64,000 nt of DNA, taken from contig NZ_CANMZM010000003.1 of assembly GCF_947502395.1 (NCBI RefSeq), positions 772,709 through 836,708 on the forward strand, read 5' to 3'. The notes below the pieces were generated by a model. It searched no databases and was not told the DNA's origin. It saw only the letters and a program-made list of their open reading frames with translations. Position 1 is the first letter of the stretch. Each line of letters starts with the position of its first letter. A program made the position numbers and the translations under genes. Positions 1-64,000 of this stretch are shown here, piece by piece. Source of the DNA: an uncultured Erythrobacter sp. GTDB lineage: Bacteria > Pseudomonadota > Alphaproteobacteria > Sphingomonadales > Sphingomonadaceae.

Positions 1-2
1 AA

Positions 3-803
3 GTGATCTTCACCAGTGGTGCAAGCGAGGCCCTATGGATCGCTCTCAATCGTGCAAAGGCCACGCGCCGAATTGTCAGCGCCGTAGAGCATGACGCAGT
101 GTTTCGCGCGGCGCCTGATGCGAAGATATCCAAGGACGAAAGCGTGTTTGACACGGATACGCTCCTGGCGGTGCAGCATGTCAATTCCGAGGCCGGTGTC
201 ATCAACCCAGTCTCCGCAATGCGCGAGACGCTCAAATCAACAGGAGCGATTCTACTCTCAGACTGCGCGCAATCGGCGGGCAAGCTGACCCTGCCGGACG
301 CGGACTTGCTGGTGGTTTCGGCTCACAAGCTGGGCGGTCCGATCGGGATTGGCGCGCTGCTGGTGCGTGATTTCAACCTGATCGAACCGATGGGAGGGCA
401 CGAGCGCGGATACCGCCAGGGGACCGAGAATATGCCAGCTGCGCTCGGCTTTGCGAGCGCGCTTGAGGCGGGTGAATGGACGACCACAGCGGAAGAGCGG
501 GCAAACTTCGCCAAAGAATTGGGCGATGACCTTCTCACCTTTGGCGATCAGACCGATTACATCTTCGCGCTCGCCCACCCTTCGATCAGCGCGCAAGCTC
601 TGTTGATCCGGCTCGATGGACAAGGGATTGCAGTCTCTGCCGGAAGCGCGTGTTCTTCGGGCACGCTCAAGAAGAGCCGGGTGCTTGATGCCTTTGGCGT
701 GAGCGATGTGGTGGCAGCGCGCACAATCCGGGTTAGTCTTGGGTGGAATACGACCACGGCAGAACTCGACCGATTCTTGGAGGCATGGAAATCACTCGCC
801 TGA
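3..803 (+). CDS. Cysteine desulfurase family protein (5' truncated by window edge)
   Basis: A PLP-dependent class V aminotransferase fold protein that would take sulfur from L-cysteine as a persulfide for Fe-S cluster or other thio-cofactor assembly. The visible 266 residues hold the PLP-binding lysine in SAHKLGGP (about residue 109) and the sulfur-carrying cysteine in SAGSACSSG (about 217). Family members are about 350-380 residues, so roughly the first 60-90 residues lie before the window. The GTG at position 3 is therefore unlikely to be the true start. A second desulfurase and a ferredoxin follow on the same strand, separated from this gene by a palindromic repeat. Whether it is a true desulfurase or a selenocysteine-lyase-like member cannot be decided from sequence alone. 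Confidence 0.88.
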   Translation: MIFTSGASEALWIALNRAKATRRIVSAVEHDAVFRAAPDAKISKDESVFDTDTLLAVQHVNSEAGVINPVSAMRETLKSTGAILLSDCAQSAGKLTLPDADLLVVSAHKLGGPIGIGALLVRDFNLIEPMGGHERGYRQGTENMPAALGFASALEAGEWTTTAEERANFAKELGDDLLTFGDQTDYIFALAHPSISAQALLIRLDGQGIAVSAGSACSSGTLKKSRVLDAFGVSDVVAARTIRVSLGWNTTTAELDRFLEAWKSLA

Positions 804-806
804 TTT

Positions 807-891
807 GTCACTGCGAGGAGCCGCAGGCGACGCGGCAATCCAGCCTAGCAGGGTGCGGCGCTCTGGATTGCTTAGCTTTGCTCGCAATGAC
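807..891. repeat. Extragenic palindromic repeat
   Basis: Imperfect inverted repeat between the two desulfurase genes. GTCACTGCGAG at 807-817 pairs with CTCGCAATGAC at 881-891, and GCAATCCAG at 835-843 pairs with CTGGATTGC at 863-871. Elements of the form GTCATTGCGAG...GCAATCCAG...CTGGATTGC...CTCGCAATGAC are scattered in many alphaproteobacterial genomes. It lies within an open frame extending upstream of the second desulfurase, which argues that the real start of that gene is downstream at 910. Confidence 0.75.
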
Positions 892-909
892 GCATATAAT
901 GGTAGTTCA

Positions 910-2013
910 ATGATCTATCTCGATTACCAAGCTACTACACCGCTCGCCCCTGAAGCCCGTGAGGCGATGCTAAGGCACCTTGAGGGTCCAGATGGCACCG
1001 GCTTCGGCAATCCCCACAGCGCGCATAAACTCGGTCGACAGGCCGCGGCTGCAATTGAAGTCACGCGCGAGAAAGTCGCCGCGCTCTTCCCCCACGGCGG
1101 TCAGGTGATCTTCACCAGCGGGGCAACCGAAGCGCTCAACACGGTTTTGCGGGGCACGACCGGTGACGTACTGACCTTCGCAACCGAGCATTCTGCCGTG
1201 CGCGATGGGAAAGGGCCCGTGAACGCGGAAGGGCGCGACTTCGACATCTTGCCAGTGCAACATGATGGTATAGCGGACCTCGACGCACTGGATGCAGCCG
1301 TGAACACCAACACCAGGCTCATCGCTGCGATGGCGGTCAACAACGAAATCGGTGTCACCCATCCCTTGGGTGACATTGCCGCGATTGCCCGGCAGCATGA
1401 TGCCCTGATGTTGGTGGATGGCGTGCAAGCTTTTGGACGGGTCAACCTGACTGATTGCCCGGCGGACTTCATCGCTATGTCTGCTCACAAGATCCACGGC
1501 CCGAAGGGGATAGGGGCCTTGTGGCTGCGCGAGGGGACAAGTGTCGATCCACTCACCTTCGGTGGCGGGCAGGAAGCCGGGCTTCGATCCGGCACATTGA
1601 GCCCTGCGCTTATCGCGGGACTGGGCGCGGCTGCAGCGCTTGCACAATCTCGGATGGAGGAGGACGCTGCGCATGTCGAAACGCTGTGGGCCCGCGCGTG
1701 CGAGCACTTCGATCACTGGACCCTTAACGGCAGCGCCGATGAGCGCTGGCACGGCAATATGAACATTCGCAAAGACGGGCTCGATGTCGCGCGCCTTATG
1801 TCGGACTGCCGCGACATTATGTTCTCCGCAGGAAGCGCATGTGCAAGCGGCACTGGACGCCCAAGCCATGTGCTTAAGGCCATCGGGCTCACTGATGTTC
1901 AGGCGAAAAGCTCGATCCGGCTGGGCTGGGGGCGTTACACCACGCTAGAAGACATCGACGAGGCTGCCAAGACGATCTTAGCTGCCGCAAAAGATCAAGA
2001 GCTTTGGGACTGA
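910..2013 (+). CDS. Cysteine desulfurase (IscS/NifS-like)
   Basis: A 367-residue class V aminotransferase that would release sulfur from cysteine for Fe-S cluster assembly. MIYLDYQATTPL at the N-terminus is typical of NifS/IscS proteins. The PLP lysine is in SAHKIHGPKG (K194) and the active cysteine in SAGSACASG (C311). The frame is open from 706, but the ATG at 910 gives the canonical N-terminus, and the extra upstream residues would come from the palindromic repeat. A [2Fe-2S] ferredoxin starts 4 bases after the stop, so the two are probably co-transcribed. It is clearly diverged from the preceding desulfurase, so the pair is not a recent duplication. Confidence 0.93.
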   Translation: MIYLDYQATTPLAPEAREAMLRHLEGPDGTGFGNPHSAHKLGRQAAAAIEVTREKVAALFPHGGQVIFTSGATEALNTVLRGTTGDVLTFATEHSAVRDGKGPVNAEGRDFDILPVQHDGIADLDALDAAVNTNTRLIAAMAVNNEIGVTHPLGDIAAIARQHDALMLVDGVQAFGRVNLTDCPADFIAMSAHKIHGPKGIGALWLREGTSVDPLTFGGGQEAGLRSGTLSPALIAGLGAAAALAQSRMEEDAAHVETLWARACEHFDHWTLNGSADERWHGNMNIRKDGLDVARLMSDCRDIMFSAGSACASGTGRPSHVLKAIGLTDVQAKSSIRLGWGRYTTLEDIDEAAKTILAAAKDQELWD

Positions 2014-2017
2014 TTTC

Positions 2018-2353
2018 ATGACAATCAAAGTGACCTTTATCGATCCCAAAGGATCGCCTGTGGCATGTGAAGGCGAGGTGGGAGACAATTTGTTGAAGCT
2101 TGGTCAGGCTGCCGGGCTCCCGCTTGAAGGGACGTGCGAGGGGCAGATGGCGTGCTCCACTTGTCATGTGATTGTCGCGGCGCAATGGTTCGATAAACTC
2201 GGCGAGGCTTCCGAAGAGGAAGAGGACATGCTCGATTTTGCAGCTGGCGCTCGACGCACCTCGCGCCTGTCATGCCAGATTGACCTTACCCAAGAGATGG
2301 ACGGTTTAACCGTCAGCGTTCCGGGCGAAAGCCACGATGCAAGAGGCCTGTAA
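2018..2353 (+). CDS. [2Fe-2S] ferredoxin, adrenodoxin type
   Basis: A 111-residue electron carrier of the Isc/adrenodoxin ferredoxin class. The four cluster ligands are visible as C40-x5-C46-x2-C49 (CEGQMACSTC) and C86 (RLSCQ), the standard spacing. The acidic stretch EEEEDMLD after the third ligand is the usual partner-docking region. It starts 4 bases after the cysteine desulfurase stop, which points to a shared transcript and a role in Fe-S assembly or in reducing a nearby oxidoreductase. Length matches the family. Confidence 0.93.
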   Translation: MTIKVTFIDPKGSPVACEGEVGDNLLKLGQAAGLPLEGTCEGQMACSTCHVIVAAQWFDKLGEASEEEEDMLDFAAGARRTSRLSCQIDLTQEMDGLTVSVPGESHDARGL

Positions 2354-2540
2354 GAAGCTCAGCTAAGGAGCCCAATGAGGGGCCGCGAGCTTCTGAAGAC
2401 GGGAATTATAACGATCCTGTCTGAATAGGCGATTAAGCCAATCCTAAACAGTGGTAAAATTTCCCAATCCTTGTGTTTGGGCCCACTTCGCGTGTCTGGC
2501 TGATGTGTAAAAACCCCTAAATTCTGCCGTTTTTCGAGTT

Positions 2541-2556
2541 TGGCACGGTGTCTGCA
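2541..2556 (+). promoter_or_regulatory. Sigma-54-like promoter (-24/-12)
   Basis: TGGCACGGTGTCTGCA matches the RpoN consensus TGGCAC-N5-TTGCA with one mismatch (C for the first T of TTGC). GG at 2542-2543 and GC at 2554-2555 are exactly 10 bases apart, the spacing sigma-54 requires. Transcription would begin near 2567, about 60 bases before the first of four small peptide genes. No activator site was identified upstream. Confidence 0.5.
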
Positions 2557-2626
2557 AGGCAGTTGGCATACAGCGGAAACAACCCGCAAATGACCAAAGT
2601 AACCTTATCAGACCGGAGACCGAACC

Positions 2627-2734
2627 ATGACCAACACACTGAACAACTTCGCCGCAGCTGCTTTCTCAATCATCGTTTCAACTAGCCTGCTTGCCTACGC
2701 AATCGTTCCGGCAAGCCCCACAATATTTGCTTAA
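2627..2734 (+). CDS. Tandem hydrophobic micropeptide, copy 1
   Basis: A 35-residue peptide of unknown function: polar N-terminus (MTNTLNN), an alanine-rich hydrophobic stretch long enough for one membrane helix (about residues 8-27), then the conserved tail PASPTIFA. The ATG is preceded by CCGGAGAC as a possible ribosome site. It is the first of four head-to-tail paralogues, and the pattern NN-(L/F)-x-AAAFS-x3-(S/T)-x-SL-(L/F)-AYAI-x-PASP-x2-FA is shared by copies 1-3. Conservation at protein level despite different codons supports real translation. I do not recognise the family. Confidence 0.7.
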   Translation: MTNTLNNFAAAAFSIIVSTSLLAYAIVPASPTIFA

Positions 2735-2775
2735 TCTCAAGTACCACAAACGCACTCACTTAAAGGAAATTCAAA

Positions 2776-2883
2776 ATGACTATCGCTCAAAACAACCTTC
2801 TCGCCGCAGCCTTTTCAGTCGCAGTGACCGCAAGCCTGCTCGCCTACGCTATCCTTCCAGCAAGCCCCGCTGCTTTTGCCTAA
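2776..2883 (+). CDS. Tandem hydrophobic micropeptide, copy 2
   Basis: A 35-residue paralogue of the preceding peptide, starting 41 bases after its stop. It begins MTIAQNNLLAAAFS, has one predicted membrane helix containing SLLAYAI, and ends PASPAAFA. AAAGGAAA upstream of the ATG is a plausible ribosome site. Synonymous differences from copies 1 and 3 are spread along the gene while the motif is kept, the pattern expected of selected coding sequence. Function unknown. Confidence 0.75.
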   Translation: MTIAQNNLLAAAFSVAVTASLLAYAILPASPAAFA

Positions 2884-2923
2884 TTGCTGGTAAGATAAAG
2901 CTCTAAATCAAAGGCCCCTTACA

Positions 2924-3031
2924 ATGACCATTGCCACTAATAACCTCCTCGCCGCTGCTTTCTCAGTTGTTATCTCGGCTAGCCTGTTTGCCTATGCCAT
3001 CGTACCCGCCAGCCCACTTGGTTTCGCCTAA
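2924..3031 (+). CDS. Tandem hydrophobic micropeptide, copy 3
   Basis: A 35-residue paralogue, 40 bases after copy 2. It begins MTIATNNLLAAAFS, has a single hydrophobic helix with SLFAYAIV, and ends PASPLGFA. It is closest to copy 2 (same first four residues and NNLLAAAFSV). No strong ribosome site is visible; the upstream sequence is AAAGGCCCCTTACA. Function unknown; a small single-pass membrane or secreted peptide by composition. Confidence 0.72.
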   Translation: MTIATNNLLAAAFSVVISASLFAYAIVPASPLGFA

Positions 3032-3079
3032 TCGCTGACGGGTTCCGGAAGCCCCCGACCATAATGCCGGAGACCCAAA

Positions 3080-3184
3080 ATGCCCCGAACCAATACCCTC
3101 TTCGCCGCCGCCCTTTCCGTCTTCTCAACCACCGCAGTCTTTGCCTCCGCGATAATCTTAGGGAACCCCGGCATCCTCGCTTGA
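3080..3184 (+). CDS. Tandem hydrophobic micropeptide, copy 4 (divergent)
   Basis: A 34-residue peptide, 48 bases after copy 3, and the most divergent of the four. It keeps N-T-L-F-AAA-L-S-V near the N-terminus and a hydrophobic helix, but the C-terminal PASP tail is changed to LGNPGILA. CCGGAGACCC upstream of the ATG is close to the leader of copy 1 (CCGGAGACCG). A terminator follows 30 bases after the stop, which closes the four-gene unit. Confidence 0.65.
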   Translation: MPRTNTLFAAALSVFSTTAVFASAIILGNPGILA

Positions 3185-3214
3185 TCCGCTAAAGGCACAC
3201 AACAGTCCCCTTAA

Positions 3215-3258
3215 GGGCGCATCGGCTCCTCTCCCCTATGGCCGATGCGCCCCTTTTT
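3215..3258 (+). terminator. Rho-independent terminator after micropeptide array
   Basis: GGGCGCATCGGC at 3215-3226 pairs perfectly with GCCGATGCGCCC at 3241-3252 (12 bp, 14-base loop), followed by a run of five T at 3254-3258. There is no T-run on the minus side, so it acts on plus-strand transcription and marks the end of the micropeptide operon. Confidence 0.88.
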
Positions 3259-3322
3259 CTGGGGCTCGCGCATTGCTTCATTCATTCGAAAATTTGGATG
3301 TGACGCGGGAGAACTATCGCTG

Positions 3323-3688
3323 TTAATCGTCAGAGAGTTCCGCGCTGAGGTCATTCAACGCTTCATCCAGCTCGATACTTTGACGCACCTTCTCGATCAC
3401 TCTCCAGGGAGCCATCGGGAGCAGTTGTTTCGCGCGTTCGCCGTCATTCGACAACAGCACAAAGGGTATATGCAAGTCGTGGAGATGCTGTGCGATTGCA
3501 GTGCTTGGACCGTCCAGCAATGTGAAGTTGAGGGTAGCGCAGTCCGGTCTGGCATCTGCGATCATCTCTTTCGCCTGGTCAGTAGATCGAGCGATGCCTG
3601 CCACGATGTGGCCTGCATCCTCCACGGTGTAGGAGATGTCTCGGGCGATCAGAACATCGTCTTCTATGATCAGAACTTTGAGCGCCAT
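3323..3688 (-). CDS. Single-domain response regulator lacking the phospho-acceptor Asp
   Basis: A 121-residue stand-alone receiver domain with no output domain. The acidic pocket E9-D10-D11 (IIEDD), the switch serine S80 (FVLLSND) and a lysine near K100 (VIEKV) are present. The residue aligned to the phosphorylated aspartate is N54 in CATLNFTLLDG. Related proteins usually read LxD(V/I)NLxDG here. Established knowledge is that such pseudo-receivers signal without phosphorylation or act as sinks or adaptors; which applies here is unknown. It is convergent with the micropeptide operon and divergent from parC. The ATG at 3688 is the only sensible start. Confidence 0.82.
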   Translation of the reverse strand: MALKVLIIEDDVLIARDISYTVEDAGHIVAGIARSTDQAKEMIADARPDCATLNFTLLDGPSTAIAQHLHDLHIPFVLLSNDGERAKQLLPMAPWRVIEKVRQSIELDEALNDLSAELSDD

Positions 3689-3898
3689 TCATAATACCTT
3701 CCTCGTGGCTGTGCCGCATTGGCCGGTCCGAAGCGCCAATTGCTCCAGCTCAGAGGTACCACCCTTTCGTTATTGAAAATTCCGCAATTCATTCAAATTT
3801 GTCGAAATCCTGTACATTTTTTTGCAACTCATATCAGTCTATCTATTCCTGTGGAAATGCCTCTCCCGCACCAAGCGATGGCTTGCTAAGCGGGATGC

Positions 3899-6190
3899 AT
3901 GGCTGATCCCGCGACTACTGACGAAACAGATCCGTTCGATGCGATTGTCGATGCGCCTTTTGATGCGGCGTTGTCTGAACGTTATCTTGTGTATGCGCTC
4001 TCGACGATCACCGCGCGTTCGCTTCCTGACCTTCGCGATGGGTTAAAGCCGGTTCATCGGCGGCTGTTGTGGACGATGCGCCAGTTGAAGCTTTCGCCGG
4101 ACAGCACCTATAAGAAATCTGCCCGCGTTGTAGGTGAGGTGATCGGTAAATATCACCCGCACGGCGATACAGCGGCCTACGACGCGATGGTTCGCCTCGC
4201 TCAGGATTTCTCACTCAGATACCCTCTCGTGCAAGGGCAAGGGAACTTCGGCAATATCGACGGCGATAATGCTGCGGCCTATCGCTATACCGAAGCCCGC
4301 CTGACCAAGACTGCGATCCAGCTGATGGAAGGGCTGGACGCAGGCACGGTTGACTTCATCCCGACATACAATGGCGAGGAAGAAGAGCCGGAATTGATGC
4401 CGGGGCTCTTCCCCAATCTCCTCGCCAATGGGGCCAGCGGGATTGCGGTGGGCATGGCGACCAATATCCCGTCGCACAATGCCGCCGAAGTGATTGATGC
4501 GACGCTTGAACTGATCGACAATCCGCATGTCGAGCATGAGCGCCTGATGGAGTTGATGCAGGGGCCAGATTTTGCAACCGGCGGCCAGCTGGTGGATAGC
4601 TCTAAGGTGATTTCAGAGGCTTATCGCACCGGCCGCGGGAGTTTCCGTTTGCGCGGTGTGTTTAACGCGCCAGAGGCCGAGAAGTCCGAGGATCAGGCGG
4701 CTGGGATCGAGCGCCTTGGCGGCGGGCAATGGCAATTGGTCATCACCGAAATCCCGTACCAAGTGCAGAAGGGCAAGCTGATCGAGCAGATCGCTCAGGC
4801 GATTGCGGATAAAAAGCTGCCCATTCTCGACGACGTTCGCGACGAGTCAGATGAGAGTATCCGGATCGTGCTGGTCCCGCGCTCGCGCAATGTGGACCCT
4901 GATTTGCTCAAAGAGAGCATCTTCAAGCTTACCGACATGGAGACCCGCTTTGGTCTCAATATGAATGTCCTGGATGCGACGCGCACACCCATGGTGATGG
5001 GGCTGAAGGAGCTACTCCAGAACTGGACTGCCGCGCAGATCGAGATCCTTCAACGCCGAACACAGCATCGCCTCGACCAGATTGCGCGGCGTTTGGAACT
5101 GGTCGAAGGCTACATCACAGCCTTCCTCAATCTTGACCGGGTGATCGAAATCATCCGTTACGAGGATGAGCCCAAGCAAGTGATGATGGCCGAGTTCAAG
5201 CTGACTGATCGCCAGGCCGAAGCTATCCTCAACATGCGCCTGCGGTCTTTGCGCAAGCTTGAGGAGATGGAACTGCGCACAGAGAAGGACACACTTCTCA
5301 AAGAGCAGGACGAGCTTAACAAGCTCCTTGAAAGCCCTGCACGCCAGCGCACGCGCCTTAAGAAAGACCTGCGCGCCATCCGCAAGGATTATGCCGAGGA
5401 CACTGCCCTTGGCGCACGCCGCACACGGATCGAAGAGGCCGCGCCTGCGGTTGAATTCTCGATGGATGCGATGATCGAGAAAGAGCCTGTAACAGTGATC
5501 CTATCCCAGAAGGGGTGGATCAGAGGCGCGAAGGGTCACGTCGATCTGGACCAAGAGTTCAAATATAAAGAAGGCGACGCGCTTGCCTTCATCCTCCACG
5601 CGCAAACCACGGATAAGCTTCTGATTGCGGGGTCTGATGGCCGGTTCTACACCCTTGGGTGCGACAAGCTTCCTGGTGCGCGCGGCTTTGGTGAACCGGT
5701 TCGCAATATGATCGACCTTCCATCCGAATCCAGCATCGCTTCAATGTTGGTGCACAAGCCCGAAGGCCGGCTGCTGCTCGCATCCAGCATCGGTAAGGGC
5801 TTTATCGCAGAGACCAAAGAGCTGATTGCGGAGACTAAGAAGGGCAAGCAGGTGGTGAACCTTAAGGGCGACGCCAAATTGCAAGTGATCCGCGAGATTC
5901 CCGAAGGGCATGATCACGTTGCAGCGGTCGGTGAAAACCGCAAACTGATCGTCTTCAATATGGAAGAGATGCCCGTGATGGCACGCGGGCAAGGCGTAAT
6001 GCTACAACGTTATCGTGATGGAGGTCTGTCCGATGCGACCACATTCACCCTTAACGAAGGGCTGAGCTGGCAAATGGGGGGGTCGGGAGAGCGCACGCGC
6101 ACCGAGAGCGAGATTTGGCAGTGGAAGGTCGCGCGCGGTGCCGCTGGACGCATGCCTCCACAAGGGTTCCCCAAGAACAATCGGTTCTAG
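3899..6190 (+). CDS. parC: DNA topoisomerase IV subunit A
   Basis: A 763-residue type IIA topoisomerase subunit that cleaves and passes DNA duplexes to decatenate replicated chromosomes, working with ParE. The N-terminal breakage-reunion domain starts SERYLVYALSTITARSLPDLRDGLKPVHRR. The catalytic tyrosine lies in AAYRYTEARL. The C-terminal beta-pinwheel is shorter than that of GyrA and lacks a clear GyrA box, which favours ParC. In the quinolone-contact helix (HPHGDTAAYDAM) the position equal to E. coli ParC Ser80 is Thr and Glu84 is Asp. An earlier ATG at 3895 is out of frame and stops at once, so 3899 is the start. Confidence 0.93.
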   Translation: MADPATTDETDPFDAIVDAPFDAALSERYLVYALSTITARSLPDLRDGLKPVHRRLLWTMRQLKLSPDSTYKKSARVVGEVIGKYHPHGDTAAYDAMVRLAQDFSLRYPLVQGQGNFGNIDGDNAAAYRYTEARLTKTAIQLMEGLDAGTVDFIPTYNGEEEEPELMPGLFPNLLANGASGIAVGMATNIPSHNAAEVIDATLELIDNPHVEHERLMELMQGPDFATGGQLVDSSKVISEAYRTGRGSFRLRGVFNAPEAEKSEDQAAGIERLGGGQWQLVITEIPYQVQKGKLIEQIAQAIADKKLPILDDVRDESDESIRIVLVPRSRNVDPDLLKESIFKLTDMETRFGLNMNVLDATRTPMVMGLKELLQNWTAAQIEILQRRTQHRLDQIARRLELVEGYITAFLNLDRVIEIIRYEDEPKQVMMAEFKLTDRQAEAILNMRLRSLRKLEEMELRTEKDTLLKEQDELNKLLESPARQRTRLKKDLRAIRKDYAEDTALGARRTRIEEAAPAVEFSMDAMIEKEPVTVILSQKGWIRGAKGHVDLDQEFKYKEGDALAFILHAQTTDKLLIAGSDGRFYTLGCDKLPGARGFGEPVRNMIDLPSESSIASMLVHKPEGRLLLASSIGKGFIAETKELIAETKKGKQVVNLKGDAKLQVIREIPEGHDHVAAVGENRKLIVFNMEEMPVMARGQGVMLQRYRDGGLSDATTFTLNEGLSWQMGGSGERTRTESEIWQWKVARGAAGRMPPQGFPKNNRF

Positions 6191-6308
6191 GGCGCTTTGT
6201 TCTGCGCGCGCCCATCCGGACGCGTTTCCTCGCTAGACGTCCTCCGCTTCGTTACGCTTCGACTCCACCCTTGCAACTCGCTCCGCGAGTTGATTGTCCC
6301 CAAACAAA

Positions 6309-6340
6309 AGCCGCGGCCATCATCCCCGATGGCCGCGGCT
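6309..6340 (-). terminator. Rho-independent terminator
   Basis: Perfect 12-bp inverted repeat AGCCGCGGCCAT / ATGGCCGCGGCT with an 8-base loop. Read on the minus strand it is followed by TTTTGTTTG, so it ends transcription of the secreted-protein gene at 6389-6928. It may also stop readthrough from parC on the other strand. Confidence 0.8.
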
Positions 6341-6388
6341 CTGAAGGAGGCCCCCGCTGGGAAGGCCCTTGCAGATTGTCAGCAATGC

Positions 6389-6928
6389 CTAGCCACCTTG
6401 GACGGCCGCCATGATGTCAGCGAGATTGGCGCGCGCGACCAGTTGATCCTCGGCATCGAGCGCGAAGAAACCGCGTGGTAGTGTCACAAGACCAACATCG
6501 TCATTGGTGACCACCACGTTGGCTGCATCAAGCTCGCTGATGGTGCCGAGTGGCATTGCATCGGCGGTAATGACAGCGGAGCCGACGGTCAAAGCAGCAT
6601 TGAGTTTAGCGGCGGCTTCGGCTTCGGCAGCGGCTTGAGCTTCAGCCGCAGCTTCAGCCTGAGCCATCTGTTGGTCCATCAGGCCATTGACTTGAGCCTG
6701 CGTCGCGTTGATCGTCCATTTGCCTTCGCGCTCGGCGAGCAAGTTAAGCGGCAGCGGAGCCTTGTGCTTACCGGTGTCGATTGTGACGGTCGTGCCGTCA
6801 TTGCTTTCCACAGTACCGACTGGAGCGTCATCATTACCGAAAACGGTCGCGCCAACGTCTTGTGCGTTTGCTGCGATTGGGGTTGCGGCGATAGCTGTGG
6901 CGAAGAGTGCCAGTTTTGCAAATTTCAT
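6389..6928 (-). CDS. Secreted alanine-rich protein of unknown function
   Basis: A 179-residue protein with a clear Sec signal peptide (MKFAKLALFATAIAATPIAANA, cleaved before QD). The mature part has two similar beta-rich segments: GATVFGNDDAPVGTVESNDGTTVTIDTG near the N-terminus and GSAVITADAMPLGTISELDAANVVVTNDD near the C-terminus. Between them lies an Ala/Glu-rich, probably helical or coiled stretch (about residues 90-110). The repeated segments recall PRC-barrel-like modules, but I cannot assign the family. Single transcription unit closed by the terminator at 6309. Confidence 0.75.
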   Translation of the reverse strand: MKFAKLALFATAIAATPIAANAQDVGATVFGNDDAPVGTVESNDGTTVTIDTGKHKAPLPLNLLAEREGKWTINATQAQVNGLMDQQMAQAEAAAEAQAAAEAEAAAKLNAALTVGSAVITADAMPLGTISELDAANVVVTNDDVGLVTLPRGFFALDAEDQLVARANLADIMAAVQGG

Positions 6929-7181
6929 TCTTCAGTTCACTCCAGTTAGTTCCAAAAATCGAGAGGCACCACGGCCGAAAGCGAGCGTGGCGCGGGCGCG
7001 GCGACAGAACTGCATTCTGGCACGCAGCCGTCTTGCAGGTCAGCAACCGTGGGAGCACACACTTTGAACGAATGTCCAAAATACGCGGTGGTCCCCGTAA
7101 GAGGTGAGGGCTCGTGTGGCAAGCCAGCGACCGAAGCCTATCCCTAATCCGCCGCTCGTGAAGCTCGCCTTAACGTAAACG

Positions 7182-8375
7182 TCAGCCTTCTTTGAGGACG
7201 CTGTCCAGGATTTGCGCAACCCTGCTGGCATCAGGAAAGCCCTCGGCTATCCAGGACTTCTCGACCGTTTGCAGGAACCGAGCAACCTGTGGTCCAGCGG
7301 CGACACCGCGTTCGACAATGTTTCCACCTTTGAGGGGAAAGATGGGCGGTTCCCAGCCCTCGAGTGGGCGTGCATCGTGTCCGAGCAAGAGCAGTCGGTC
7401 GACCGCGAACGGAACAGTAAGCTGATAGGCCAGAGCTTGGGGTGCGTCGGCGTCCGTTCCTTGCCTTTCTGCAGCTGAAACAAGCCGCGCGCGTTGAGCC
7501 TTGGACAGTCTCAAGCGCGCAGCGATGCCTTCGGCGACATCGGGAGACGGCGGCAGGAGCGCTGCCAGTCTGCGGATGGGATCAGGAGCAATGGACTGCT
7601 CAGCCTCACACTCGATGAGCTTGTGCAGGGCCCTCACATGAGGAGCGCATGACTCTGGCAGTATCACAGGCAGAACACCACGCTCGAACATGCGAGCGAC
7701 TGTCTCGCCCGGATCGGGAAGGGTCAGAAGGCGCAAAAGCTCGTCCGCCACGCGTTCTCGGCTCAGGCCTTTGAGTGTGGCTGAAAGCTCCGCGCACGCC
7801 TCTTCTGCCACGGGATCGAGTTCAGCGCCGAAACGTGCTTGAAAGCGATAGTATCGCAGGATCCTGAGGTAATCTTCAGCGATCCTCGCGCGGGCATCGC
7901 CAATAAAACGCACTCGGCGTGCGGTAAGGTCATCTAGCCCGCCAAAATAGTCCGAAATCTCAAGTGTTTCCGGGTGGGCGTAAAGTGCATTGATGGTGAA
8001 GTCGCGTCTTGCCGCGTCCTCGTGCCATTCCTTTGCGAAGGCAACCGTCGCTCGTCTTCCATCGGTGGCGACATCGCGGCGCAAGGTAGTGACTTCAAAC
8101 ACTTCTTTCGTCCCATCACTCAACGAAACTATGGCGGTGTTGGTGCCGTGCTCGATTCCAGTGGGGACAATTGCGATGCCCGCCTTGTTGCACCGCTCAG
8201 CAACCTCATCAGGTTCAAGGGTGGTCGCGCAATCGATGTCTTTGACCGGAAGTCCGAGTAAGGTGTCACGGACAGCTCCTCCGACCCATCGCATATTGTC
8301 AGCGCCAAGCGCTGTCACCAGCGCCTCGGCCCCTTCGCCTTTCGGCCAGTCTGCGATTTGAAGTGTGTTCGGCAT
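7182..8375 (-). CDS. CCA tRNA nucleotidyltransferase / poly(A) polymerase family
   Basis: A 397-residue class II nucleotidyltransferase expected to add or repair the 3' CCA end of tRNA. The head domain has GGAVRD (residues 32-37) and the metal-binding D46-x-D48 in KDIDCATTL. The motif for tRNA/nucleotide handling (RRDFTINALYAHPE) and FIGDARARIAEDYLRILRYYRF follow. Start chosen at the ATG at 8375; the frame is open one TTG codon further. It is the last gene of a minus-strand group with DUF1285 and NUDIX, an order often seen in Sphingomonadales. A palindromic repeat lies between it and the NUDIX gene. Confidence 0.92.
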   Translation of the reverse strand: MPNTLQIADWPKGEGAEALVTALGADNMRWVGGAVRDTLLGLPVKDIDCATTLEPDEVAERCNKAGIAIVPTGIEHGTNTAIVSLSDGTKEVFEVTTLRRDVATDGRRATVAFAKEWHEDAARRDFTINALYAHPETLEISDYFGGLDDLTARRVRFIGDARARIAEDYLRILRYYRFQARFGAELDPVAEEACAELSATLKGLSRERVADELLRLLTLPDPGETVARMFERGVLPVILPESCAPHVRALHKLIECEAEQSIAPDPIRRLAALLPPSPDVAEGIAARLRLSKAQRARLVSAAERQGTDADAPQALAYQLTVPFAVDRLLLLGHDARPLEGWEPPIFPLKGGNIVERGVAAGPQVARFLQTVEKSWIAEGFPDASRVAQILDSVLKEG

Positions 8376-8391
8376 CAAATAACCCGCTCAT

Positions 8392-8468
8392 CCTGAGCCT
8401 GTCGAAGGATTGCCCTTCTTTCCGGTATTTAGGCCTATAATGAAGTTCAGCCCTTCGACAAGCTCAGG
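8392..8468. repeat. Extragenic inverted repeat between NUDIX and CCA genes
   Basis: CCTGAGCCTGTCGAAGG at 8392-8408 and CCTTCGACAAGCTCAGG at 8452-8468 are complementary at 16 of 17 positions, separated by 43 bases. Copies of CCTGAGC(T/C)TGTCGAAGG are very frequent in sphingomonad genomes. It fills the only gap inside this minus-strand gene group, so it may shape mRNA stability or partial termination between the two genes. Confidence 0.75.
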
Positions 8469-8477
8469 GTAGCCGGG

Positions 8478-9074
8478 TCATAAAAGAGCTTTGACATCAA
8501 TCCGCCGCCCCAGATTGGCAAGGATCGCGGCAGTCACGCCCCAAATGCGAAAACCCTCATAATCCAATTCCAGATAGCGGCGCATCTGGCCCTTCCAGAA
8601 AACCTCTTGGGAGGTCCAGCTTGACCGTTCCAGAAGCAGAGAGAGCGGTGCTTCGAACCATGCTTCCACTTCGGTGGGGTTGGGGGTGAGGGGCAGATCA
8701 GGCGGCACCACACCCAGAACCGGGGTGACATGAAACCCTGTGCCGGTGGTGTAGAGATCGCTTGTTCCGATGACGCGGACTGCATCGCGGGGCAGGGCGA
8801 GTTCTTCCTCCGCCTCGCGCAGGGCAGTGGTGATCGCGTCTTCGCCCTCATCGCATTTCCCACCTGGAAAGGCGACTTGCCCTGGGTGATCGCGCATGTC
8901 GCTCGGGCGCTGGGTGAGGAGAACACCTGGTTCAGGGCGGTCGGTCACAGCTATCAGGACGGCTGCCGGAGTTTCCCGCCCGTCTTCGGTCAGATTCGGG
9001 TCGGTCAGCTGGTCCGTCAGGTTCTTCGCATGGCCCTCTTGATAAAGGTCGCTGAGTTTCTCGAACAAGGGCAT
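8478..9074 (-). CDS. NUDIX hydrolase (CoA pyrophosphatase-like)
   Basis: A 198-residue NUDIX enzyme, likely cleaving the pyrophosphate of CoA or related nucleoside diphosphate derivatives. The Nudix box reads G-K-C-D-E-G-E...REAEEELAL, keeping the catalytic REAEEE core; the usual glycine of the final LGL is alanine. LLTQRP.DMRDHPGQVAFPGG just before it is typical of the NudL/YeaB CoA-specific group. The start is the ATG at 9074, 6 bases after the DUF1285 stop, so the two genes are coupled. Confidence 0.88.
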   Translation of the reverse strand: MPLFEKLSDLYQEGHAKNLTDQLTDPNLTEDGRETPAAVLIAVTDRPEPGVLLTQRPSDMRDHPGQVAFPGGKCDEGEDAITTALREAEEELALPRDAVRVIGTSDLYTTGTGFHVTPVLGVVPPDLPLTPNPTEVEAWFEAPLSLLLERSSWTSQEVFWKGQMRRYLELDYEGFRIWGVTAAILANLGRRIDVKALL

Positions 9075-9080
9075 CAAATT

Positions 9081-9629
9081 TCAGCTCTTCAAGGAAAACA
9101 GCGCGCCCTGGCTGGAGACGATCCAATCATCGCCGCCAGTTTCAAGCGCGATTTCAGCCAGTTGCGTATAAGTTGAGCGGTTCAGCCGTGCTTCGAGCCC
9201 ACGCCGCACATGAAGGTAAATCGCTGGCGTTTCGGGATCGCCCGCCACGCGCAGCTGATTATCAGGCCCTGCTACGACCAAATCATCGGTGTTGAGACGA
9301 AATGCAAGATCGCCATGCTTGGAAACGCAATCGACCGCAATGAAGGCTGCGTCTTCGACCTCGATGGTCAGTTTTTCAAACGGCGTAACCAGATGGTGCT
9401 GACCCTTGTCATCGCGGGTGAGCAGACCGGAAAATGCGCGCACCATTGCGGGCCGTCGAATGGGGTCACCCTCGTGATACCAACTGCCGTCGGCCGCGAT
9501 CCGCATAAAGCTATCGCCCTGCTTTTGCGGGTCCCAGTTCTCAACCGGAGGAAGCTTTCGTTGTTCCACCTGATCAGCGATTTCGGAGAGGCTGAGTTCA
9601 GCCAGATAGGGAGGAGGCTCGTAGGGCAT
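9081..9629 (-). CDS. DUF1285 family protein
   Basis: A 182-residue protein matching the DUF1285 pattern. It has a Pro-rich N-terminus, ENWDP...G.S.MRIAADGSWYHEGDPIRRPAMVRAFSGLL, then VTPFEKLTIEVEDAAF. Biochemical function is unknown. It heads the minus-strand group with NUDIX and CCA transferase, and this co-occurrence is common in alphaproteobacteria, suggesting a link to nucleotide or RNA metabolism without proving it. Confidence 0.85.
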   Translation of the reverse strand: MPYEPPPYLAELSLSEIADQVEQRKLPPVENWDPQKQGDSFMRIAADGSWYHEGDPIRRPAMVRAFSGLLTRDDKGQHHLVTPFEKLTIEVEDAAFIAVDCVSKHGDLAFRLNTDDLVVAGPDNQLRVAGDPETPAIYLHVRRGLEARLNRSTYTQLAEIALETGGDDWIVSSQGALFSLKS

Positions 9630-9694
9630 AGTCGCAGGAGGCGATGGCAGAACGTGAGGGCGTAGGAAAGAGCCTTTCCGATTCTATGGGAGCA

Positions 9695-10225
9695 TTACGC
9701 CGTCCATGGCCCCAACATTCCCTCTGCGGGCATCTGAGAAAGCGCAGCACCGCGCGCGAGCAGCCGCCGCGCTTCATAAGAGCCGGGGCAGCCCCAGCCA
9801 CCGGTCATGCGGGCACTAAAGCCCCAGCGTCCATAGTAATCCTCATCCCCGATCAGCACCTGCGGGAAGACGGGCGATCCTTCGCTTGCCATGCGCGCTT
9901 CGGCATCGAGCATCGCCATCATCAGGCCAACGCCAAACCCTTCGCCCTGCCGCTCAGGAATGACGGCGACAGGGCCGACCATCACCAATGGGACGCGCGC
10001 GCCGCCCTTGGTTAGGAGGCTGACCGGATAACACTGGATCGTGCCCACCAGCATTTCGTCGGCATCAAGCGCCGCAAAACTCAGCGCTTCAAGCCATTCC
10101 ATCCCTTCGCGAATTCGGTAAGCGGTGCGCGTGTGGCGATCCTCACCAAAGACACGATCGAGCACTTCCTCGATCATGGCAGGCGGAACCGCTCCCAAAG
10201 GGACTAGAGTGGCTGCATCAGACAT
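9695..10225 (-). CDS. GNAT family N-acetyltransferase
   Basis: A 176-residue acetyl-CoA-dependent acetyltransferase of the YhbS-like type. The acetyl-CoA-binding core is visible as VGPVAVIPERQGEGFGVGLMMAMLDAEARM, with the Q/R-x-x-G-x-G/A loop as RQGEGFG. It ends with GDEDYYGRWGFSA, typical for the family. Substrate unknown. It starts at the ATG at 10225, 39 bases after the sugar dehydrogenase stop on the same strand. Confidence 0.85.
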   Translation of the reverse strand: MSDAATLVPLGAVPPAMIEEVLDRVFGEDRHTRTAYRIREGMEWLEALSFAALDADEMLVGTIQCYPVSLLTKGGARVPLVMVGPVAVIPERQGEGFGVGLMMAMLDAEARMASEGSPVFPQVLIGDEDYYGRWGFSARMTGGWGCPGSYEARRLLARGAALSQMPAEGMLGPWTA

Positions 10226-10265
10226 AGATGCGGGCGGCTAGGCGCTTTGCGCCGCCTTGCCAAGC

Positions 10266-11417
10266 CTACATCGAAAGACGCATCACATCGCCTTCGTCAG
10301 TGGCGATCCAAATGCTGCCGTCATCGGCAATGTCGAGCGAGCGTACGCGGCCTTCAATCGGATAGCGTGCAGCCTCTTTCGCGGTCTCACCATCGATCTC
10401 GACACGGACAACCGCTTTGCTGGAAAGGCCCGCGATCAACGCGTCACCCTGCCAATCGGCGAACATCTCACCCTTGTAGAATTGCATGTCGCCCGGTGCG
10501 ATTACGGGGGTCCACCATATAGCGGGCTTTTCAAAGCCATCATCGGCGCTGTGGTCGGTGATTGGGTCGCCATTGTAATGCTCACCATATGAGCGGGTGG
10601 GCCAGCCGTAATTGGCTTCACGCTTCACAAGGTTGAGTTCATCACCGCCCGCAGGGCCATGCTCAACATCCCACAAACGGTTTTCTGCATCCCAGTCCAT
10701 GCCAAGAATGTTGCGGTGACCCCATGACCAGATTTCACTGATCGGTCGAGATTCGCCTTCCCAAGGATTGCCTTCGGCTGGAGTTCCATCAAGGTTCAGA
10801 CGCAGGATCTTCCCGAGCGCACTGCCGCGATCTTGCGCCGGATCAAGCTTCTGTCGATCGCCGCTTGCAACGAACATATATTGTTCGTCTGGTGAGAAGC
10901 TGATGCGGTGTGAATAGTGCCCGCGACCCGTGACCTTTGGCCATTGCCGCCAGATAACTTCCAGACCTTCGACTGCGCAATTGTCCATGGTGGGGCAGGC
11001 AAGGGTGCCTTTGCCAACCACCGCGCCGCGGGTATCTGCTTTGCCGAATTCGGCCCAGCTTAGATAGATCGTGCGGCCATCGACACTGTCCGAAGTTTCG
11101 CTTGGCAGGAAAGCGACATCGCCAAAGCCGCCTTGGCCGCCGAAGGCGACCTCAGGCGCGCCTGCGACAGTCGCCGTGGCTCCGGTTGCGGTGTCCATGA
11201 CCTTGAGTACGCCCTCTTTTTCGGTGATGAAAAGCATGTTTGTACCCGGCGCGAATTCAATCGCCCAAGGTCGCTCAAACTCGCCCATCTCGGCGATGGT
11301 CATTTCACCTGAAGAGGCCTCAGCCGCCGCGCTTTCCCCATCTTCTGCATTGGCGCAGCTTGCGAGTGCGAGCATGGGGAGTGAGGATAGGACTGTCATT
11401 TTCGAAAGAGTGTTCAT
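10266..11417 (-). CDS. PQQ-dependent aldose sugar dehydrogenase-like lipoprotein
   Basis: A 383-residue six-bladed beta-propeller protein of the Asd/GdhB (soluble glucose dehydrogenase) family. It would oxidise aldoses in the periplasm with PQQ. Family signatures include RPWAIEFAPG near the N-terminus, a segment RGHYSHRISFSPDEQYMF, and WGHRNILGMDWD plus DVEHGPAGGDELN. The N-terminus is a lipoprotein signal with lipobox LASC (MLALASCANA). The frame extends to 11666 but that part is antisense to rnhB. The ATG at 11417 gives the lipoprotein leader; the ATG at 11399 is an alternative. The first option makes its start overlap the rnhB start. Confidence 0.88.
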   Translation of the reverse strand: MNTLSKMTVLSSLPMLALASCANAEDGESAAAEASSGEMTIAEMGEFERPWAIEFAPGTNMLFITEKEGVLKVMDTATGATATVAGAPEVAFGGQGGFGDVAFLPSETSDSVDGRTIYLSWAEFGKADTRGAVVGKGTLACPTMDNCAVEGLEVIWRQWPKVTGRGHYSHRISFSPDEQYMFVASGDRQKLDPAQDRGSALGKILRLNLDGTPAEGNPWEGESRPISEIWSWGHRNILGMDWDAENRLWDVEHGPAGGDELNLVKREANYGWPTRSYGEHYNGDPITDHSADDGFEKPAIWWTPVIAPGDMQFYKGEMFADWQGDALIAGLSSKAVVRVEIDGETAKEAARYPIEGRVRSLDIADDGSIWIATDEGDVMRLSM

Positions 11418-12039
11418 GGCCCAAGAAACTCCTGATCTCAAAATTGGTGCCCAACCTATCGTAATCGGGGTCGATGAGGCGGGGCGGGGACCTTTGGCCG
11501 GACCAGTGGTGGCCGCCGCAGTCGTTCTGGGAGAGCAGATACCGGCGGGTGTCGCAGATTCCAAGAAGTTATCGGCCAAACGTCGGGCTGCTCTCGACAA
11601 GGAACTGCGCAGCGGCTGCCAATGGGCGGTTGCGGTAGTGGAGCCGAGCGAGATCGATACGCTCAATATTTTTCAGGCGACCATGGAAGCGATGACTCGC
11701 TGTGTGAACGACTTGGCCGCGCAGTTTGACAGTTCGCCCGAGATTGTCTTGATCGATGGCAATCAAACGCCAGAGCGTCGATGCGCCGATTGGTGTTGGC
11801 CCGCACGCGCCATTGTTGGTGGGGATGGGATAGAACCAGCGATCAGCGCCGCCTCGATTATTGCCAAGGAATGGCGCGACAGGTTGATGGTCGAAGCAGC
11901 CGAAGCGCACCCGCAGTACGGCTGGAAGCGCAATAAGGGCTATGGCACGAAAGAGCATATGGAGGCCCTTCGCAAACACGGACCAACGCCCCTCCATCGT
12001 CAGAGTTTTGCCCCGGTCGCCCAAGCGCGCTTGCTTTAG
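11416..12039 (+). CDS. rnhB: Ribonuclease HII
   Basis: A 207-residue RNase HII that cuts the RNA strand of RNA-DNA hybrids and removes single ribonucleotides from DNA. Catalytic residues are visible: D20-E21 in GVDEAGRGPLAGPVVAAAV, an Asp in EIVLIDGNQ, and SAASIIAKEWRDRLM with the distal metal-binding Asp. PQYGWKRNKGYGTKEH is the usual C-terminal family block. The ATG at 11416 is the first in the conserved region and overlaps the start codon of the divergent sugar dehydrogenase gene. The longer open frame upstream is antisense to that gene. Confidence 0.93.
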   Translation: MAQETPDLKIGAQPIVIGVDEAGRGPLAGPVVAAAVVLGEQIPAGVADSKKLSAKRRAALDKELRSGCQWAVAVVEPSEIDTLNIFQATMEAMTRCVNDLAAQFDSSPEIVLIDGNQTPERRCADWCWPARAIVGGDGIEPAISAASIIAKEWRDRLMVEAAEAHPQYGWKRNKGYGTKEHMEALRKHGPTPLHRQSFAPVAQARLL

Positions 12040-12066
12040 CGGCTCAAGGCTTTACGCGCGTACGCC

Positions 12067-12990
12067 ATGTTAAATGCGATCCTTTTGAGCCTCGCTGGCC
12101 TTGTGGGCTTGGCTGTGGGCGGAGAACTCCTGGTGCGCGGTGCGGTCGGCATTGCGCAAAAGCTTGGCGTATCAACGCTTTTTACCGGGCTGGTGATCGT
12201 CGGATTTGCGACCTCCATGCCAGAAATGGTGGCAAGCGTTCAGGCCAGCCTTGCCGGGTCCCCAGAGATTGCCTGGGGAAATATCGTCGGGTCCAACCTT
12301 GCGAATACGCTCCTGATCCTTGGGGTGTCAGCCTTGGTTGCTCCAATCGTGCTGACTGGAACCGGCCGACGCGATGCCGTGGTTGCTTTGGCGGCGACGC
12401 TGCTCCTGTGGGGGCTTGTGCTGTCAGGCTACGGTGCGCGGTGGATCGGCTTTGCGCTGCTGTTTGGCATCATCGCCTATATCGTGTGGCGCTATCGTCA
12501 CCCTGGGGCCGCCGCTGCTGAGGAACAGGATGAAGAGGGGCCACAAAACGGCGTGATTGCGGGACTGCTGTTTGTCGCAGGGCTGGGCATACTCGTGCTA
12601 GGCGGAAATGCATTGGTGACCGGCGCAATTGATCTTGCGACGATCTTTAAGGTTCCTGAGACAGTCATTGGCCTGACGGTGGTCGCTGTTGGCACCAGTC
12701 TGCCCGAACTTGCCGCCTCGATCGCCGCGGCCTTGCGCGGCAAATCGGCGTTGGCGCTCGGTAATGTCGTGGGCTCGAACATTTACAACATTCTGCTGAT
12801 TGGCGGAGCGACGATGAGCATCGCGCCGGTTGCGCTTCCGGCAGAGCTTGCCGGTCTGCAAATGGCGCTCCTCACCGCCAGCGCCGCCGCGCTTCTGGCG
12901 CTTTTGTGGTTTGCCAAGAGCATTGGGCGGACGCTGGGCGCGGTATTGCTCGCTGCCTTTATCGCGAATGTCGTTCTGGTGTTTGCCTAG
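12067..12990 (+). CDS. Calcium/sodium antiporter (CaCA family, YrbG-like)
   Basis: A 307-residue inner-membrane cation/Ca2+ exchanger. Two inverted repeats are visible: GFATSMPEMVASVQASLAGSPEIAWGNIVGSN in the first half and GTSLPELAASIAAALRGKSALALGNVVGSN in the second, each carrying the acidic ion-binding residue in (M/L)PE(M/L). About ten hydrophobic segments, with a short charged loop (AAEEQDEEGPQ) joining the halves. It starts 27 bases after rnhB on the same strand. Ion specificity is inferred from the family. Confidence 0.92.
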   Translation: MLNAILLSLAGLVGLAVGGELLVRGAVGIAQKLGVSTLFTGLVIVGFATSMPEMVASVQASLAGSPEIAWGNIVGSNLANTLLILGVSALVAPIVLTGTGRRDAVVALAATLLLWGLVLSGYGARWIGFALLFGIIAYIVWRYRHPGAAAAEEQDEEGPQNGVIAGLLFVAGLGILVLGGNALVTGAIDLATIFKVPETVIGLTVVAVGTSLPELAASIAAALRGKSALALGNVVGSNIYNILLIGGATMSIAPVALPAELAGLQMALLTASAAALLALLWFAKSIGRTLGAVLLAAFIANVVLVFA

Positions 12991-13008
12991 GGTCAGGAGC
13001 CCTAAGCC

Positions 13009-14919
13009 CTAGCGCTGCTTATCCCTTTTAGGTTTGCCCTTATTGGGGTTGCTTTTTTTGCTCTTGAATGGGCCCTTTTTCTTATTATCCGACTTTGGCT
13101 TGCCCGAGTTCGGACCTCCGAATGGTTTCCCACTTTTCGGCTTGCCCTCTGATCGTTCACCGCGTTCAGAAACAGAGCGTTGTTTGCCCTCGTGACTCTT
13201 TTCACCTTCCCACTTGCCGCCTTCACGTTTCCCACCATGTCCTTTCCGGAAAGGCTTGGCGTGGACCCTCGGACCACCGTTCTTGCGGTTCTGACGCGCT
13301 TCCATGCGCGGGCCTTCAGCCGATTCCTCGATAGAGATCGCGTCCTGCTGATCTTCGCTATCGGCTGTGCGCTCAATCGTTGCGGAGAACTTGGCCGCAA
13401 TCGCGCGCGGTATTTGGAACCAGCTTTCCTCTTGTCCCAGGCGGATAGCGCCAATCTCATTGCGCGTAATATGCCCGCGTCGGCAGATGAGCGGGAGCAG
13501 CCAACGGGGTTCTGCATTCTGCCTTCGGCCAATACCCATCTTGAACCACACAACATCTTCAAAGCCAGGACGGTGACGCTCGGTCTTCGCTTTCTGACGC
13601 GCTTCGGGTGTATTGGCGAGCAGCTCTTCGGGGGCTGGAAGTTTGGCCCGGTGGACCGCAACAAGAGCCGCAGCGATGTCCTCGGCGGGCAAACGCTCCA
13701 TCAATTCCTTTGCAATGGCGCGATCGTCGTCCTCATGCTCAACCTGTTTTGTGAGCGTTTCCATCAACCGCGCGTGATCCTTCTTGCGGATTGCCTCTGG
13801 CGTGGGCGCATCAAGCCATTTCGCTTCAATCTTTGCGCCACGCAGCATGCTCTCAACGCGCCTGCGCCGGTTGTAAGGAACGATGATCGCCGCCGTGCCC
13901 TTTTTGCCCGCGCGCCCCGTTCGGCCAGAGCGGTGCTGCAAAGTCTCCGCATCGCGCGGCGTCTCTACATGGATCACGAGGCTCAGGGTCGGCAGGTCGA
14001 TCCCGCGCGCTGCCACATCGGTTGCCACACACACGCGCGCACGCCGATCCCGCATCGCCTGAAGCGCCTGATTGCGTTCGGATTGCGAGTGCTCGCCAGA
14101 CAAAGCGACCACGCCAAATCCACGGTTTTGCAGGGTGGCGTGCAGCCTCCGAACGCTTTCGCGCGTTGCGCAGAAACAAATCGCCGATTGCGCTTCGTGA
14201 AACCGAAGGAGGTTGACCACCGCGTTTTCAATCTCCGATGGGCCAACGGTGATCGCTTCATAACTGATATCGCCATGCCCACGCTCTTGTCCTTTCAGGG
14301 TGAGGCGCAAGGCATCAGATTGGTAGCGCTCGGCCAACCGCTGGATCGCGCGCGGCATTGTCGCCGAGAATAGCAGCGTCCTCCGCGTTTCGGGTGTTGC
14401 GTCAAGGATTTCCTCAAGATCATCGCGAAAGCCCATGTCGAGCATCTCGTCCGCCTCATCGAGCACCAGCCCGACAAGATCAGAAAGATCGAGGGACCCA
14501 CGCTCAATATGATCGCGCAATCGACCCGGCGTGCCCACGACAATCGCAGGGCCAGAACGCAGCGCGCGCCGCTCCTTGCTGGCATCCATGCCGCCGACGC
14601 ACGTGGCGATGCGAAGCCCGGCTTTTCCGTAAAGCCAGCCCAATTCGCGGCTAACCTGAAGCGCAAGCTCGCGCGTGGGCGCAATCACCAAAGCTAACGG
14701 GCGCTCGATCAACGGCACGCTGCTGAGATTGGCGAGCAATTGATCCGCCAGCGCAATACCGAAGGCAACCGTCTTGCCTGAACCCGTCTGCGCAGAGACG
14801 ATCAAATCGCGGCCCTCTGCCTCAGGGGCAATGACAGCGGCTTGGACCGATGTCGGTTCGCTATAACCACGTTCGGCCAAGGCTTCGCCCAAAACGGGCG
14901 GGAGATTTTCAAAAGACAT
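13009..14919 (-). CDS. DEAD-box RNA helicase with long basic tail
   Basis: A 636-residue ATP-dependent RNA helicase. Motif I AQTGSGKT (about residues 43-50), Ia APTRELALQ, Ib TPGRL, motif II DEAD in VLDEADEMLDMGF, motif III SAT, and motif VI HRSGRTGRAG are all present. A DbpA-like RNA-binding region (FKMGIGRRQNAEPRWLLPLICRRGHITRNEIG) follows. The last about 110 residues are a low-complexity Lys/Gly/Arg tail, probably disordered and RNA-binding. It resembles DeaD/CsdA proteins of ribosome assembly and cold response. The frame opens at 15003, but MSFENLPPVL at 14919 is the conserved start. Confidence 0.92.
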   Translation of the reverse strand: MSFENLPPVLGEALAERGYSEPTSVQAAVIAPEAEGRDLIVSAQTGSGKTVAFGIALADQLLANLSSVPLIERPLALVIAPTRELALQVSRELGWLYGKAGLRIATCVGGMDASKERRALRSGPAIVVGTPGRLRDHIERGSLDLSDLVGLVLDEADEMLDMGFRDDLEEILDATPETRRTLLFSATMPRAIQRLAERYQSDALRLTLKGQERGHGDISYEAITVGPSEIENAVVNLLRFHEAQSAICFCATRESVRRLHATLQNRGFGVVALSGEHSQSERNQALQAMRDRRARVCVATDVAARGIDLPTLSLVIHVETPRDAETLQHRSGRTGRAGKKGTAAIIVPYNRRRRVESMLRGAKIEAKWLDAPTPEAIRKKDHARLMETLTKQVEHEDDDRAIAKELMERLPAEDIAAALVAVHRAKLPAPEELLANTPEARQKAKTERHRPGFEDVVWFKMGIGRRQNAEPRWLLPLICRRGHITRNEIGAIRLGQEESWFQIPRAIAAKFSATIERTADSEDQQDAISIEESAEGPRMEARQNRKNGGPRVHAKPFRKGHGGKREGGKWEGEKSHEGKQRSVSERGERSEGKPKSGKPFGGPNSGKPKSDNKKKGPFKSKKSNPNKGKPKRDKQR

Positions 14920-15123
14920 AGAGTTTCGCTTGAATGAAAGCGCGAAAGGTTCGCGGGCAGTGAAGAGGGCATGAGATAGGCGCACCCTATGCACCGTGTT
15001 CACGCGGGCAGCGACAGGTTCCAGTCGCGCACTTGGGGGAGCCTATAGCGGCAAGATTACGCTTTGGCTTGTTCTATTTTTGGAGCGCTGTGACGGGAAG
15101 CGAGAGGCGCGCTTCTTCAAGCT

Positions 15124-15534
15124 TCAGCCGGCTTGCTTTGTGCCACTCTGCCTTTGGTCTTCAATGCTTGCCAAAGCCAGCAATGCGCCGACTATCGCTA
15201 TATTCTTGAAGAAAAGCGAGAGTTCAAGGGCTTGGACTTCTCCAGACATTTCCCAGAACCGGTGGAACAGGACGTTTGTGGCAAGAGTGAATACCGCGAG
15301 CCCTAGGGCGGCCCATCCGGCAAATCGGGTGCCCAGTGCGAGCGCAAGGCCAAAGATCAACTCAAGATCAATTGTTCCGACCAAGAACAGCAGCGGGGGC
15401 GTGAGGATTGTCGCTTCGATTGTCGCAAGGGTGGTATCGAAATTCAGGATCTTGTTCACCCCGCCCAAGATGAAAAGCGAGGCCAACCCCGCTCTTCCAA
15501 TGGCGTAGAGAATGCTGCTGGTTTGGTTTGTCAT
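15124..15534 (-). CDS. DoxX family membrane protein
   Basis: A 136-residue protein with four predicted membrane helices. The DoxX signature is the N-terminal GRAGLASLFILGGVNKILNF followed by hydrophobic segments and NVLFHRFW. DoxX relatives are linked to quinone-related or redox functions; the exact role is unknown. It lies 1 base downstream of the SnoaL-like gene stop and is surely co-transcribed with it. The pair is divergent from a MarR-type regulator, with two matching palindromes between, so MarR control is likely. Confidence 0.85.
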   Translation of the reverse strand: MTNQTSSILYAIGRAGLASLFILGGVNKILNFDTTLATIEATILTPPLLFLVGTIDLELIFGLALALGTRFAGWAALGLAVFTLATNVLFHRFWEMSGEVQALELSLFFKNIAIVGALLALASIEDQRQSGTKQAG

Positions 15535-15535
15535 G

Positions 15536-16021
15536 TCAGTTTGCAGCTATTCCCTGTTGGGTGAGGGTGACTGTGTTCACCCATTCGTGAATCTCGGTGA
15601 TCTTGTGATCTTCGTCGAGAGTGATTTTGAATACATATCGGTTGCGATAGGGTGCGCCCGTTGCCTCAAGCCGCAGATCGCCATTGGCTTCCATCCAGAC
15701 GGTCTTTCCATCGTCACCCACGCTGTAAGTCCTGTCAGAGAACACGATGTTCTCGTAGTTCTGAGTGACGAGGCTGAAATACGCGACAGCCGGGAACGTG
15801 CGGATCGAGGCATCGTCGGTCTTGCCCGATGGGTTGAACATCGCATGGATCGGCGCGCCTTCGACCATATGGGCCTGAGCCGAGGCCAGATCTTCGGTAG
15901 CAACCGCCTCGAACAAGGGAATTACGACGGATTGCACGGGATCGGCATCACCGGTTTCGGCGAATGCGGCAAATGGGGTCGATGCGGCAAGAACCGCGGC
16001 AGTCAGTTTGAGTTTGAGCAT
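15536..16021 (-). CDS. Secreted SnoaL-like (NTF2-fold) protein
   Basis: A 161-residue protein with a Sec signal (MLKLKLTAAVLAASTPFAAFA, then ETGD) and a single NTF2/SnoaL-like domain. It has an N-terminal helix pair (IPLFEAVATEDLASAQAHM) and a beta sheet with NRYVFKITLDEDHKITEIHEWVN at the end. The domain binds small hydrophobic ligands or catalyses isomerisations in relatives; no specific substrate can be given. The frame opens at 16411 but the ATG at 16021 gives the signal peptide. First gene of the MarR-divergent operon with doxX. Confidence 0.8.
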   Translation of the reverse strand: MLKLKLTAAVLAASTPFAAFAETGDADPVQSVVIPLFEAVATEDLASAQAHMVEGAPIHAMFNPSGKTDDASIRTFPAVAYFSLVTQNYENIVFSDRTYSVGDDGKTVWMEANGDLRLEATGAPYRNRYVFKITLDEDHKITEIHEWVNTVTLTQQGIAAN

Positions 16022-16066
16022 TGAGGGGGTCCTTTGAGGCTGGTAGAGGAAGAAAGGAATCAATTG

Positions 16067-16100
16067 TACGATATTCGTAGTATATAATACGAAAGTCGTA
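16067..16100. promoter_or_regulatory. Double MarR-type operator in divergent promoter
   Basis: Two copies of the same palindrome, TACGA-N3-TCGTA: one at 16067-16079 and one at 16088-16100. Their centres are 21 bp apart, two turns of the helix, so both face the same side. A TATAAT hexamer at 16083-16088 lies between and overlaps the second site. Placed between marR (plus) and the SnoaL-doxX pair (minus), this is the arrangement of an autorepressing MarR dimer pair. Confidence 0.75.
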
Positions 16101-16123
16101 TTACAAGGGGATTGTCCGTTCCG

Positions 16124-16567
16124 ATGGCAAATGACCACGCCGCGCGCCTTCACTCGCATATCAATTCGCTCATCAACCTCTTTCTGGTGAACGAGCAGAG
16201 CTTTCCCTCGGCTCAGGGCCGGATGCGCTACAGTCCCCTGGATTTTCAGACAATTCGGTTTGTCAGCACCAATCCCGATTGCCCGGCTAAAGCGATTGCG
16301 GATGCATTGGGCGTTGCTCCTACCACGCTGCAATCGGCTTTGGATCGGTTGATTCGCAAGGGATATCTGGAGCGCGGTCCTCACCCGCAAGATGGGCGTG
16401 CCAAGGTCCACCGCCTTACCCCAGACGGGCTAGAGCTTCGCGCAGCAATTGAGGCTCAGGATCTTGAGAACATGCAGTTCCTGCTCGATCCACTGACTGC
16501 GCGCGAAAGAGAGACGTTGCTCAAAATCATGGAAAAGGTGAGCGCCAAGGTCGATGCGGAGGCCTAA
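16124..16567 (+). CDS. MarR family transcriptional regulator
   Basis: A 147-residue winged-helix DNA-binding protein, normally a dimer that releases its operator on binding small ligands or on oxidation. The recognition region is CPAKAIADALGVAPTTLQSALDRLIRKGYLERGPHPQDGRAKVHRLTPDG, with the wing ending DGRAKVHRLT. Start: the ATG at 16124, behind AAGGGG; a TTG at 16112 is in frame but too close to that site. Divergent from SnoaL-doxX with a duplicated palindromic operator between, so it most likely controls both directions. Confidence 0.9.
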   Translation: MANDHAARLHSHINSLINLFLVNEQSFPSAQGRMRYSPLDFQTIRFVSTNPDCPAKAIADALGVAPTTLQSALDRLIRKGYLERGPHPQDGRAKVHRLTPDGLELRAAIEAQDLENMQFLLDPLTARERETLLKIMEKVSAKVDAEA

Positions 16568-16692
16568 CCTTCGCGCTCTTTTGCGAATTCGGTAGCGATT
16601 GAAGCTATGAACGCAATTCTGCGATCAACTGTCGGAAGCGACAGTATTGATGCGAGTTCTATTGCCAACTCTCAAAACGCGAGGCGTCCGGC

Positions 16693-17226
16693 ATGTTCAA
16701 ATCAGTTTCAATTGGCCTCTTACTTCTTGGATTGGGCATTAGCGTGCCCGTCACTGCTCAAACCAATGGCAATTCCTACCTTCAAGAGGCAAACCAGCTC
16801 ACACCTCAAGATGAGCAGGCGATCCGCCAGGTGATTGCACGGCTAAACCATGCCTTGGATGCCGAAGACTACTCACTCTATGGAAGTTTTTTTGCCGATG
16901 ACGGCGTGTTCGTGTCCGGATTTGGAGATGCAGTCGGCCCAGGCAACGTGGCAAAAGCACTAGAGCAAGTGCGCCCCTTTATTAGCAATCGTCGGCACTC
17001 CGCGAGCAATCTTGTCATCAGCGGCGATAGCGAACAGGCTATTGTCACGTCCTACTTGATCGTTTTTGAGCGGGTTTCATCGCTTGAGTATGTCGGTTCG
17101 GCGGTGAACGTGGACACATTGGAGAAGCGTGACGGAGTCTGGAAAGTTGTGCGCCATGATTCAACTCTCGATCCTGCCACCCAAAAGTACATCGAAGAGC
17201 TGATGTCGGGTGAGAGCGGTGGCTAA
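16693..17226 (+). CDS. Secreted SnoaL-like/DUF4440-type protein
   Basis: A 177-residue protein with a signal peptide (MFKSVSIGLLLLGLGISVPVTAQ) and an NTF2-fold domain. DEQAIRQVIARLNHALDAEDYSLYGSFFADDGVFVSGFGDAVG is the typical first half, and KRDGVWKVVRHDSTLD the terminal strands. It is not closely similar to the SnoaL-like protein at 15536-16021. It is alone between marR and ccrM on the plus strand and is followed by a terminator. Function unknown; possibly ligand binding or a small isomerase/hydrolase in the periplasm. Confidence 0.78.
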   Translation: MFKSVSIGLLLLGLGISVPVTAQTNGNSYLQEANQLTPQDEQAIRQVIARLNHALDAEDYSLYGSFFADDGVFVSGFGDAVGPGNVAKALEQVRPFISNRRHSASNLVISGDSEQAIVTSYLIVFERVSSLEYVGSAVNVDTLEKRDGVWKVVRHDSTLDPATQKYIEELMSGESGG

Positions 17227-17282
17227 CGCATTAGGCTACACAAGAAAGCCGGAGCTCGAGTCCTCCGCGCAACACCCCCTAC

Positions 17283-17317
17283 ATCTTGAGTCCCGCTTTT
17301 GCGGGCGGACTCAAGAT
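17283..17317 (+). terminator. Terminator-like hairpin after SnoaL-like gene
   Basis: ATCTTGAGTCC at 17283-17293 pairs with GGACTCAAGAT at 17307-17317, with an inner CCCGC-TTTT-GCGGG stem. Outer flanks (ACACCCCC / GTGTGGGG) may extend it. A short T-run appears 14 bases later (GTTTTGTT). It separates the SnoaL-like gene from ccrM. Confidence 0.65.
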
Positions 17318-17369
17318 TGTGTGGGGCCCCGTTTTGTTCCTCGGTTCACTTAGGGGCGTTTACGAAGCA

Positions 17370-17377
17370 TTAACCAT
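17370..17377 (+). promoter_or_regulatory. CtrA-like half-site upstream of ccrM
   Basis: TTAACCAT, the extended CtrA half-site known from Caulobacter promoters, lies 91 bases upstream of the ccrM start codon. In Caulobacter, CtrA activates ccrM late in the cell cycle. An 8-base match alone is weak; the location makes it credible. Confidence 0.4.
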
Positions 17378-17443
17378 AAGGCCTCAGAAACTAAGCGCTT
17401 GACGCGGAGTCCAAAGGGACTCATCCCCTGTGGATAAGTTTGA

Positions 17444-18610
<1,167 letters not shown>

Positions 18611-18775
18611 CATCCTACACAAAAGGCGCTTCATCGAAAACCATGAATCGTTATCGCCTGCCTTGCACGGCTCGCCGATCCTGTAGTCAACCGTTCAGAT
18701 TACCTCTTCGTAATTGCGTGATCCCTCGCGCAATCCCCTAACTCTCGCGCGTGGGTTTAGGAGAAGAGAAGACCC

Positions 18776-19570
18776 ATGAAACACCTTTCAAATCTCACCT
18801 TCGTTCCGGTTGTTATGGCCGCCATTGTTGCTGTCCCCGCGGCTGCACAAGACGGCGCACAAGAAGGCCCATACATTGGCCTTAGCGGCGGTGTCTCGCT
18901 GCCCAGTGACAGTTCCAATTCAGGCACATTCGATGCAGGCGTTCCCGAAACCGATGACTTTGGTTCAATCCCGGAGGGCACCGATCTTGCGTTGGAAACT
19001 GACTTTGACACTGGCTACACGATAAGTGGCCAAGCCGGATATGCCTTTAACAATGGCTTCCGCGTTGAGGTCGAAGCCGCATATTCCGAATATGACGTTG
19101 ATAGCCACGAGGGGCTATTGGTCGGCGGGGCCAATATCGACGGTGTTGATTCCGCCGTTCTCACGCGCGGCCCGGCCGACGCGGGCAATCCAACCGTTGG
19201 AGACGTGCTTGCCGATGGGCAGGGCGATGTCTCCAATTTCGGCGTGTACGGCAATGTCTTCTACGACATTCAAACTGGCAGTGGGTTCAAGCCCTATGTT
19301 GGCGCTGGCGTCGGCTATCAGTGGGTGGATGTTGATTATGCGCCATCCGGCGTGGAGGTCGGCGACGACGATGATGGTGTCTTTGCCTATCAATTGATGG
19401 CCGGTGCGAGCTATGCGGTGACGGACACCGTCGAGCTTTTTGGACAGTACACTTTCCGCGACACGACAGAGGATGCGGACATTCCTCTTACCCTGTTGCC
19501 CGCCACTCTGGGTGTTGAAAGCCAACAGTCGTTGCTTACCGCTGGAGTGCGCGTGCGATTTGGCGGCTAA
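18776..19570 (+). CDS. Outer-membrane beta-barrel protein
   Basis: A 264-residue porin-like small barrel of the OmpA/OprF-type membrane-domain class. Signal peptide MKHLSNLTFVPVVMAAIVAVPAAA, then alternating amphipathic strands such as GPYIGLSGGVSLPS, FNNGFRVEVEAAYSEYDVD and FKPYVGAGVGYQWVDVDY, ending LTAGVRVRFGG. Ribosome site AGGAGAAG upstream of the ATG. Acidic loops (VGDDDDGV) may bind cations. Similar in layout to the barrel at 21951. Transport or adhesion role unknown. Confidence 0.85.
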   Translation: MKHLSNLTFVPVVMAAIVAVPAAAQDGAQEGPYIGLSGGVSLPSDSSNSGTFDAGVPETDDFGSIPEGTDLALETDFDTGYTISGQAGYAFNNGFRVEVEAAYSEYDVDSHEGLLVGGANIDGVDSAVLTRGPADAGNPTVGDVLADGQGDVSNFGVYGNVFYDIQTGSGFKPYVGAGVGYQWVDVDYAPSGVEVGDDDDGVFAYQLMAGASYAVTDTVELFGQYTFRDTTEDADIPLTLLPATLGVESQQSLLTAGVRVRFGG

Positions 19571-19592
19571 GAGCCCAGTCTCATTCAAAGCG

Positions 19593-19624
19593 AAAGGGCC
19601 GTGCAGGGATGCGCGGCCCTTTTT
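19593..19624 (+). terminator. Rho-independent terminator after barrel gene
   Basis: AAAGGGCCG at 19593-19601 pairs with CGGCCCTTT at 19614-19622 around a 12-base loop and runs into a T-tract (TTTTT at 19620-19624). Located 23 bases after the barrel stop codon. Confidence 0.85.
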
Positions 19625-19811
19625 CGATGGGCCCAAGGCAGGGGGTAATTGAGGGTGGCTTCTGTCCTACAAGCCACCGCTTTGCTAAAGCCCATGGCCA
19701 TGCATCAAACAGGCTCCTTTACGACCGCTTCAATGGCGATTTAGGGCCGAAAAACCTTTTGCCTTTAGACAGTGTCTCAAGTGTCTCAAACCGGAAGAGA
19801 TCAGAACGCTT

Positions 19812-20954
19812 ATGAGCTCCAATATTTATCTTCACCCAGTTGGCCTTGCGCTTGGTCCACAAAGCGAATCCACCGGGGACGGTCCAGGAGCGATCCGGCT
19901 CGCTGGCACGATGGCCTATGCCAGCCGCTTTGTGCTTATCGTGCGCGAAGAGGGAAAGGTAACGCACCGCCGGGTCTTCGGCTTAAGTGATGCAGCTGAA
20001 GCTTTGGATGAACCTGGAGGGACGCTGGCCCGCGAAGCGCAAGTGCAGTGGGCGAACCTTCAAAAGGTTCACGATCCCTTGCCATTGGGGGAGCGCACCG
20101 TCCGCCTCGATCAGCCACAGGTCATGGGTGTGCTCAATGTAACACCAGACAGCTTTAGCGACGGTGGCGAATGGCTAGAGAAGCCCGATGCAGGGGCGGC
20201 CCATGCGGCGGCAATGCTCGAAGCCGGCGCATCCATCATCGACATTGGCGGAGAAAGCACGCGGCCAGGAGGCAACGCGACCTTTGAGGGTGATGAGATT
20301 GATCGGGTAGTCCCGGCGATTGAGTATTGCGCACAAATGGGCGCTGCGATCAGCGTCGATACAAGGCGGGCGGGCGTGCTGGAGGCGGCGCTTGGCAAGG
20401 GGGCGCATATGGCCAACGATGTCTCTGCCCTGCGTTATGACCCACGCATGCTCGAGCTAGTCGCGAGTGCAAAATGCCCGGTCGTGTTGATGCACGCTCC
20501 GGGGACCGGCGAAGACTTGCATTCGTTAGAGGGCTTGAGCGGAGGCGAATACAAGGATGTGGTGAGCGATGTGTTCGACACACTTCATCACCAGCGCGCC
20601 AAGGCGATTGCTGGCGGTATTGCGGAGGAGCGGATCATGATCGATCCGGGCATCGGCTTCGGCAAATCTCTTGCTGATAACCTTTTACTTATCAATGCTT
20701 TACCGCTTTTCCATGCATTGGGAAGTCCGCTGCTTGTCGGGCTAAGTCGCAAGCGCATGATCGGCGCGCTGAGCCGTGAAGAGCCCCCGCATGAGCGGCT
20801 TGGTGGATCGATTGCCTTGGCCATGGCGGCAATGAATGCTGGCGCGCATATGCTGCGGGTGCATGACGTGCCTGAGACGGTTCAGGCGCGCAATGTATGG
20901 CGCGGGCTGCGCGATGCGGCTCTGACCGACTTTAGCCTGCTGCCGGGTATGTGA
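19812..20954 (+). CDS. folP: Dihydropteroate synthase
   Basis: A 380-residue enzyme joining p-aminobenzoate to dihydropterin pyrophosphate in folate synthesis. The TIM-barrel core starts near residue 103 with QVMGVLNVTPDSFSDGGEW, followed by IIDIGGESTRPGG, SVDTRRAGVLEAAL, ANDVSALR, VLMHAPG, IDPGIGFGKSLADNL and GLSRKRMIG, all family motifs. The first about 100 residues are an extension absent from E. coli FolP, often seen in sphingomonad DHPS. Transcribed alone on the plus strand between a barrel gene and a convergent SDR. Sulfonamide target. Confidence 0.93.
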   Translation: MSSNIYLHPVGLALGPQSESTGDGPGAIRLAGTMAYASRFVLIVREEGKVTHRRVFGLSDAAEALDEPGGTLAREAQVQWANLQKVHDPLPLGERTVRLDQPQVMGVLNVTPDSFSDGGEWLEKPDAGAAHAAAMLEAGASIIDIGGESTRPGGNATFEGDEIDRVVPAIEYCAQMGAAISVDTRRAGVLEAALGKGAHMANDVSALRYDPRMLELVASAKCPVVLMHAPGTGEDLHSLEGLSGGEYKDVVSDVFDTLHHQRAKAIAGGIAEERIMIDPGIGFGKSLADNLLLINALPLFHALGSPLLVGLSRKRMIGALSREEPPHERLGGSIALAMAAMNAGAHMLRVHDVPETVQARNVWRGLRDAALTDFSLLPGM

Positions 20955-20960
20955 TTGCCG

Positions 20961-21731
20961 TTAGAGGGTGAACCCGCCGTCGCTAACCAATACATGGCCA
21001 GTGATGTTGGAGCCCGCATCGCTGAGCATGTAGAGGATGGTTCCGGCTATTTCCTCTGAAGTTGCAAAGCGTTGATTCGGCGTTGTCTTGGACATGCGCT
21101 TGATGGTTTCCTCGCGGCCAATCGCTTCGACAGAGCGGTTGAAGTCGTCTCCGCCCTCCCAGATGGCGGTGTCGACCCCGCCCGGAGCGATGGCATTGAC
21201 GCGGATGTTGGCGGAGGCGTTCTCCATCGCGGCAATGCGAGCCATGTGTGCGACGGCGGCTTTGGCAGGGCCATACGGGCCAATGCCGGGAACTGGCTTC
21301 ACACCGGTCGAGGAGCCGGTGACAACCACGCTGCCGCCGCTGCCCTTTTCATTGGCCTTGATCGCTCGCAAAGCGGCGCGCAGCGTCAGGAAGGCCCCAT
21401 CGAGGTTCACATCCATAACCCTGCGCCACTCGGCGAATTCGAGGTCTGCCACCTCGCCAAATCCACCGATCCCAGCGTTGACGACAGCATGATCGAGGTC
21501 AGCAAGCTTGGGCTCCAGCCCGTCCCACAAGGCTTCATCGGCGACGCTTCCTTTGATGGCTTCAACTTCGCAGTCGAGGTTGAGTGCAGCGAGCCCCTCG
21601 GCATCAACATCGACGAGGAACAGCTTTGCCGCTCCGCGTTCTGCAAAGAGCTTCGCACAGCCAGCGCCAATGCCCGAAGCTGCGCCTGTAACGAGTGCCG
21701 TGCGGCCGGCGAAGTCTTTGAGAGTGGTCAT
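20961..21731 (-). CDS. Short-chain dehydrogenase/reductase
   Basis: A 256-residue classical SDR with the NAD(P)-binding TGAASGIGAG motif, NAGIGG, the catalytic serine in VVTGSSTG and the YGPAK (Y-x3-K) pair. D in FLVDVDAEG after beta-2 suggests NAD preference. Substrate not predictable. It is convergent with folP (6-base gap) and divergent from the second barrel gene. The frame is open to 21767 but the ATG at 21731 (MTTLKDFAGRTALVTG) is the natural start. Confidence 0.9.
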   Translation of the reverse strand: MTTLKDFAGRTALVTGAASGIGAGCAKLFAERGAAKLFLVDVDAEGLAALNLDCEVEAIKGSVADEALWDGLEPKLADLDHAVVNAGIGGFGEVADLEFAEWRRVMDVNLDGAFLTLRAALRAIKANEKGSGGSVVVTGSSTGVKPVPGIGPYGPAKAAVAHMARIAAMENASANIRVNAIAPGGVDTAIWEGGDDFNRSVEAIGREETIKRMSKTTPNQRFATSEEIAGTILYMLSDAGSNITGHVLVSDGGFTL

Positions 21732-21950
21732 GACGAGCGCGCTAGAACCCGCTTCGCCAATGATCAAGCATCCGATCTTTTGCGCTGCTCTGGAGTCATT
21801 TCTAACAGCAGGAAATCAGGGGTAAAAACGGCTCACCGCAAAGGTCGAAAAAAGATGTAACCAAGTTCGAAAAGGGGGCGAACCCATGCACGAGGCGCGT
21901 GTGAGAACGGCGTGTCTTGATAGTCCCCGAACGTCCTCAGGAGTTTTTAC

Positions 21951-22712
21951 ATGACCTTTACCTCTTCCCACCGCATAGCACTGACCCTCGTTTCTGGCGC
22001 AGGTGCGATCGTCCTTCCAATGACATCCGCAGCCGCTCAGGAAGTTGACGGCGGGGTTTATGTTCGCGGTGGAGTGGGCATCACTCTGCCCAGTGATTTT
22101 GATCTTGATGGTATTCAAGCCCCCGAAGGCCTATCGCCTGGCGTTGCTGGTGCCCCCGCCAATGTCGACATCGACCTCGACAGTGATGTCACGCTCTCGG
22201 GAGCTATTGGCTATCAACTTCCGACCGTTCTGTTCGGCGCTATCCAGCCCAGCTTTGAACTTGAGTATACCTATGCCAGCCCCGGCGTTGACGGTGGTAG
22301 TTTTAACGGCGGCGACCAGACCTTCGGAGGTGAGGTTGATGTTCAGACATTCACTGTGAACTATCAGGCCGATATCATCCATTCGGATAACCAGCGACTG
22401 ACCCCGTTCTTTGGCGGCGGCATCGGGATCGCTGATGTAGACAGCAGTGTTGCATATTTCCCGGCAACCGCAACCGCGCCAACCTTCACTGTGGCCGACG
22501 ACGACACAGCGTTCGTCTATCAGGGTGATATCGGTCTTCGCTATGATGTCACAGATGCGATCGCATTGGATGCTCGAGCACGATATCAGAGAGTGGATGG
22601 CGTTGATCTTGAGCGCCGGTTCATCGGCGGCGGTGCGAACGATTTCAGCTCGGATCTCTCAGGTGATTACGAAACTGTCAGCTTCGTCGCAGGAGTTCGC
22701 TATAACTTCTAA
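21951..22712 (+). CDS. Outer-membrane beta-barrel protein
   Basis: A 253-residue small barrel: signal peptide ending MTSAAAQ, strands GGVYVRGGVGITLPSDF, DVTLSGAIGYQLPT, FELEYTYASP and a final VSFVAGVRYNF with the terminal phenylalanine recognised by the BAM complex. Ribosome site CAGGAG upstream. The order of elements (LPSD motif after strand 1, acidic loop, DVTDAIALDARARYQ strand) parallels the barrel at 18776, so the two look like distant paralogues. Function unknown. Confidence 0.85.
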   Translation: MTFTSSHRIALTLVSGAGAIVLPMTSAAAQEVDGGVYVRGGVGITLPSDFDLDGIQAPEGLSPGVAGAPANVDIDLDSDVTLSGAIGYQLPTVLFGAIQPSFELEYTYASPGVDGGSFNGGDQTFGGEVDVQTFTVNYQADIIHSDNQRLTPFFGGGIGIADVDSSVAYFPATATAPTFTVADDDTAFVYQGDIGLRYDVTDAIALDARARYQRVDGVDLERRFIGGGANDFSSDLSGDYETVSFVAGVRYNF

Positions 22713-22727
22713 GCGGTGCCTGGCTGG

Positions 22728-24233
22728 CTAAGCTGCATTGTCGATGCCGAGGTCGCTCAGCTTGCGATAGAGCGTAGAACGCCCAATCCCAAGCCGTCGG
22801 GCGACCTCGGTCATCCGTCCTCGATAATGACCGATGGCCAAGCGGATCACATCGGCCTCGATCTCTTCAAGCGGGCGCAGATTGCCGTCCTCTGTGTAGA
22901 GCATCACACCTACACCTTCATGCTGAGCCGAGCGGGTCGAGCATTCTAGTTCACCGATCATTTCGGAAAGCTGTGGGAAGCTGTCGGCGGTCAGCGTATC
23001 GCCCTCGCAATAAACGGCCGCCCGGAACAGGACAGATTGCAACTGACGCACGTTGCCCGGCCAGTCATATGCGGCAAGGAGCGCAAGTGCGCTGTCAGAA
23101 ATTGACAGATGCGTCAGACCGGGTTGCTCACCAATGCGGGTGAGAAAATGCCGGGTGAGGGCCGGGATATCGCCGGTGCGCTCTCGCAAAGGTGGCAGTT
23201 GCACGCGGGTGGCACCGAGCTTGCCTGCGAGGGCTTTGTCAAACACACCGCCATCGACAAGCTGCTGGAGGCTCATATTGCTGGCTGACAGAATACGGAC
23301 ATCGACGCGGAAGCCGTGAGCGGCACCAACCGGGCGCACGATACCGGTCTCAAGCCCATCAAACAGGCGCTCTTGTACAGCTATGCTCAGCCGATCGATC
23401 TCGTCCAAAACAAGAGTGCCACCATCGCAATGCTGAAGCGCGCCGATCTGACGGTCAAAAGCACCGGGGAAGGCGTTGGGCTCGTGGCCGAACAACACAG
23501 ATTCGATAGAGTTTGGAGGAACGCTAGCGATATTGACGATGCGCAGAGACTCTTTGGAGCGCGGTGACGCGGCATGCATGGCACGCATCAGCATCTCTTT
23601 CCCGGTCCCGCTTTCGCCTTCGATTAGCGAGTGGTTGTGACCTCGGGCCGCCTTGGCGGCTTGCGCGAGAGCGGTACGAAACGGCGGTGCCGTGCCGATC
23701 ATCGCGTCGAAATCGAGGCTCGCCGACATCTTCTCGGTCAGTGGAGCAAGCTCATCGCGTGGTGCTTCTCTCGTGGTGACCGCGCGCAAGGCTTCCATCA
23801 GCCGGTCAGGAGAGACTGGCTTCACGAGATAGTCACTGGCCCCCGCACGCATCGCTTCGACCGCAAGCAAAGGAGAAGCGCTGGTGGTAAGCATGAGAAT
23901 AGGGAGTGCAGGTCGACGCTCTTTAAGCTCGGCTATAAGCGAACATGCATCATCGCCTGGGACCCATTGATCGAGAAGGATAGCAGAAAGCTGCATCCCT
24001 TCGCGTGTGCCCAGCATTGCGATGGCAGTCTCCGCATCACTGGCAACGACCGTGCGCCAGCCGTCACGCGCGGCGATTGCAGAAATCAAGCGACTTTGGG
24101 CGGGCTCATCATCGATGAGCATGACGATGCGCGTATCGAGGTCCGATTCGTCGTGCAAATCTGTGCCACCCGCACGAGCGTCATCGGTGTGTACGCCCGA
24201 CAAATACTCAGGGTGTTCATCGCTTTGCGCCAT
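22728..24233 (-). CDS. NtrC-family response regulator with degenerate sigma-54 loop
   Basis: About 501 residues: an N-terminal receiver with the phospho-Asp in ILLDQWVPGDD and lysine in YLVKPVS, an AAA+ domain with Walker A GESGTGKE and Walker B GGTLVLDEI, and a Fis-type helix-turn-helix (MTEVARRLGIGRSTLYRKL). The sigma-54 contact loop, normally GAFTGA, reads NAFPGA, and the helix normally FREDLYYRL reads FDKALAGKL. Proteins lacking GAFTGA, such as TyrR, act with sigma-70 instead. Start chosen at MAQSDEHPEY (24233); the frame is open to 24296. Divergent from the CoxIV/pnt group. Confidence 0.85.
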   Translation of the reverse strand: MAQSDEHPEYLSGVHTDDARAGGTDLHDESDLDTRIVMLIDDEPAQSRLISAIAARDGWRTVVASDAETAIAMLGTREGMQLSAILLDQWVPGDDACSLIAELKERRPALPILMLTTSASPLLAVEAMRAGASDYLVKPVSPDRLMEALRAVTTREAPRDELAPLTEKMSASLDFDAMIGTAPPFRTALAQAAKAARGHNHSLIEGESGTGKEMLMRAMHAASPRSKESLRIVNIASVPPNSIESVLFGHEPNAFPGAFDRQIGALQHCDGGTLVLDEIDRLSIAVQERLFDGLETGIVRPVGAAHGFRVDVRILSASNMSLQQLVDGGVFDKALAGKLGATRVQLPPLRERTGDIPALTRHFLTRIGEQPGLTHLSISDSALALLAAYDWPGNVRQLQSVLFRAAVYCEGDTLTADSFPQLSEMIGELECSTRSAQHEGVGVMLYTEDGNLRPLEEIEADVIRLAIGHYRGRMTEVARRLGIGRSTLYRKLSDLGIDNAA

Positions 24234-24529
24234 ATATTCGGCCCTGATTCCTTCAAGCCCCGGCCATCGCCCCGGGGTGAGACGTGTTGTTGGCATAAAG
24301 GAGGCGGGTAAAGACGGAATTAAGGCTGTTGCGAGTTGTCACTCTTCAGACCATTCTCTGTTCGGTTCGGAACAACAAACACCCGTGATGGGTTGAGCAA
24401 GTGCTTGCCCTTCGATAGTGGGCTACGGGAACAAATGACGAGCGATCACATTCCATTCGCAACACTGTTCGATTTGGGGCGCGATTGAAGGATCGTTCGA
24501 GGGAAAGTTAGCTAAAGGGACAAGTTACA

Positions 24530-24652
24530 ATGTCGGTCAATGATATGGATCACGCACGCTCCACATACGCGGGCTTTATGGGAGCGCTCAAATGGGCAAT
24601 TCCGCTCATCGCGATCATCACATTTATCGTCATTGCGCTGATCGCGCCGTAA
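24530..24652 (+). CDS. aa3-type cytochrome c oxidase subunit IV-like peptide
   Basis: A 40-residue single-pass protein (MSVNDMDHARSTYAGFM, then helix GALKWAIPLIAIITFIVIAL). It fits the alphaproteobacterial family of small aa3 oxidase subunit IV proteins (polar N-terminus with H-x3-TY-x2-F, one helix). That subunit sits beside the oxidase core but is not essential in Paracoccus. Here it precedes pntAA by 13 bases and is probably in its operon. The catalytic oxidase subunits are not in this window. Confidence 0.8.
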   Translation: MSVNDMDHARSTYAGFMGALKWAIPLIAIITFIVIALIAP

Positions 24653-24665
24653 AGGCGCAGCCTCA

Positions 24666-25787
24666 ATGAAAATTGCTGTTCTGAAAGAGCGTGCCGCTGG
24701 CGAAATGCGGGTGGCTGCGACCCCTGAAACGGTGAAGAAATTCATCGCTTTGGGCAATGAGTTTGCGGTCGAGAAAGGCGCTGGCCTTACTGCCTCGATT
24801 CCCGATGAGGCCTATGCTGAAGCGGGGGCCACGGTCGGAACGGCTGCTGCGACCGTCAAGAGCGCAGACATTGTACTGGGTGTGCAGGCTCCCGAGGTCG
24901 CCAATCTCAAGGGTGCCAATGCCGGCGCCTGGGTAGCGGCTCTATTCGGCCCATTTCAGAACGGCGATCTGCTGGATGCCTATGCCAAAGCGGGTTTCGA
25001 AGCGCTTTCGATGGAATTCATGCCGCGCATCACCCGCGCGCAGTCGATGGATGTTCTTTCGAGCCAGTCCAACCTCGCAGGCTACAAGGCCGTTTTGGCC
25101 GCCGCGGATACCTATGGCCGCGCTTTCCCAATGATGATGACAGCAGCTGGCACGGTTCAGGCCGCGCGATGCTTTATCATGGGCGTGGGCGTCGCAGGCC
25201 TTCAAGCCATCGCGACGGCGCGGCGCTTGGGAGCGCAGGTTTCGGCGACAGACGTGCGCTCAGCCACTAAGGAACAGATTGAAAGCCTTGGCGCGAAAGC
25301 GATTTTCGTGACCGAAGTCGAAGGCATCGAAGGCGAAGGTTCGGGCGGTTACGCCACCGAGATGAGTGATGAGTATAAGGCCGCGCAAGCCAAGCTTGTC
25401 TCTGAGCACATCGCCAAGCAGGACATTGTGATTACCACCGCCCTGATCCCAGGCCGCGCGGCGCCCGTGCTGATCACGGACAAGCAGATCGCTACGATGA
25501 AGCCGGGCAGCGTGATCTATGACTTGGCCGTTGCCCAAGGCGGCAACGTCGAAGGCTCTAAGCCAGACAAAATTGTCGAGAAGCACGGTGTGAAGATCAT
25601 CGGCTACTCCAATACGCCTGCGCATCTGGCAGCAGATGCATCGGCGTTGTTCGCGCGCAATCACTACAACTTCCTCTCCGCATTTTGGGACGCCGAGACC
25701 GGCAAGCCTGAACTCGACGAGGAAATCGGCGATGCGATCCGTCTGACAAAGGGTGGCGAAATGGTGAACGAGAGGCTTCAGGGGTGA
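24666..25787 (+). CDS. pntAA: NAD(P) transhydrogenase subunit alpha, part 1
   Basis: A 373-residue NAD(H)-binding domain I of the proton-translocating transhydrogenase, which makes NADPH from NADH using the proton gradient. It carries the alanine-dehydrogenase/PNT N-terminal domain (KIAVLKERAAGEMRVAATPETVKKF) and the dinucleotide-binding GVGVAGLQAIATARRLGAQVSATDVR. The three-gene form (separate AA, AB and B) is usual in alphaproteobacteria. Its stop TGA overlaps the next gene's ATG (TGATG). Confidence 0.95.
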   Translation: MKIAVLKERAAGEMRVAATPETVKKFIALGNEFAVEKGAGLTASIPDEAYAEAGATVGTAAATVKSADIVLGVQAPEVANLKGANAGAWVAALFGPFQNGDLLDAYAKAGFEALSMEFMPRITRAQSMDVLSSQSNLAGYKAVLAAADTYGRAFPMMMTAAGTVQAARCFIMGVGVAGLQAIATARRLGAQVSATDVRSATKEQIESLGAKAIFVTEVEGIEGEGSGGYATEMSDEYKAAQAKLVSEHIAKQDIVITTALIPGRAAPVLITDKQIATMKPGSVIYDLAVAQGGNVEGSKPDKIVEKHGVKIIGYSNTPAHLAADASALFARNHYNFLSAFWDAETGKPELDEEIGDAIRLTKGGEMVNERLQG

Positions 25788-26215
25788 TGGCGGCCATGTG
25801 GCCTTTCATTCTGCCTGGGGCGCTTCTTGCCAGCGCCGCAGCCTGCGCAGGGCCGGGGGAAACTGTCCCAGTGCTCTACACCTATGACGATGTGATTAGT
25901 GGTGCTCAACTGAGGGCTGAGGCAGGTGTGGTTATCGGAGCGATCTTCAACCCTTGTGGTACGACCCCGGCGATGCAGCCGACCATTGATCGGTTCGAGC
26001 TGTTTGTTGAGAGCCTTCCGGCAGAGGCACAAAAACTCGACATGGCGATTGCCCGTGCGGACTATGACTATCAGATGTCGCTCGTTGATATCGCTTGTCC
26101 GGATTTCACGGAGCAGGAAACTCTTGAATACGAAAAACTCGAAATCTCAGTAGCTAACAGCGTGCTTGATAGAATGGATCGGCTGGTGACGCCTGTATCC
26201 GGACAGGACAAATAA
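25787..26215 (+). CDS. Unknown lipoprotein-like protein inside the pnt operon
   Basis: A 142-residue protein of unknown family, overlapping pntAA by one base and pntAB by one base, so translated in step with both. The N-terminus is a hydrophobic signal with a possible lipobox (SAAAC), then a mature acidic part with two more cysteines (NPCGTT and IACPDF) that could form a disulfide in the periplasm. The rest looks helical. Start at the ATG at 25787 or the one at 25796. Placement suggests a role with transhydrogenase, but that is inference. Confidence 0.7.
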   Translation: MAAMWPFILPGALLASAAACAGPGETVPVLYTYDDVISGAQLRAEAGVVIGAIFNPCGTTPAMQPTIDRFELFVESLPAEAQKLDMAIARADYDYQMSLVDIACPDFTEQETLEYEKLEISVANSVLDRMDRLVTPVSGQDK

Positions 26216-26499
26216 TGGACTTTATCTCAATCCTATCCATCTTCGTGCTGGCGTGTTTCGTCGGTTACTATGTGGTGTGGTCGGTGACACCCGCATTGCA
26301 CACGCCTTTGATGGCTGTGACCAATGCGATTTCTTCGGTGATTATCGTCGGCGCGCTTATCGCAGCGGCTGAGGCGACGAGCCCGCTTGCCAAGTGGCTG
26401 GGTCTTGCTGGCGTGGTGATGGCCTCGATCAATATCTTTGGCGGCTTTGCCGTAACGGAGCGAATGCTCGCCATGTATAAGAAGAAGGAGAAGAAGTGA
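26215..26499 (+). CDS. pntAB: NAD(P) transhydrogenase subunit alpha, part 2
   Basis: A 94-residue membrane subunit contributing three helices (FISILSIFVLACFVGYYVVW, AISSVIIVGALIAAAE, GLAGVVMASINIFGGFAVTERML) to the proton channel of transhydrogenase. The motif VTPALHTPLMAVTNAISS is conserved in PntA C-terminal domains. Starts with the TAATG overlap and ends with the TGATG overlap into pntB. Confidence 0.95.
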   Translation: MDFISILSIFVLACFVGYYVVWSVTPALHTPLMAVTNAISSVIIVGALIAAAEATSPLAKWLGLAGVVMASINIFGGFAVTERMLAMYKKKEKK

Positions 26500-28019
26500 T
26501 GAGCTTCTCGCTTCTCGCAGCTTCTGCTGAATTCGCTCCGGTGGAGTGTGTTGCCGACTGTACACCAGAGCAATGGGCGGCCCAAGGACTGCTTCATGGC
26601 CCGATGCAAGAGTCTGTGGCAGCACTCGCCTACCTTGCAGCAGGCGTCTTCTTCATCCTTGCGCTTCGTGGGCTTTCATCGCCAGCTTCAAGCCGTGCGG
26701 GTAACCGTAATGGCATGATCGGTATGGCGATTGCTCTGGTGACGACGCTGGTCACCCACGACATTGCCAACATTGTCGAGATCGGGATTGCGATTTTCTT
26801 GGGCGCAATCATTGGCGTCACTATCGCGCGTAAGATCGCCATGACGGCAATGCCTGAACTGGTTGCGGGCTTTCACTCGCTTGTAGGCTTGGCGGCTGTG
26901 GTCGTCGGCCTTGCAGCGTGGCTTAACCCGGGTGCATTTGGCATTCTGGACGAGGCTGGTCAGATCCTTGTCGTGAGCCGCGTGGAGCTGGGACTTGGCA
27001 TCGCAATCGGTGCGATTACTTTCTCAGGTTCGGTTATTGCCTTCTTGAAATTGTCGGGCCGGATGAGTGGTTCTCCCATCCTCTTGCCACTTCGACACTT
27101 CATCAATCTGGGTACGCTTGCCGCGATCCTTGGCTTGATCACAGCCTACGCTCTGAGTGGCGCTGGCGGTCCGGGCGAAGGAATGTTGATCATCTGGATC
27201 ACCATTCTTGCTTTCCTCATCGGTTTCCTCCTCATCATCCCGATTGGAGGCGCGGACATGCCAGTCGTTGTCTCCATGCTGAACAGCTATTCCGGCTGGG
27301 CGGCAGCGGCCATGGGCTTTACCCTGGGCAACAGCGCCATGATCATAACCGGCGCGCTTGTCGGCTCATCGGGTGCGATTCTTTCCTATATCATGTGCCG
27401 CGCCATGAACCGCAGCTTCATTAGCGTGATTGCGGGTGGCTTTGGCGCGGATGCGAGCGCTGGCGGCGGCGGAGAGCCCCGCGAGCAGCGTCCATACAAG
27501 CAGGGTAGCGCCGACGACGCAGCATTCATGCTGGAGCAGGCCGAGAAGGTCATTATCATCCCCGGCTATGGTATGGCGGTGGCACAGGCTCAGCATGTGC
27601 TGCGCGAAATGGCAGATGCGCTCAAAGAGAAGGGCGTTGAGGTCAAGTATGCAATCCACCCTGTCGCTGGGCGGATGCCGGGTCATATGAACGTGCTTCT
27701 GGCAGAGGCGAACGTGCCTTATGACGAAGTGTTTGAGCTTGAGGACATTAACTCAGAGTTCGCGCAAACCGATGTCGCCTTCATCATCGGCGCAAACGAC
27801 GTGGTTAACCCAGCGGCGAAAACCGACAAGAGCTCGCCAATCTACGGCATGCCCGTTTTCGATGTGGACAAGGCCAAGCAGGTCTTCTTCATCAAGCGCT
27901 CTATGGGCGGCGTAGGCTATGCTGGCGTCGATAACGATGTGTTCTACATGAACCAGACCGTGATGCTTCTGTCTGATGCCAAGAAGATGGTCGAAGAGAT
28001 CGTGAAGGCGTTGGACTGA
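26499..28019 (+). CDS. pntB: NAD(P) transhydrogenase subunit beta
   Basis: A 506-residue subunit: about nine membrane helices forming the proton path, then the NADP(H)-binding domain III from about residue 330. That domain has VIIIPGYGMAVAQAQH, the NADP loop AIHPVAGRMPGHMNVLLAEANVPYDEV, FIIGANDVVNPAAK and IKRSMGGVGYAGVDN, all diagnostic. The ATG at 26499 overlaps the pntAB stop. Ends 2 bases before a small membrane-anchored protein gene, probably co-transcribed. Confidence 0.96.
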   Translation: MSFSLLAASAEFAPVECVADCTPEQWAAQGLLHGPMQESVAALAYLAAGVFFILALRGLSSPASSRAGNRNGMIGMAIALVTTLVTHDIANIVEIGIAIFLGAIIGVTIARKIAMTAMPELVAGFHSLVGLAAVVVGLAAWLNPGAFGILDEAGQILVVSRVELGLGIAIGAITFSGSVIAFLKLSGRMSGSPILLPLRHFINLGTLAAILGLITAYALSGAGGPGEGMLIIWITILAFLIGFLLIIPIGGADMPVVVSMLNSYSGWAAAAMGFTLGNSAMIITGALVGSSGAILSYIMCRAMNRSFISVIAGGFGADASAGGGGEPREQRPYKQGSADDAAFMLEQAEKVIIIPGYGMAVAQAQHVLREMADALKEKGVEVKYAIHPVAGRMPGHMNVLLAEANVPYDEVFELEDINSEFAQTDVAFIIGANDVVNPAAKTDKSSPIYGMPVFDVDKAKQVFFIKRSMGGVGYAGVDNDVFYMNQTVMLLSDAKKMVEEIVKALD

Positions 28020-28021
28020 TT

Positions 28022-28387
28022 ATGGGAATGCGGCTCCTCGGTATTTTGGTCGCTATAGCCCTGATCGGTGCGGGCGTATGGGCCTTCACCCGCGACGGCG
28101 GGATATTGCAAACCGTTACGGAGGAGCGCGTTGAAGGCGCTCTGCTTGCCAACGGTATGCCACTACCGATGGCGGAGTGTATGGCGCCGCGCCTCACGGA
28201 GAGGCTCAGCATTGAGCAACTGCAGAAGCTGGAGAAGCTTGGCCCTCAAGGCGGTGAAGCGGTCATACCCGAATCCCGCTCAGAAGCCATCGCACGCCTT
28301 CGCCGGGTCGAAGACAGCGAGGCGGTCTCGGCGCTCATAGGCACTGCCACCAGCTGCGGCATCGAGCTCATTGGCAAGACATTGTAG
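28022..28387 (+). CDS. Small membrane-anchored protein after pntB
   Basis: A 121-residue protein: one N-terminal helix (MRLLGILVAIALIGAGVWAF), then a soluble, mostly helical part with two cysteines (AECMAPRL, TSCGIEL) spaced to allow a disulfide in the periplasm. No family recognised. It starts 2 bases after pntB and so belongs to the same transcript. A link with membrane energetics is a guess from position. Confidence 0.7.
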   Translation: MGMRLLGILVAIALIGAGVWAFTRDGGILQTVTEERVEGALLANGMPLPMAECMAPRLTERLSIEQLQKLEKLGPQGGEAVIPESRSEAIARLRRVEDSEAVSALIGTATSCGIELIGKTL

Positions 28388-28452
28388 GCACTCCGCGCTT
28401 GCATTCTCCCGATCGCTTGGCAAACTGCTAGGTGAAGAGGGAGATACATCAC

Positions 28453-29652
28453 ATGATCAGGATTTCATTGGCCGCAGTCTTGTTGGCGACAGCTGCTCCT
28501 GCACTGGCTGAAACGCACACCATCAGCCCAGGTGACGGCGCGCAAGAACGCCTGCAAGAGGCGCTAATCTTGGCTGAGCCCGGTGATGAAATTGTCCTTG
28601 AAGAAGGACGCTATACTCTGCTCGACGGCCTTAGCCTTGACGTTGATAATGTGACCGTTCGAGGCGCCGGTATGGACGGCACAGTGCTTGACTTCACCAA
28701 TCAGGCTGGAGCGGGTGAAGGTCTGTTGGTGACCTCAGATGGTGTGACCTTGCGCGATTTTGCGATGGAAAACCCAAAGGGTGACGGGATCAAATCCAAA
28801 GGCGCGGACAACATCGTCTATCACGCCATTCGGGTCACTTGGACCGAAGGGCCCAAGCCGACAAACGGTGCCTATGCGATCTATCCGGTGGAAAGCACCG
28901 GGGTGCTGGTCGACGGTGTGATCGTATCGGGCGCGTCGGACGCGGGCATTTACGTCGGCCAATCGAGCAAGATTACCGTCCGCAACTCAATCGCTGAATA
29001 CAATGTCGCCGGAATCGAGATCGAAAACAGCCGCGACGCCATTGTCGAGAACAACATAGCGCGCCACAACACGGGCGGCATCTTGGTGTTCGACCTTCCC
29101 GGCTTACCGGTAATGAACGGCGGCAATGTCATCGTGCGTCAGAATCTCGTAACAGAGAATACGACACCCAATTTCGCGCCTCCAGGAAACATTGTGGCTG
29201 GTGTTCGTCGCGGGACCGGCATCATGGTCATGGCCAATGAGAACGTTTGGGTCGAGAACAACGCGTTGGAAGACAATCCAACCGCGCCTTTCATGATCGT
29301 CGCCTACACACAGCAGTTCTCCGATGAGCGCTACAATCCCTACCCCCGCAATGTCGTGATCGGTGTGAATGCCGTGGACCGCGGCGGTTATGAACCTGAT
29401 CTCGACGGTGGTGAGGCGATTGCTCAGGCCTTTGGAGGTGAGCTTCCGCCAATCCTTTGGGATGGCCTAAGTGATCCCGAGCGCTCGGCACTCTATGTTA
29501 CCGGCGGAATTCCGGGATGGACCCTCAACCTGCCGGAGCAAGGCAAAGGCTTGGGCGGAGCCAATCCCGCTCCTCTTGATGCCAAGACCGCTCCCGAAGA
29601 CTGGGACAAGAGCGGGGTTGGCGCGCCGACAGAGCTTGAAACTCGCATCTGA
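28453..29652 (+). CDS. Secreted parallel beta-helix protein
   Basis: A 399-residue secreted protein with signal peptide MIRISLAAVLLATAAPALA and parallel beta-helix (PbH1) repeats. Stacks such as LLDGLSLDVDNVTVRGAG, VTLRDFAMENPKGDGIKS, GVLVDGVIVSGASDAGIYVG, ITVRNSIAEYNVAGIEIENS and AIVENNIARHNTGGILVF each form a rung. Relatives bind or modify polysaccharides. The next gene's ATG overlaps its stop (TGATG). Pairing with an SO2930-type diheme cytochrome is a recurring gene neighbourhood. Start ATG 28453; the upstream GTG at 28432 would lack a signal. Confidence 0.85.
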   Translation: MIRISLAAVLLATAAPALAETHTISPGDGAQERLQEALILAEPGDEIVLEEGRYTLLDGLSLDVDNVTVRGAGMDGTVLDFTNQAGAGEGLLVTSDGVTLRDFAMENPKGDGIKSKGADNIVYHAIRVTWTEGPKPTNGAYAIYPVESTGVLVDGVIVSGASDAGIYVGQSSKITVRNSIAEYNVAGIEIENSRDAIVENNIARHNTGGILVFDLPGLPVMNGGNVIVRQNLVTENTTPNFAPPGNIVAGVRRGTGIMVMANENVWVENNALEDNPTAPFMIVAYTQQFSDERYNPYPRNVVIGVNAVDRGGYEPDLDGGEAIAQAFGGELPPILWDGLSDPERSALYVTGGIPGWTLNLPEQGKGLGGANPAPLDAKTAPEDWDKSGVGAPTELETRI

Positions 29653-30674
29653 TGCGAGGGATTGGCTTTCTTCTTGCAGCTTCGGCTGCGCTTGCGGCAT
29701 CGGTGGTAGCGCAAGCGACTGGCATACCGAAGCCCATGGTCAATGATGAAGTGGTCACGGGTAAAGGTTTCCCGCGCACCCTTGGAGAATTCGGCTTCTT
29801 TCAGGATTATGGTGCGCGTGAACCGTCCGATTTCGTCCACCCGTATGAGCTCAATACGCCGCTCTTTTCGGATGGCGCGGAAAAGCTGCGCTACATCTAT
29901 GTGCCCGAAGGTGCACAGATGAATGCCGATGGGGAAGGCCTGCTCAAATTTCCTGTAGGCTCAGCCATCATCAAGACCTTTGCATTCGGTGAAGGTGACG
30001 AACAGCGGTTCATTGAGACGCGCGTGCTGCTGCACCGCTCGGACGGATGGCTCGCGCTCCCATACCGTTGGAATGAAGAGCAGACCGAGGCAAAGCTGGC
30101 TTTGGCTGGCGGACGGGTGCCGCTCACCACGCCGTCGGGTGAGGAAATCAGCTATCGCATCCCCAACAAGAACCAGTGCAAGGCATGTCACTCGGTCGAT
30201 GGCGAGGTTATTCCCATTGGTCCCAAAGCGCGGAACCTCTCGGGCGAATGGCTTGCCTCGATGCATAAACAAGGCTGGCTCGACCAGGTGGCTGAGGGTG
30301 CAGATACGCTACCTCTGTGGAGTGATCCCAGCGCCTCAACAGACGCGCGCGCGCGGGCCTATCTCGATCTGAATTGCGCCCACTGCCACCGTCCAGGCGG
30401 CGGCGCTTCCAATTCAGGGCTCGACCTCAGCTGGGAGCAACAAGACGCTTTCGCTATTGGGATCAACAAGCCGCCAGTTGCAGCAGGGCGCGGGGCAGGG
30501 GGGCTGCTTGTCTCCATCGAGCCCGGCAAGCCTGAAAAATCTATTCTGGTGCACCGCATGAACTCTAATGAGCCGGGTGTTGCTATGCCTGAACTTGGAC
30601 GTTCCACGGTCGACAAAGAGGCCGTCACGCTCATTCGCGATTGGATCGCGCAAATGGATCAAGGGACAGAATAA
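29652..30674 (+). CDS. SO2930-family diheme c-type cytochrome
   Basis: A 340-residue periplasmic cytochrome with signal peptide (MRGIGFLLAASAALAASVVAQA) and two CxxCH heme sites: CKACH at 176-180 and CAHCH at 242-246. The N-terminal half (TLGEFGFFQDYGAREPSDFVHPYELNTPLFSDGAEK...) is the characteristic SO2930 domain. Methionines such as in GVAMPELGRS may be axial ligands. The role is probably electron transfer from an unknown substrate. Overlaps the beta-helix gene and the hydrolase gene by one base each, so strictly coupled. Confidence 0.88.
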   Translation: MRGIGFLLAASAALAASVVAQATGIPKPMVNDEVVTGKGFPRTLGEFGFFQDYGAREPSDFVHPYELNTPLFSDGAEKLRYIYVPEGAQMNADGEGLLKFPVGSAIIKTFAFGEGDEQRFIETRVLLHRSDGWLALPYRWNEEQTEAKLALAGGRVPLTTPSGEEISYRIPNKNQCKACHSVDGEVIPIGPKARNLSGEWLASMHKQGWLDQVAEGADTLPLWSDPSASTDARARAYLDLNCAHCHRPGGGASNSGLDLSWEQQDAFAIGINKPPVAAGRGAGGLLVSIEPGKPEKSILVHRMNSNEPGVAMPELGRSTVDKEAVTLIRDWIAQMDQGTE

Positions 30675-31636
30675 TGAAGTGGGTTTTGCGCATTTTGGGC
30701 GTCCTTGTCGCGCTGTTGGTCGTCGTCTTTCTCGTCTTCCGCGTGCCAGATACAGACCGCGATGCAATGCGCGCCAAGTACGGCGGTGAGCCCTCACAAT
30801 TTGTAACCCTTGCGAACGGACAAGAAGTGCATCTACGCGATGAAGGCCCGCGCGACGCTTTGCCGATCATTCTGCTCCATGGGTCCGCCGCTGACCTGCA
30901 CACATGGCAACCCTGGGCGGATGGTCTTAGCTCAGACTATCGCGTCATCCGCTATGATCAGATTGGGCATGGCCTTACCGGCCCGGCGGTGGGGGGAACC
31001 TACACGCTTGCCGATTTTACTGGTGACGTCGAACGGATCGCCGATCACCTTGGCTTGGAGCGTTTTGTGCTTGGTGGAAACTCGATGGGAGGATGGGTCA
31101 CTGCCGGGTACGCGCTCGAGAATCCTGAACGCCTTGCAGGCATTGTTCTGGTCGACGCGAGTGGATCACCTGTTCGGAGAACGAGCGGCTCGGGAGGCAA
31201 CACCGGATTCTCGATCGCTACCACACCGGTTCTGAACCAGGGGATGCGCTTTATCACCCCACGCAGCATTATCGAGCGGAGCCTATCCCAGAGCGTTTCC
31301 AACCAGGAAATTGTCACCCCTGAGGCGGTAGACCGCTATTGGGAGTTGCTGCGCTATCCGGGCAATCGAGCGGCCACTATTGATCGCTTTGCCACAAAGC
31401 GCGTGGTTTATTCCGATGAGGATATTCGCAGCCTGACGATGCCAACGCTGATTTTATGGGGCGAAGAGGATGCTCTGACGCCGGTAGAAGCAGGGACATG
31501 GTATCACAAGCGCCTGCCAAGTTCCTCGCTCATCGCCTATCCTGGGATCGGACATTTGCCGCATGAAGAGGCGCCTGAAGCGACGCTGACAGATCTCAGA
31601 GCATGGCTGAATACTTTGGAGCCTGAGGTTCCTTAA
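30674..31636 (+). CDS. Membrane-anchored alpha/beta hydrolase
   Basis: A 320-residue alpha/beta hydrolase with an N-terminal helix (VLRILGVLVALLVVVFLVFRV), so it faces the periplasm. The nucleophile serine is S137 in GGNSMGGW; the acid is likely in LWGEEDALTP and the histidine in GIGHLPHEE, with the oxyanion loop in LLHGSAADLHTW. Substrate unknown (ester or epoxide-type family). Third gene of the beta-helix, cytochrome and hydrolase operon. The ORF opens at 30641 but the ATG at 30674 overlaps the cytochrome stop. Confidence 0.88.
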   Translation: MKWVLRILGVLVALLVVVFLVFRVPDTDRDAMRAKYGGEPSQFVTLANGQEVHLRDEGPRDALPIILLHGSAADLHTWQPWADGLSSDYRVIRYDQIGHGLTGPAVGGTYTLADFTGDVERIADHLGLERFVLGGNSMGGWVTAGYALENPERLAGIVLVDASGSPVRRTSGSGGNTGFSIATTPVLNQGMRFITPRSIIERSLSQSVSNQEIVTPEAVDRYWELLRYPGNRAATIDRFATKRVVYSDEDIRSLTMPTLILWGEEDALTPVEAGTWYHKRLPSSSLIAYPGIGHLPHEEAPEATLTDLRAWLNTLEPEVP

Positions 31637-31754
31637 CCGCACACTTACCATCTAACGAACTAATTTTGCCAGATTTCTAACGTGCTATGGACGGATGCAC
31701 GCATGGATCGCTACACCCATTGTGCACTGCAGTGAGAATCGAGGGAAAGCTCTC

Positions 31755-32444
31755 TTGCGAAAATTGGGCATGATTGGTGGGATGAGCTGGGTCTCAACCC
31801 GCATTTACTACGACCGGATCAATCGTATCGTACAACGCCGTGCGGCCCCTATGGCCTCGGCGCCTTTGCTGATTGAGAGCCTCGATTTCTGCCAGCTTTA
31901 CGCGCTGCGGGAGGACAAGGAATGGCAGCGCGCCAGCGATATCTTGAGTGAGAGCGCCAAGCGGCTTGAAGCGGCAGGGGCTGAAGCTTTGATCATCAAC
32001 GCCAACTCCATGCACAAACTTTATGATGAAGTCGCAGCTCAGGTCGATGTTCCGATCCTTCATATTGCAGATTACGTTGGCAAAGCACTGAAGACAGCGG
32101 GCTGCAAGAGCGCGGCTATTTTGGGCACGCGCAACGTTATGACTGAAAGCTTCTATCGCAAGCGGCTGGTCGCTCAGGGTGTCGACTTGCTCCCGCCGAA
32201 TATGACCAATGTCGAGATCATGGATAAGATTATCTATGACGAATTGATGGTGGGCAAAGTCACCCGCGATGCCGAGCGTGCGATGAAAACGATCATAACC
32301 AACAAATCGCAAGATGGGGCCGAAGCGATTGTCCTTGCGTGCACTGAGCTTGACCTGATTGTGGACGTCGATGCCAATGTTCTGCCCGTTTTCGATTCAA
32401 CCCGCATTCACTGTGAAGCGGCCGCGAATTGGATTCTGGAGTAG
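31755..32444 (+). CDS. Aspartate/glutamate racemase family protein
   Basis: A 229-residue PLP-independent racemase-fold protein. Starts with GMIGGMSW, as in YgeA-type amino acid racemases. The usual start region MRKLGMIGG implies a TTG start at 31755, 6 bases after GGAAAG; the ATG at 31770 is shorter. The second catalytic cysteine is present in VLACTELDL. The first, a Cys or Thr before N-(T/S)-x-H in relatives, is alanine here (NANSMHKL), so activity may be altered. A terminator lies 180 bases downstream. Confidence 0.85.
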   Translation: MRKLGMIGGMSWVSTRIYYDRINRIVQRRAAPMASAPLLIESLDFCQLYALREDKEWQRASDILSESAKRLEAAGAEALIINANSMHKLYDEVAAQVDVPILHIADYVGKALKTAGCKSAAILGTRNVMTESFYRKRLVAQGVDLLPPNMTNVEIMDKIIYDELMVGKVTRDAERAMKTIITNKSQDGAEAIVLACTELDLIVDVDANVLPVFDSTRIHCEAAANWILE

Positions 32445-32676
32445 GTCACGGTGAATTAGCACTCGCCCTGTCGCTCGCAAAGAACATTTGGCCGCATCTA
32501 CACTGAGGGTGGGGTGCATGTTTAGTTTCCGCCGCTTACCCGGAATCCTGTGCTTGTCATCATAATGAAATAGACAAGCTTGGGTCTTCGGGTCGCGCCG
32601 ATGACCCGAGAGCTGCAAGGCTCTTGGGGCCGCTTACCACCCCCCCATTGCACCCGGTGAGCGGTCCCATTTTTTT
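32445..32676 (+). ncRNA. Possible structured small RNA or long 3' leader
   Basis: No protein-coding frame is supported between the racemase and dgt. From 32552, four stem-loops follow in a row: GCTTGTC/GACAAGC (32552-32558 with 32573-32579), TCGGGTC/GACCCGA (32588-32594 with 32603-32609), AGAGC/GCTCT (32609-32613 with 32620-32624), then the terminator stem. Such packing is typical of a bacterial small RNA or a structured 3' UTR. No known RNA family is recognised and no convincing promoter is seen. Confidence 0.4.
32626..32676 (+). terminator. Rho-independent terminator
   Basis: GGGGCCGCTTACC at 32626-32638 pairs with GGTGAGCGGTCCC at 32656-32668 (13 bp, two G-U pairs), followed by seven T at 32670-32676. 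Ends transcription from the racemase gene or from the candidate RNA. Confidence 0.85.
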
Positions 32677-32798
32677 CAGTTACACCCTCTGAATCGATGC
32701 AGATTCAGCAAGCAGTTGATGCTGTCCACGACAATCCTTGTTAGTTGCCGATCTGTTCTGGTTGAGCGACGTTGGTCGCTCACCTAAGCGATAGAGCT

Positions 32799-33992
32799 GT
32801 GACTATCCGCGCTGCCTTTGCTGCTGACCCATTTGCCCATGGTGGACGTGAATTTGAGGGGGCGCTGAGGAGCCCAGCTTCCGCCGGATCGCAGATTGGC
32901 GAAAGGCGGGGGCCACGCAGCGATTTCCAGCGCGACCGAGACCGGATTATCCACTCTATGAGCTTTCGCCGGCTCAAATCGAAAACTCAGGTTTTCATCG
33001 CACCAGATGGTGACCACTACAGAACCCGCCTGACCCACACGATTGAGGTTGCGCAGATTGGCCGTGTGCTGGCGCGCGCTTTGGGCGTTGATGAGGACCT
33101 GACTGAAGCGCTGTGCCTTGCACATGATCTGGGACATCCGCCCTTCGGCCACGCTGGCGAAGATGCCTTGTCAGAGGCGATGGCCGACTTCGGAGGTTTT
33201 TGCCACAACGCGCAGACCCTTCGCACGGTCATGCGGCTCGAAAGTCCCTATCCCATGCACGAGGGGCTCAACCTGACATGGGATCTTCTTGAAGGCCTTG
33301 CCAAACACAATGGACCGATAACACAGCCCAATTGGGCACTGGCTGAGCTTGATGCAGCTTTTCCCCTGGACCTTGCCACTTGGCCTTCGATTGAAGCGCA
33401 GATTGCTGCGGTTGCCGATGACATCGCTTACGACAATCACGACATTGATGATGGCCTTCGCGCAGGTTTTCTGACTCTAGATGAGCTGATGGAGCTCGAT
33501 TTCCTCGCGAACCAGTGGCGCTCGGTCGAAAAACGCTTTCCAAACGCACCGCAAGACCGCCTCTTGCGCGAGCTTGTTCGGGATCAAATCGGATTGATGG
33601 TCAATGATGTGCTTGAGCACACAAGAGGTTCAACAGCAGGGTTCGAATCAGTCGCACACATTCGCTCTGCTGATAGGCAACTGGCGGGCTTCTCACCCGA
33701 AATGGCGGAGCAGGAGCGAAAGCTAAAGGCCTTTATGTACCAAAAACTCTATTACCATCCTGAGCAGGTTTCCGCTGCTGGTCACGCGCGAGAGGTGGTC
33801 GCAAAGCTGTTCGCCGCCTATTCGCAAGACCCGTCCACTATGCCACGAGAATGGCATGACCGGCTTCCCGAAGCTGAGCCGCGACGCTCAAGGATGATCG
33901 CCGATTTCATAGCCGGGATGAGCGACCGCTTTGCAATGCAAGCTTGCGCAGAGCTTTATGGTGATGTTCCCGAAGGCCTTATCAATGTCTGA
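32799..33992 (+). CDS. dgt: dGTP triphosphohydrolase-like HD protein
   Basis: A 397-residue HD-domain enzyme that splits dNTPs into nucleoside and triphosphate, tuning dNTP pools. Metal and catalytic residues lie in YRTRLTHTIEVAQIGR, LAHDLGHPPFGHAGEDAL and VADDIAYDNHDIDDG. RSDFQRDRDRIIHSMSFRRLKSKTQVF is the family block. Start: the GTG at 32799 yields MTIRAAFAADP, like relatives; a TTG at 32772 is also in frame. The gene overlaps the next one by 8 bases. Confidence 0.9.
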   Translation: MTIRAAFAADPFAHGGREFEGALRSPASAGSQIGERRGPRSDFQRDRDRIIHSMSFRRLKSKTQVFIAPDGDHYRTRLTHTIEVAQIGRVLARALGVDEDLTEALCLAHDLGHPPFGHAGEDALSEAMADFGGFCHNAQTLRTVMRLESPYPMHEGLNLTWDLLEGLAKHNGPITQPNWALAELDAAFPLDLATWPSIEAQIAAVADDIAYDNHDIDDGLRAGFLTLDELMELDFLANQWRSVEKRFPNAPQDRLLRELVRDQIGLMVNDVLEHTRGSTAGFESVAHIRSADRQLAGFSPEMAEQERKLKAFMYQKLYYHPEQVSAAGHAREVVAKLFAAYSQDPSTMPREWHDRLPEAEPRRSRMIADFIAGMSDRFAMQACAELYGDVPEGLINV

Positions 33993-34710
33993 TGCAATCA
34001 ACGCCGCCAACGAACCGGTTCGTGTCGGTCTTGTCGGCGCGACTGGGCTGATCGGCCGCCGCCTTATCGAGATCACGAGTGCAGGCGATGAGATGCGCAT
34101 GGTGGGCATTGCCCGGCGTGAGCCAGTCTTGCCCAAAGGAGCGAGGGTGGAAATGTTCGTCGCCGATGCGGCCAAATGGGGCGAGGTGCTCGAAGCGATC
34201 AAACCGCGCGCCTTGATTTGCGCCTTGGGAACGACCTGGCGCAAAGCGGGCCGCGACGAAGCCGCGTTTCGCGCCGTCGATTATGACCTTATCGTCACTA
34301 CAGCTGAAGCGGCTCAAAAGGCGGGGGTTCAGAATTTCGTGATGGTGAGCTCTTCGGGCGCCAATCCCAGGGCGAAGAGTTTTTACATGCGCACCAAGGG
34401 CGAAACCGAACAGGCAATTTCTAAAGTGGGCTTTAAGCGAGTTGATATATTGCGTCCTGGGCTACTGAAGGGTTCGCGGAAAGATGACCTGCGCCCGCTT
34501 GAAGCCATCGCGCAGATCGCCAGCCCCTTGCTTGATCCGATTTTGCCCAGCCAATGGCAGGGCTATCGTTCGATCAACGCTGACCTCGTCTGCGAAGCGG
34601 CGATGGGCCTGGCGATGCGCAAGGCGGCAGGGCGTTTCATCCATGACAATAACGCAATCAAGCGCGCTGCACGAGATTGGCGCGCTAAGCATTCTGCCAA
34701 GACCGAATAG
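33985..34710 (+). CDS. NAD(P)-binding atypical SDR (TIP30-like)
   Basis: A 241-residue protein with a Rossmann fold: GLVGATGLIGRRLIEI near the N-terminus, ALICALGTTWRKAGRDEAAFRAVDYD, then VSSSGANPRAKSFYMRTKGE and ILRPGLL, features of the HTATIP2/YbjT-like group. Probable NAD(P) binding; no known substrate. Its ATG lies inside the dgt end (8-base overlap), so translation is coupled. Longer reading from 33931 lies within dgt and is unlikely. Confidence 0.85.
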   Translation: MSDAINAANEPVRVGLVGATGLIGRRLIEITSAGDEMRMVGIARREPVLPKGARVEMFVADAAKWGEVLEAIKPRALICALGTTWRKAGRDEAAFRAVDYDLIVTTAEAAQKAGVQNFVMVSSSGANPRAKSFYMRTKGETEQAISKVGFKRVDILRPGLLKGSRKDDLRPLEAIAQIASPLLDPILPSQWQGYRSINADLVCEAAMGLAMRKAAGRFIHDNNAIKRAARDWRAKHSAKTE

Positions 34711-34721
34711 AGGGGGGCCGA

Positions 34722-35168
34722 ATGGACTGGGGTCTGATATTTAACTCAGTGAACCTATTGGCCCTCATTGCGTGGGCTGCTTTGATCTTTCTCCCACGCT
34801 GGCCTGCGCTTTTGTCGGCTATTCTCTACATCGGTATCGGACTCCTGTGTCTGATCTACATGGTCGGCCTCGGTTCGGTTCTGACCGGGCTGGTGCCTAC
34901 GGACAGCGGAGGAGCCGACTTCACGACGATTGAGGGGGTGCGTGCAATTTTCGCGAGCGATGTAGGTGTCACCATAGGTTGGACGCATTATCTGGCGTTC
35001 GACCTGTTCGTGGGGCTCTGGATTGCACGCGATGCTGACGGGAAGTTCATCTCTCGCATTATTCAGGCTCCGATTTTGTTGATGACTTTCGTCGCAGGGC
35101 CGGCCGGGCTGCTCGTTTGGCTCATGGTTCGTGAGCCTGCTGCCCGTGCTCAGGGTCGCTGGAACTGA
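34722..35168 (+). CDS. ABA4-like membrane protein (DUF4281)
   Basis: A 148-residue protein with four predicted helices. The motif IEGVRAIFASDVGVTIGWTHYLAFDLFVGLWIARDA is typical of the ABA4 family, named for the plant neoxanthin synthase factor and also found in bacteria that make carotenoids. A role in carotenoid or xanthophyll chemistry is family-based and not shown. Follows the atypical SDR by 11 bases, probably the same transcript. Confidence 0.85.
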   Translation: MDWGLIFNSVNLLALIAWAALIFLPRWPALLSAILYIGIGLLCLIYMVGLGSVLTGLVPTDSGGADFTTIEGVRAIFASDVGVTIGWTHYLAFDLFVGLWIARDADGKFISRIIQAPILLMTFVAGPAGLLVWLMVREPAARAQGRWN

Positions 35169-35260
35169 ATTGTCCGCTGTCCCGATTATGTAAAAACATG
35201 GACGAATGCTTCGGTAGATGCTTAATCACCCGCCCAGGCTAAGGGAGGGAGAGACGAAGC

Positions 35261-36823
35261 ATGGCTGGAGAGACTCATCAAGATCTTCAATCTTTCGATG
35301 AATTCATAAAGCATTGGGCGAGTGTTAGCCCCAATCAGATTGCGCTCGAGATGGGGGAGCGGGCAACGACCTATGGCGAAGCCGAGGTTTTGACGCGCCG
35401 CATCATTGCTTTGTTCAAAGAACATGGCGTGGGTCCGGGCGACCGTATCGCATGGCTCGGCAAGAATTCGGACCGCTTTTTCCTGCTGCTGCACGCGGCT
35501 GCGCGCAACGGAGTGGTGATTGCCCCGATTGGGTGGCGGTTGGCCCCACCTGAGGTCACCTACATTCTGCAAGACACCGGCACCAAAGTTCTGTTCGTTG
35601 AAGAGGACTTCATCGACACAGCAAACGAAGTGACGGGCGTGATGGAAAATGCACCGCGCGTGCTTGAAGCAGAAAGTGCGTTTCGGAGCGCTCAAGCCCT
35701 TGACCCGGCCGAGTTTGAGCCTGCTGACAAAGACGACGCGATCCTCCAGCTCTACACCTCAGGGACGACGGGTAACCCGAAAGGAGTTGCTCTTTCGAAC
35801 CGCAACATGTTCGCCTTGCGAAAGCCCGGCCTTGATGCATCTCTGCCTTGGCAAACCTACTATGAAGATGATTGCATCCTTGCGGCCATGCCTTGCGCAC
35901 ACATTGGTGGCACTGGGCTTTCTGCAGTAGCAATGTCAGCAGGAATTCGCGCTCAGGTCCTCCCTGAGTTTACGCCCGATGGCGTGCTCCGCGCGATCCA
36001 GAATGGGGCGACGCATATGTTTCTTGTGCCTGCAGCCATTCAATTCGTGATCCAGCATCCCTTGGCGAAAGAGACGGATTTCTCAAACCTTCGCTACCTT
36101 ATGTACGGGGCCGCACCCATGCCACTAGAATTGCTTAAGCAAGCGGTGGCGACGATGCCACAAGCTGGTTTTTTACAAGTCTATGGCATGACCGAAACTT
36201 GCGGCACTGTCACAATGCTTCCGCCGGAGGACCACTCGCTAGAGGGCAATGAACGGATGCGCTCTGCGGGGAAGGCTGTCCCTGGAGTTGAGGCTCAGAT
36301 TCGAGACAAAGAAAACAAAGAGGTGCCGCGCGGTGAGATTGGCGAGATTTGCATCCGCTCGCCCTCCAACACCGCAGGATATTGGAAGCTTGCGGAGGCG
36401 ACCGCAAAAACAATTGATGCGGCAGGTTGGCTCCACACAGGCGATGCCGGGATCATGGATGAAGATGGATACATCTACATACAGGATCGGATCAAAGACA
36501 TGATCATCTCAGGCGGAGAAAACGTCTATCCTGCTGAAGTCGAGAGCGCGATCTATGGCCATCCGGCTATCGCGGAAGTGGCTGTGATTGGTATCCCGTC
36601 GGAGCAATGGGGCGAAGAGGTCAAAGCCTGTTGCGTGCCAAAGCCGGGAATGGATATCGATGCGGGTGATGTGATCGCCTATACGCGTGAGCGGATCGCA
36701 GCATTCAAAGCACCAAAGAGCGTCGACGTGATTTCGGAAATGCCGCGCAATGCCTCGGGCAAGATCCTGCGGCGACAACTGCGTGCTCCCTATTGGGAAG
36801 GGCAGGACCGGCAAGTTTCCTAA
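35261..36823 (+). CDS. Long-chain acyl-CoA synthetase family (AMP-binding)
   Basis: A 520-residue adenylate-forming ligase joining a carboxylic acid to CoA through an acyl-AMP. Motifs: A3 LYTSGTTGNPKGVALS, A5 QVYGMTETCG, A7-8 GWLHTGDAGIMDEDGYIYIQDRIKDMIISGGENVYPAEVE, and the catalytic lysine in PRNASGKILRRQL. A strong ribosome site GGGAGGGAGAG precedes the ATG. The substrate chain is not set; the pattern suits medium/long-chain acids. A DUF938 gene follows by 16 bases. Confidence 0.92.
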   Translation: MAGETHQDLQSFDEFIKHWASVSPNQIALEMGERATTYGEAEVLTRRIIALFKEHGVGPGDRIAWLGKNSDRFFLLLHAAARNGVVIAPIGWRLAPPEVTYILQDTGTKVLFVEEDFIDTANEVTGVMENAPRVLEAESAFRSAQALDPAEFEPADKDDAILQLYTSGTTGNPKGVALSNRNMFALRKPGLDASLPWQTYYEDDCILAAMPCAHIGGTGLSAVAMSAGIRAQVLPEFTPDGVLRAIQNGATHMFLVPAAIQFVIQHPLAKETDFSNLRYLMYGAAPMPLELLKQAVATMPQAGFLQVYGMTETCGTVTMLPPEDHSLEGNERMRSAGKAVPGVEAQIRDKENKEVPRGEIGEICIRSPSNTAGYWKLAEATAKTIDAAGWLHTGDAGIMDEDGYIYIQDRIKDMIISGGENVYPAEVESAIYGHPAIAEVAVIGIPSEQWGEEVKACCVPKPGMDIDAGDVIAYTRERIAAFKAPKSVDVISEMPRNASGKILRRQLRAPYWEGQDRQVS

Positions 36824-36839
36824 GAACGCCTAGCCTGCG

Positions 36840-37454
36840 ATGAAAAGACATGCCCCTGCCACTTTGCGCAATCGCGAGGCAATTGCCGAAGTGCTTTCAG
36901 AAGAGCTGCCTGAAAAAGGAACAGTGCTCGAAATCGCAAGCGGATCTGGCGAACATATAGTATTCTTTGCGAAGGCGTTTCCCCACCTGCAATGGCAACC
37001 CAGTGATGTGACCCCCGATGCTTTGCTCTCGACTAGGGCATATACAGAGGAATATCAGGGAAATAACCTAGGTGTTCCTACACAGATCGATGCCCGTTTG
37101 CCCAAAGTGTGGGCAATTCCGAGTGATGTTGCCGCAACCTTGTGCATCAACATGCTTCACATATCTGCCCATGTATCGTGCAATGGTCTGTTTGAAGGCA
37201 GTGCAAGAGCCGCTGCCCAAACGAAAAGCGCATCAGGTTTCCCCCTGATCCTCTACGGCCCATTCTTTGAGCAGGGGGTGGAGCCGACTGAATCCAACCT
37301 TGCCTTTGATTTGAGCCTGAAGGCACGAAATCCCGAATGGGGTATTCGTCATGTTGAAAAAATAGACAGCATCGCCCGTTCGCAAGGATTTGAACGCACC
37401 GCGCGACATGAAATGCCGGCCAATAATCTGATGCTGGTCTATCGCGCCCAATAA
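36840..37454 (+). CDS. DUF938 family class I methyltransferase-like protein
   Basis: A 204-residue protein with a SAM-binding glycine motif VLEIASGSGEH and the DUF938 features QWQPSDVTPDAL, INMLHISAHVSCNGLFEGSAR and LYGPFFEQGVEPTESNLAFDLSLKARNPEWGIR. Substrate unknown. It follows the acyl-CoA synthetase closely and converges with the entericidin gene. Length is standard for the family. Confidence 0.87.
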   Translation: MKRHAPATLRNREAIAEVLSEELPEKGTVLEIASGSGEHIVFFAKAFPHLQWQPSDVTPDALLSTRAYTEEYQGNNLGVPTQIDARLPKVWAIPSDVAATLCINMLHISAHVSCNGLFEGSARAAAQTKSASGFPLILYGPFFEQGVEPTESNLAFDLSLKARNPEWGIRHVEKIDSIARSQGFERTARHEMPANNLMLVYRAQ

Positions 37455-37481
37455 ATGCGCAGGATGGGTGAGCGACCTAAG

Positions 37482-37619
37482 TCACTTACCATTGATGACT
37501 TCTTCGCCCGTTCGACCAACAGATTCGATGTCCTGACCGACACCTTGCACGGTGTTGCATGCAGCTGTTGTAATAGTGAGCGCGCCCAGCACGATGGTGA
37601 GAATGGCTTTGCGGGTCAT
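37482..37619 (-). CDS. Entericidin-type small lipoprotein
   Basis: A 45-residue lipoprotein: hydrophobic signal MTRKAILTIVLGALTITTAAC with lipobox TAAC, then NTVQGVGQDIESVGRTG, the entericidin A/B signature. In E. coli, EcnA/EcnB form an antidote/toxin pair under stress; single copies in alphaproteobacteria are usually stress-induced envelope lipoproteins. The frame is open to 37739 but the extra part is antisense-like sequence from the neighbouring transporter. ATG at 37619. The next gene on this strand (EamA) ends 22 bases upstream. Confidence 0.88.
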   Translation of the reverse strand: MTRKAILTIVLGALTITTAACNTVQGVGQDIESVGRTGEEVINGK

Positions 37620-37641
37620 AGAGGTTCTTTCCTTGATGCTA

Positions 37642-38568
37642 TTAGGCGGTCCGGCTTTCGACGTTTTGGCTTGAGAGGGCAATTCTGTGCTCGCGCCATG
37701 CGATGAGTAACCCCGCACCCACGATGAGTGGAGCGCCAAGCCATAGATTGGGCGAGGGCGAGCGATCGAATATCGTAAATCCGTAATAGGTCGCCCACAA
37801 GAGTGCGGTGTAATCCATCAAGAGGATCACACCTGCCGAGCCAAACCTGAGACTTGTCGTGAGGAGCAATTGCGCAAGCGCCCCACACAGGCCCATTGCA
37901 CCGATAATTGCCCACGTCTCACCGCTGTGCGGCACATAAACAAAGGGTAGAGTCAAAGCCAAAGCGGGGGTTGATAGCAGGGTAAACCAAAAAACGATGC
38001 TCCATGGGCTTTCAGTCTTGTTAAGGTCCTGAAGCTGGAAGCTGATGAGCGCCACCAGGAAGGCCGCGATAAGACCGATGGTGGCGCCAAACGGCTCAAT
38101 CCCCGCGCTTGCCCCAATACCAAAGCCGGGTTGAGTTAGGACGAGCACACCTGCAAACCCCAATGCCACCGCGCCCCAACGAAATTTGCCGACACGCTCT
38201 TTGAAAAGCAGCACCGCAAGGATCACAGCGAAGAAAGGCGCAGTGAAGTTGATCGCTGTTGCTTCAGCCAAGGGCAGCAAGACGACCGCCCCATAGACGA
38301 AGAACATACCAGTGATACCAGCAACGGCGCGCCCGCCATGTGCTTTCAAACGTTTTGTTCTGATGTCGTCGAGCTTGCCCATTGCGGCGAGCAGCACGGT
38401 GATCGCGATCAGCGTGATAAACTGCCGCCAAAACACAAGCTCGGTGAGTGAAGCCCCGCGTTCGCTTGCGAGTTTGACCAGCATGGACAGGGTCGCCAGC
38501 GTTGCTGCCGCGGCAAGTCGCAGGCCAAGCGCTAAAAAGGGGCGAGGGCGGGCGACTGATCCATCCAT
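37642..38568 (-). CDS. EamA/DMT family transporter
   Basis: A 308-residue drug/metabolite transporter with ten predicted membrane helices and two EamA repeats. The first contains FWRQFITLIAITVLLAAMGKL and LAEATAINFTAPFFAVILAVLLFKERVGKFRWGAVALGFAGVL; the second contains DYTALLWATYYGFTIFDRSPSPNLWLGAPLIVGAGLLIAWRE. The substrate is not predictable (amino acid export is common). Upstream of entericidin on the same strand. Confidence 0.88.
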   Translation of the reverse strand: MDGSVARPRPFLALGLRLAAAATLATLSMLVKLASERGASLTELVFWRQFITLIAITVLLAAMGKLDDIRTKRLKAHGGRAVAGITGMFFVYGAVVLLPLAEATAINFTAPFFAVILAVLLFKERVGKFRWGAVALGFAGVLVLTQPGFGIGASAGIEPFGATIGLIAAFLVALISFQLQDLNKTESPWSIVFWFTLLSTPALALTLPFVYVPHSGETWAIIGAMGLCGALAQLLLTTSLRFGSAGVILLMDYTALLWATYYGFTIFDRSPSPNLWLGAPLIVGAGLLIAWREHRIALSSQNVESRTA

Positions 38569-38634
38569 TGCTAGGACGGCTTTAGGCGTTGTGCGTGATT
38601 GCGCAATCCTTGCGTGGAACTGTGAGGACCTTAA

Positions 38635-38889
38635 ATGGGCGCGGTTATGGAGTTCATGAACCCACTCACCTTTGCAAGCGATGCAGCGCTATTGGCCGTG
38701 GCGGGTCTAGCGTGCTGGGTCTTGGCGGGGGTCTGCTTGTTAATGGACAAAAGGCGCGAAAAGTACCGTTCGGTTGACCGGCTTGAGCGGGTCGGATTTG
38801 TGCCGTGGACGGGGCTGTTTTTGGGGCTAGCCATTATTGGAGGTGGATGTCTCGCGATGAGCTTGCCGGTTGTGTTGGGGAATTTGTAG
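38635..38889 (+). CDS. Small two-helix membrane protein
   Basis: An 84-residue protein with two hydrophobic segments (AALLAVAGLACWVLAGVCLLM and TGLFLGLAIIGGGCLAMSLPVVLG) joined by a basic loop (KRREKYRSVDRLERVG). No family recognised. Start could be the ATG at 38635 or the in-frame ATGs just after (MEF or MNP). Divergent from the EamA transporter gene. Confidence 0.65.
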   Translation: MGAVMEFMNPLTFASDAALLAVAGLACWVLAGVCLLMDKRREKYRSVDRLERVGFVPWTGLFLGLAIIGGGCLAMSLPVVLGNL

Positions 38890-38979
38890 CAACTCGTGAG
38901 TCCCCGTGTCGGCGGGGATGTCGAAAACCTAGGAGCTAGCCTGAGGGATTTCCCCGCTATCGCGCGGACTTAGGCTTCA

Positions 38980-40524
38980 TTACAAGCACGCCTCGAGGTA
39001 CGCCTGATCAAACCCGAACTGGCGGGCTTTCTCCAGCGTATACGGACGCAGGCCGCTTGAGCGGAATTCGCCCATGATCTTGCCGTCTTCGCTCTCGTCG
39101 AGATACTCAAACTTGAACAGGTTCTGCGTCACGATCACTTCGCCTTCCATCCCGATGACCTCGGTGATGTCAGTGGTACGGCGCGAACCATCGCGCAGAC
39201 GCTTCACCTGAACGATCAGGTCAACCGATTCTGCAATCTGGCGTGAAATGGCTTCTTTCGGGATCTTGATGTCGCCCATCAGGATCATGTTTTCCATACG
39301 GCCCAGACACTCACGCGGAGAGTTAGCGTGAAGCGTACACATGGAGCCATCGTGGCCCGTGTTCATAGCAGCGAGAAGGTCGAAACATTCAGCGCCACGA
39401 ATCTCACCCAGGATGATCCGGTCAGGACGCATACGCAGGGCGTTCTTCACAAGGTCACCGATCGTAATCGCGCCTTGCCCTTCAAGGTTAGGCGGACGTG
39501 TTTCCAATGGCAGCCAGTGTGGCTGTTGCAGACGAAGTTCGGCCGCGTCTTCGATTGTCAGCACGCGCTCGCCCGGGTCAATCATCTTTGACAGGGCGTT
39601 GAGCATGGTCGTTTTACCAGAACCCGTACCGCCTGAGATAACGATGTTAAACCGGCACGCGCCCGCGATTTTGAGGGCGGTACACATCTTCTCTGACATC
39701 GAGCCAAATTCCTTGAGCATATCCAAGGTGATCGGCTTTTCGGAGAACTTACGAATGGAGATCGCGGTGCCGCGAAGCGACAGCGGTGGAACGATGACGT
39801 TTACACGAGAGCCGTCCTTCAAGCGAGCATCAGCAAGCGGCGTGGTTTGGTCGACACGACGGCCAACCTGGTTCACGATACGCTGTGCGATCTGGAAAAG
39901 GTGTTGCTCATCGCGGAACCGGATCGGCGCGATAATCAGCTTACCCTTTTTCTCGATATAGGTCTGGTCCGGACCGTTGACCATAATATCAGAGACATCG
40001 GGGTCGGTCAGAAGCTCTTCGAGGGGACCAAAGCCCAGAAGCTCGTCGATCAGAACTTTCTCGAGAGCAAATTGCTCGCGGCGGTTCAGTGTGACCTTAA
40101 GCTCGGCCAGCACTTCCATGATGATTGGGCGGAATTCTTCGGACAGCTCTTCTTTGGTGAGCGTCGCCGCCGCTTCCGGGTCAACGCGTTCAAGAAGGCG
40201 CGGGAGAACCTGTTCCTTAATCTTGTGAACGCTTGCCTCAAAGCCGCCCGCATCCGCCTCAGAGGAGTGGGTTGCATTCATGCGCTCGGTCAGGCGATCC
40301 ATCGCATCGGCGGTTGTGCCACCTTTAGAGGATTTTGGCGGAGGAGGGGCGCTGGATTTCGCAGGCTCCGCGCTGCCGTCATTTGGAAGCGGTGGGAACT
40401 GCTCACCGCCCTTTTCATCCTCGGCTTTCGAGTTGCCACCTTTCATCGGCCGTGCAACGCCAAAGGCAGGTTTCGCGCCGGGCCTCATACCGCCCGCGCC
40501 ACCTTTTTTGCCAAATGCGCTCAT
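38980..40524 (-). CDS. cpaF: CpaF/TadA-type secretion ATPase
   Basis: A 514-residue type II/IV secretion ATPase that powers Flp-type (tight adherence) pilus assembly. It has a low-complexity Gly/Pro-rich N-terminus (about 1-70), the CpaF N-terminal domain, Walker A GGTGSGKTT (298-306), Asp box RVLTIEDAAELRLQ, Walker B RIILGEIRGAE and the His box TGHDGSMCTLHANS. Normally found in a cpaA-F/tad cluster; here no other pilus gene lies within the adjacent window. The upstream 298 bases hold no gene I can support. Confidence 0.93.
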   Translation of the reverse strand: MSAFGKKGGAGGMRPGAKPAFGVARPMKGGNSKAEDEKGGEQFPPLPNDGSAEPAKSSAPPPPKSSKGGTTADAMDRLTERMNATHSSEADAGGFEASVHKIKEQVLPRLLERVDPEAAATLTKEELSEEFRPIIMEVLAELKVTLNRREQFALEKVLIDELLGFGPLEELLTDPDVSDIMVNGPDQTYIEKKGKLIIAPIRFRDEQHLFQIAQRIVNQVGRRVDQTTPLADARLKDGSRVNVIVPPLSLRGTAISIRKFSEKPITLDMLKEFGSMSEKMCTALKIAGACRFNIVISGGTGSGKTTMLNALSKMIDPGERVLTIEDAAELRLQQPHWLPLETRPPNLEGQGAITIGDLVKNALRMRPDRIILGEIRGAECFDLLAAMNTGHDGSMCTLHANSPRECLGRMENMILMGDIKIPKEAISRQIAESVDLIVQVKRLRDGSRRTTDITEVIGMEGEVIVTQNLFKFEYLDESEDGKIMGEFRSSGLRPYTLEKARQFGFDQAYLEACL

Positions 40525-40822
40525 TTATTCTGCCCCCGGGCTCGATTTGGTCACATATGCGCAATCGCGAACTATCACGAACAGCGCCTCTCGGAATGTG
40601 GTGAATAATTTGGAAACCTTAATTTTTCGCCAAAGATAGCAAGAGGTTTTGAAAGCTCCGTCCTCAAGGTTTGCGATCACGGAGCATCCGGCGAGCTTCT
40701 GCGCGTTTTTCGATAGGTCCTGCATGACCGTGGGTAACGCGACGGCTGCCCTTAATTTAAATGCGAAATCCTGTTTAAGGGAATGTTGTAGGGCCAGTGC
40801 GCCCACGCAGTAAAGGAACGCG
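40525..40822. other. Intergenic region between cpaF and the glycan locus
   Basis: A 298-base divergent spacer. Open frames here overlap oddly and show no conserved motif or ribosome site, so no gene is supported. It must hold the promoters for cpaF (minus) and the pyruvyl transferase gene (plus). No clear -35/-10 pair or palindrome stands out. Confidence 0.6.
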
Positions 40823-41785
40823 GTGTTGGGGCAGATTTCCTCTTCCGAATTGGTCAATGGACTAAAGGCTAAGTGCCATGCGGCCTTGCAAGAGGTCATG
40901 CCAAAAGCGGATGTCCAAGGCGTGCCCTATGCGCTTGTTGACTATCCCTTTTACGCAAATATCGGCGACAGCGCGATTTGGGTGGGCACTCGCAAATGGC
41001 TCGAAGAACACCACGGCGCGCCGCCAGCCTATGTGTGCACGACCTTCGATCTGAGCACTTCAAAACTTGATAGTCTGGTGCGAGATGGCCCCATCTATAT
41101 CAAGGGGGGTGGCAATTTTGGTGATCTATATCCTGCCCACCATCGCTTTCGCTTTGAGCTGGTGAGGCGGTATGGTTCACGCGTGGTGCATCTGCCGCAA
41201 TCGCTTCATTTCGACAGCGATCAGGCCTTTGAAGACACGAAGGAGCTGGCGCATTGCGGTGGAACTCTCATGGTGCGTGATCATCCCAGTTTTGCTCTGG
41301 CTGAGGGCCTTGGGTTTGAGCCGCTTTTGGTGCCAGACGCAGCCTTTTACTTAGGGCCACAGCAACGTATTGGAGTGCCTGACCGCGATCTTCTGGTGCT
41401 TAAGCGCACAGACCGCGAAGATACGGGCGATGCGATTTCTGGCGTCGATTGGGGCGGTGAGTTCCCGATGACTTGGGCCTATGCGGCGGTGAAGTCCGCT
41501 GTTCGCGAAAAGCGCCTTTCGAAGCTGGCAGCCTTTGACGAACTTACTGCTATGCGGGTGAGCCGCGGCTTTGCGATGCTTTCACGCGGGCGCGCCGTGG
41601 CGACCGATCGCCTTCACGGCCACATCATGAGCGTTCTTTTGGGCATACCGCACTTCGTCTCAGACAATTCGACTGGCAAGCTCACCGCATTTGGTGAGGC
41701 TTGGACTTTTGAGGCCGGGTTTGCCCATAGGCGCACCGCACTGTCCACGATTACACGGGCTGAGGCGCAAGCGATTGCGCAATGA
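40823..41785 (+). CDS. Polysaccharide pyruvyl transferase family protein
   Basis: A 320-residue GT-B-like enzyme of the WcaK/CsaB family that attaches pyruvyl ketals to sugars of exopolysaccharides. Signatures: YPFYANIGDSAIWVG, GPIYIKGGGNFGDLYP, VVHLPQSLHF and, near the end, ATDRLHGHIMSVLLGIPH. Start is a GTG at 40823 behind AAAGGA; the TTG right after is possible. Its stop overlaps the next gene's start (ATGA), so the two are coupled. Confidence 0.87.
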   Translation: MLGQISSSELVNGLKAKCHAALQEVMPKADVQGVPYALVDYPFYANIGDSAIWVGTRKWLEEHHGAPPAYVCTTFDLSTSKLDSLVRDGPIYIKGGGNFGDLYPAHHRFRFELVRRYGSRVVHLPQSLHFDSDQAFEDTKELAHCGGTLMVRDHPSFALAEGLGFEPLLVPDAAFYLGPQQRIGVPDRDLLVLKRTDREDTGDAISGVDWGGEFPMTWAYAAVKSAVREKRLSKLAAFDELTAMRVSRGFAMLSRGRAVATDRLHGHIMSVLLGIPHFVSDNSTGKLTAFGEAWTFEAGFAHRRTALSTITRAEAQAIAQ

Positions 41786-42624
41786 TCCCTAAGGTCACAA
41801 TCACACTCACACGGTATGCGGAACCTGACGCACTGGTAAGCCGAGCAATTGTGGGCGCGCTGGCTCAGGAGGGTGTGAGCGGCGAAATCCTGTTTTTCGA
41901 TCAGAATGTTTCTTCGACATTGAGCGTCAGCGATTTCAAATCCGGCACGCTTACTTTGAAGGTCGTACGCGGGGCGCTGCGAAGCCTGTCTGATGCGCGC
42001 AACGCAGCGATTGGTCAGGCGCGCTATGACACTATCCTTTTCCTCGATTCCGATGCGGTGCCCGAAGCAGGCTGGGCAAAAGCGATGGCCGAAACGCTTA
42101 GCCACCCAAAGTGCGCGGTTGCTGGAAGTCGGATCGAACCAGGCTGGCCTGCACCACCTCCGCCATTTGCGAAAGCGCGCGCGCTGCTTGATCAATACTC
42201 GCTTCTCGACCTTGGGCGCGAGCGACGTGTTGTGAACAAGGTGGTGGGCGCAGGCTTTGGAATGGACCGGGCAAAACTTCCTAAAAACTTCAAGTTTGAT
42301 CCAGATTTAGGTCGACGCGATGGGCGGCTATTTGGCGGTGAGGAAACCGACTTTTGTAAGCGTGCACAGGCACTTGGCTACGAAGTGCAATACTGTGGGA
42401 AGGCAGCTGTCACCCACCTTATCCAGCCCGAGCGCATGGCGTGGGGCTGGATTGCAAAGCGCATGATATATGCTGGATATGGCCGAGCGCAGCAGGGCGG
42501 GGCGCCCAGCCCCTCAAGAACGCTTGAGCTTGCTGATTACCTGTTCATGCCGTTTTACCTGCCACCTTATGCGGCCGGATGGGCGTGGGGAAGGTTTGCC
42601 AAATGGCGCGAGCGATCAGGCTGA
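41782..42624 (+). CDS. Glycosyltransferase family 2
   Basis: A 280-residue inverting glycosyltransferase, GT-A fold. LSDARNAAIGQARYDTILFLDSDAVPEAGW carries the DxD-type metal site (DSD), and FGGEETDFCKRAQALGYEVQYCGKAAVTHLIQPERM holds the acceptor-side base (ED in GGEETDF) typical of GT2. Probable role in exopolysaccharide repeat assembly. Overlaps the pyruvyl transferase by 4 bases and ends facing the flippase gene on the other strand. Confidence 0.87.
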   Translation: MIPKVTITLTRYAEPDALVSRAIVGALAQEGVSGEILFFDQNVSSTLSVSDFKSGTLTLKVVRGALRSLSDARNAAIGQARYDTILFLDSDAVPEAGWAKAMAETLSHPKCAVAGSRIEPGWPAPPPPFAKARALLDQYSLLDLGRERRVVNKVVGAGFGMDRAKLPKNFKFDPDLGRRDGRLFGGEETDFCKRAQALGYEVQYCGKAAVTHLIQPERMAWGWIAKRMIYAGYGRAQQGGAPSPSRTLELADYLFMPFYLPPYAAGWAWGRFAKWRERSG

Positions 42625-42937
42625 GGGTTCAAGTTTTGGGGGTGTACGCCAGAATTCGGCAAGGCCGATATTGAGTGCTGAGCGCGATGCGGCGGCAAGT
42701 AAGCAACCTCGCAAAGCAAGGCCCAGCGCGACCGCATCGTGACATCGTCAATATGGTCGAAGATTCGTAGATCGTGCAATGGCGAAGACAGATTTCGGCG
42801 CTGTTTGTCCGCACTTGATGCCGTTGATCGTAGTAGGACTGAGCTGGGTTTGTCAGTGGCACCGCCATGCTTTCGCAAGTTCCATTTCCATCGGCGAACT
42901 TAATGCTGCCGAAGATCCACTGTTGAGGAATTGTGTT
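42625..42937. other. Gap between convergent glycan gene groups
   Basis: 313 bases between the stop codons of GT2 (plus) and flippase (minus). Short open frames in both strands lack ribosome sites and family motifs, so no gene is called. No clear terminator hairpin was found by eye. The sequence could be the remnant of a lost gene. Confidence 0.5.
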
Positions 42938-44281
42938 TTAGGTCTGCTTGGCTTGGTCACGTCGTCTTGGAGGCACTGGCAAATAGCTTGGGTTGATATC
43001 AAGCACCGTGATGGTCATCACCAGCAGACCAACGCTTCGGGCAGTGAGCCCCAAGGCGACGGCGACTGCGGCGCCTGTCATGCCATAGATCGGGATCAAG
43101 ACAGCGGCGAAGCCTGCTTCAACAATGATCCCTAGACCCAAGCATTGAAACGCTTTGCCGGTGTTTTTCGTCATCGCCAGCAATTCCGCACCTGGACCAC
43201 AAGCGGCCTGAATAATCCGGCCAGCGACTAAGAACCAAACAAGGGGTGCCGCTTGGATAAACTCGTCTCCAAAAAGCCAAAGTAGCAGCGGTGCACCTAA
43301 TCCGATAGCGAGCCCACCCAAGGCAATTGCCAATGTAGCTGCAAGCGTGTGCTTGCGGGCAAGGTATTCGATTCTAGTGGTTTCACCTTCGGCGTACAGC
43401 GCTGAAATCTTCGGATTAAATGCAACGCTGAGGGCATAAAGGGGTAGCATTAGGAGCATTGAGATCCGTGCAATCGGTTGAAACAGGCCGACCGCTTCAG
43501 GACTAGCGAGCAATGCCAGCATGAGGGTCGCGAGCTCCAGTTGAAGGATCGATGCAAGGTGAATGCCCAAGAAGGGGAGCGCAGCGCGGTCCCACTGCTG
43601 AGGGGCTGCGGTTTCAGCACCGTCAGACTCTTGTGAGGCTATCTCAGGACGTCTCACGCTTGGAAATGCGACAGCTAAGGCGATGACGGCTGTTACCATG
43701 TAAAGCCCGATGAAGATCGCACTGCTGACTTGGGCGAATAACGCTGCAATGATCAAGGCTATGACCAACAGGGCAGGGCGAATGACCTCCCCAGGGGCCA
43801 CGCCCCAAAACGGCCGACCTAGGCCCAGAGCCATTCCGCGGAACAGCTGGATCGCAGCCAGTATAGGAATTGCAACAAGCAGTGGCATTGTGAGCTGCCA
43901 ATTGAGCTCACCAAGCAAATAGCGCCCGGCAACATAGGCGCCGGGCAATACTAATACACTGACAGCCATGATGCGAGTGATCGCATGTTTCAGGAAGCTT
44001 TTTCTAATGCCGAATTGGTTTAGTTTCATACAGCGCGCAATTTCGGCCGTGGCAAAGGGCCCGTAGCCCATAAGCGCCACGGCTGCTGCGATCTGTGCGA
44101 TGGCAAGGAGCAATGTGACCACGCCATACTGCTCTGCGCCAAGCAGACGCGCTGCAATGACGGCTTGCACAAACATAAGAGCAAGTCCGGCCAAGCGAAG
44201 GACAAGGCCGATGATCGACCCGGCCGCTACGGGGCCGTTGAGCACAGCTTTGCTGCGGGAAAGGAAGGTGCCTAACGGCAT
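42938..44281 (-). CDS. Oligosaccharide flippase (Wzx-like)
   Basis: A 447-residue multi-pass membrane protein (about 12-14 helices) of the MOP/flippase superfamily moving lipid-linked oligosaccharides across the inner membrane. Family-like features include GLVLRLAGLALMFVQAVIAARLLGAEQYGVV at the N-terminus and the later ALAVAFNPKISALYAEGE and GPGAELLAMTKNTGK. Last gene of the minus-strand glycan operon, overlapping the glycosyltransferase 4 gene by 10 bases. Confidence 0.88.
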   Translation of the reverse strand: MPLGTFLSRSKAVLNGPVAAGSIIGLVLRLAGLALMFVQAVIAARLLGAEQYGVVTLLLAIAQIAAAVALMGYGPFATAEIARCMKLNQFGIRKSFLKHAITRIMAVSVLVLPGAYVAGRYLLGELNWQLTMPLLVAIPILAAIQLFRGMALGLGRPFWGVAPGEVIRPALLVIALIIAALFAQVSSAIFIGLYMVTAVIALAVAFPSVRRPEIASQESDGAETAAPQQWDRAALPFLGIHLASILQLELATLMLALLASPEAVGLFQPIARISMLLMLPLYALSVAFNPKISALYAEGETTRIEYLARKHTLAATLAIALGGLAIGLGAPLLLWLFGDEFIQAAPLVWFLVAGRIIQAACGPGAELLAMTKNTGKAFQCLGLGIIVEAGFAAVLIPIYGMTGAAVAVALGLTARSVGLLVMTITVLDINPSYLPVPPRRRDQAKQT

Positions 44282-45381
44282 GAGGCGTAGACCTCAGTTG
44301 TTTGTTCAGCGACACGGCTCCACGAATAGTGGCTTTGCGCTAGTTCTTGCGAACGGGCGAGAAACTGTGCGCGTTCGCATGGATCTTGGTCCAAGACTTC
44401 GGTGATCTTGGCGGCCCAGCTTTGCGCATTTCCCGCTTCGATCAGGTGGCCGGTTTCCCTGTCCTGCACCGCATCGCGCAGCCCGCCTGTGTCGGCAGCA
44501 AGCACTAGCCCTCCGGCACTTGCAGCCTCGCAAGCGATAAGACCGAAGCCCTCAAATTCTCCGTTGCCGCGTTCAATATTGGGAACAATAACGCAGCCAG
44601 CCTGGGCAAAGAGGAGTGCCAATTCACCCTGAGGTTTACGGCCCAGAAACTCGACCTGGGGATGACCGAGAGCAGCTGCCTCGCTCTTGTCCCATACCGT
44701 GCCGACGACAGTTATTCGCACGTCTTGGGAAAGCAGCGGCAGAACTTCATTGACGAACCAGCTAAGACCCTTCTGAGTGATAAGCCGCCCCGCGAAGAGC
44801 AGTTGTTTGGGATCAAATCCAGCCTGCGGGTTGCCGCGAAGATCAGTCGCCAAGGGGACCACTGCGCTGCAATCCCAACCGATTTCAGTAAGCCGCGTCT
44901 CGGTCGCACGCGAATTGGCGATTACCTCCGCCCGTGTGAGCAAGTGAGATCCGATCGAAAGGTAGAGGCCGTAAAGCATGCCCTTTACTCCTCCGCGAGC
45001 TGCATAGGACACATCTGTCCCATGGGCAGAAAGGACAAGTGCCGCACGCGGGAAGAATGCGGCAGCCATCAGCGCAAGCGGCCATATTGCCATGTCGCCT
45101 ATGTGTACGATTGCGGGAGCGTTTTTTAGGCGGAATAGTCGCCCAAGAACGGTAAACGGAAACAGCAGCAACAACCACGCGCTTGGCGGTTGGCCGTCGT
45201 CCTGCCCTTCCAGGGCAATCACATCGACAGCACGAGCCTTGGCGAGCTCTTCAGTCAAGCGCTCGCAATAGGTCTCCATCCCGCCAACCGCAGGACCCCA
45301 TTTACGCGTTATGAAAAGGACCCGTTGGGTCTCTCTTTCACTAGGCGTGATCGCGGCTGGTTGAAACTGGACGGAAGCCAT
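44272..45381 (-). CDS. Glycosyltransferase family 4
   Basis: A 369-residue GT-B retaining glycosyltransferase. N-terminal VLFITRKWGPAVGGMETYCERLTEEL contains the GG donor-side loop; the C-terminal half has LLFAGRLITQKGLSWFVNEVLPLL and NGEFEGFGLIACEAASAGGLVLAADTGGLRDAV with the E-x7-E motif. It would add a sugar to a lipid-linked glycan. Overlaps the flippase and lies 3 bases downstream of the membrane glycosyltransferase gene. Confidence 0.9.
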   Translation of the reverse strand: MASVQFQPAAITPSERETQRVLFITRKWGPAVGGMETYCERLTEELAKARAVDVIALEGQDDGQPPSAWLLLLFPFTVLGRLFRLKNAPAIVHIGDMAIWPLALMAAAFFPRAALVLSAHGTDVSYAARGGVKGMLYGLYLSIGSHLLTRAEVIANSRATETRLTEIGWDCSAVVPLATDLRGNPQAGFDPKQLLFAGRLITQKGLSWFVNEVLPLLSQDVRITVVGTVWDKSEAAALGHPQVEFLGRKPQGELALLFAQAGCVIVPNIERGNGEFEGFGLIACEAASAGGLVLAADTGGLRDAVQDRETGHLIEAGNAQSWAAKITEVLDQDPCERAQFLARSQELAQSHYSWSRVAEQTTEVYASCR

Positions 45382-45384
45382 TGC

Positions 45385-47019
45385 TCAATAGCCCGAGTAA
45401 AGGTCGAGAAATGTGATGTCGCTCGCTTGCGGAGTGCCTGCTGCGGCCCAGCGCAACGTCACGATGCTGTTGCCGGTGTTGGCAAGATCGTATGACTGGC
45501 GTTCGAGCGCGACTACGCTCCCTGGCTCATAGACGTGGCCATCAATCCTGATCGCACCGCCTTCGACGCGGTACGCGCCCGGTACTGCCACCAATTCGGC
45601 CACACGCTCCGAGCCGCCATCCAGTTGCTTTCCAGCTACCATGACAATGCCTGCTTGCTGGATGTAATTGTCTCGTAAGAGCGCCGCATCCTTTGGCAGA
45701 AGCCTCTCGCCAATTGGCTCATCAGAAAACGCGTTGCGCAATGTAAGACTGTTGGAGAGAATGAGGGGGACGGGCTGAGCCATAATGGCCTGAGAATAGA
45801 TGGGCTCACCGCGCGACAGATAGTTGTTGAGTGCCCAGCCAGAGGCGAACTGTGGAACGGCCCGCGGGAAATCCCCGATCATTCCGCTTTCGTCGATGTA
45901 AGCGACTGGCTCTGGAAAGGCGGAATTCACAAGGTTCTGAACCGCTGCCTGATTGGTTTGCACGCTTCGCGGCTCCATCAAGAAAAGCGCTACGGCATTG
46001 AGTGTGAAAATCGCAGTCAGAGCGAGCGCTCCATAGCGTTTCGCGGCGATCTTGATCACAGGCGCCAGCGCCACTGCGACTGGCGGCAGGATGAAAGCGA
46101 AGAAATAGGGGTAAGAATTGAAATAGATCGCCGGCCAAAGGGCAGGGAGCGCGAGCAGGGCTAGCGGCGTTTTTTGCGCTGACTTGGCTTTGAATAGCCA
46201 GACCGCGAAGCCGATCAGAAGCACAGTGAAAACAGATGCCATCGCGGATTGACGCACCCAATGCATGTGCTGTGGGAAGACACCGCCACCGAACATGCGA
46301 TCGAATGAGCCGCTGAGCGTCCGTCCGAGTGATGTCAGCGCATCGGGCATGGTCAGAGCCAGCAACCCTAGGCCCAAAACACCGGCAAATGGTGCAACCC
46401 AGATCCAGCGCTTCAAATCTTCCCAGCGCAGCACCACCAACGCCAGAAATGCGGGCAGGTACAAAACGACTTTGATCGTCGCGACAAAGGCGAGGGCGGT
46501 GAGCACACCCATTATTGGTAGAGTTGCCGGACGCAGTTCTCGATGAAGTCCAACCGCGAGGGCGGTCATGACCAGCGAGGCGGCAATGACATCGGCTCGC
46601 AGCGCCAAGCCTTGGGTGAAGGCATAACCTGCGGTTGCATAAGCAAGTCCACACAAAACCGCGGTCCTGAAGTCTGTGAACTTGGTCGCCGCTGCAACGA
46701 TTGCGCCCACAAGCAAAAGCTCGAAAGGAATAATTAGAGATCGGATCAGCTGGATATTTTCAATGTTCGAGCCGCCTAGTGACGGCACCCAGCTGAATAG
46801 CGGTACGAAAGGGCGCTGAAGCAGGCTGCCTACATCCTCGCCGCGCCATGCCGCATGGATCTGGCTGAAGTGATAGAACTCGTCCCAATTGATGCTCTTG
46901 GTGAAAGCTAAAGCCAATTGGAGACACAGCACAAGGCCGAGCGCAATGATGGCAACGCGTGCAGTGTTGTCAGCGTTTTCTGAGGGCCTCAACCAGCCTT
47001 GAAGAGCAATTCCAGTCAC
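45385..47019 (-). CDS. Membrane glycosyltransferase-like protein (GT39/ArnT-type fold)
   Basis: A 544-residue protein with about ten helices, a periplasmic loop after helix 1 carrying NWDEFYHFSQIHAAW (the acidic residues sit where GT-C enzymes hold the metal-binding Asp/Glu), and a soluble C-terminal domain. It is consistent with a dolichol/undecaprenyl-phosphate-sugar-using GT-C enzyme, though identity to a defined family is uncertain. Overlaps the DPM1-like gene upstream by 4 bases, which would supply its lipid-sugar donor. Confidence 0.72.
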   Translation of the reverse strand: MTGIALQGWLRPSENADNTARVAIIALGLVLCLQLALAFTKSINWDEFYHFSQIHAAWRGEDVGSLLQRPFVPLFSWVPSLGGSNIENIQLIRSLIIPFELLLVGAIVAAATKFTDFRTAVLCGLAYATAGYAFTQGLALRADVIAASLVMTALAVGLHRELRPATLPIMGVLTALAFVATIKVVLYLPAFLALVVLRWEDLKRWIWVAPFAGVLGLGLLALTMPDALTSLGRTLSGSFDRMFGGGVFPQHMHWVRQSAMASVFTVLLIGFAVWLFKAKSAQKTPLALLALPALWPAIYFNSYPYFFAFILPPVAVALAPVIKIAAKRYGALALTAIFTLNAVALFLMEPRSVQTNQAAVQNLVNSAFPEPVAYIDESGMIGDFPRAVPQFASGWALNNYLSRGEPIYSQAIMAQPVPLILSNSLTLRNAFSDEPIGERLLPKDAALLRDNYIQQAGIVMVAGKQLDGGSERVAELVAVPGAYRVEGGAIRIDGHVYEPGSVVALERQSYDLANTGNSIVTLRWAAAGTPQASDITFLDLYSGY

Positions 47020-48032
47020 GAAGCCTTCCGTTGTTCGGCAAATTCGGCCGTGAACTCGGGTGTTTCGTCGGGCTCGGCCTTCTCTTTCTTTGCGAGCTTG
47101 TCCTCTATCCGGCGCAGCTTCAGCATATTGGCTTCGAGAAGCTTACGATTTGTGGCGATAAGGTCAGCTAGAATACCAAGCACCGTCACCAGCACGCCTA
47201 CTGTTAAAAGCGCACCGCCGATGACCAGCGACTGGATGTGGCCTTGGCTGTCGCCATTGAAGAAGAACCACAGGAAGCGCGCGATCGGGAACAATCCCAA
47301 GAGCGTTGCCATCATGCCAAGGCCAACAAACACACGCAGGGCGTTGAAGGTCGTGTAGGCGCGCAGGATTGTTACTCCCGTTTGCTGGATAAAGCGCGGG
47401 ATCGACTTGAACAGACGCGAGGGGCGTGTGGCGGCATGCGTGCGGATGGGCACGCTAGTGATCGCGAGCCTCTTGCGACCGGCCTGGATCAGCATGTCAG
47501 TAGTGTAGCTGAAGTCAGTGGTAATGTTGATACGCTGCGCTGCATCCCGGCTGATCGCGCGAAACCCGCTCACCGCATCGGTGATATCGGTCGCAGAAAG
47601 CGTGCGGACGACATAGGAGCCAAGGCGCTGGAGTATACGCTTGCCTGGGCCAAAATGCGCATTCTTCCCAACAGAACGGTCACCAATGCAAATATCCGCC
47701 TCGCCAGCGACAACGGGTGCGACAATCTCGGCGATGTCTGCACCTTCATATTGGCCGTCAGCATCAGTATTGACGATTACGTCGGCGCCTTCTGCCAAGC
47801 ATTTGTCGATCCCACTTCGGAATGCTTCCGCCAGCCCGCGATTGCCTCGGTGACGTACAATGTGCTGCACTCCCCAGCGTCGGGCTACGCCGCTGGTGTC
47901 GTCCGTGCTGCCATCGTCGATAATGCAGTATTCGATTTCGTCGACACCCGGCATGCTGCGCGGCAGCTTGGCCAGAGTTTCAGGCAGGACCTGCGCCTCG
48001 TTAAGGCAGGGTATCTGGATGATGAGCTTCAT
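47016..48032 (-). CDS. DPM1-like family 2 glycosyltransferase with membrane tail
   Basis: A 338-residue polyprenyl-phosphate glycosyltransferase. Donor-binding CIIDDGSTDDTSGVAR, the metal site NTDADGQYEGADI, FRAISRDAAQRIN, then two C-terminal membrane helices (NALRVFVGLGMMATLLGLFPIARFLWFF and LVIGGALLTVGVLVTVLGILADLIA) and a charged tail. First gene of the four-gene minus-strand operon. It likely makes the lipid-linked sugar used by the next enzyme. Confidence 0.9.
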   Translation of the reverse strand: MKLIIQIPCLNEAQVLPETLAKLPRSMPGVDEIEYCIIDDGSTDDTSGVARRWGVQHIVRHRGNRGLAEAFRSGIDKCLAEGADVIVNTDADGQYEGADIAEIVAPVVAGEADICIGDRSVGKNAHFGPGKRILQRLGSYVVRTLSATDITDAVSGFRAISRDAAQRINITTDFSYTTDMLIQAGRKRLAITSVPIRTHAATRPSRLFKSIPRFIQQTGVTILRAYTTFNALRVFVGLGMMATLLGLFPIARFLWFFFNGDSQGHIQSLVIGGALLTVGVLVTVLGILADLIATNRKLLEANMLKLRRIEDKLAKKEKAEPDETPEFTAEFAEQRKAS

Positions 48033-48289
48033 GGTTTCGTTCTTGCCCCTAAAAGACGCCCTTTGCGCATTGCGCGCGCGCCTACTGTTCTGAGCGGTGC
48101 TAACGGGGGGTGTTTAAGCAATCGTAAACCATAATTGAGAAGGTCAGAGGTTTATTGCGTGCCGGATCGACAAAAATTGGCCTTTCAAGGTGCGATTGCG
48201 CTTCAAGTCTTGTTCAAGCCTTGTAAGTAAGGGACGCATTCGGCTTGGCGCAAAAGTCGCGTCACAATCCAAAGGGGATCAAGCAACAA

Positions 48290-50113
48290 ATGTGCGGTAT
48301 TATCGGGATCGTGAGCTCATCGGGTGTGGCGGACCGGCTGGTCGATGGCCTCAGGCGTATGGAATATCGCGGTTATGACAGCGCCGGGATTTGCACACTC
48401 CATGATGGTAAGTTGGTCCGACGGCGCGCTGAAGGCAAACTCTTGAACCTGGTCGGCGTGCTTGAGAAGGAGCCCGCACCCGGTACAACGGGGATTGCGC
48501 ATACTCGATGGGCGACCCACGGCGCGCCTACGGCCGCTAATGCTCACCCGCATGCGACGGGTGAAGTCGCGATCGTGCACAATGGAATTATCGAGAACTT
48601 CAAAGAGCTTAGAGCCGAATTGGCCGACGCTGGCCGCAGTTTTGAAAGCGAAACGGATAGCGAGGTTGTGGCTCACATGGTTTCTGCTCAAATCGAAGCT
48701 GGCCTGGAGCCTGAAGATGCAGTCAGGGCTGTGCTCCCGCGACTGCGCGGCGCGTTCGCGCTCGCGATTACATTTCGCCAGCATCCCAATCTCTTGATTG
48801 GCGCACGCTTGGGCTCACCACTCGTCGTTGGCTATGGTGAGGGAGAAATGTTCGTGGGCTCCGACGCCCTTGCGCTAGCCCCGCTGACACAGCAGATCAC
48901 CTATCTCGAAGAGGGTGACTGGGTGGTTGTGCGCCAAGAGAGCATCCAGGTTTTTGACGAGCATGGCAAGGCGATAGACCGCCCAATTCAGGCCTCAGGC
49001 GCGTCTGCTGCCGCGGTGGAAAAGGGCAATTATCGCCACTTTATGCAGAAAGAAATTTTTGAGCAGCCCACGGTCGTGGCTCAGACGCTCAGTTCCTACT
49101 TGAGACGCGAGGACGTTTCGGTCGCGCTCCCACAGTTTGATTTCGATCTCTCCGCTATTCGCCGCCTTACAATTGTCGCTTGCGGTACATCCTACTACGC
49201 TGGACTTGTTGCAAAATATTGGTTCGAGCAGTTTGCACGGGTGCCGGTCGACATCGATGTCGCAAGTGAGTTCCGTTACCGCGATCCAGTGCTCGAAGAG
49301 GGCGGTCTGGCACTGTTCATTTCGCAGAGCGGTGAGACCGCAGATACGCTGGCTGCGCTTCGCCATTGCAAGGCGGAGGGCCAAGTCATCGCCGTGGTGG
49401 TCAATGTGCCCACCAGTTCGATGGCGCGCGAAGCAGACTTGCTTTTGCCGACTCATGCTGGCCCTGAAATCGGCGTTGCCTCGACCAAAGCCTTCACCTG
49501 CCAATTGGCCGTGCTAGCGGCTTTGGCGGCGCACATGGCGGTCAAGAAAGGCCGCCTTTCGCGTGAGGAAGAGCGGGAGGTGGTCAAGCACCTCCTCGAA
49601 GCGCCCGCAGCGCTCAACGAGGCCCTCAATCATGACGATGATATTGCTGCGATGGCGCCCTTGTTTTCGCAGACCAGAGATGTGCTCTATCTGGGGCGAG
49701 GGCAGGACTTCCCGCTCGCACTTGAAGGTGCTCTAAAGCTCAAAGAAATCAGCTATATACACGCGGAAGGTTACGCTTCAGGTGAGATGAAGCACGGCCC
49801 CATTGCGCTTATCGATGATGACGTACCTGTGGTGGTCATCGCGCCTTCCGGGCCACTGTTTGAGAAGACCGTTTCCAACATGGAAGAGGTTCGCGCTCGC
49901 GGTGGAAAGGTCGTCTTGATCTCGGATGCTGCTGGTATTGCCGAGGCTGGCGAGGGCTGTTTGGCCACGATTGAGATGCCCGTTGTGCACCCGTTGATTG
50001 CACCGCTCGTCTATGCAGTTCCAGTGCAATTATTGGCCTATCACGTGGCGGTGGTTAAAGGCACAGACGTTGATCAGCCGCGCAATCTCGCCAAATCGGT
50101 GACGGTCGAATAG
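48290..50113 (+). CDS. glmS: Glutamine-fructose-6-phosphate aminotransferase
   Basis: A 607-residue enzyme making glucosamine-6-phosphate from fructose-6-P and glutamine, the first step to UDP-GlcNAc for peptidoglycan and LPS. The glutaminase nucleophile is the cysteine right after the initiator Met (MCGIIGIVSS). RMEYRGYDSAGI, THTRWATHG-like IAHTRWATHGAPT, the sugar isomerase domains (LFISQSGETADTL) and the C-terminus DQPRNLAKSVTVE are all canonical. The frame is open from 48245, but only the ATG at 48290 places Cys at position 2. No glmS ribozyme-like leader was recognised. Confidence 0.96.
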   Translation: MCGIIGIVSSSGVADRLVDGLRRMEYRGYDSAGICTLHDGKLVRRRAEGKLLNLVGVLEKEPAPGTTGIAHTRWATHGAPTAANAHPHATGEVAIVHNGIIENFKELRAELADAGRSFESETDSEVVAHMVSAQIEAGLEPEDAVRAVLPRLRGAFALAITFRQHPNLLIGARLGSPLVVGYGEGEMFVGSDALALAPLTQQITYLEEGDWVVVRQESIQVFDEHGKAIDRPIQASGASAAAVEKGNYRHFMQKEIFEQPTVVAQTLSSYLRREDVSVALPQFDFDLSAIRRLTIVACGTSYYAGLVAKYWFEQFARVPVDIDVASEFRYRDPVLEEGGLALFISQSGETADTLAALRHCKAEGQVIAVVVNVPTSSMAREADLLLPTHAGPEIGVASTKAFTCQLAVLAALAAHMAVKKGRLSREEEREVVKHLLEAPAALNEALNHDDDIAAMAPLFSQTRDVLYLGRGQDFPLALEGALKLKEISYIHAEGYASGEMKHGPIALIDDDVPVVVIAPSGPLFEKTVSNMEEVRARGGKVVLISDAAGIAEAGEGCLATIEMPVVHPLIAPLVYAVPVQLLAYHVAVVKGTDVDQPRNLAKSVTVE

Positions 50114-50207
50114 GGTCTGAAATCAGGCAACTTTCGCGCTAAAGAATTGTTTGGCGAACCTCCACGGCTTTACCGTGTCATAACCTTTGCGGGTTAACCA
50201 CGTACGC

Positions 50208-52577
50208 GTGAGCGACCAAAACACCATCACTGCACCTTCCGTCGAGGAAGAATTGCCAGTCTCAGCTGTTCTGGGTCTTTCCGACAAAGAACGGGCAGAT
50301 TGGCCGCGTTTGCGTGGACTTGAACAGCAGGATCTCAGTCGGCTCACGTTCCACCGTGCCTACGCTCATGCGTTGCTCGCACTATTTGTGGCTCAGATGT
50401 ATCTGAGTGTTGTCGAACCGATTTGGATTGGTGCTTGGTTCGCAGCGCTGATAAGCGTCCAGTTCTACGGGATGCGATCTGATCGCAGTCATCAGGGCAA
50501 TCCAGAGAAAGGTGTGAGCCATTCTCAGTATCGCACACACTCGATGATGACGATCACCTCCGCCGTGCTGTGGTTGGTGCCGCTCCTCGGATTTGCACCC
50601 TATGGGCCGCGTGAAAGCGCCATTACCATCATGATCATCATCGGTTTGCTCATGGCAGGCCGGGTCTATTTCTATACGACAACCCCGTTCAATATGGTGA
50701 TTGCAACCGCCATCAATGGACTTGGGACTTCAATTCCATTCATAGCCGCCGGGGACTGGGCAGTGGTGGGTGGCATCCTTCTGTTCACGATTTGCACGAT
50801 GCTGGGCGCAGTTGAAGTTGGCCGGGCGCATATGAACGCTCGCATCGCCGAAAGCGTCATCGCCGAAAAGGAAGAAGTTGTTTCGCTCCTCCTGCGAGAG
50901 TTTGAAGAGAATGAGGCAGACTGGCTCTGGGAGATTGATACCCGGCGGCGTTTGCAATCGGTCAGTCCACGCTTCGCTTTTGCGCTCAATGCGTCAGACG
51001 CAGAGGTGGAGGGTAAACCGCTCTTGGCGCTTATCGCAGGTTCCAAATGGGAAAGCGGCGATTTCCCGCCCAGTCTCCACGAACTGGCTGAAAAGCTTCG
51101 TAACCGGGAGAATTTCTCAAACCTGTTCGTACAGGTCTCCATCAAGGGCGTGGATCGTTGGTGGGAGCTGTCAGGCACGCCTATTCGGGATGAGCGAGGC
51201 AAATTTACGGGATTCCGCGGCGTTGGATCGGATGTTACCGAACAGCGAGAATCCTCTGAGAAGATCGAATATCTTGCTCGTTATGACACTCTGACATCGC
51301 TACCCAATAGGCTTATGCTAACGGAAGCTTTGGGTGATGCGCTTGAATATGCCCAGCATTGGCGCACCCGATGCGCGATGATGATGATCGACCTCGACCG
51401 GTTCAAGGCCGTGAACGATTCGCTTGGTCATATGACTGGCGATAAATTGCTCGCACAGGTTTCGGTGCGGCTTCAGGCTCTGATGGGCGAGAATGCGATC
51501 ATCGGGCGTCTTGGTGGCGATGAGTTTGCCGTCGTGATTCGAGATGCGAGCGATCTCAACTACCTCCAGACACTTGGACAGCGCGTCATCTCCACTCTGT
51601 CTGAACCCTATAAGGTCGATAATCATACGCTGTATGTGGGTGCGAGCGTTGGCTCAGCCATCGGCCCGCGAGATGGGAACACGGTCGAAGAGTTGATGCG
51701 CAACGCTGACCTGGCCCTTTATCGGGCCAAGGATGCAGGCGGCGGTGAGCACTGCCGCTTTGAGCCCAATCTCCATGCTTCAGCGGAAGAGCGTCGCCAG
51801 CTTGAAGTGTCTTTGCGCAACGCGCTCGGGCTCAACGAGTTTGTTTTGCACTATCAGCCGGTCGTTGATGCACGCAGTGGGAATATCGTGAGCTTTGAGG
51901 CGCTTGTGCGCTGGAACAGCTCTGAGCATGGCTTTGTCAGCCCGGGCAAGTTTATCCCGCTCGCCGAAGACACACGCCTGATTGTGCCGATCGGAAAATG
52001 GGTGCTTCGTCAGGCCTGTTTCGAGGCGCGCAATTGGCCCGACCATGTGAAGGTCAACGTCAATGTATCGCCTGAACAGCTACTTGAACCTGACTTCCAT
52101 CAAGAAGTGGTCGATGCTCTGTCCGCGACTGGTCTGAGGCCAGAGCGGCTTGAGATCGAGGTGACCGAGAGCATCTTTATGCGTGATGCAAGCATAGCGC
52201 GAAACGCCCTCGAGCAGGCGATGGCGCTGGGTTGCTCGATTGCACTTGATGATTTCGGGACGGGGTACTCCTCACTCGGATATCTGCGCAAATTGCGCTT
52301 CTCGACGATCAAGGTCGACCGGACCTTTGTTCAAGGTGCCTCACAAGGAAGCAGCGAAAGCCTTGCAATCATCAATGCCGTTGTCGCGATGGCGAAAAGC
52401 CTCGATATGAGCACAACCGCAGAAGGGGTGGAAAGCGCAGAAGAGGCCGAGCTGATCCGCAGTCTGGGTTGCGACAAGATTCAGGGCTTCTATTTCGGAC
52501 GACCCATGGCATGCGAAGAAGCACGGCGCCTGTTTAACAACAAAAACGGTACGGGGCCGAAAAGGCTGAGAGCTTAA
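50208..52577 (+). CDS. GGDEF-EAL cyclic-di-GMP signalling protein
   Basis: About 789 residues: several membrane helices (about residues 50-210), a PAS-like sensor segment (DWLWEIDTRRRLQSVSPRF to RGVGSDVTEQRES), a GGDEF domain (GRLGGDEFAVVI) and an EAL domain (FEALVRW, then DDFGTGYSSLGYL and AEGVES). Both catalytic signatures are intact, so it may make and break cyclic-di-GMP. The inhibitory RxxD site before GGDEF is absent (GENA), so product feedback may be weak. Start uncertain: GTG at 50208 preferred, TTG at 50187 possible. Confidence 0.9.
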   Translation: MSDQNTITAPSVEEELPVSAVLGLSDKERADWPRLRGLEQQDLSRLTFHRAYAHALLALFVAQMYLSVVEPIWIGAWFAALISVQFYGMRSDRSHQGNPEKGVSHSQYRTHSMMTITSAVLWLVPLLGFAPYGPRESAITIMIIIGLLMAGRVYFYTTTPFNMVIATAINGLGTSIPFIAAGDWAVVGGILLFTICTMLGAVEVGRAHMNARIAESVIAEKEEVVSLLLREFEENEADWLWEIDTRRRLQSVSPRFAFALNASDAEVEGKPLLALIAGSKWESGDFPPSLHELAEKLRNRENFSNLFVQVSIKGVDRWWELSGTPIRDERGKFTGFRGVGSDVTEQRESSEKIEYLARYDTLTSLPNRLMLTEALGDALEYAQHWRTRCAMMMIDLDRFKAVNDSLGHMTGDKLLAQVSVRLQALMGENAIIGRLGGDEFAVVIRDASDLNYLQTLGQRVISTLSEPYKVDNHTLYVGASVGSAIGPRDGNTVEELMRNADLALYRAKDAGGGEHCRFEPNLHASAEERRQLEVSLRNALGLNEFVLHYQPVVDARSGNIVSFEALVRWNSSEHGFVSPGKFIPLAEDTRLIVPIGKWVLRQACFEARNWPDHVKVNVNVSPEQLLEPDFHQEVVDALSATGLRPERLEIEVTESIFMRDASIARNALEQAMALGCSIALDDFGTGYSSLGYLRKLRFSTIKVDRTFVQGASQGSSESLAIINAVVAMAKSLDMSTTAEGVESAEEAELIRSLGCDKIQGFYFGRPMACEEARRLFNNKNGTGPKRLRA

Positions 52578-52586
52578 GGTTGGGAC

Positions 52587-53276
52587 TTAGGCAGCGACGA
52601 GGCTGCGGATCACATTCTCGAACAAGCCGCGGCCATCTTTTCCACCAAGCGACCGATGCGCAGCGGGTTCAATCGCACGTTCGGGGTGCGGCATCATACC
52701 GAGAACACGTCCATTTGCGCTAAGCACTCCGGCGATATTGCGGCGTGAACCATTCACGTCCTTAAGATAGCGAAAGGCGACACGGCCTTCAGCTTCGAGC
52801 GCATCGAGAGTGGCTTCGTCGGCAAAGTAATTTCCATCGTGGTGCGCGACAGGGATGCGCAATTGCTGCCCAGCCTCAAACCCTTGGGTGAAGACTGAAG
52901 CAGTGTTGGCAACTTCCAAATCGACAGTGCGACACACAAAAGTCTGGCCTGCATTGCGCATAAGAGCGCCAGGCAAAAGGCCGCTTTCGGTCAGCACCTG
53001 AAACCCATTGCACACGCCTAGCACCGGAACACCGCGCTCGGCTGCATTGATGACCGCGCGCAAGACCGGACTGCGGGCTGCCATTGCGCCGGAGCGCAGA
53101 TAGTCGCCGTAGGAGAATCCACCGGGCAAGGCGATGAAGTCTAAACCATCGGGAAGCTTGGCATCGCCGTGCCATATCCGGATCGCCGGCACACCCGAGA
53201 CAGCCTCAAGCGCTACCGCCATATCGCGGTCGCAATTGGAGCCGGGGAAGGTAACAACGCCTGCTCGAAAACCCAT
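52587..53276 (-). CDS. purQ: Phosphoribosylformylglycinamidine synthase, glutaminase subunit
   Basis: A 229-residue class I glutamine amidotransferase feeding ammonia to PurL in purine synthesis. Nucleophile Cys in [25 protein letters not shown], and His/Glu of the triad near [12 protein letters not shown]. The ATG overlaps the purS stop (TGATG), so the two are coupled. Convergent with the GGDEF-EAL gene, 9 bases apart. purL is not in this window downstream. Confidence 0.95.
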
Positions 53277-53527
53277 CAGGCGGGTTCCTTCGCATCACCG
53301 AGGCGTTCGATCGCGTAATCCTCAATCACCATATTGGCGAGCAATTGCTCGCACATCTTGGTGAGAGTTTCATCCGTCGTGCCCTCTGCCACATCCATTT
53401 CGATCATCCGGCCGATGCGCACATCTTCCACGCCTTCAAAGCCGAGACCATCAAGCGAATGATGCACCGCGCGCCCCTGCGGATCCAGCACACCGGGCTT
53501 GAGACGAACAAGGATGCGGACTTTCAT
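53276..53527 (-). CDS. purS: Phosphoribosylformylglycinamidine synthase subunit PurS
   Basis: An 83-residue small subunit that bridges PurQ and Pur[30 protein letters not shown] and [11 protein letters not shown] are diagnostic. The frame opens at 53644 but the ATG at 53527 is the normal start. Coupled with purQ by a 1-base overlap. The nearest upstream same-strand gene is the M16 protease, 227 bases away, not purC as often found. Confidence 0.95.
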
Positions 53528-53754
53528 GGGACGGTTTACCTCGCGCTGAGACTGGACTCGAGCACGCGTATAGCGTTTCGCTCGTCGTGCGCAATCGTGT
53601 GGATCGGCGCAATCACCCACGGCATCGGCCGGCAGGGGGCCCAATGGTGGGCTCTTGGGGACGAGGGGCTTGGGAAATCACGTGAATCCGATTAGCTTTT
53701 CTGAGACAGGGGGGATGCAAATGACCCCTTGTAAGGCTGGCAGGAGGCGATCTG

Positions 53755-56667
53755 TCAGCCTTTATCTTGCATCTCATCTGATTGCGCGATGATGTCGTCA
53801 TCGGACGAATCCGAATCCGGCAGAACCAGAAACTCGACTGCGTTTTCAGGCTGAAGATATTGCTGAGCTACCTTGCTTAAATCCTCCGCCGTAATGGCGC
53901 GGAGCGTCTCAGGCCCTTTGAACCAGCGTTCAAGCCTGTGGTTTTCACTCTGCGCTCTGTCGGCTAGCTGCACCCATCCGCCAAGTGATTTGAGCGCATT
54001 GTCGTAGGCTTCAAGCAAGGGTTGGCGCGCCCGTTGGATCAGGTCGGGATCAATCGGCTTCTCGCGCAAGTCCGTGACCATTGCGGCGATGGCACTTCGG
54101 GCGGCATTCACTTCACTTACTTCAAGCGAAGCGGTGAGCGTGAAAGTGCCATACCCCGGATAAACATTACTCATTGAGCTTGAGGCGGTGGGTGAATAGG
54201 CTTGACCAAGCTCTTCACGAAGGCGGTCTGTGAGTTCGATTCGGACCATTCGTGCGAGCAAAGAGAGACTCATCTCTTCGACAAAGCTGCTGTCATCATT
54301 GGTCGGCCACACCATTCGCACCAATGCCTGATCAGCTTCGCCTTCGTGGGTGAGTATTTGCTGCCTACGGTTAGAGGTGAACTCGCGTGTGCGTGCCTCC
54401 TCGCGGACTCGGAATTCCGGTTCGCGCGCAGGCAATGCGCCCAGAGTCGCGGCAACAGCCGTGATGGCTACGTCTTCATCAAAATCACCTACCAGTGAAA
54501 GTTCTATCGCTCCCGCAGTGAGCCGGTCGCTGATCGCCCGATCAAGGCTATCATAGTCGAGCGCAAAGAAGGCTTCACGCGGCTGTAGGCTGAAGCGCGG
54601 ATCGCCGTCCGAAAGGATTGCGCCAGCTGCATTTCCGTAAGCGCGAAAGGGGGTGGCATTGAGAGCTTCAAAAAAGTTATCGATTCCACGCCTGAACTGC
54701 TCGATCCCCTCAACGCGATAACCCGGATCGGTAAGGGCGGCGGTGAGCAATTGCATTTGAAGGCCAAGGTCGCGCGGCGTGGTTGCCCCAGTGAAGCTAA
54801 ACGCATCCGCGGTGTTGGATGCGCTAAAGTCGACGCTCCGTCCGGCAAGGATTGTCTGCAATTCATCCCGGCTGTGCTTGCCTAACCCTCCGGCAGACAG
54901 CGAGCCGATCAAATAGGTGCGCAAGGGATCTTCGCGTGTGTTCAAAAGCGAGCCGCCATCGAGCAGCAATCGATAGGCGATACGATCTTCGCGAATATCA
55001 GTGGTCTTGAGCGTCAGCCGCACATTGTTGGCAAAGGTGATGTAGCGAAAACCCAGTCGCTCATCGCGCGCATCCAGCATGACCTGTCCCGGCGGACCAA
55101 AATCGGTGTAGGCGAAGGCTTTGTTGCCCATGTCTTGCATTGGTGCAATGGGCAGGGCCATCGCTTCTGCAAATGTCGCTCGCAAGGCGTCCACGCCGCC
55201 TTCAGGCCTGTTCCGACCCTGGAAACGGATCAGCGGGGCATCAACTGAGATCAGCCTATTGCGAAATGCACTGAGCACCATTTCGGGTGTGATCTCGCTC
55301 TCAAACTCTCTGAAAAGTGAGAGTTGGAAATCCGGAGTGGTCGGCACACTGTCGTCGGACACGAGGTTGAGCGCAGCGCTGGCAAAGAGGCTGTTCGACC
55401 GTGTTTCAGCGCCCGCTACCCGGTTGTTGAGCGCGGTGCGGATATTGGCGAGTTGTTCATCCACCTCGGATGGGGTGAAGCCATAGACTGCCGACTCATG
55501 CACGCTTTGCACCGCGGCAAGCATTGCCTCGCGCCATTTGCCGTCTTCGCTTGCCAATGAGAGTGTGTTGGTGCGCGCATCTTCGAAGATCGAGCCTTCT
55601 GAAAAGCGCGCTGCACGAAATGGCGCATCGGCGGAGCGCGCCAAGCGAGCCAAACGTCTACGAATTATCCCGAAGGCAATCCCGCGAAGGAACCCTTCCT
55701 TGCGCACCGCGATTGTATCGGGTTCATCAATATAGGGCGCGAGCATGGTTACGGTGAGGCTCTCAGATAGCGCGGGATCAAGGAAAACATCGCTTTCGCC
55801 CTCGCGGGTGATATCAACCGGACCGCTCACTGGATCAGATGGGGCAGCAGCAGGTGCCCAATCGGAAAAGTGCGATCTTATCGCCGCCTCCATTGCCGCG
55901 ACTGGGAAATCTCCGACTATGACAATGACTGTGTTGGAAGGTGTGTAGGTGCGTTCATAGAGCCCGCGAAGATCCGCTGCTGTCGCGTTCTCGATCACTT
56001 CCAGAGTACCAATTGGTAGGCGCTGTGTGTAGCGCGCGCCGGGTGAGATGAACTCAAACCCATCCTCTCTCGCGCGCTGCGAAAACCCTCGACGATCTCG
56101 CCGCTCGGCCAGTATCACGCCGCGCTCACGTTCAACCGCATCGGGCGCAATCGTAAGCTCGCTCGCCGTTTCGCGCATCAGCATCATCGCAGTGTCGAGC
56201 AGCTCGGCATCATTGCGCGGAAGATCGAGCATATAGGTGATTGCTTCGAAACCAGTCGATGCATTGGTGTCCGCGCCAAAGGCCAATCCTTCGCGTTCGA
56301 GCAGGGGGATCATCTCGCCTTCGGGAATATTGGTCGAGCCGTTGAAGGCCATATGTTCCAGAAAATGGGAGAGGCCGCGCTCACTATCGGTCTCATCCAG
56401 TGATCCAGAATCGATCCGCATTCGTACAAGTGCGGTGCCCTCGGGCGTTGCGTTTTCACGCAGGATGTAGCGCATTCCGTTTTCAAGCTTACCGAACACA
56501 AATCCCGGATCGACCGGCACGTCGCTGGTTTCAAACGGCCAATCTGGTTCTGCGGATTTGGCCTCGCTTGCATCAGATGCGGCACTTTGGGCAAGCAGCG
56601 GGGCACCGTGGGCAAGTGGCGAAAGCAGGAGTAGAGCAACGGCGACAGCGCGGTTTGCAAAATTCAT
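53755..56667 (-). CDS. Secreted M16 family zinc metalloprotease
   Basis: A 970-residue insulinase-type protease with signal peptide (MNFANRAVAVALLLLSPLAHGAP). The inverted zinc site HxxEH is at residues 101-105 (HFLEH), in the first of two M16 halves. LENGMRYILREN and the second-half segment with EEMSLSLLARMVRIELTDRLREELGQAYSPTASS match the clamshell layout of M16B proteins. Probable periplasmic peptide degradation. A short mobile-looking inverted repeat around its stop (near 53730-53757) is present but not strong. Transcribed from the direction of the caspase gene. Confidence 0.92.
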   Translation of the reverse strand: MNFANRAVAVALLLLSPLAHGAPLLAQSAASDASEAKSAEPDWPFETSDVPVDPGFVFGKLENGMRYILRENATPEGTALVRMRIDSGSLDETDSERGLSHFLEHMAFNGSTNIPEGEMIPLLEREGLAFGADTNASTGFEAITYMLDLPRNDAELLDTAMMLMRETASELTIAPDAVERERGVILAERRDRRGFSQRAREDGFEFISPGARYTQRLPIGTLEVIENATAADLRGLYERTYTPSNTVIVIVGDFPVAAMEAAIRSHFSDWAPAAAPSDPVSGPVDITREGESDVFLDPALSESLTVTMLAPYIDEPDTIAVRKEGFLRGIAFGIIRRRLARLARSADAPFRAARFSEGSIFEDARTNTLSLASEDGKWREAMLAAVQSVHESAVYGFTPSEVDEQLANIRTALNNRVAGAETRSNSLFASAALNLVSDDSVPTTPDFQLSLFREFESEITPEMVLSAFRNRLISVDAPLIRFQGRNRPEGGVDALRATFAEAMALPIAPMQDMGNKAFAYTDFGPPGQVMLDARDERLGFRYITFANNVRLTLKTTDIREDRIAYRLLLDGGSLLNTREDPLRTYLIGSLSAGGLGKHSRDELQTILAGRSVDFSASNTADAFSFTGATTPRDLGLQMQLLTAALTDPGYRVEGIEQFRRGIDNFFEALNATPFRAYGNAAGAILSDGDPRFSLQPREAFFALDYDSLDRAISDRLTAGAIELSLVGDFDEDVAITAVAATLGALPAREPEFRVREEARTREFTSNRRQQILTHEGEADQALVRMVWPTNDDSSFVEEMSLSLLARMVRIELTDRLREELGQAYSPTASSSMSNVYPGYGTFTLTASLEVSEVNAARSAIAAMVTDLREKPIDPDLIQRARQPLLEAYDNALKSLGGWVQLADRAQSENHRLERWFKGPETLRAITAEDLSKVAQQYLQPENAVEFLVLPDSDSSDDDIIAQSDEMQDKG

Positions 56668-56763
56668 TCGGTTATTGCGTCTCTCAATCTTCTTTTCCAG
56701 AAAGCCAGCTTAGAGGGTTAATCGCGTTTGTCAGGTGGAATCTTATTCCCGCGGAATGAACGC

Positions 56764-58230
56764 TCAATCGCCCGACATTGCCGGAAGCTCTTCCTCAAGA
56801 GTAGCCGGGTCATCAAGCGCTTCGCGAATGAGCACAAATTCAACCGGGAACGGAAAGGTTGAGACCTTCACGCCAAGGTTTCCATCTGCCCGCAAAGTGA
56901 GCTGTGCATCGCCATTCAATAGAATATCGCGGCCAAGATAGCTCCCTGCAGCCTCGCGCCTCATATCGGTCATGGTGACCTGCTCAGGCTCCACCCGGAA
57001 AAGCAGAGCGTGGTTCCATCCATCGACAGCGAAGGCGCGTCCGCGCTCGATCCGCAGGCGCTTGTCATTGGTGGAAATGCGCCACACGCCATCAATCGGC
57101 AAAGGCGCGCCAAGGTCGATTGCATAGCGGCCGGGAAGGGCGGCCCCTAGGGATATGATCCAGGGTTTGTCACTGTTGAGCTCTCCGCCGGTCGCCGTGG
57201 GATCGAGCAATTGCGCGATGTTGGCCTTGGCAAAGCTTGCATAAGCACCTTCAGGAAATTGCGTGAGATATGCGCGATAGGACTGCACACTGTCTTGTGC
57301 GAGGGCCTCTAGCCACACTTTCTCGTTGAGCAATGTATGCTCAGCCGCCGTAATGCCTCGGCCAGCTGCGATGGCATCGGTGGCGCTGGCGAAATTGACC
57401 AGTTCGGGCTGTCCATTGTTTGAGGGGCTGGAGGAATTGAGCGAGGCGAGCCACTGCATTTGCGTATCTGGACCGTCCACCAGAAACAGAGGCTGCCCGG
57501 TCATCGATGCTGAGATGAAAGGCCGCTGTTCGCCGTCGGTCGCCTCCAGCACATCATCGCGGACCATCCCGCCGAGCAATTGTACCGGTAGGCCCGGCTG
57601 CACAATCCGGCGTGCCAGCGCGAGAGCAAACGGTGAGTTTCCATCTGCCCCATCAAAGGCAAAGGCTCCGGGCGCTGCGGCGTAGATCACCAGCATGTCG
57701 TCTACTTCCAGTGGGGCGAGCCCGCGCGAGATGCTGCGATTGTCACCCTGCCAGCGGCTTGCGAACGGGTTGTTGCGGCAGGCATCAAGGATGGCGATAC
57801 GCAGTCTTGCACCTTCAAGCGTATCGAGCACGCGGCCAAGCTCTATCGCTTCGAAAGGCATGTCCTTCTCCGCAGCGAGAGTGGCGCTGGTCGGGAGAAG
57901 CCAGTTGCGACCTTTGCTCTCAACCCCATGCCCAGCGTAATAGACTAGCGCTGCATCCGCTCCGTCGGCAAGCTCGCGAAAATCGCGAAGCTTTGCCATG
58001 AATTCCGGCTGGTCTAGGTTGCTGGCGAGTTCGACCGTGTCGAAGCCAATCTGGCGCAGGGCTCCTGCCACCAGAACGCTATCAGCCTCAGGATTGGCGA
58101 GTTGAGAGGTGTGTTCATAGTCGGAATTGGCAATGACGAGCGCAACCTTTTGCGCCCAGGCCGTGCCTGGCATGGCGCAATACAGTGCCGCCAAAAACAC
58201 CCAAATCCTCAATAAGGCTCTCAATGCCAT
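56764..58230 (-). CDS. Secreted caspase-like (orthocaspase/C14) protein
   Basis: A 488-residue protein with a signal peptide (MALRALLRIWVFLAALYCAMPGTAWA) and a p20-type caspase-hemoglobinase fold domain. Catalytic histidine H101 in VYYAGHGVES and cysteine C151 in AILDACRNNPF are both intact. After it come a helical SLOG-like or Sel1-like stretch (LNEKVWLEALAQDSVQSYRAYLTQFPEGAYASFAKANIAQLL) and a beta-rich C-terminal domain. The catalytic pair suggests cleavage after Arg/Lys. Export makes a cytoplasmic cell-death role unlikely. 96 bases upstream of the M16 gene. Confidence 0.88.
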   Translation of the reverse strand: MALRALLRIWVFLAALYCAMPGTAWAQKVALVIANSDYEHTSQLANPEADSVLVAGALRQIGFDTVELASNLDQPEFMAKLRDFRELADGADAALVYYAGHGVESKGRNWLLPTSATLAAEKDMPFEAIELGRVLDTLEGARLRIAILDACRNNPFASRWQGDNRSISRGLAPLEVDDMLVIYAAAPGAFAFDGADGNSPFALALARRIVQPGLPVQLLGGMVRDDVLEATDGEQRPFISASMTGQPLFLVDGPDTQMQWLASLNSSSPSNNGQPELVNFASATDAIAAGRGITAAEHTLLNEKVWLEALAQDSVQSYRAYLTQFPEGAYASFAKANIAQLLDPTATGGELNSDKPWIISLGAALPGRYAIDLGAPLPIDGVWRISTNDKRLRIERGRAFAVDGWNHALLFRVEPEQVTMTDMRREAAGSYLGRDILLNGDAQLTLRADGNLGVKVSTFPFPVEFVLIREALDDPATLEEELPAMSGD

Positions 58231-58346
58231 TCCCCCCTAGTCACGCGAGGATAGGCGATGCGCAGCGCGCGTCTAGCCCTAACCCTCAGGCTCGGGATTG
58301 ACGGTACAGAGAGGCGATGAATGCGCCCTGAGTTATTGACCAGTTG

Positions 58347-59150
58347 CTATTTCTTGACTGGCGGCGTGCCGCGTAGGCGTGAGCGATGGCTGGACATATC
58401 CAACACTTCGCCCGGGCCAGTATCTTCCTGCTGTAGCAGGCCAAGGCGACGAGCAACTTCGCGGTAGGCTTCTTCCTCGCCGCCCATGTCGCGGCGGAAG
58501 CGGTCTTTATCGAGCTTTTCGCCGGACGCCATGTCCCAAAGTCGGCAGCCATCGGGGCTAATCTCGTCTGCAAGGATCACCCGGCTGAAATCACCATCGA
58601 AGAGGCGGCCAAATTCCAACTTGAAATCCACCAAGCGAATATCGATGCCAGCAAACATGCCGCAAAGGAAATCATTGATGCGGATCGCCATGGAAGAAAT
58701 GTCCTGCATCTCCTCAGGGCTCGCCCAGTTGAAGCAGGCGATGTGCTCCTCCGCAATCAGCGGGTCGCCAAGCGAATCATCTTTGTAGTAATACTCGATC
58801 AGCGTGTGGGGGAGGGGCTCACCCTCTTCGAGACCCAGGCGCTTGCAGATCGAACCCGCCGCAACATTGCGCAAGACCACTTCGATCGGAATGATCTCGA
58901 CCTGCCTTACCAATTGCTCGCGCATATTCAGGCGGCGGATGAAGTGTGTGGGGATGCCAATATGCGAAAGGCGGGTGAAGACATGCTCGCTAATGCGATT
59001 GTTGATCACGCCTTTGCCGTTGATCGTGCCCTTTTTCTCCGCGTTAAACGCGGTCGCATCGTCCTTGAAGTATTGGATGAGCGTGCCTGGCTCAGGACCC
59101 TCATAAAGGATCTTGGCCTTGCCTTCGTAGATTTTGGAGCGGCGGGACAT
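58347..59150 (-). CDS. purC: Phosphoribosylaminoimidazole-succinocarboxamide synthase
   Basis: A 267-residue SAICAR synthetase of the purine pathway. [66 protein letters not shown] and [10 protein letters not shown] match the ATP- and substrate-binding motifs. It is separated from purS/purQ by the caspase-like and M16 genes, all on the minus strand. Ends in an [10 protein letters not shown] tail. A tRNA-Phe gene lies 29 bases beyond the start on the same strand. Confidence 0.96.
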
Positions 59151-59178
59151 GCGTGATGAGTTCCCTTATCTTTCAGCG

Positions 59179-59253
59179 TGGTGCCCGGGGGCGGAATCGA
59201 ACCACCGACACGCGGATTTTCAATCCGCTGCTCTACCCCTGAGCTACCCGGGC
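59179..59253 (-). tRNA. tRNA-Phe (anticodon GAA)
   Basis: The minus strand reads GCCCGGG at the 5' acceptor and CCCGGGC-A-CCA at the 3' end, with the anticodon arm GCGGA-TTGAAAA-TCCGC, anticodon GAA. The D arm (GCTCAGGGGTAGAGC) and T arm (TCGGTGGTTCGATTCCGCC region, with TTCGATT) are normal. The CCA is encoded. It sits between purC and yacG, as in related genomes. 75 bases. Confidence 0.95.
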
Positions 59254-59368
59254 ATTCGCTGCAGCGACGAGGCTAAATAGGCACCCCGGCGAGCAAATGA
59301 GAGCGGCGCTATGGCGTGGCTTTGGCGACTTGGCAAGAGGGAAAAGCGGTGGATTTCCGGTTTTGCGA

Positions 59369-59554
59369 TTATTCTTGGCTCTCCCAATCGATGCGCGCGA
59401 TTTGCTCGGGGTCCACTGGCTCGCCCGGAACAGCGTATCCATCACCAAACCACTGTGCCAGATCGCGGTCCTTGCAGCGTTGCGAGCAGAAGGGTGTGAA
59501 CTCCTTCGTGCGGGCGCGTTTGCAGATAGGGCAGGGCTTTGCAGATTTGGTCAT
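59369..59554 (-). CDS. yacG: DNA gyrase inhibitor YacG
   Basis: A 61-residue zinc-finger protein that binds GyrB and inhibits gyrase in E. coli. The zinc site is CPICKRA...FCSQRCKDRDLAQW, C-x2-C...C-x3-C. The C-terminal YAVPGEP follows the family. It overlaps the RNase G-like gene by 4 bases and is the last gene of the infA-maf-RNase-yacG group. Confidence 0.92.
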   Translation of the reverse strand: MTKSAKPCPICKRARTKEFTPFCSQRCKDRDLAQWFGDGYAVPGEPVDPEQIARIDWESQE

Positions 59555-60519
59555 TGAGACAGGATTTGCGCACTCGGCGCTTCAAGCGCAAGAGCCGGAT
59601 TGGTCTCTATCCGCACTTCGCGCCCTGTTCGCCTGGCCAGTTCGTCGAGCCATTCGGGCTTGAGTTTGGCCTTAAGTGCAGGGTGAACGCTAAGGAGCAG
59701 GGTGGGGCCGATGCCTTCTGCCCTCTCAGCCACTCGTAACGCGAAACGTGCGCACATGCCGGTTCGCGAGGTTGCAAATCGGTGGAGCAGTGATGGTCTT
59801 TCCAATCGTGCGACGATTTGGACAAAGCCAAAACCGTTCATTGCCGTGCGCTCGTGGGGCCAGTCTTCGAGCGTCTCTGCCAAAGCAGCATCGACGGCGC
59901 GACGATCAACCTTTGCTTCAAGACTAGGGAAATCGATCCCGATATTGCCGCCCAAATCAAACCAATGAAGCGCCTTGGCGATGGTAGGAATAGCAGCAAG
60001 GGCGAGTTCGCGTGGGGACAAGTCACCGTCCACATCCACCACCGTCATGCCCGGCGTGACAGCGCACAGAATCTGCCCGCCGGCAAATGGGATCGCACCG
60101 GAAGATGCAGCGTGCCAGACCTCCTCCCATGCGCCTGTGTCAAAGCGATGCATTGATGAGCCATGGTCGGCAGGCTCTTCGCCCCCACCATCGCGGACCC
60201 AGCGCGTTTGTGGGAGTTTCAATCGGCCTCGCTCGGCAATGGCTGCACGGGTGATGCGAACTTGTCCGGTAAGCCCCTCGGTGGCTTCGCGCGGCAGTTG
60301 GTCCACCAATGCCTCTCGTCCGTTCTCAAGGGTCACCGTGCCGCGTTTGGCGCCGCTTGCCTTGTGGGAGAGCTGAGCCTTGTGGACCTCGCCTGCGGTG
60401 AGTTCGCCGGGCCATTGGATCTTGGCGGCGATGATTTCGCCCGCGTCGGTAAGGAGCTTACGGGTTTCACCGATACCCTCTTCGACCAGCCACTCTGAGT
60501 TTGGGCTAGGCAATGTCAA
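59551..60519 (-). CDS. Ribonuclease E/G family protein (short form)
   Basis: A 322-residue protein resembling the S1-less core of RNase G. VDVDGDLSPREL and FDLGGNIGIDFPSLE correspond to the metal-binding acidic segments of RNase E/G, and the position next to yacG and maf fits this family in sphingomonads. It is shorter than E. coli RNase G (about 490 residues) and lacks a visible S1 domain and CPxCxG zinc-link motif, so activity is less certain. It overlaps the maf stop by 14 bases. Confidence 0.75.
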   Translation of the reverse strand: MTLPSPNSEWLVEEGIGETRKLLTDAGEIIAAKIQWPGELTAGEVHKAQLSHKASGAKRGTVTLENGREALVDQLPREATEGLTGQVRITRAAIAERGRLKLPQTRWVRDGGGEEPADHGSSMHRFDTGAWEEVWHAASSGAIPFAGGQILCAVTPGMTVVDVDGDLSPRELALAAIPTIAKALHWFDLGGNIGIDFPSLEAKVDRRAVDAALAETLEDWPHERTAMNGFGFVQIVARLERPSLLHRFATSRTGMCARFALRVAERAEGIGPTLLLSVHPALKAKLKPEWLDELARRTGREVRIETNPALALEAPSAQILSQ

Positions 60520-61078
60520 ACCCCGCCGCTTTCAGCAGCGCACGCGTTTCATAAAGCGGCAGGCCCATCACGCCCGAATGGCTGCCTTTCATCCATTGGA
60601 TAAGCGCCTCGGCTTGGCCCTGGATCGCATAGCCGCCAGCCTTGCCGCGCCATTCGTCGCTAGCGATGTAACCGTCGATTTCTTCGCGAGAGAGGTTCTT
60701 GAACCGCACCACATTCTCATTCAGGCGCTCGCGGGAAGACCCATCGGGAGCACGCAGTATTACGCTGGAGAGCACCACATGCCGTCGCCCGGAAAGCAGC
60801 TTGAGGCAATCGCGCGCCTCGTTCTCTTCCTCAGTCTTGGGCAATATTCTGCGGCCAGCAGCTACCACTGTGTCACCAGCGAGCACAAATCCCGGCGCGG
60901 CAACTGCCAGCGCCTTCTCTCGCCCCATGCGCAAGGCATAGTCGCGTGGGCGCTCATCTTTGAGAGGGGTTTCATCAATCTCGGCGGGTGTCACCGCGTC
61001 GGGCACGATGCTAAGGCGCGCCAAAAGGTCTCGCCGTCGGGGCGATGCTGAGGCCAATGTCAGATGAGGCGCGCTCAT
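60506..61078 (-). CDS. maf: Maf-type nucleoside triphosphate pyrophosphatase
   Basis: A 190-residue house-cleaning enzyme hydrolysing noncanonical (d)NTPs such as dTTP/UTP or modified ones. ASASPRRRDLL at the start, FVLAGDTVVAAGRRILPKTEEENEAR with the metal Asp, and GGYAIQGQAEALIQWMKGSHSGVMGLPLYET are standard. The start ATG at 61078 lies 12 bases past the infA stop on the same strand. Confidence 0.94.
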   Translation of the reverse strand: MSAPHLTLASASPRRRDLLARLSIVPDAVTPAEIDETPLKDERPRDYALRMGREKALAVAAPGFVLAGDTVVAAGRRILPKTEEENEARDCLKLLSGRRHVVLSSVILRAPDGSSRERLNENVVRFKNLSREEIDGYIASDEWRGKAGGYAIQGQAEALIQWMKGSHSGVMGLPLYETRALLKAAGFDIA

Positions 61079-61090
61079 AGGCGCACCGAA

Positions 61091-61336
61091 TTATTGCGGG
61101 CCGGGACCGCCGCGGCCCGGCATAAAGCGATAGGTGATGCGGGCTTTGGTAAGGTCATATGGCGTCAGCTCGCAGAGCACTTCGTCACCCACGAGCACGC
61201 GGATACGGTTCTTGCGCATCTTGCCGGCCGTGTGACCCAGCACTTCGTGGCCGTTCTCAAGCTCTACCCGGAACATCGCATTGGGCAGCAGCTCGACGAC
61301 GCGCCCGCGCATTTCGAGAAGTTCTTCTTTGGCCAT
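61091..61336 (-). CDS. infA: Translation initiation factor IF-1
   Basis: An 81-residue IF-1, an OB-fold protein binding the ribosomal A site. [53 protein letters not shown] is nearly invariant in the family, with a short C-terminal PGRGGPGPQ tail. ATG at 61336; longer frame upstream is not supported. First gene of the group with maf, RNase G-like and yacG. Confidence 0.97.
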
Positions 61337-61575
61337 GTAATTCCTGTTTCTTGTTTCTCTGCCGCGACAAGGTGAATGCCGCTGGCTGTTTATCGTCTTG
61401 CGCGCGCCGTTTAGCGATGGTGAGAACAAAATGGAAGCCTCGTGCGTTAATGGCGCAAATCGCATCAAAATGAGCGACTTCTGCATCACAATCTAAGGCG
61501 CATTCGTTCCTGCTGGTGCAAACCGATACAAAGAGCCGCATTGTTGAGCGGTGAAAACTCTTCAAAAGGGCCAGA

Positions 61576-64000
61576 ATGAACGTCTCTCGTGCATTTCGAT
61601 CTGCAGCCTTGGCGGGCGTTGCCACTTGCGTGTTCATTGCTCAGCCGTCGTCGGCCCAAGATTCTGAAACTTCTGCAGACCAGTCCTCGAAGGCTTCTGA
61701 AGGGAGTGGTTCGAGCGACAATGCTGGCACAATCATCGTTGAAGGACAGAGACTTCGCGGGCAGCTTGACGTTGAGCAGGCCCCTATTCTGGAGCTAGGC
61801 GAGGAGGAAATCGCAGCGGAAGGCGTCGCATCGATTGCCGATCTTGTGACGCAAATCAGCGCACAGACAGGCTCATCGCGCGGTCGAGGCGGAAGCGGGC
61901 GGCCCATCATCCTTGTAAACGGTATTCGGCCGGGATCATTCCGCGAGCTTTTCCAGTACCCGCCAGAAGCGCTCAACCGGGTGGAAGTCTTTCCGGAAGA
62001 GGTGGCGCAACGCTTTGGTTTTTCGCCTGATCGCCGCGTTATCAACCTTATTCTGAAGGACAACTATCGCAACGCGGAGGTTGAATTCGAGTTCGAAGGG
62101 CCCTCACGCGGCGGCAATTATACCCGCGAACAGGAGCTAGGCTTCCTTCAGATCACCAATGGCGCGCGAGCGAATGTCAATCTGGAAGCAAATGATACCT
62201 CGCTCCTGACCGAGGATGAGCGCGATATCCTCCAGACACCCGGATCAATTTCAGACATTGCGGGCGATCCTGGTCAAGCGCCTTTTCGATCGCTGATTTC
62301 AGATAGTAGAGCCCTTGAAGCCAATGTCAGCTGGGCAAAAGCGTTCCTCGACAGCGGGACGGCTGTGTCCGCCAACGTATTCTATGAACGCCGCGATGCC
62401 CGCGCTCTCCAAGGGCTCAATACGGTTTTGCTGACAGATGCAGCGGGCAATAGCGCACTTCGCACTTTCGGTGAAGAAACGCCGATTGAACAGACCGTTG
62501 CTATTGATACGTTCTCCGCGTCAGGATCGGTCAACACCCCAGTCAACGCATTCCGGCTAACGTCGACTTTCGATGCCAGTTTGAGCGAGTCTGAAACGCG
62601 GTTCGATCAATTGTTCGACGCAAGTGACCTTGTGGCTTCTGCTTTGACCGGTGATTTGGCGATTGATGCGGCGCTCCCTTCGAGCATTCAAACCGGTTTC
62701 GATGTTGCAAATCGGCGCACGATCACGGCAGAAACGCTCACCACCTTGCGCGGGCCACTTGCCTATCTGCCTGGGGGGGAGCTCAATGCGACTTTTGACA
62801 TTGGCGGAAACTGGCAACGCATCGAAAGCGCTGACACCAGGACGCAAATCGATGTGGGGCTTACGCGCCGCGTCGCGACCATCGGCACCAATCTCAACAT
62901 TCCGATCACCAGCCGCCGCGAAGGTTTCGCGGATGCGCTGGGCAGTTTCACGCTCAACCTCAACTTGCGCGCAAGCGATCTGTCAGATTTCGGAACCTTG
63001 GGAAGCTACACCGCTGGTCTGACCTGGGCTCCCTTTGGTAATCTCGACTTGTCCGCGACGTACATTGAGCGCGAAGTTGCCCCTTCGCTCAACGCATTAG
63101 GCGATCCGCAGATCGTCAACTTCAATATTCCAGTTTTTGATTTTGTGAATGGTGAAACGGTGCTCGCCGATGTCACCACAGGCGGCAATCCGGACCTGAT
63201 TGCTGAAACCCAGCGCGATTGGAAATTCGCCGCCAATTGGGAGCTTCCCTTCTGGCAAGGCGCGCGTTTTCAGGTCGAATATATCCGCAACCGGTCCGAT
63301 GATGTGGTGAGCGCATTTCCTCAGATCACTCAGGAGATCGAAGCCGCTTTTCCTGATCGCATCACGCGCGATGCTGGCGGCACTTTGATTGCTCTGGACC
63401 GTCGGCAGGTAACATTCGCAGAGACGCGGGCAGACCGGCTTAATTTCAGCCTCAACCTTCGAGGTACGATTGGTGGCGGACAGCGAGGCGGGCCCCCCGG
63501 TGCGCGTGGCGGGAGGCCTGGCGGTGGTGGTGGCCCTCCTCCCGGAGCGGGCCGTGGAAGGCTGAGCGGAGGACCGCCTGCTGCAGCCGCTGCGAGCCAA
63601 AGAGAAGGTCGCCGTGCGGCCTTTATGCAGTTCCGTGAACGAATTTGCGCCGCTGACGGCCTTGAAGTGCTCACGCGCCTAGCCAACGCGATTGCGAGGG
63701 GTGAGGATGTGTCAGCGATCATTCCTGGCGGCGGCTCGCCGCGCTTGATGCGCATGGTGGAACGCATGAAGGGCGAGGATGGTCAGATTGATCCCGAACG
63801 CCTCGCCGCGATGCGTAACCGCATTTGCAATATGGATCCTTCCGCCATGCGAGACGGACCGCAAGCTGGTCCTCCCGGTGCGGCACCTGGTGATAGGCCC
63901 TCTGGTGCCCCCGGCGGTCCACCCGCTGGCGCTATGGGTGAAGGCTTCGCCGCCTTCCGAATGCTTGTTTGCGCCGAGGATGGAGAAGCCAAGCTCCGCG
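61576..64000 (+). CDS. TonB-dependent-receptor-like outer-membrane protein (3' cut by window)
   Basis: 808 codons visible, no stop before the window ends. Signal peptide (AALAGVATCVFIAQPSSAQ), a plug domain (GRPIILVNGIRPGSFRELFQ...RVEVFPEEVAQRFGFSPDRRVINLILKDN) and beta strands of the barrel. Unusually, from about residue 630 it carries Gly/Pro/Arg-rich low-complexity segments alternating with three Cys-bearing repeats (R-x-IC, R-x-IC, L-VC at 691, 751, 799). ATG at 61576; the preceding bases lack a strong ribosome site. Substrate unknown. Confidence 0.85.
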   Translation, partial: MNVSRAFRSAALAGVATCVFIAQPSSAQDSETSADQSSKASEGSGSSDNAGTIIVEGQRLRGQLDVEQAPILELGEEEIAAEGVASIADLVTQISAQTGSSRGRGGSGRPIILVNGIRPGSFRELFQYPPEALNRVEVFPEEVAQRFGFSPDRRVINLILKDNYRNAEVEFEFEGPSRGGNYTREQELGFLQITNGARANVNLEANDTSLLTEDERDILQTPGSISDIAGDPGQAPFRSLISDSRALEANVSWAKAFLDSGTAVSANVFYERRDARALQGLNTVLLTDAAGNSALRTFGEETPIEQTVAIDTFSASGSVNTPVNAFRLTSTFDASLSESETRFDQLFDASDLVASALTGDLAIDAALPSSIQTGFDVANRRTITAETLTTLRGPLAYLPGGELNATFDIGGNWQRIESADTRTQIDVGLTRRVATIGTNLNIPITSRREGFADALGSFTLNLNLRASDLSDFGTLGSYTAGLTWAPFGNLDLSATYIEREVAPSLNALGDPQIVNFNIPVFDFVNGETVLADVTTGGNPDLIAETQRDWKFAANWELPFWQGARFQVEYIRNRSDDVVSAFPQITQEIEAAFPDRITRDAGGTLIALDRRQVTFAETRADRLNFSLNLRGTIGGGQRGGPPGARGGRPGGGGGPPPGAGRGRLSGGPPAAAAASQREGRRAAFMQFRERICAADGLEVLTRLANAIARGEDVSAIIPGGGSPRLMRMVERMKGEDGQIDPERLAAMRNRICNMDPSAMRDGPQAGPPGAAPGDRPSGAPGGPPAGAMGEGFAAFRMLVCAEDGEAKLR

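Follow-up and report, generated by a model that had tools for sequence, protein, structure and literature searches.

In the papers cited in this work, the regulon of PspF in Escherichia coli consists of the psp operon and pspG (PMC9239133, PMC2763126); apart from psp, no PspF target other than pspG is described as known (PMC9239133). PspF is held by PspA and freed on stress (PMC9239133), and psp operons with duplicated PspB genes have been noted (PMC11237479). Here we compare these systems with an array of four micropeptide genes in a 64,000-nucleotide stretch of DNA from an uncultured Erythrobacter sp., hereafter the window. Like PspG of E. coli and Yersinia (PMC9239133), the micropeptides are encoded away from the psp operon and are under PspF control, which is predicted here. 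Unlike PspG, they are 33–53 aa long with one predicted helix, are arranged in tandem at between one and three loci in a genome, and usually share an operon with a PspC gene. Like PspB and PspD, they are small proteins of the (predicted) Psp regulon with genes near PspC, whereas these genes lie outside the psp operon and lack a Pfam model match: none of 39 members matched the PspG, PspD, or PspB Pfam families at E 0.01. The micropeptides are presumably also too short to hold the cytoplasmic part of PspB. They are best read as analogous, not homologous, to PspG, PspD, or PspB. YohP of E. coli is likewise a very short membrane protein tied to stress and phage shock (PMC12719787); unlike YohP, which is reported as an inducer of the phage shock response, the micropeptides look like outputs of PspF. 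We found no published description of these micropeptides in the searched literature, outside which most subscription journals fall. The PspF regulon is of a known kind; what is new is a family of tandem micropeptides that is predicted to belong to it and is accompanied by an additional PspC. In many genomes of a single bacterial family, psp-type promoters precede these micropeptide genes. If our reading is true, the widespread response to membrane stress would have an output arm that has escaped annotation, the PspF motif could be read in these alphaproteobacteria, and the role of tiny membrane peptides under envelope stress could be studied in a compact system.

The array comprises four head-to-tail open reading frames on the forward strand at 2627..2734 (copy 1), 2776..2883 (copy 2), 2924..3031 (copy 3), and 3080..3184 (copy 4), each with its own ATG and encoding 35, 35, 35, and 34 aa, respectively, with gaps of 41, 40, and 48 bases. 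The original prediction, made from the DNA letters, had described four near-equal frames with a spacing of 40–48 bases and a terminator closing the unit, and all of this was borne out. The intrinsic terminator (3213..3259, forward strand) is a hairpin with a main stem formed by 3215–3227 and 3240–3252, followed by a run of five T, and its fold is highly stable (z = −4.69; none of 200 shuffles equally stable). A simple terminator scan of the array region found none; the 12-base loop exceeds the limit of 8 set in that scan. Copies 1–3 are 66–77% identical to each other and carry the proposed motif NN-x-x-AAAFS...PASP, whereas copy 4 (MPRTNTLFAAALSVFSTTAVFASAIILGNPGILA), with identities of 38% and 44% to copies 1 and 3, respectively, has neither NN nor PASP, and the motif does not extend to it. 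The four frames are real paralogous genes, of which copy 4 has diverged. Clusters usually have two or three copies, so that the window, with four, exceeds the norm, a point absent from the prediction; among 76 named-genome clusters, 58 have two copies and 16 have three. The array is flanked on one side by a 2Fe-2S ferredoxin gene (PF00111) and on the other by a topoisomerase IV/gyrase subunit A gene (PF00521), before which lies a weak response-regulator match (PF00072, below cut-off). The ferredoxin or topoisomerase neighbors are again present in eight more of the fetched stretches, which come from four genomes, including Erythrobacter longus.

The prediction had placed the peptides in no recognized family, and the four window copies indeed gave no match to Pfam and NCBIfam up to E = 1; 39 members gave none to PHROGs at E 0.01. 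Homologs were found in relatives, as the prediction had proposed to check. A four-row profile recovered all four copies and a second locus in the same genome (contig C1), reached E values down to 3.8e-15 in another genome of the genus, and at E ≤ 1e-4 had matches in 31 of the 37 genomes of the genus, our own included. In 24 genomes that belong to other families of the order, this profile reached E 0.018 at best. With a 39-row profile at E ≤ 0.001, matches were obtained in 100 of 396 order-level genomes and 17 of 84 genera; all 100 genomes belong to one family, and 41 of them are of the same genus. At least one genome of the genus (G002) had no peptide match with this profile, while PspA and PspF are present in it. 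When named genomes were scanned, 79 loci were retained, with the titles that give a genus naming Erythrobacter, Porphyrobacter, Qipengyuania, and Altererythrobacter and the rest being broader MAG titles; peptide 3 has a counterpart with 94% identity in E. longus DSM 6997. A longer member type of 48–53 aa (MYSFF...) was also seen, standing last in the micropeptide run at four loci (L007, L017, L019, and L053).

The prediction of paralogous membrane micropeptides is in line with the AlphaFold model of copy 3, which has a helix at residues 3–26 and a lower-confidence tail (mean pLDDT 84.1). The peptides combine a hydrophobic core with an A-x-A motif, both of which are features of signal peptides, and one reading is that they are exported precursors, still under PspF control, in which the helix would be a signal peptide cut by signal peptidase I after A-x-A to free a decapeptide, I[IV]PASPxLxA, active in the periplasm or outside. 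Among the 211 members with the core motif, position −3 holds A (207) or S (4), position −1 holds A in 207, and position −2 is variable (Y, T, A, G, S), all of which would suit such processing, and a single one of 39 members had a weak Pfam match to the Phr signal peptide (E 0.0054). However, the net charge of the N-region is 0 in 180 of the 211 members and −1 in 11 (+1 in 19 and +2 in 1), making it a poor Sec signal, the Phr match is marginal as well as single, and A-x-A also fits the end of a helix. We consider the exported-precursor reading unlikely, and a version in which PspF-driven precursors release secreted or periplasmic I[IV]PASPxLxA decapeptides to be sensed through the PspC-type protein of the operon is less probable again; if true, the phage-shock response in these bacteria would have a peptide-signal output. 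From A-x-A onward, the net charge is 0 in all 211 members; 195 of them end in A and 16 in V, and 26 members have no charged residue whatever. In copies 1 and 3, A10, S14, and S18 are spaced four apart and could form a face on which helices pack. The predicted helix and the residue composition suit a membrane anchor whose tail is exposed, with a signal peptidase substrate fitting less well.

Upstream of copy 1, we identified a sigma-54 promoter, TTGGCACGGTGTCTGCA (2540..2556, forward strand), which had escaped the original prediction, as had the PspF-type enhancer site and the second operon with a PspC gene described below. A sigma-54 site is present in 40 of the 41 clusters of a first set and in all 76 scorable clusters of the named set (80 groups less one duplicate and three cut by contig ends), where it lies 59–86 bases 5′ of the ATG; these two sets and the 159 fetched loci considered below overlap through shared genomes. 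The exception in the first set is a PspC-linked cluster of genome G021 (L027/L051), which has no recF match nearby and whose upstream region looks as if rearranged. Directly 5′ of the promoter is a shared stretch with the consensus GnGAATTCCGCCATTTTTCGAGTT. Of 29 psp promoters of the genus, 20 score above the null maximum for this stretch, and of 14 psp promoters from other families none does; the own psp promoter is also not above this maximum.

About 100 bases 5′ of the promoter, the clusters share a partly palindromic enhancer with the consensus ATCCCAACnnTTGGnAAAAnTTCCCAA. It lies at −100 to −102, counted from TGG as are the enhancer positions below, in the 40 clusters used to build a matrix, which was trained on micropeptide clusters only. 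In the window, the predicted PspF-type enhancer site (UAS), ATCCTAAACAGTGGTAAAATTTCCCAA, is at 2441..2467 (forward strand), −100 from TGG, with a matrix score of 35.6, compared with null maxima of 5.4 (454 segments of the window) and 10.3 (800 shuffles). In the named set, the score exceeds the shuffle maximum in 75 of 76 clusters, and the remaining one has a run of N at this place. Eleven sigma-54-like sites of the form TTGGCACN6TGCW are found in the own genome. The highest matrix scores belong to the two micropeptide operons (35.6 and 32.1), followed by the psp promoter next to pspF (21.2), and none of the other eight sites scores above 0.5. Across the genus, a sigma-54 site was detected at 28 of 30 psp loci, and all 28 have the enhancer (11.9–31.2), centered on one of three positions, about −101, −91, and −81, which differ by single helical turns. 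One further psp promoter of the genus scores 21.7, bringing to 29 of 29 the scorable psp promoters above the shuffle maximum of 10.3. Psp locus L088 is cut by a contig end, with no sigma-54 site detected, and locus L100 of G002 has the enhancer and TTGGCAC with a weaker −12 element. At psp loci from other families, where 5 of 19 were left out for want of a PspA start, 10 of the 14 scorable loci exceed 10.3, with the enhancer at −110 to −126 and thus further upstream than in the genus; four are below. The best stretch in the pspF-pspA region of E. coli K-12 scores only 1.8, at −91. A scan of 21 genomes with the joint pattern gave many chance-looking matches, in the genus and in other families alike.

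Based on the shared enhancer, the array is very likely under PspF control, and the prediction had rightly listed envelope stress as one option. It could be argued that another sigma-54 activator drives these operons and that the likeness to psp is incidental. The own genome has both pspF and rpoN and gave nine sigma-54 activator domain matches, six of them strong. The activator beside psp is PspF (TIGR02974, 482.5 bits, cut-off 443.55), and the five other strong activators score 181–280 bits with this model; three of these pass the NCBIfam cut-offs for NtrX, NtrC, and PEP-CTERM response regulator, respectively, and the other two stay below every cut-off, with FlbD and NtrC as their best models. 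Any of these five could be the activator, and, among the genomes tested, in which rpoN was found in 13 of 13 and PspF in 12 of 13, G008 (95% complete) keeps the peptides, PspC, the promoter, and recF while PspA and PspF were not found. On the other hand, the enhancer is absent at the eight other sigma-54-like sites of the own genome and present at its psp promoter, as it is at every scorable psp promoter of the genus, which makes control by another activator quite improbable. The G008 cluster (L284/L035) has an enhancer score of 20.3, the lowest of the 40 matrix clusters. A response regulator encoded in the window itself (22728–24296, reverse strand) has a sigma-54 activator domain; the GAFTGA loop of this domain has the sequence NAFPGA, and the protein therefore may not activate sigma-54.

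In the commonest locus type, the promoter and micropeptides are followed by a gene for a PspC-domain protein. Among the 159 fetched loci, which were not deduplicated, 119 have a PspC-like gene and 115 have recF, each time together with PspC. The second operon of the own genome is of this type, with the promoter, peptides of 36, 36, and 53 aa, and a 70-aa PspC-domain protein (PF04024, E 1.2e-12). The last peptide gene and the PspC gene overlap, stop with start, and recF is divergent upstream. The same arrangement of promoter, enhancer (20.3–34.7), peptides, PspC, and recF was observed at seven of nine further loci, three of the genus and four of genera g27, g54, g70, and g75. Of the remaining two, L287 stops at a contig end, and L290 has a weak promoter and no PspC or recF nearby. 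The window locus is of an orphan type with no PspC gene. At the level of sequence, the genes, the sigma-54 promoter, the enhancer in common with psp, and the linkage to PspC are established. The psp operon also begins with a gene for a small protein of about 50–70 aa (6863–7030 of L077 on contig C2 of the own genome, and psp loci L083–L111), with the pattern F..SKLG.A..ASI.AM and E-x-A at the end; 14 members had no NCBIfam match, and no homology of the micropeptides to this family was found (hhalign probability 0.1%). After pspC (L077, 8819–11656) are about eight tandem small proteins of 84–121 aa, each with an apparent helix and a similar C-terminal part, and the two that were scanned had no match over the Pfam cut-off.

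The prediction had also raised a type I toxin-like function. Short, hydrophobic, tandem single helices, stress-induced if controlled by PspF, could in principle be small toxins of the type I or TisB kind that depolarize the membrane and slow growth under stress, and YohP is an example of such a peptide acting so (PMC12719787). The array, however, is preceded by an enhancer-dependent sigma-54 promoter, and a consensus scan, which is no proof of absence, found no sigma-70 promoter-like site for an antisense RNA on either strand in 2350–3330. The conservation of the peptides in most genomes of the genus also speaks against a toxin, and protection fits better because of the linkage to PspC and the psp-type enhancer. 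There is accordingly little probability left for a toxin.

We think it likely, then, that the array is a PspF-regulon operon of inner-membrane peptides serving as envelope-stress effectors, the effector role at the membrane being itself probable. Its induction by inner-membrane stress would be expected from the established Psp model, in which PspA holds PspF and stress frees it. On inner-membrane stress, PspA would release PspF, which would bind the predicted site at 2441–2467 and fire sigma-54 RNA polymerase. Large numbers of the peptides, each with one helix and almost no net charge, would then be produced and would enter the inner membrane, with the tail I-[IV]-P-A-S-P-x-L-x-A most likely outside. 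The peptides may oligomerize via the small-residue face of the helix (A10, S14, S18), may partner PspC-type proteins, their operon mates at the main locus, and would support the membrane as small effectors. The tandem copies would raise the dose and permit mixed assemblies.

The protein is under purifying selection. The dN/dS across the copies, a check proposed in the prediction, is about 0.11 for copies 1–3 (pooled pS/pN = 0.689/0.183), well below 1, and is 0.26 (pS/pN = 0.324/0.102) for 1169 non-independent pairs of 37-aa members at 2–20% DNA divergence. Between copy 4 and copies 1–3, pN is 0.365 and pS is 0.75, which is saturated. Of 166 members in the named set, 164 have a Shine-Dalgarno-like sequence upstream, and all 221 distinct members start with ATG, which the script favored. 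A non-coding reading, in which the frames are chance products or part of a conserved RNA, could draw on a short 5′ leader hairpin conserved in some clusters and has a negligible chance of being right given the strong constraint at the protein level and the Shine-Dalgarno-like sequences. This hairpin is GC-rich and lies near the predicted transcript start, in the leader at about 2567–2626 of the window; its pattern was found in 15 of 27 clusters labeled PspC-linked versus 2 of 13 others, among which the second operon of the own genome, being unlabeled, was counted.
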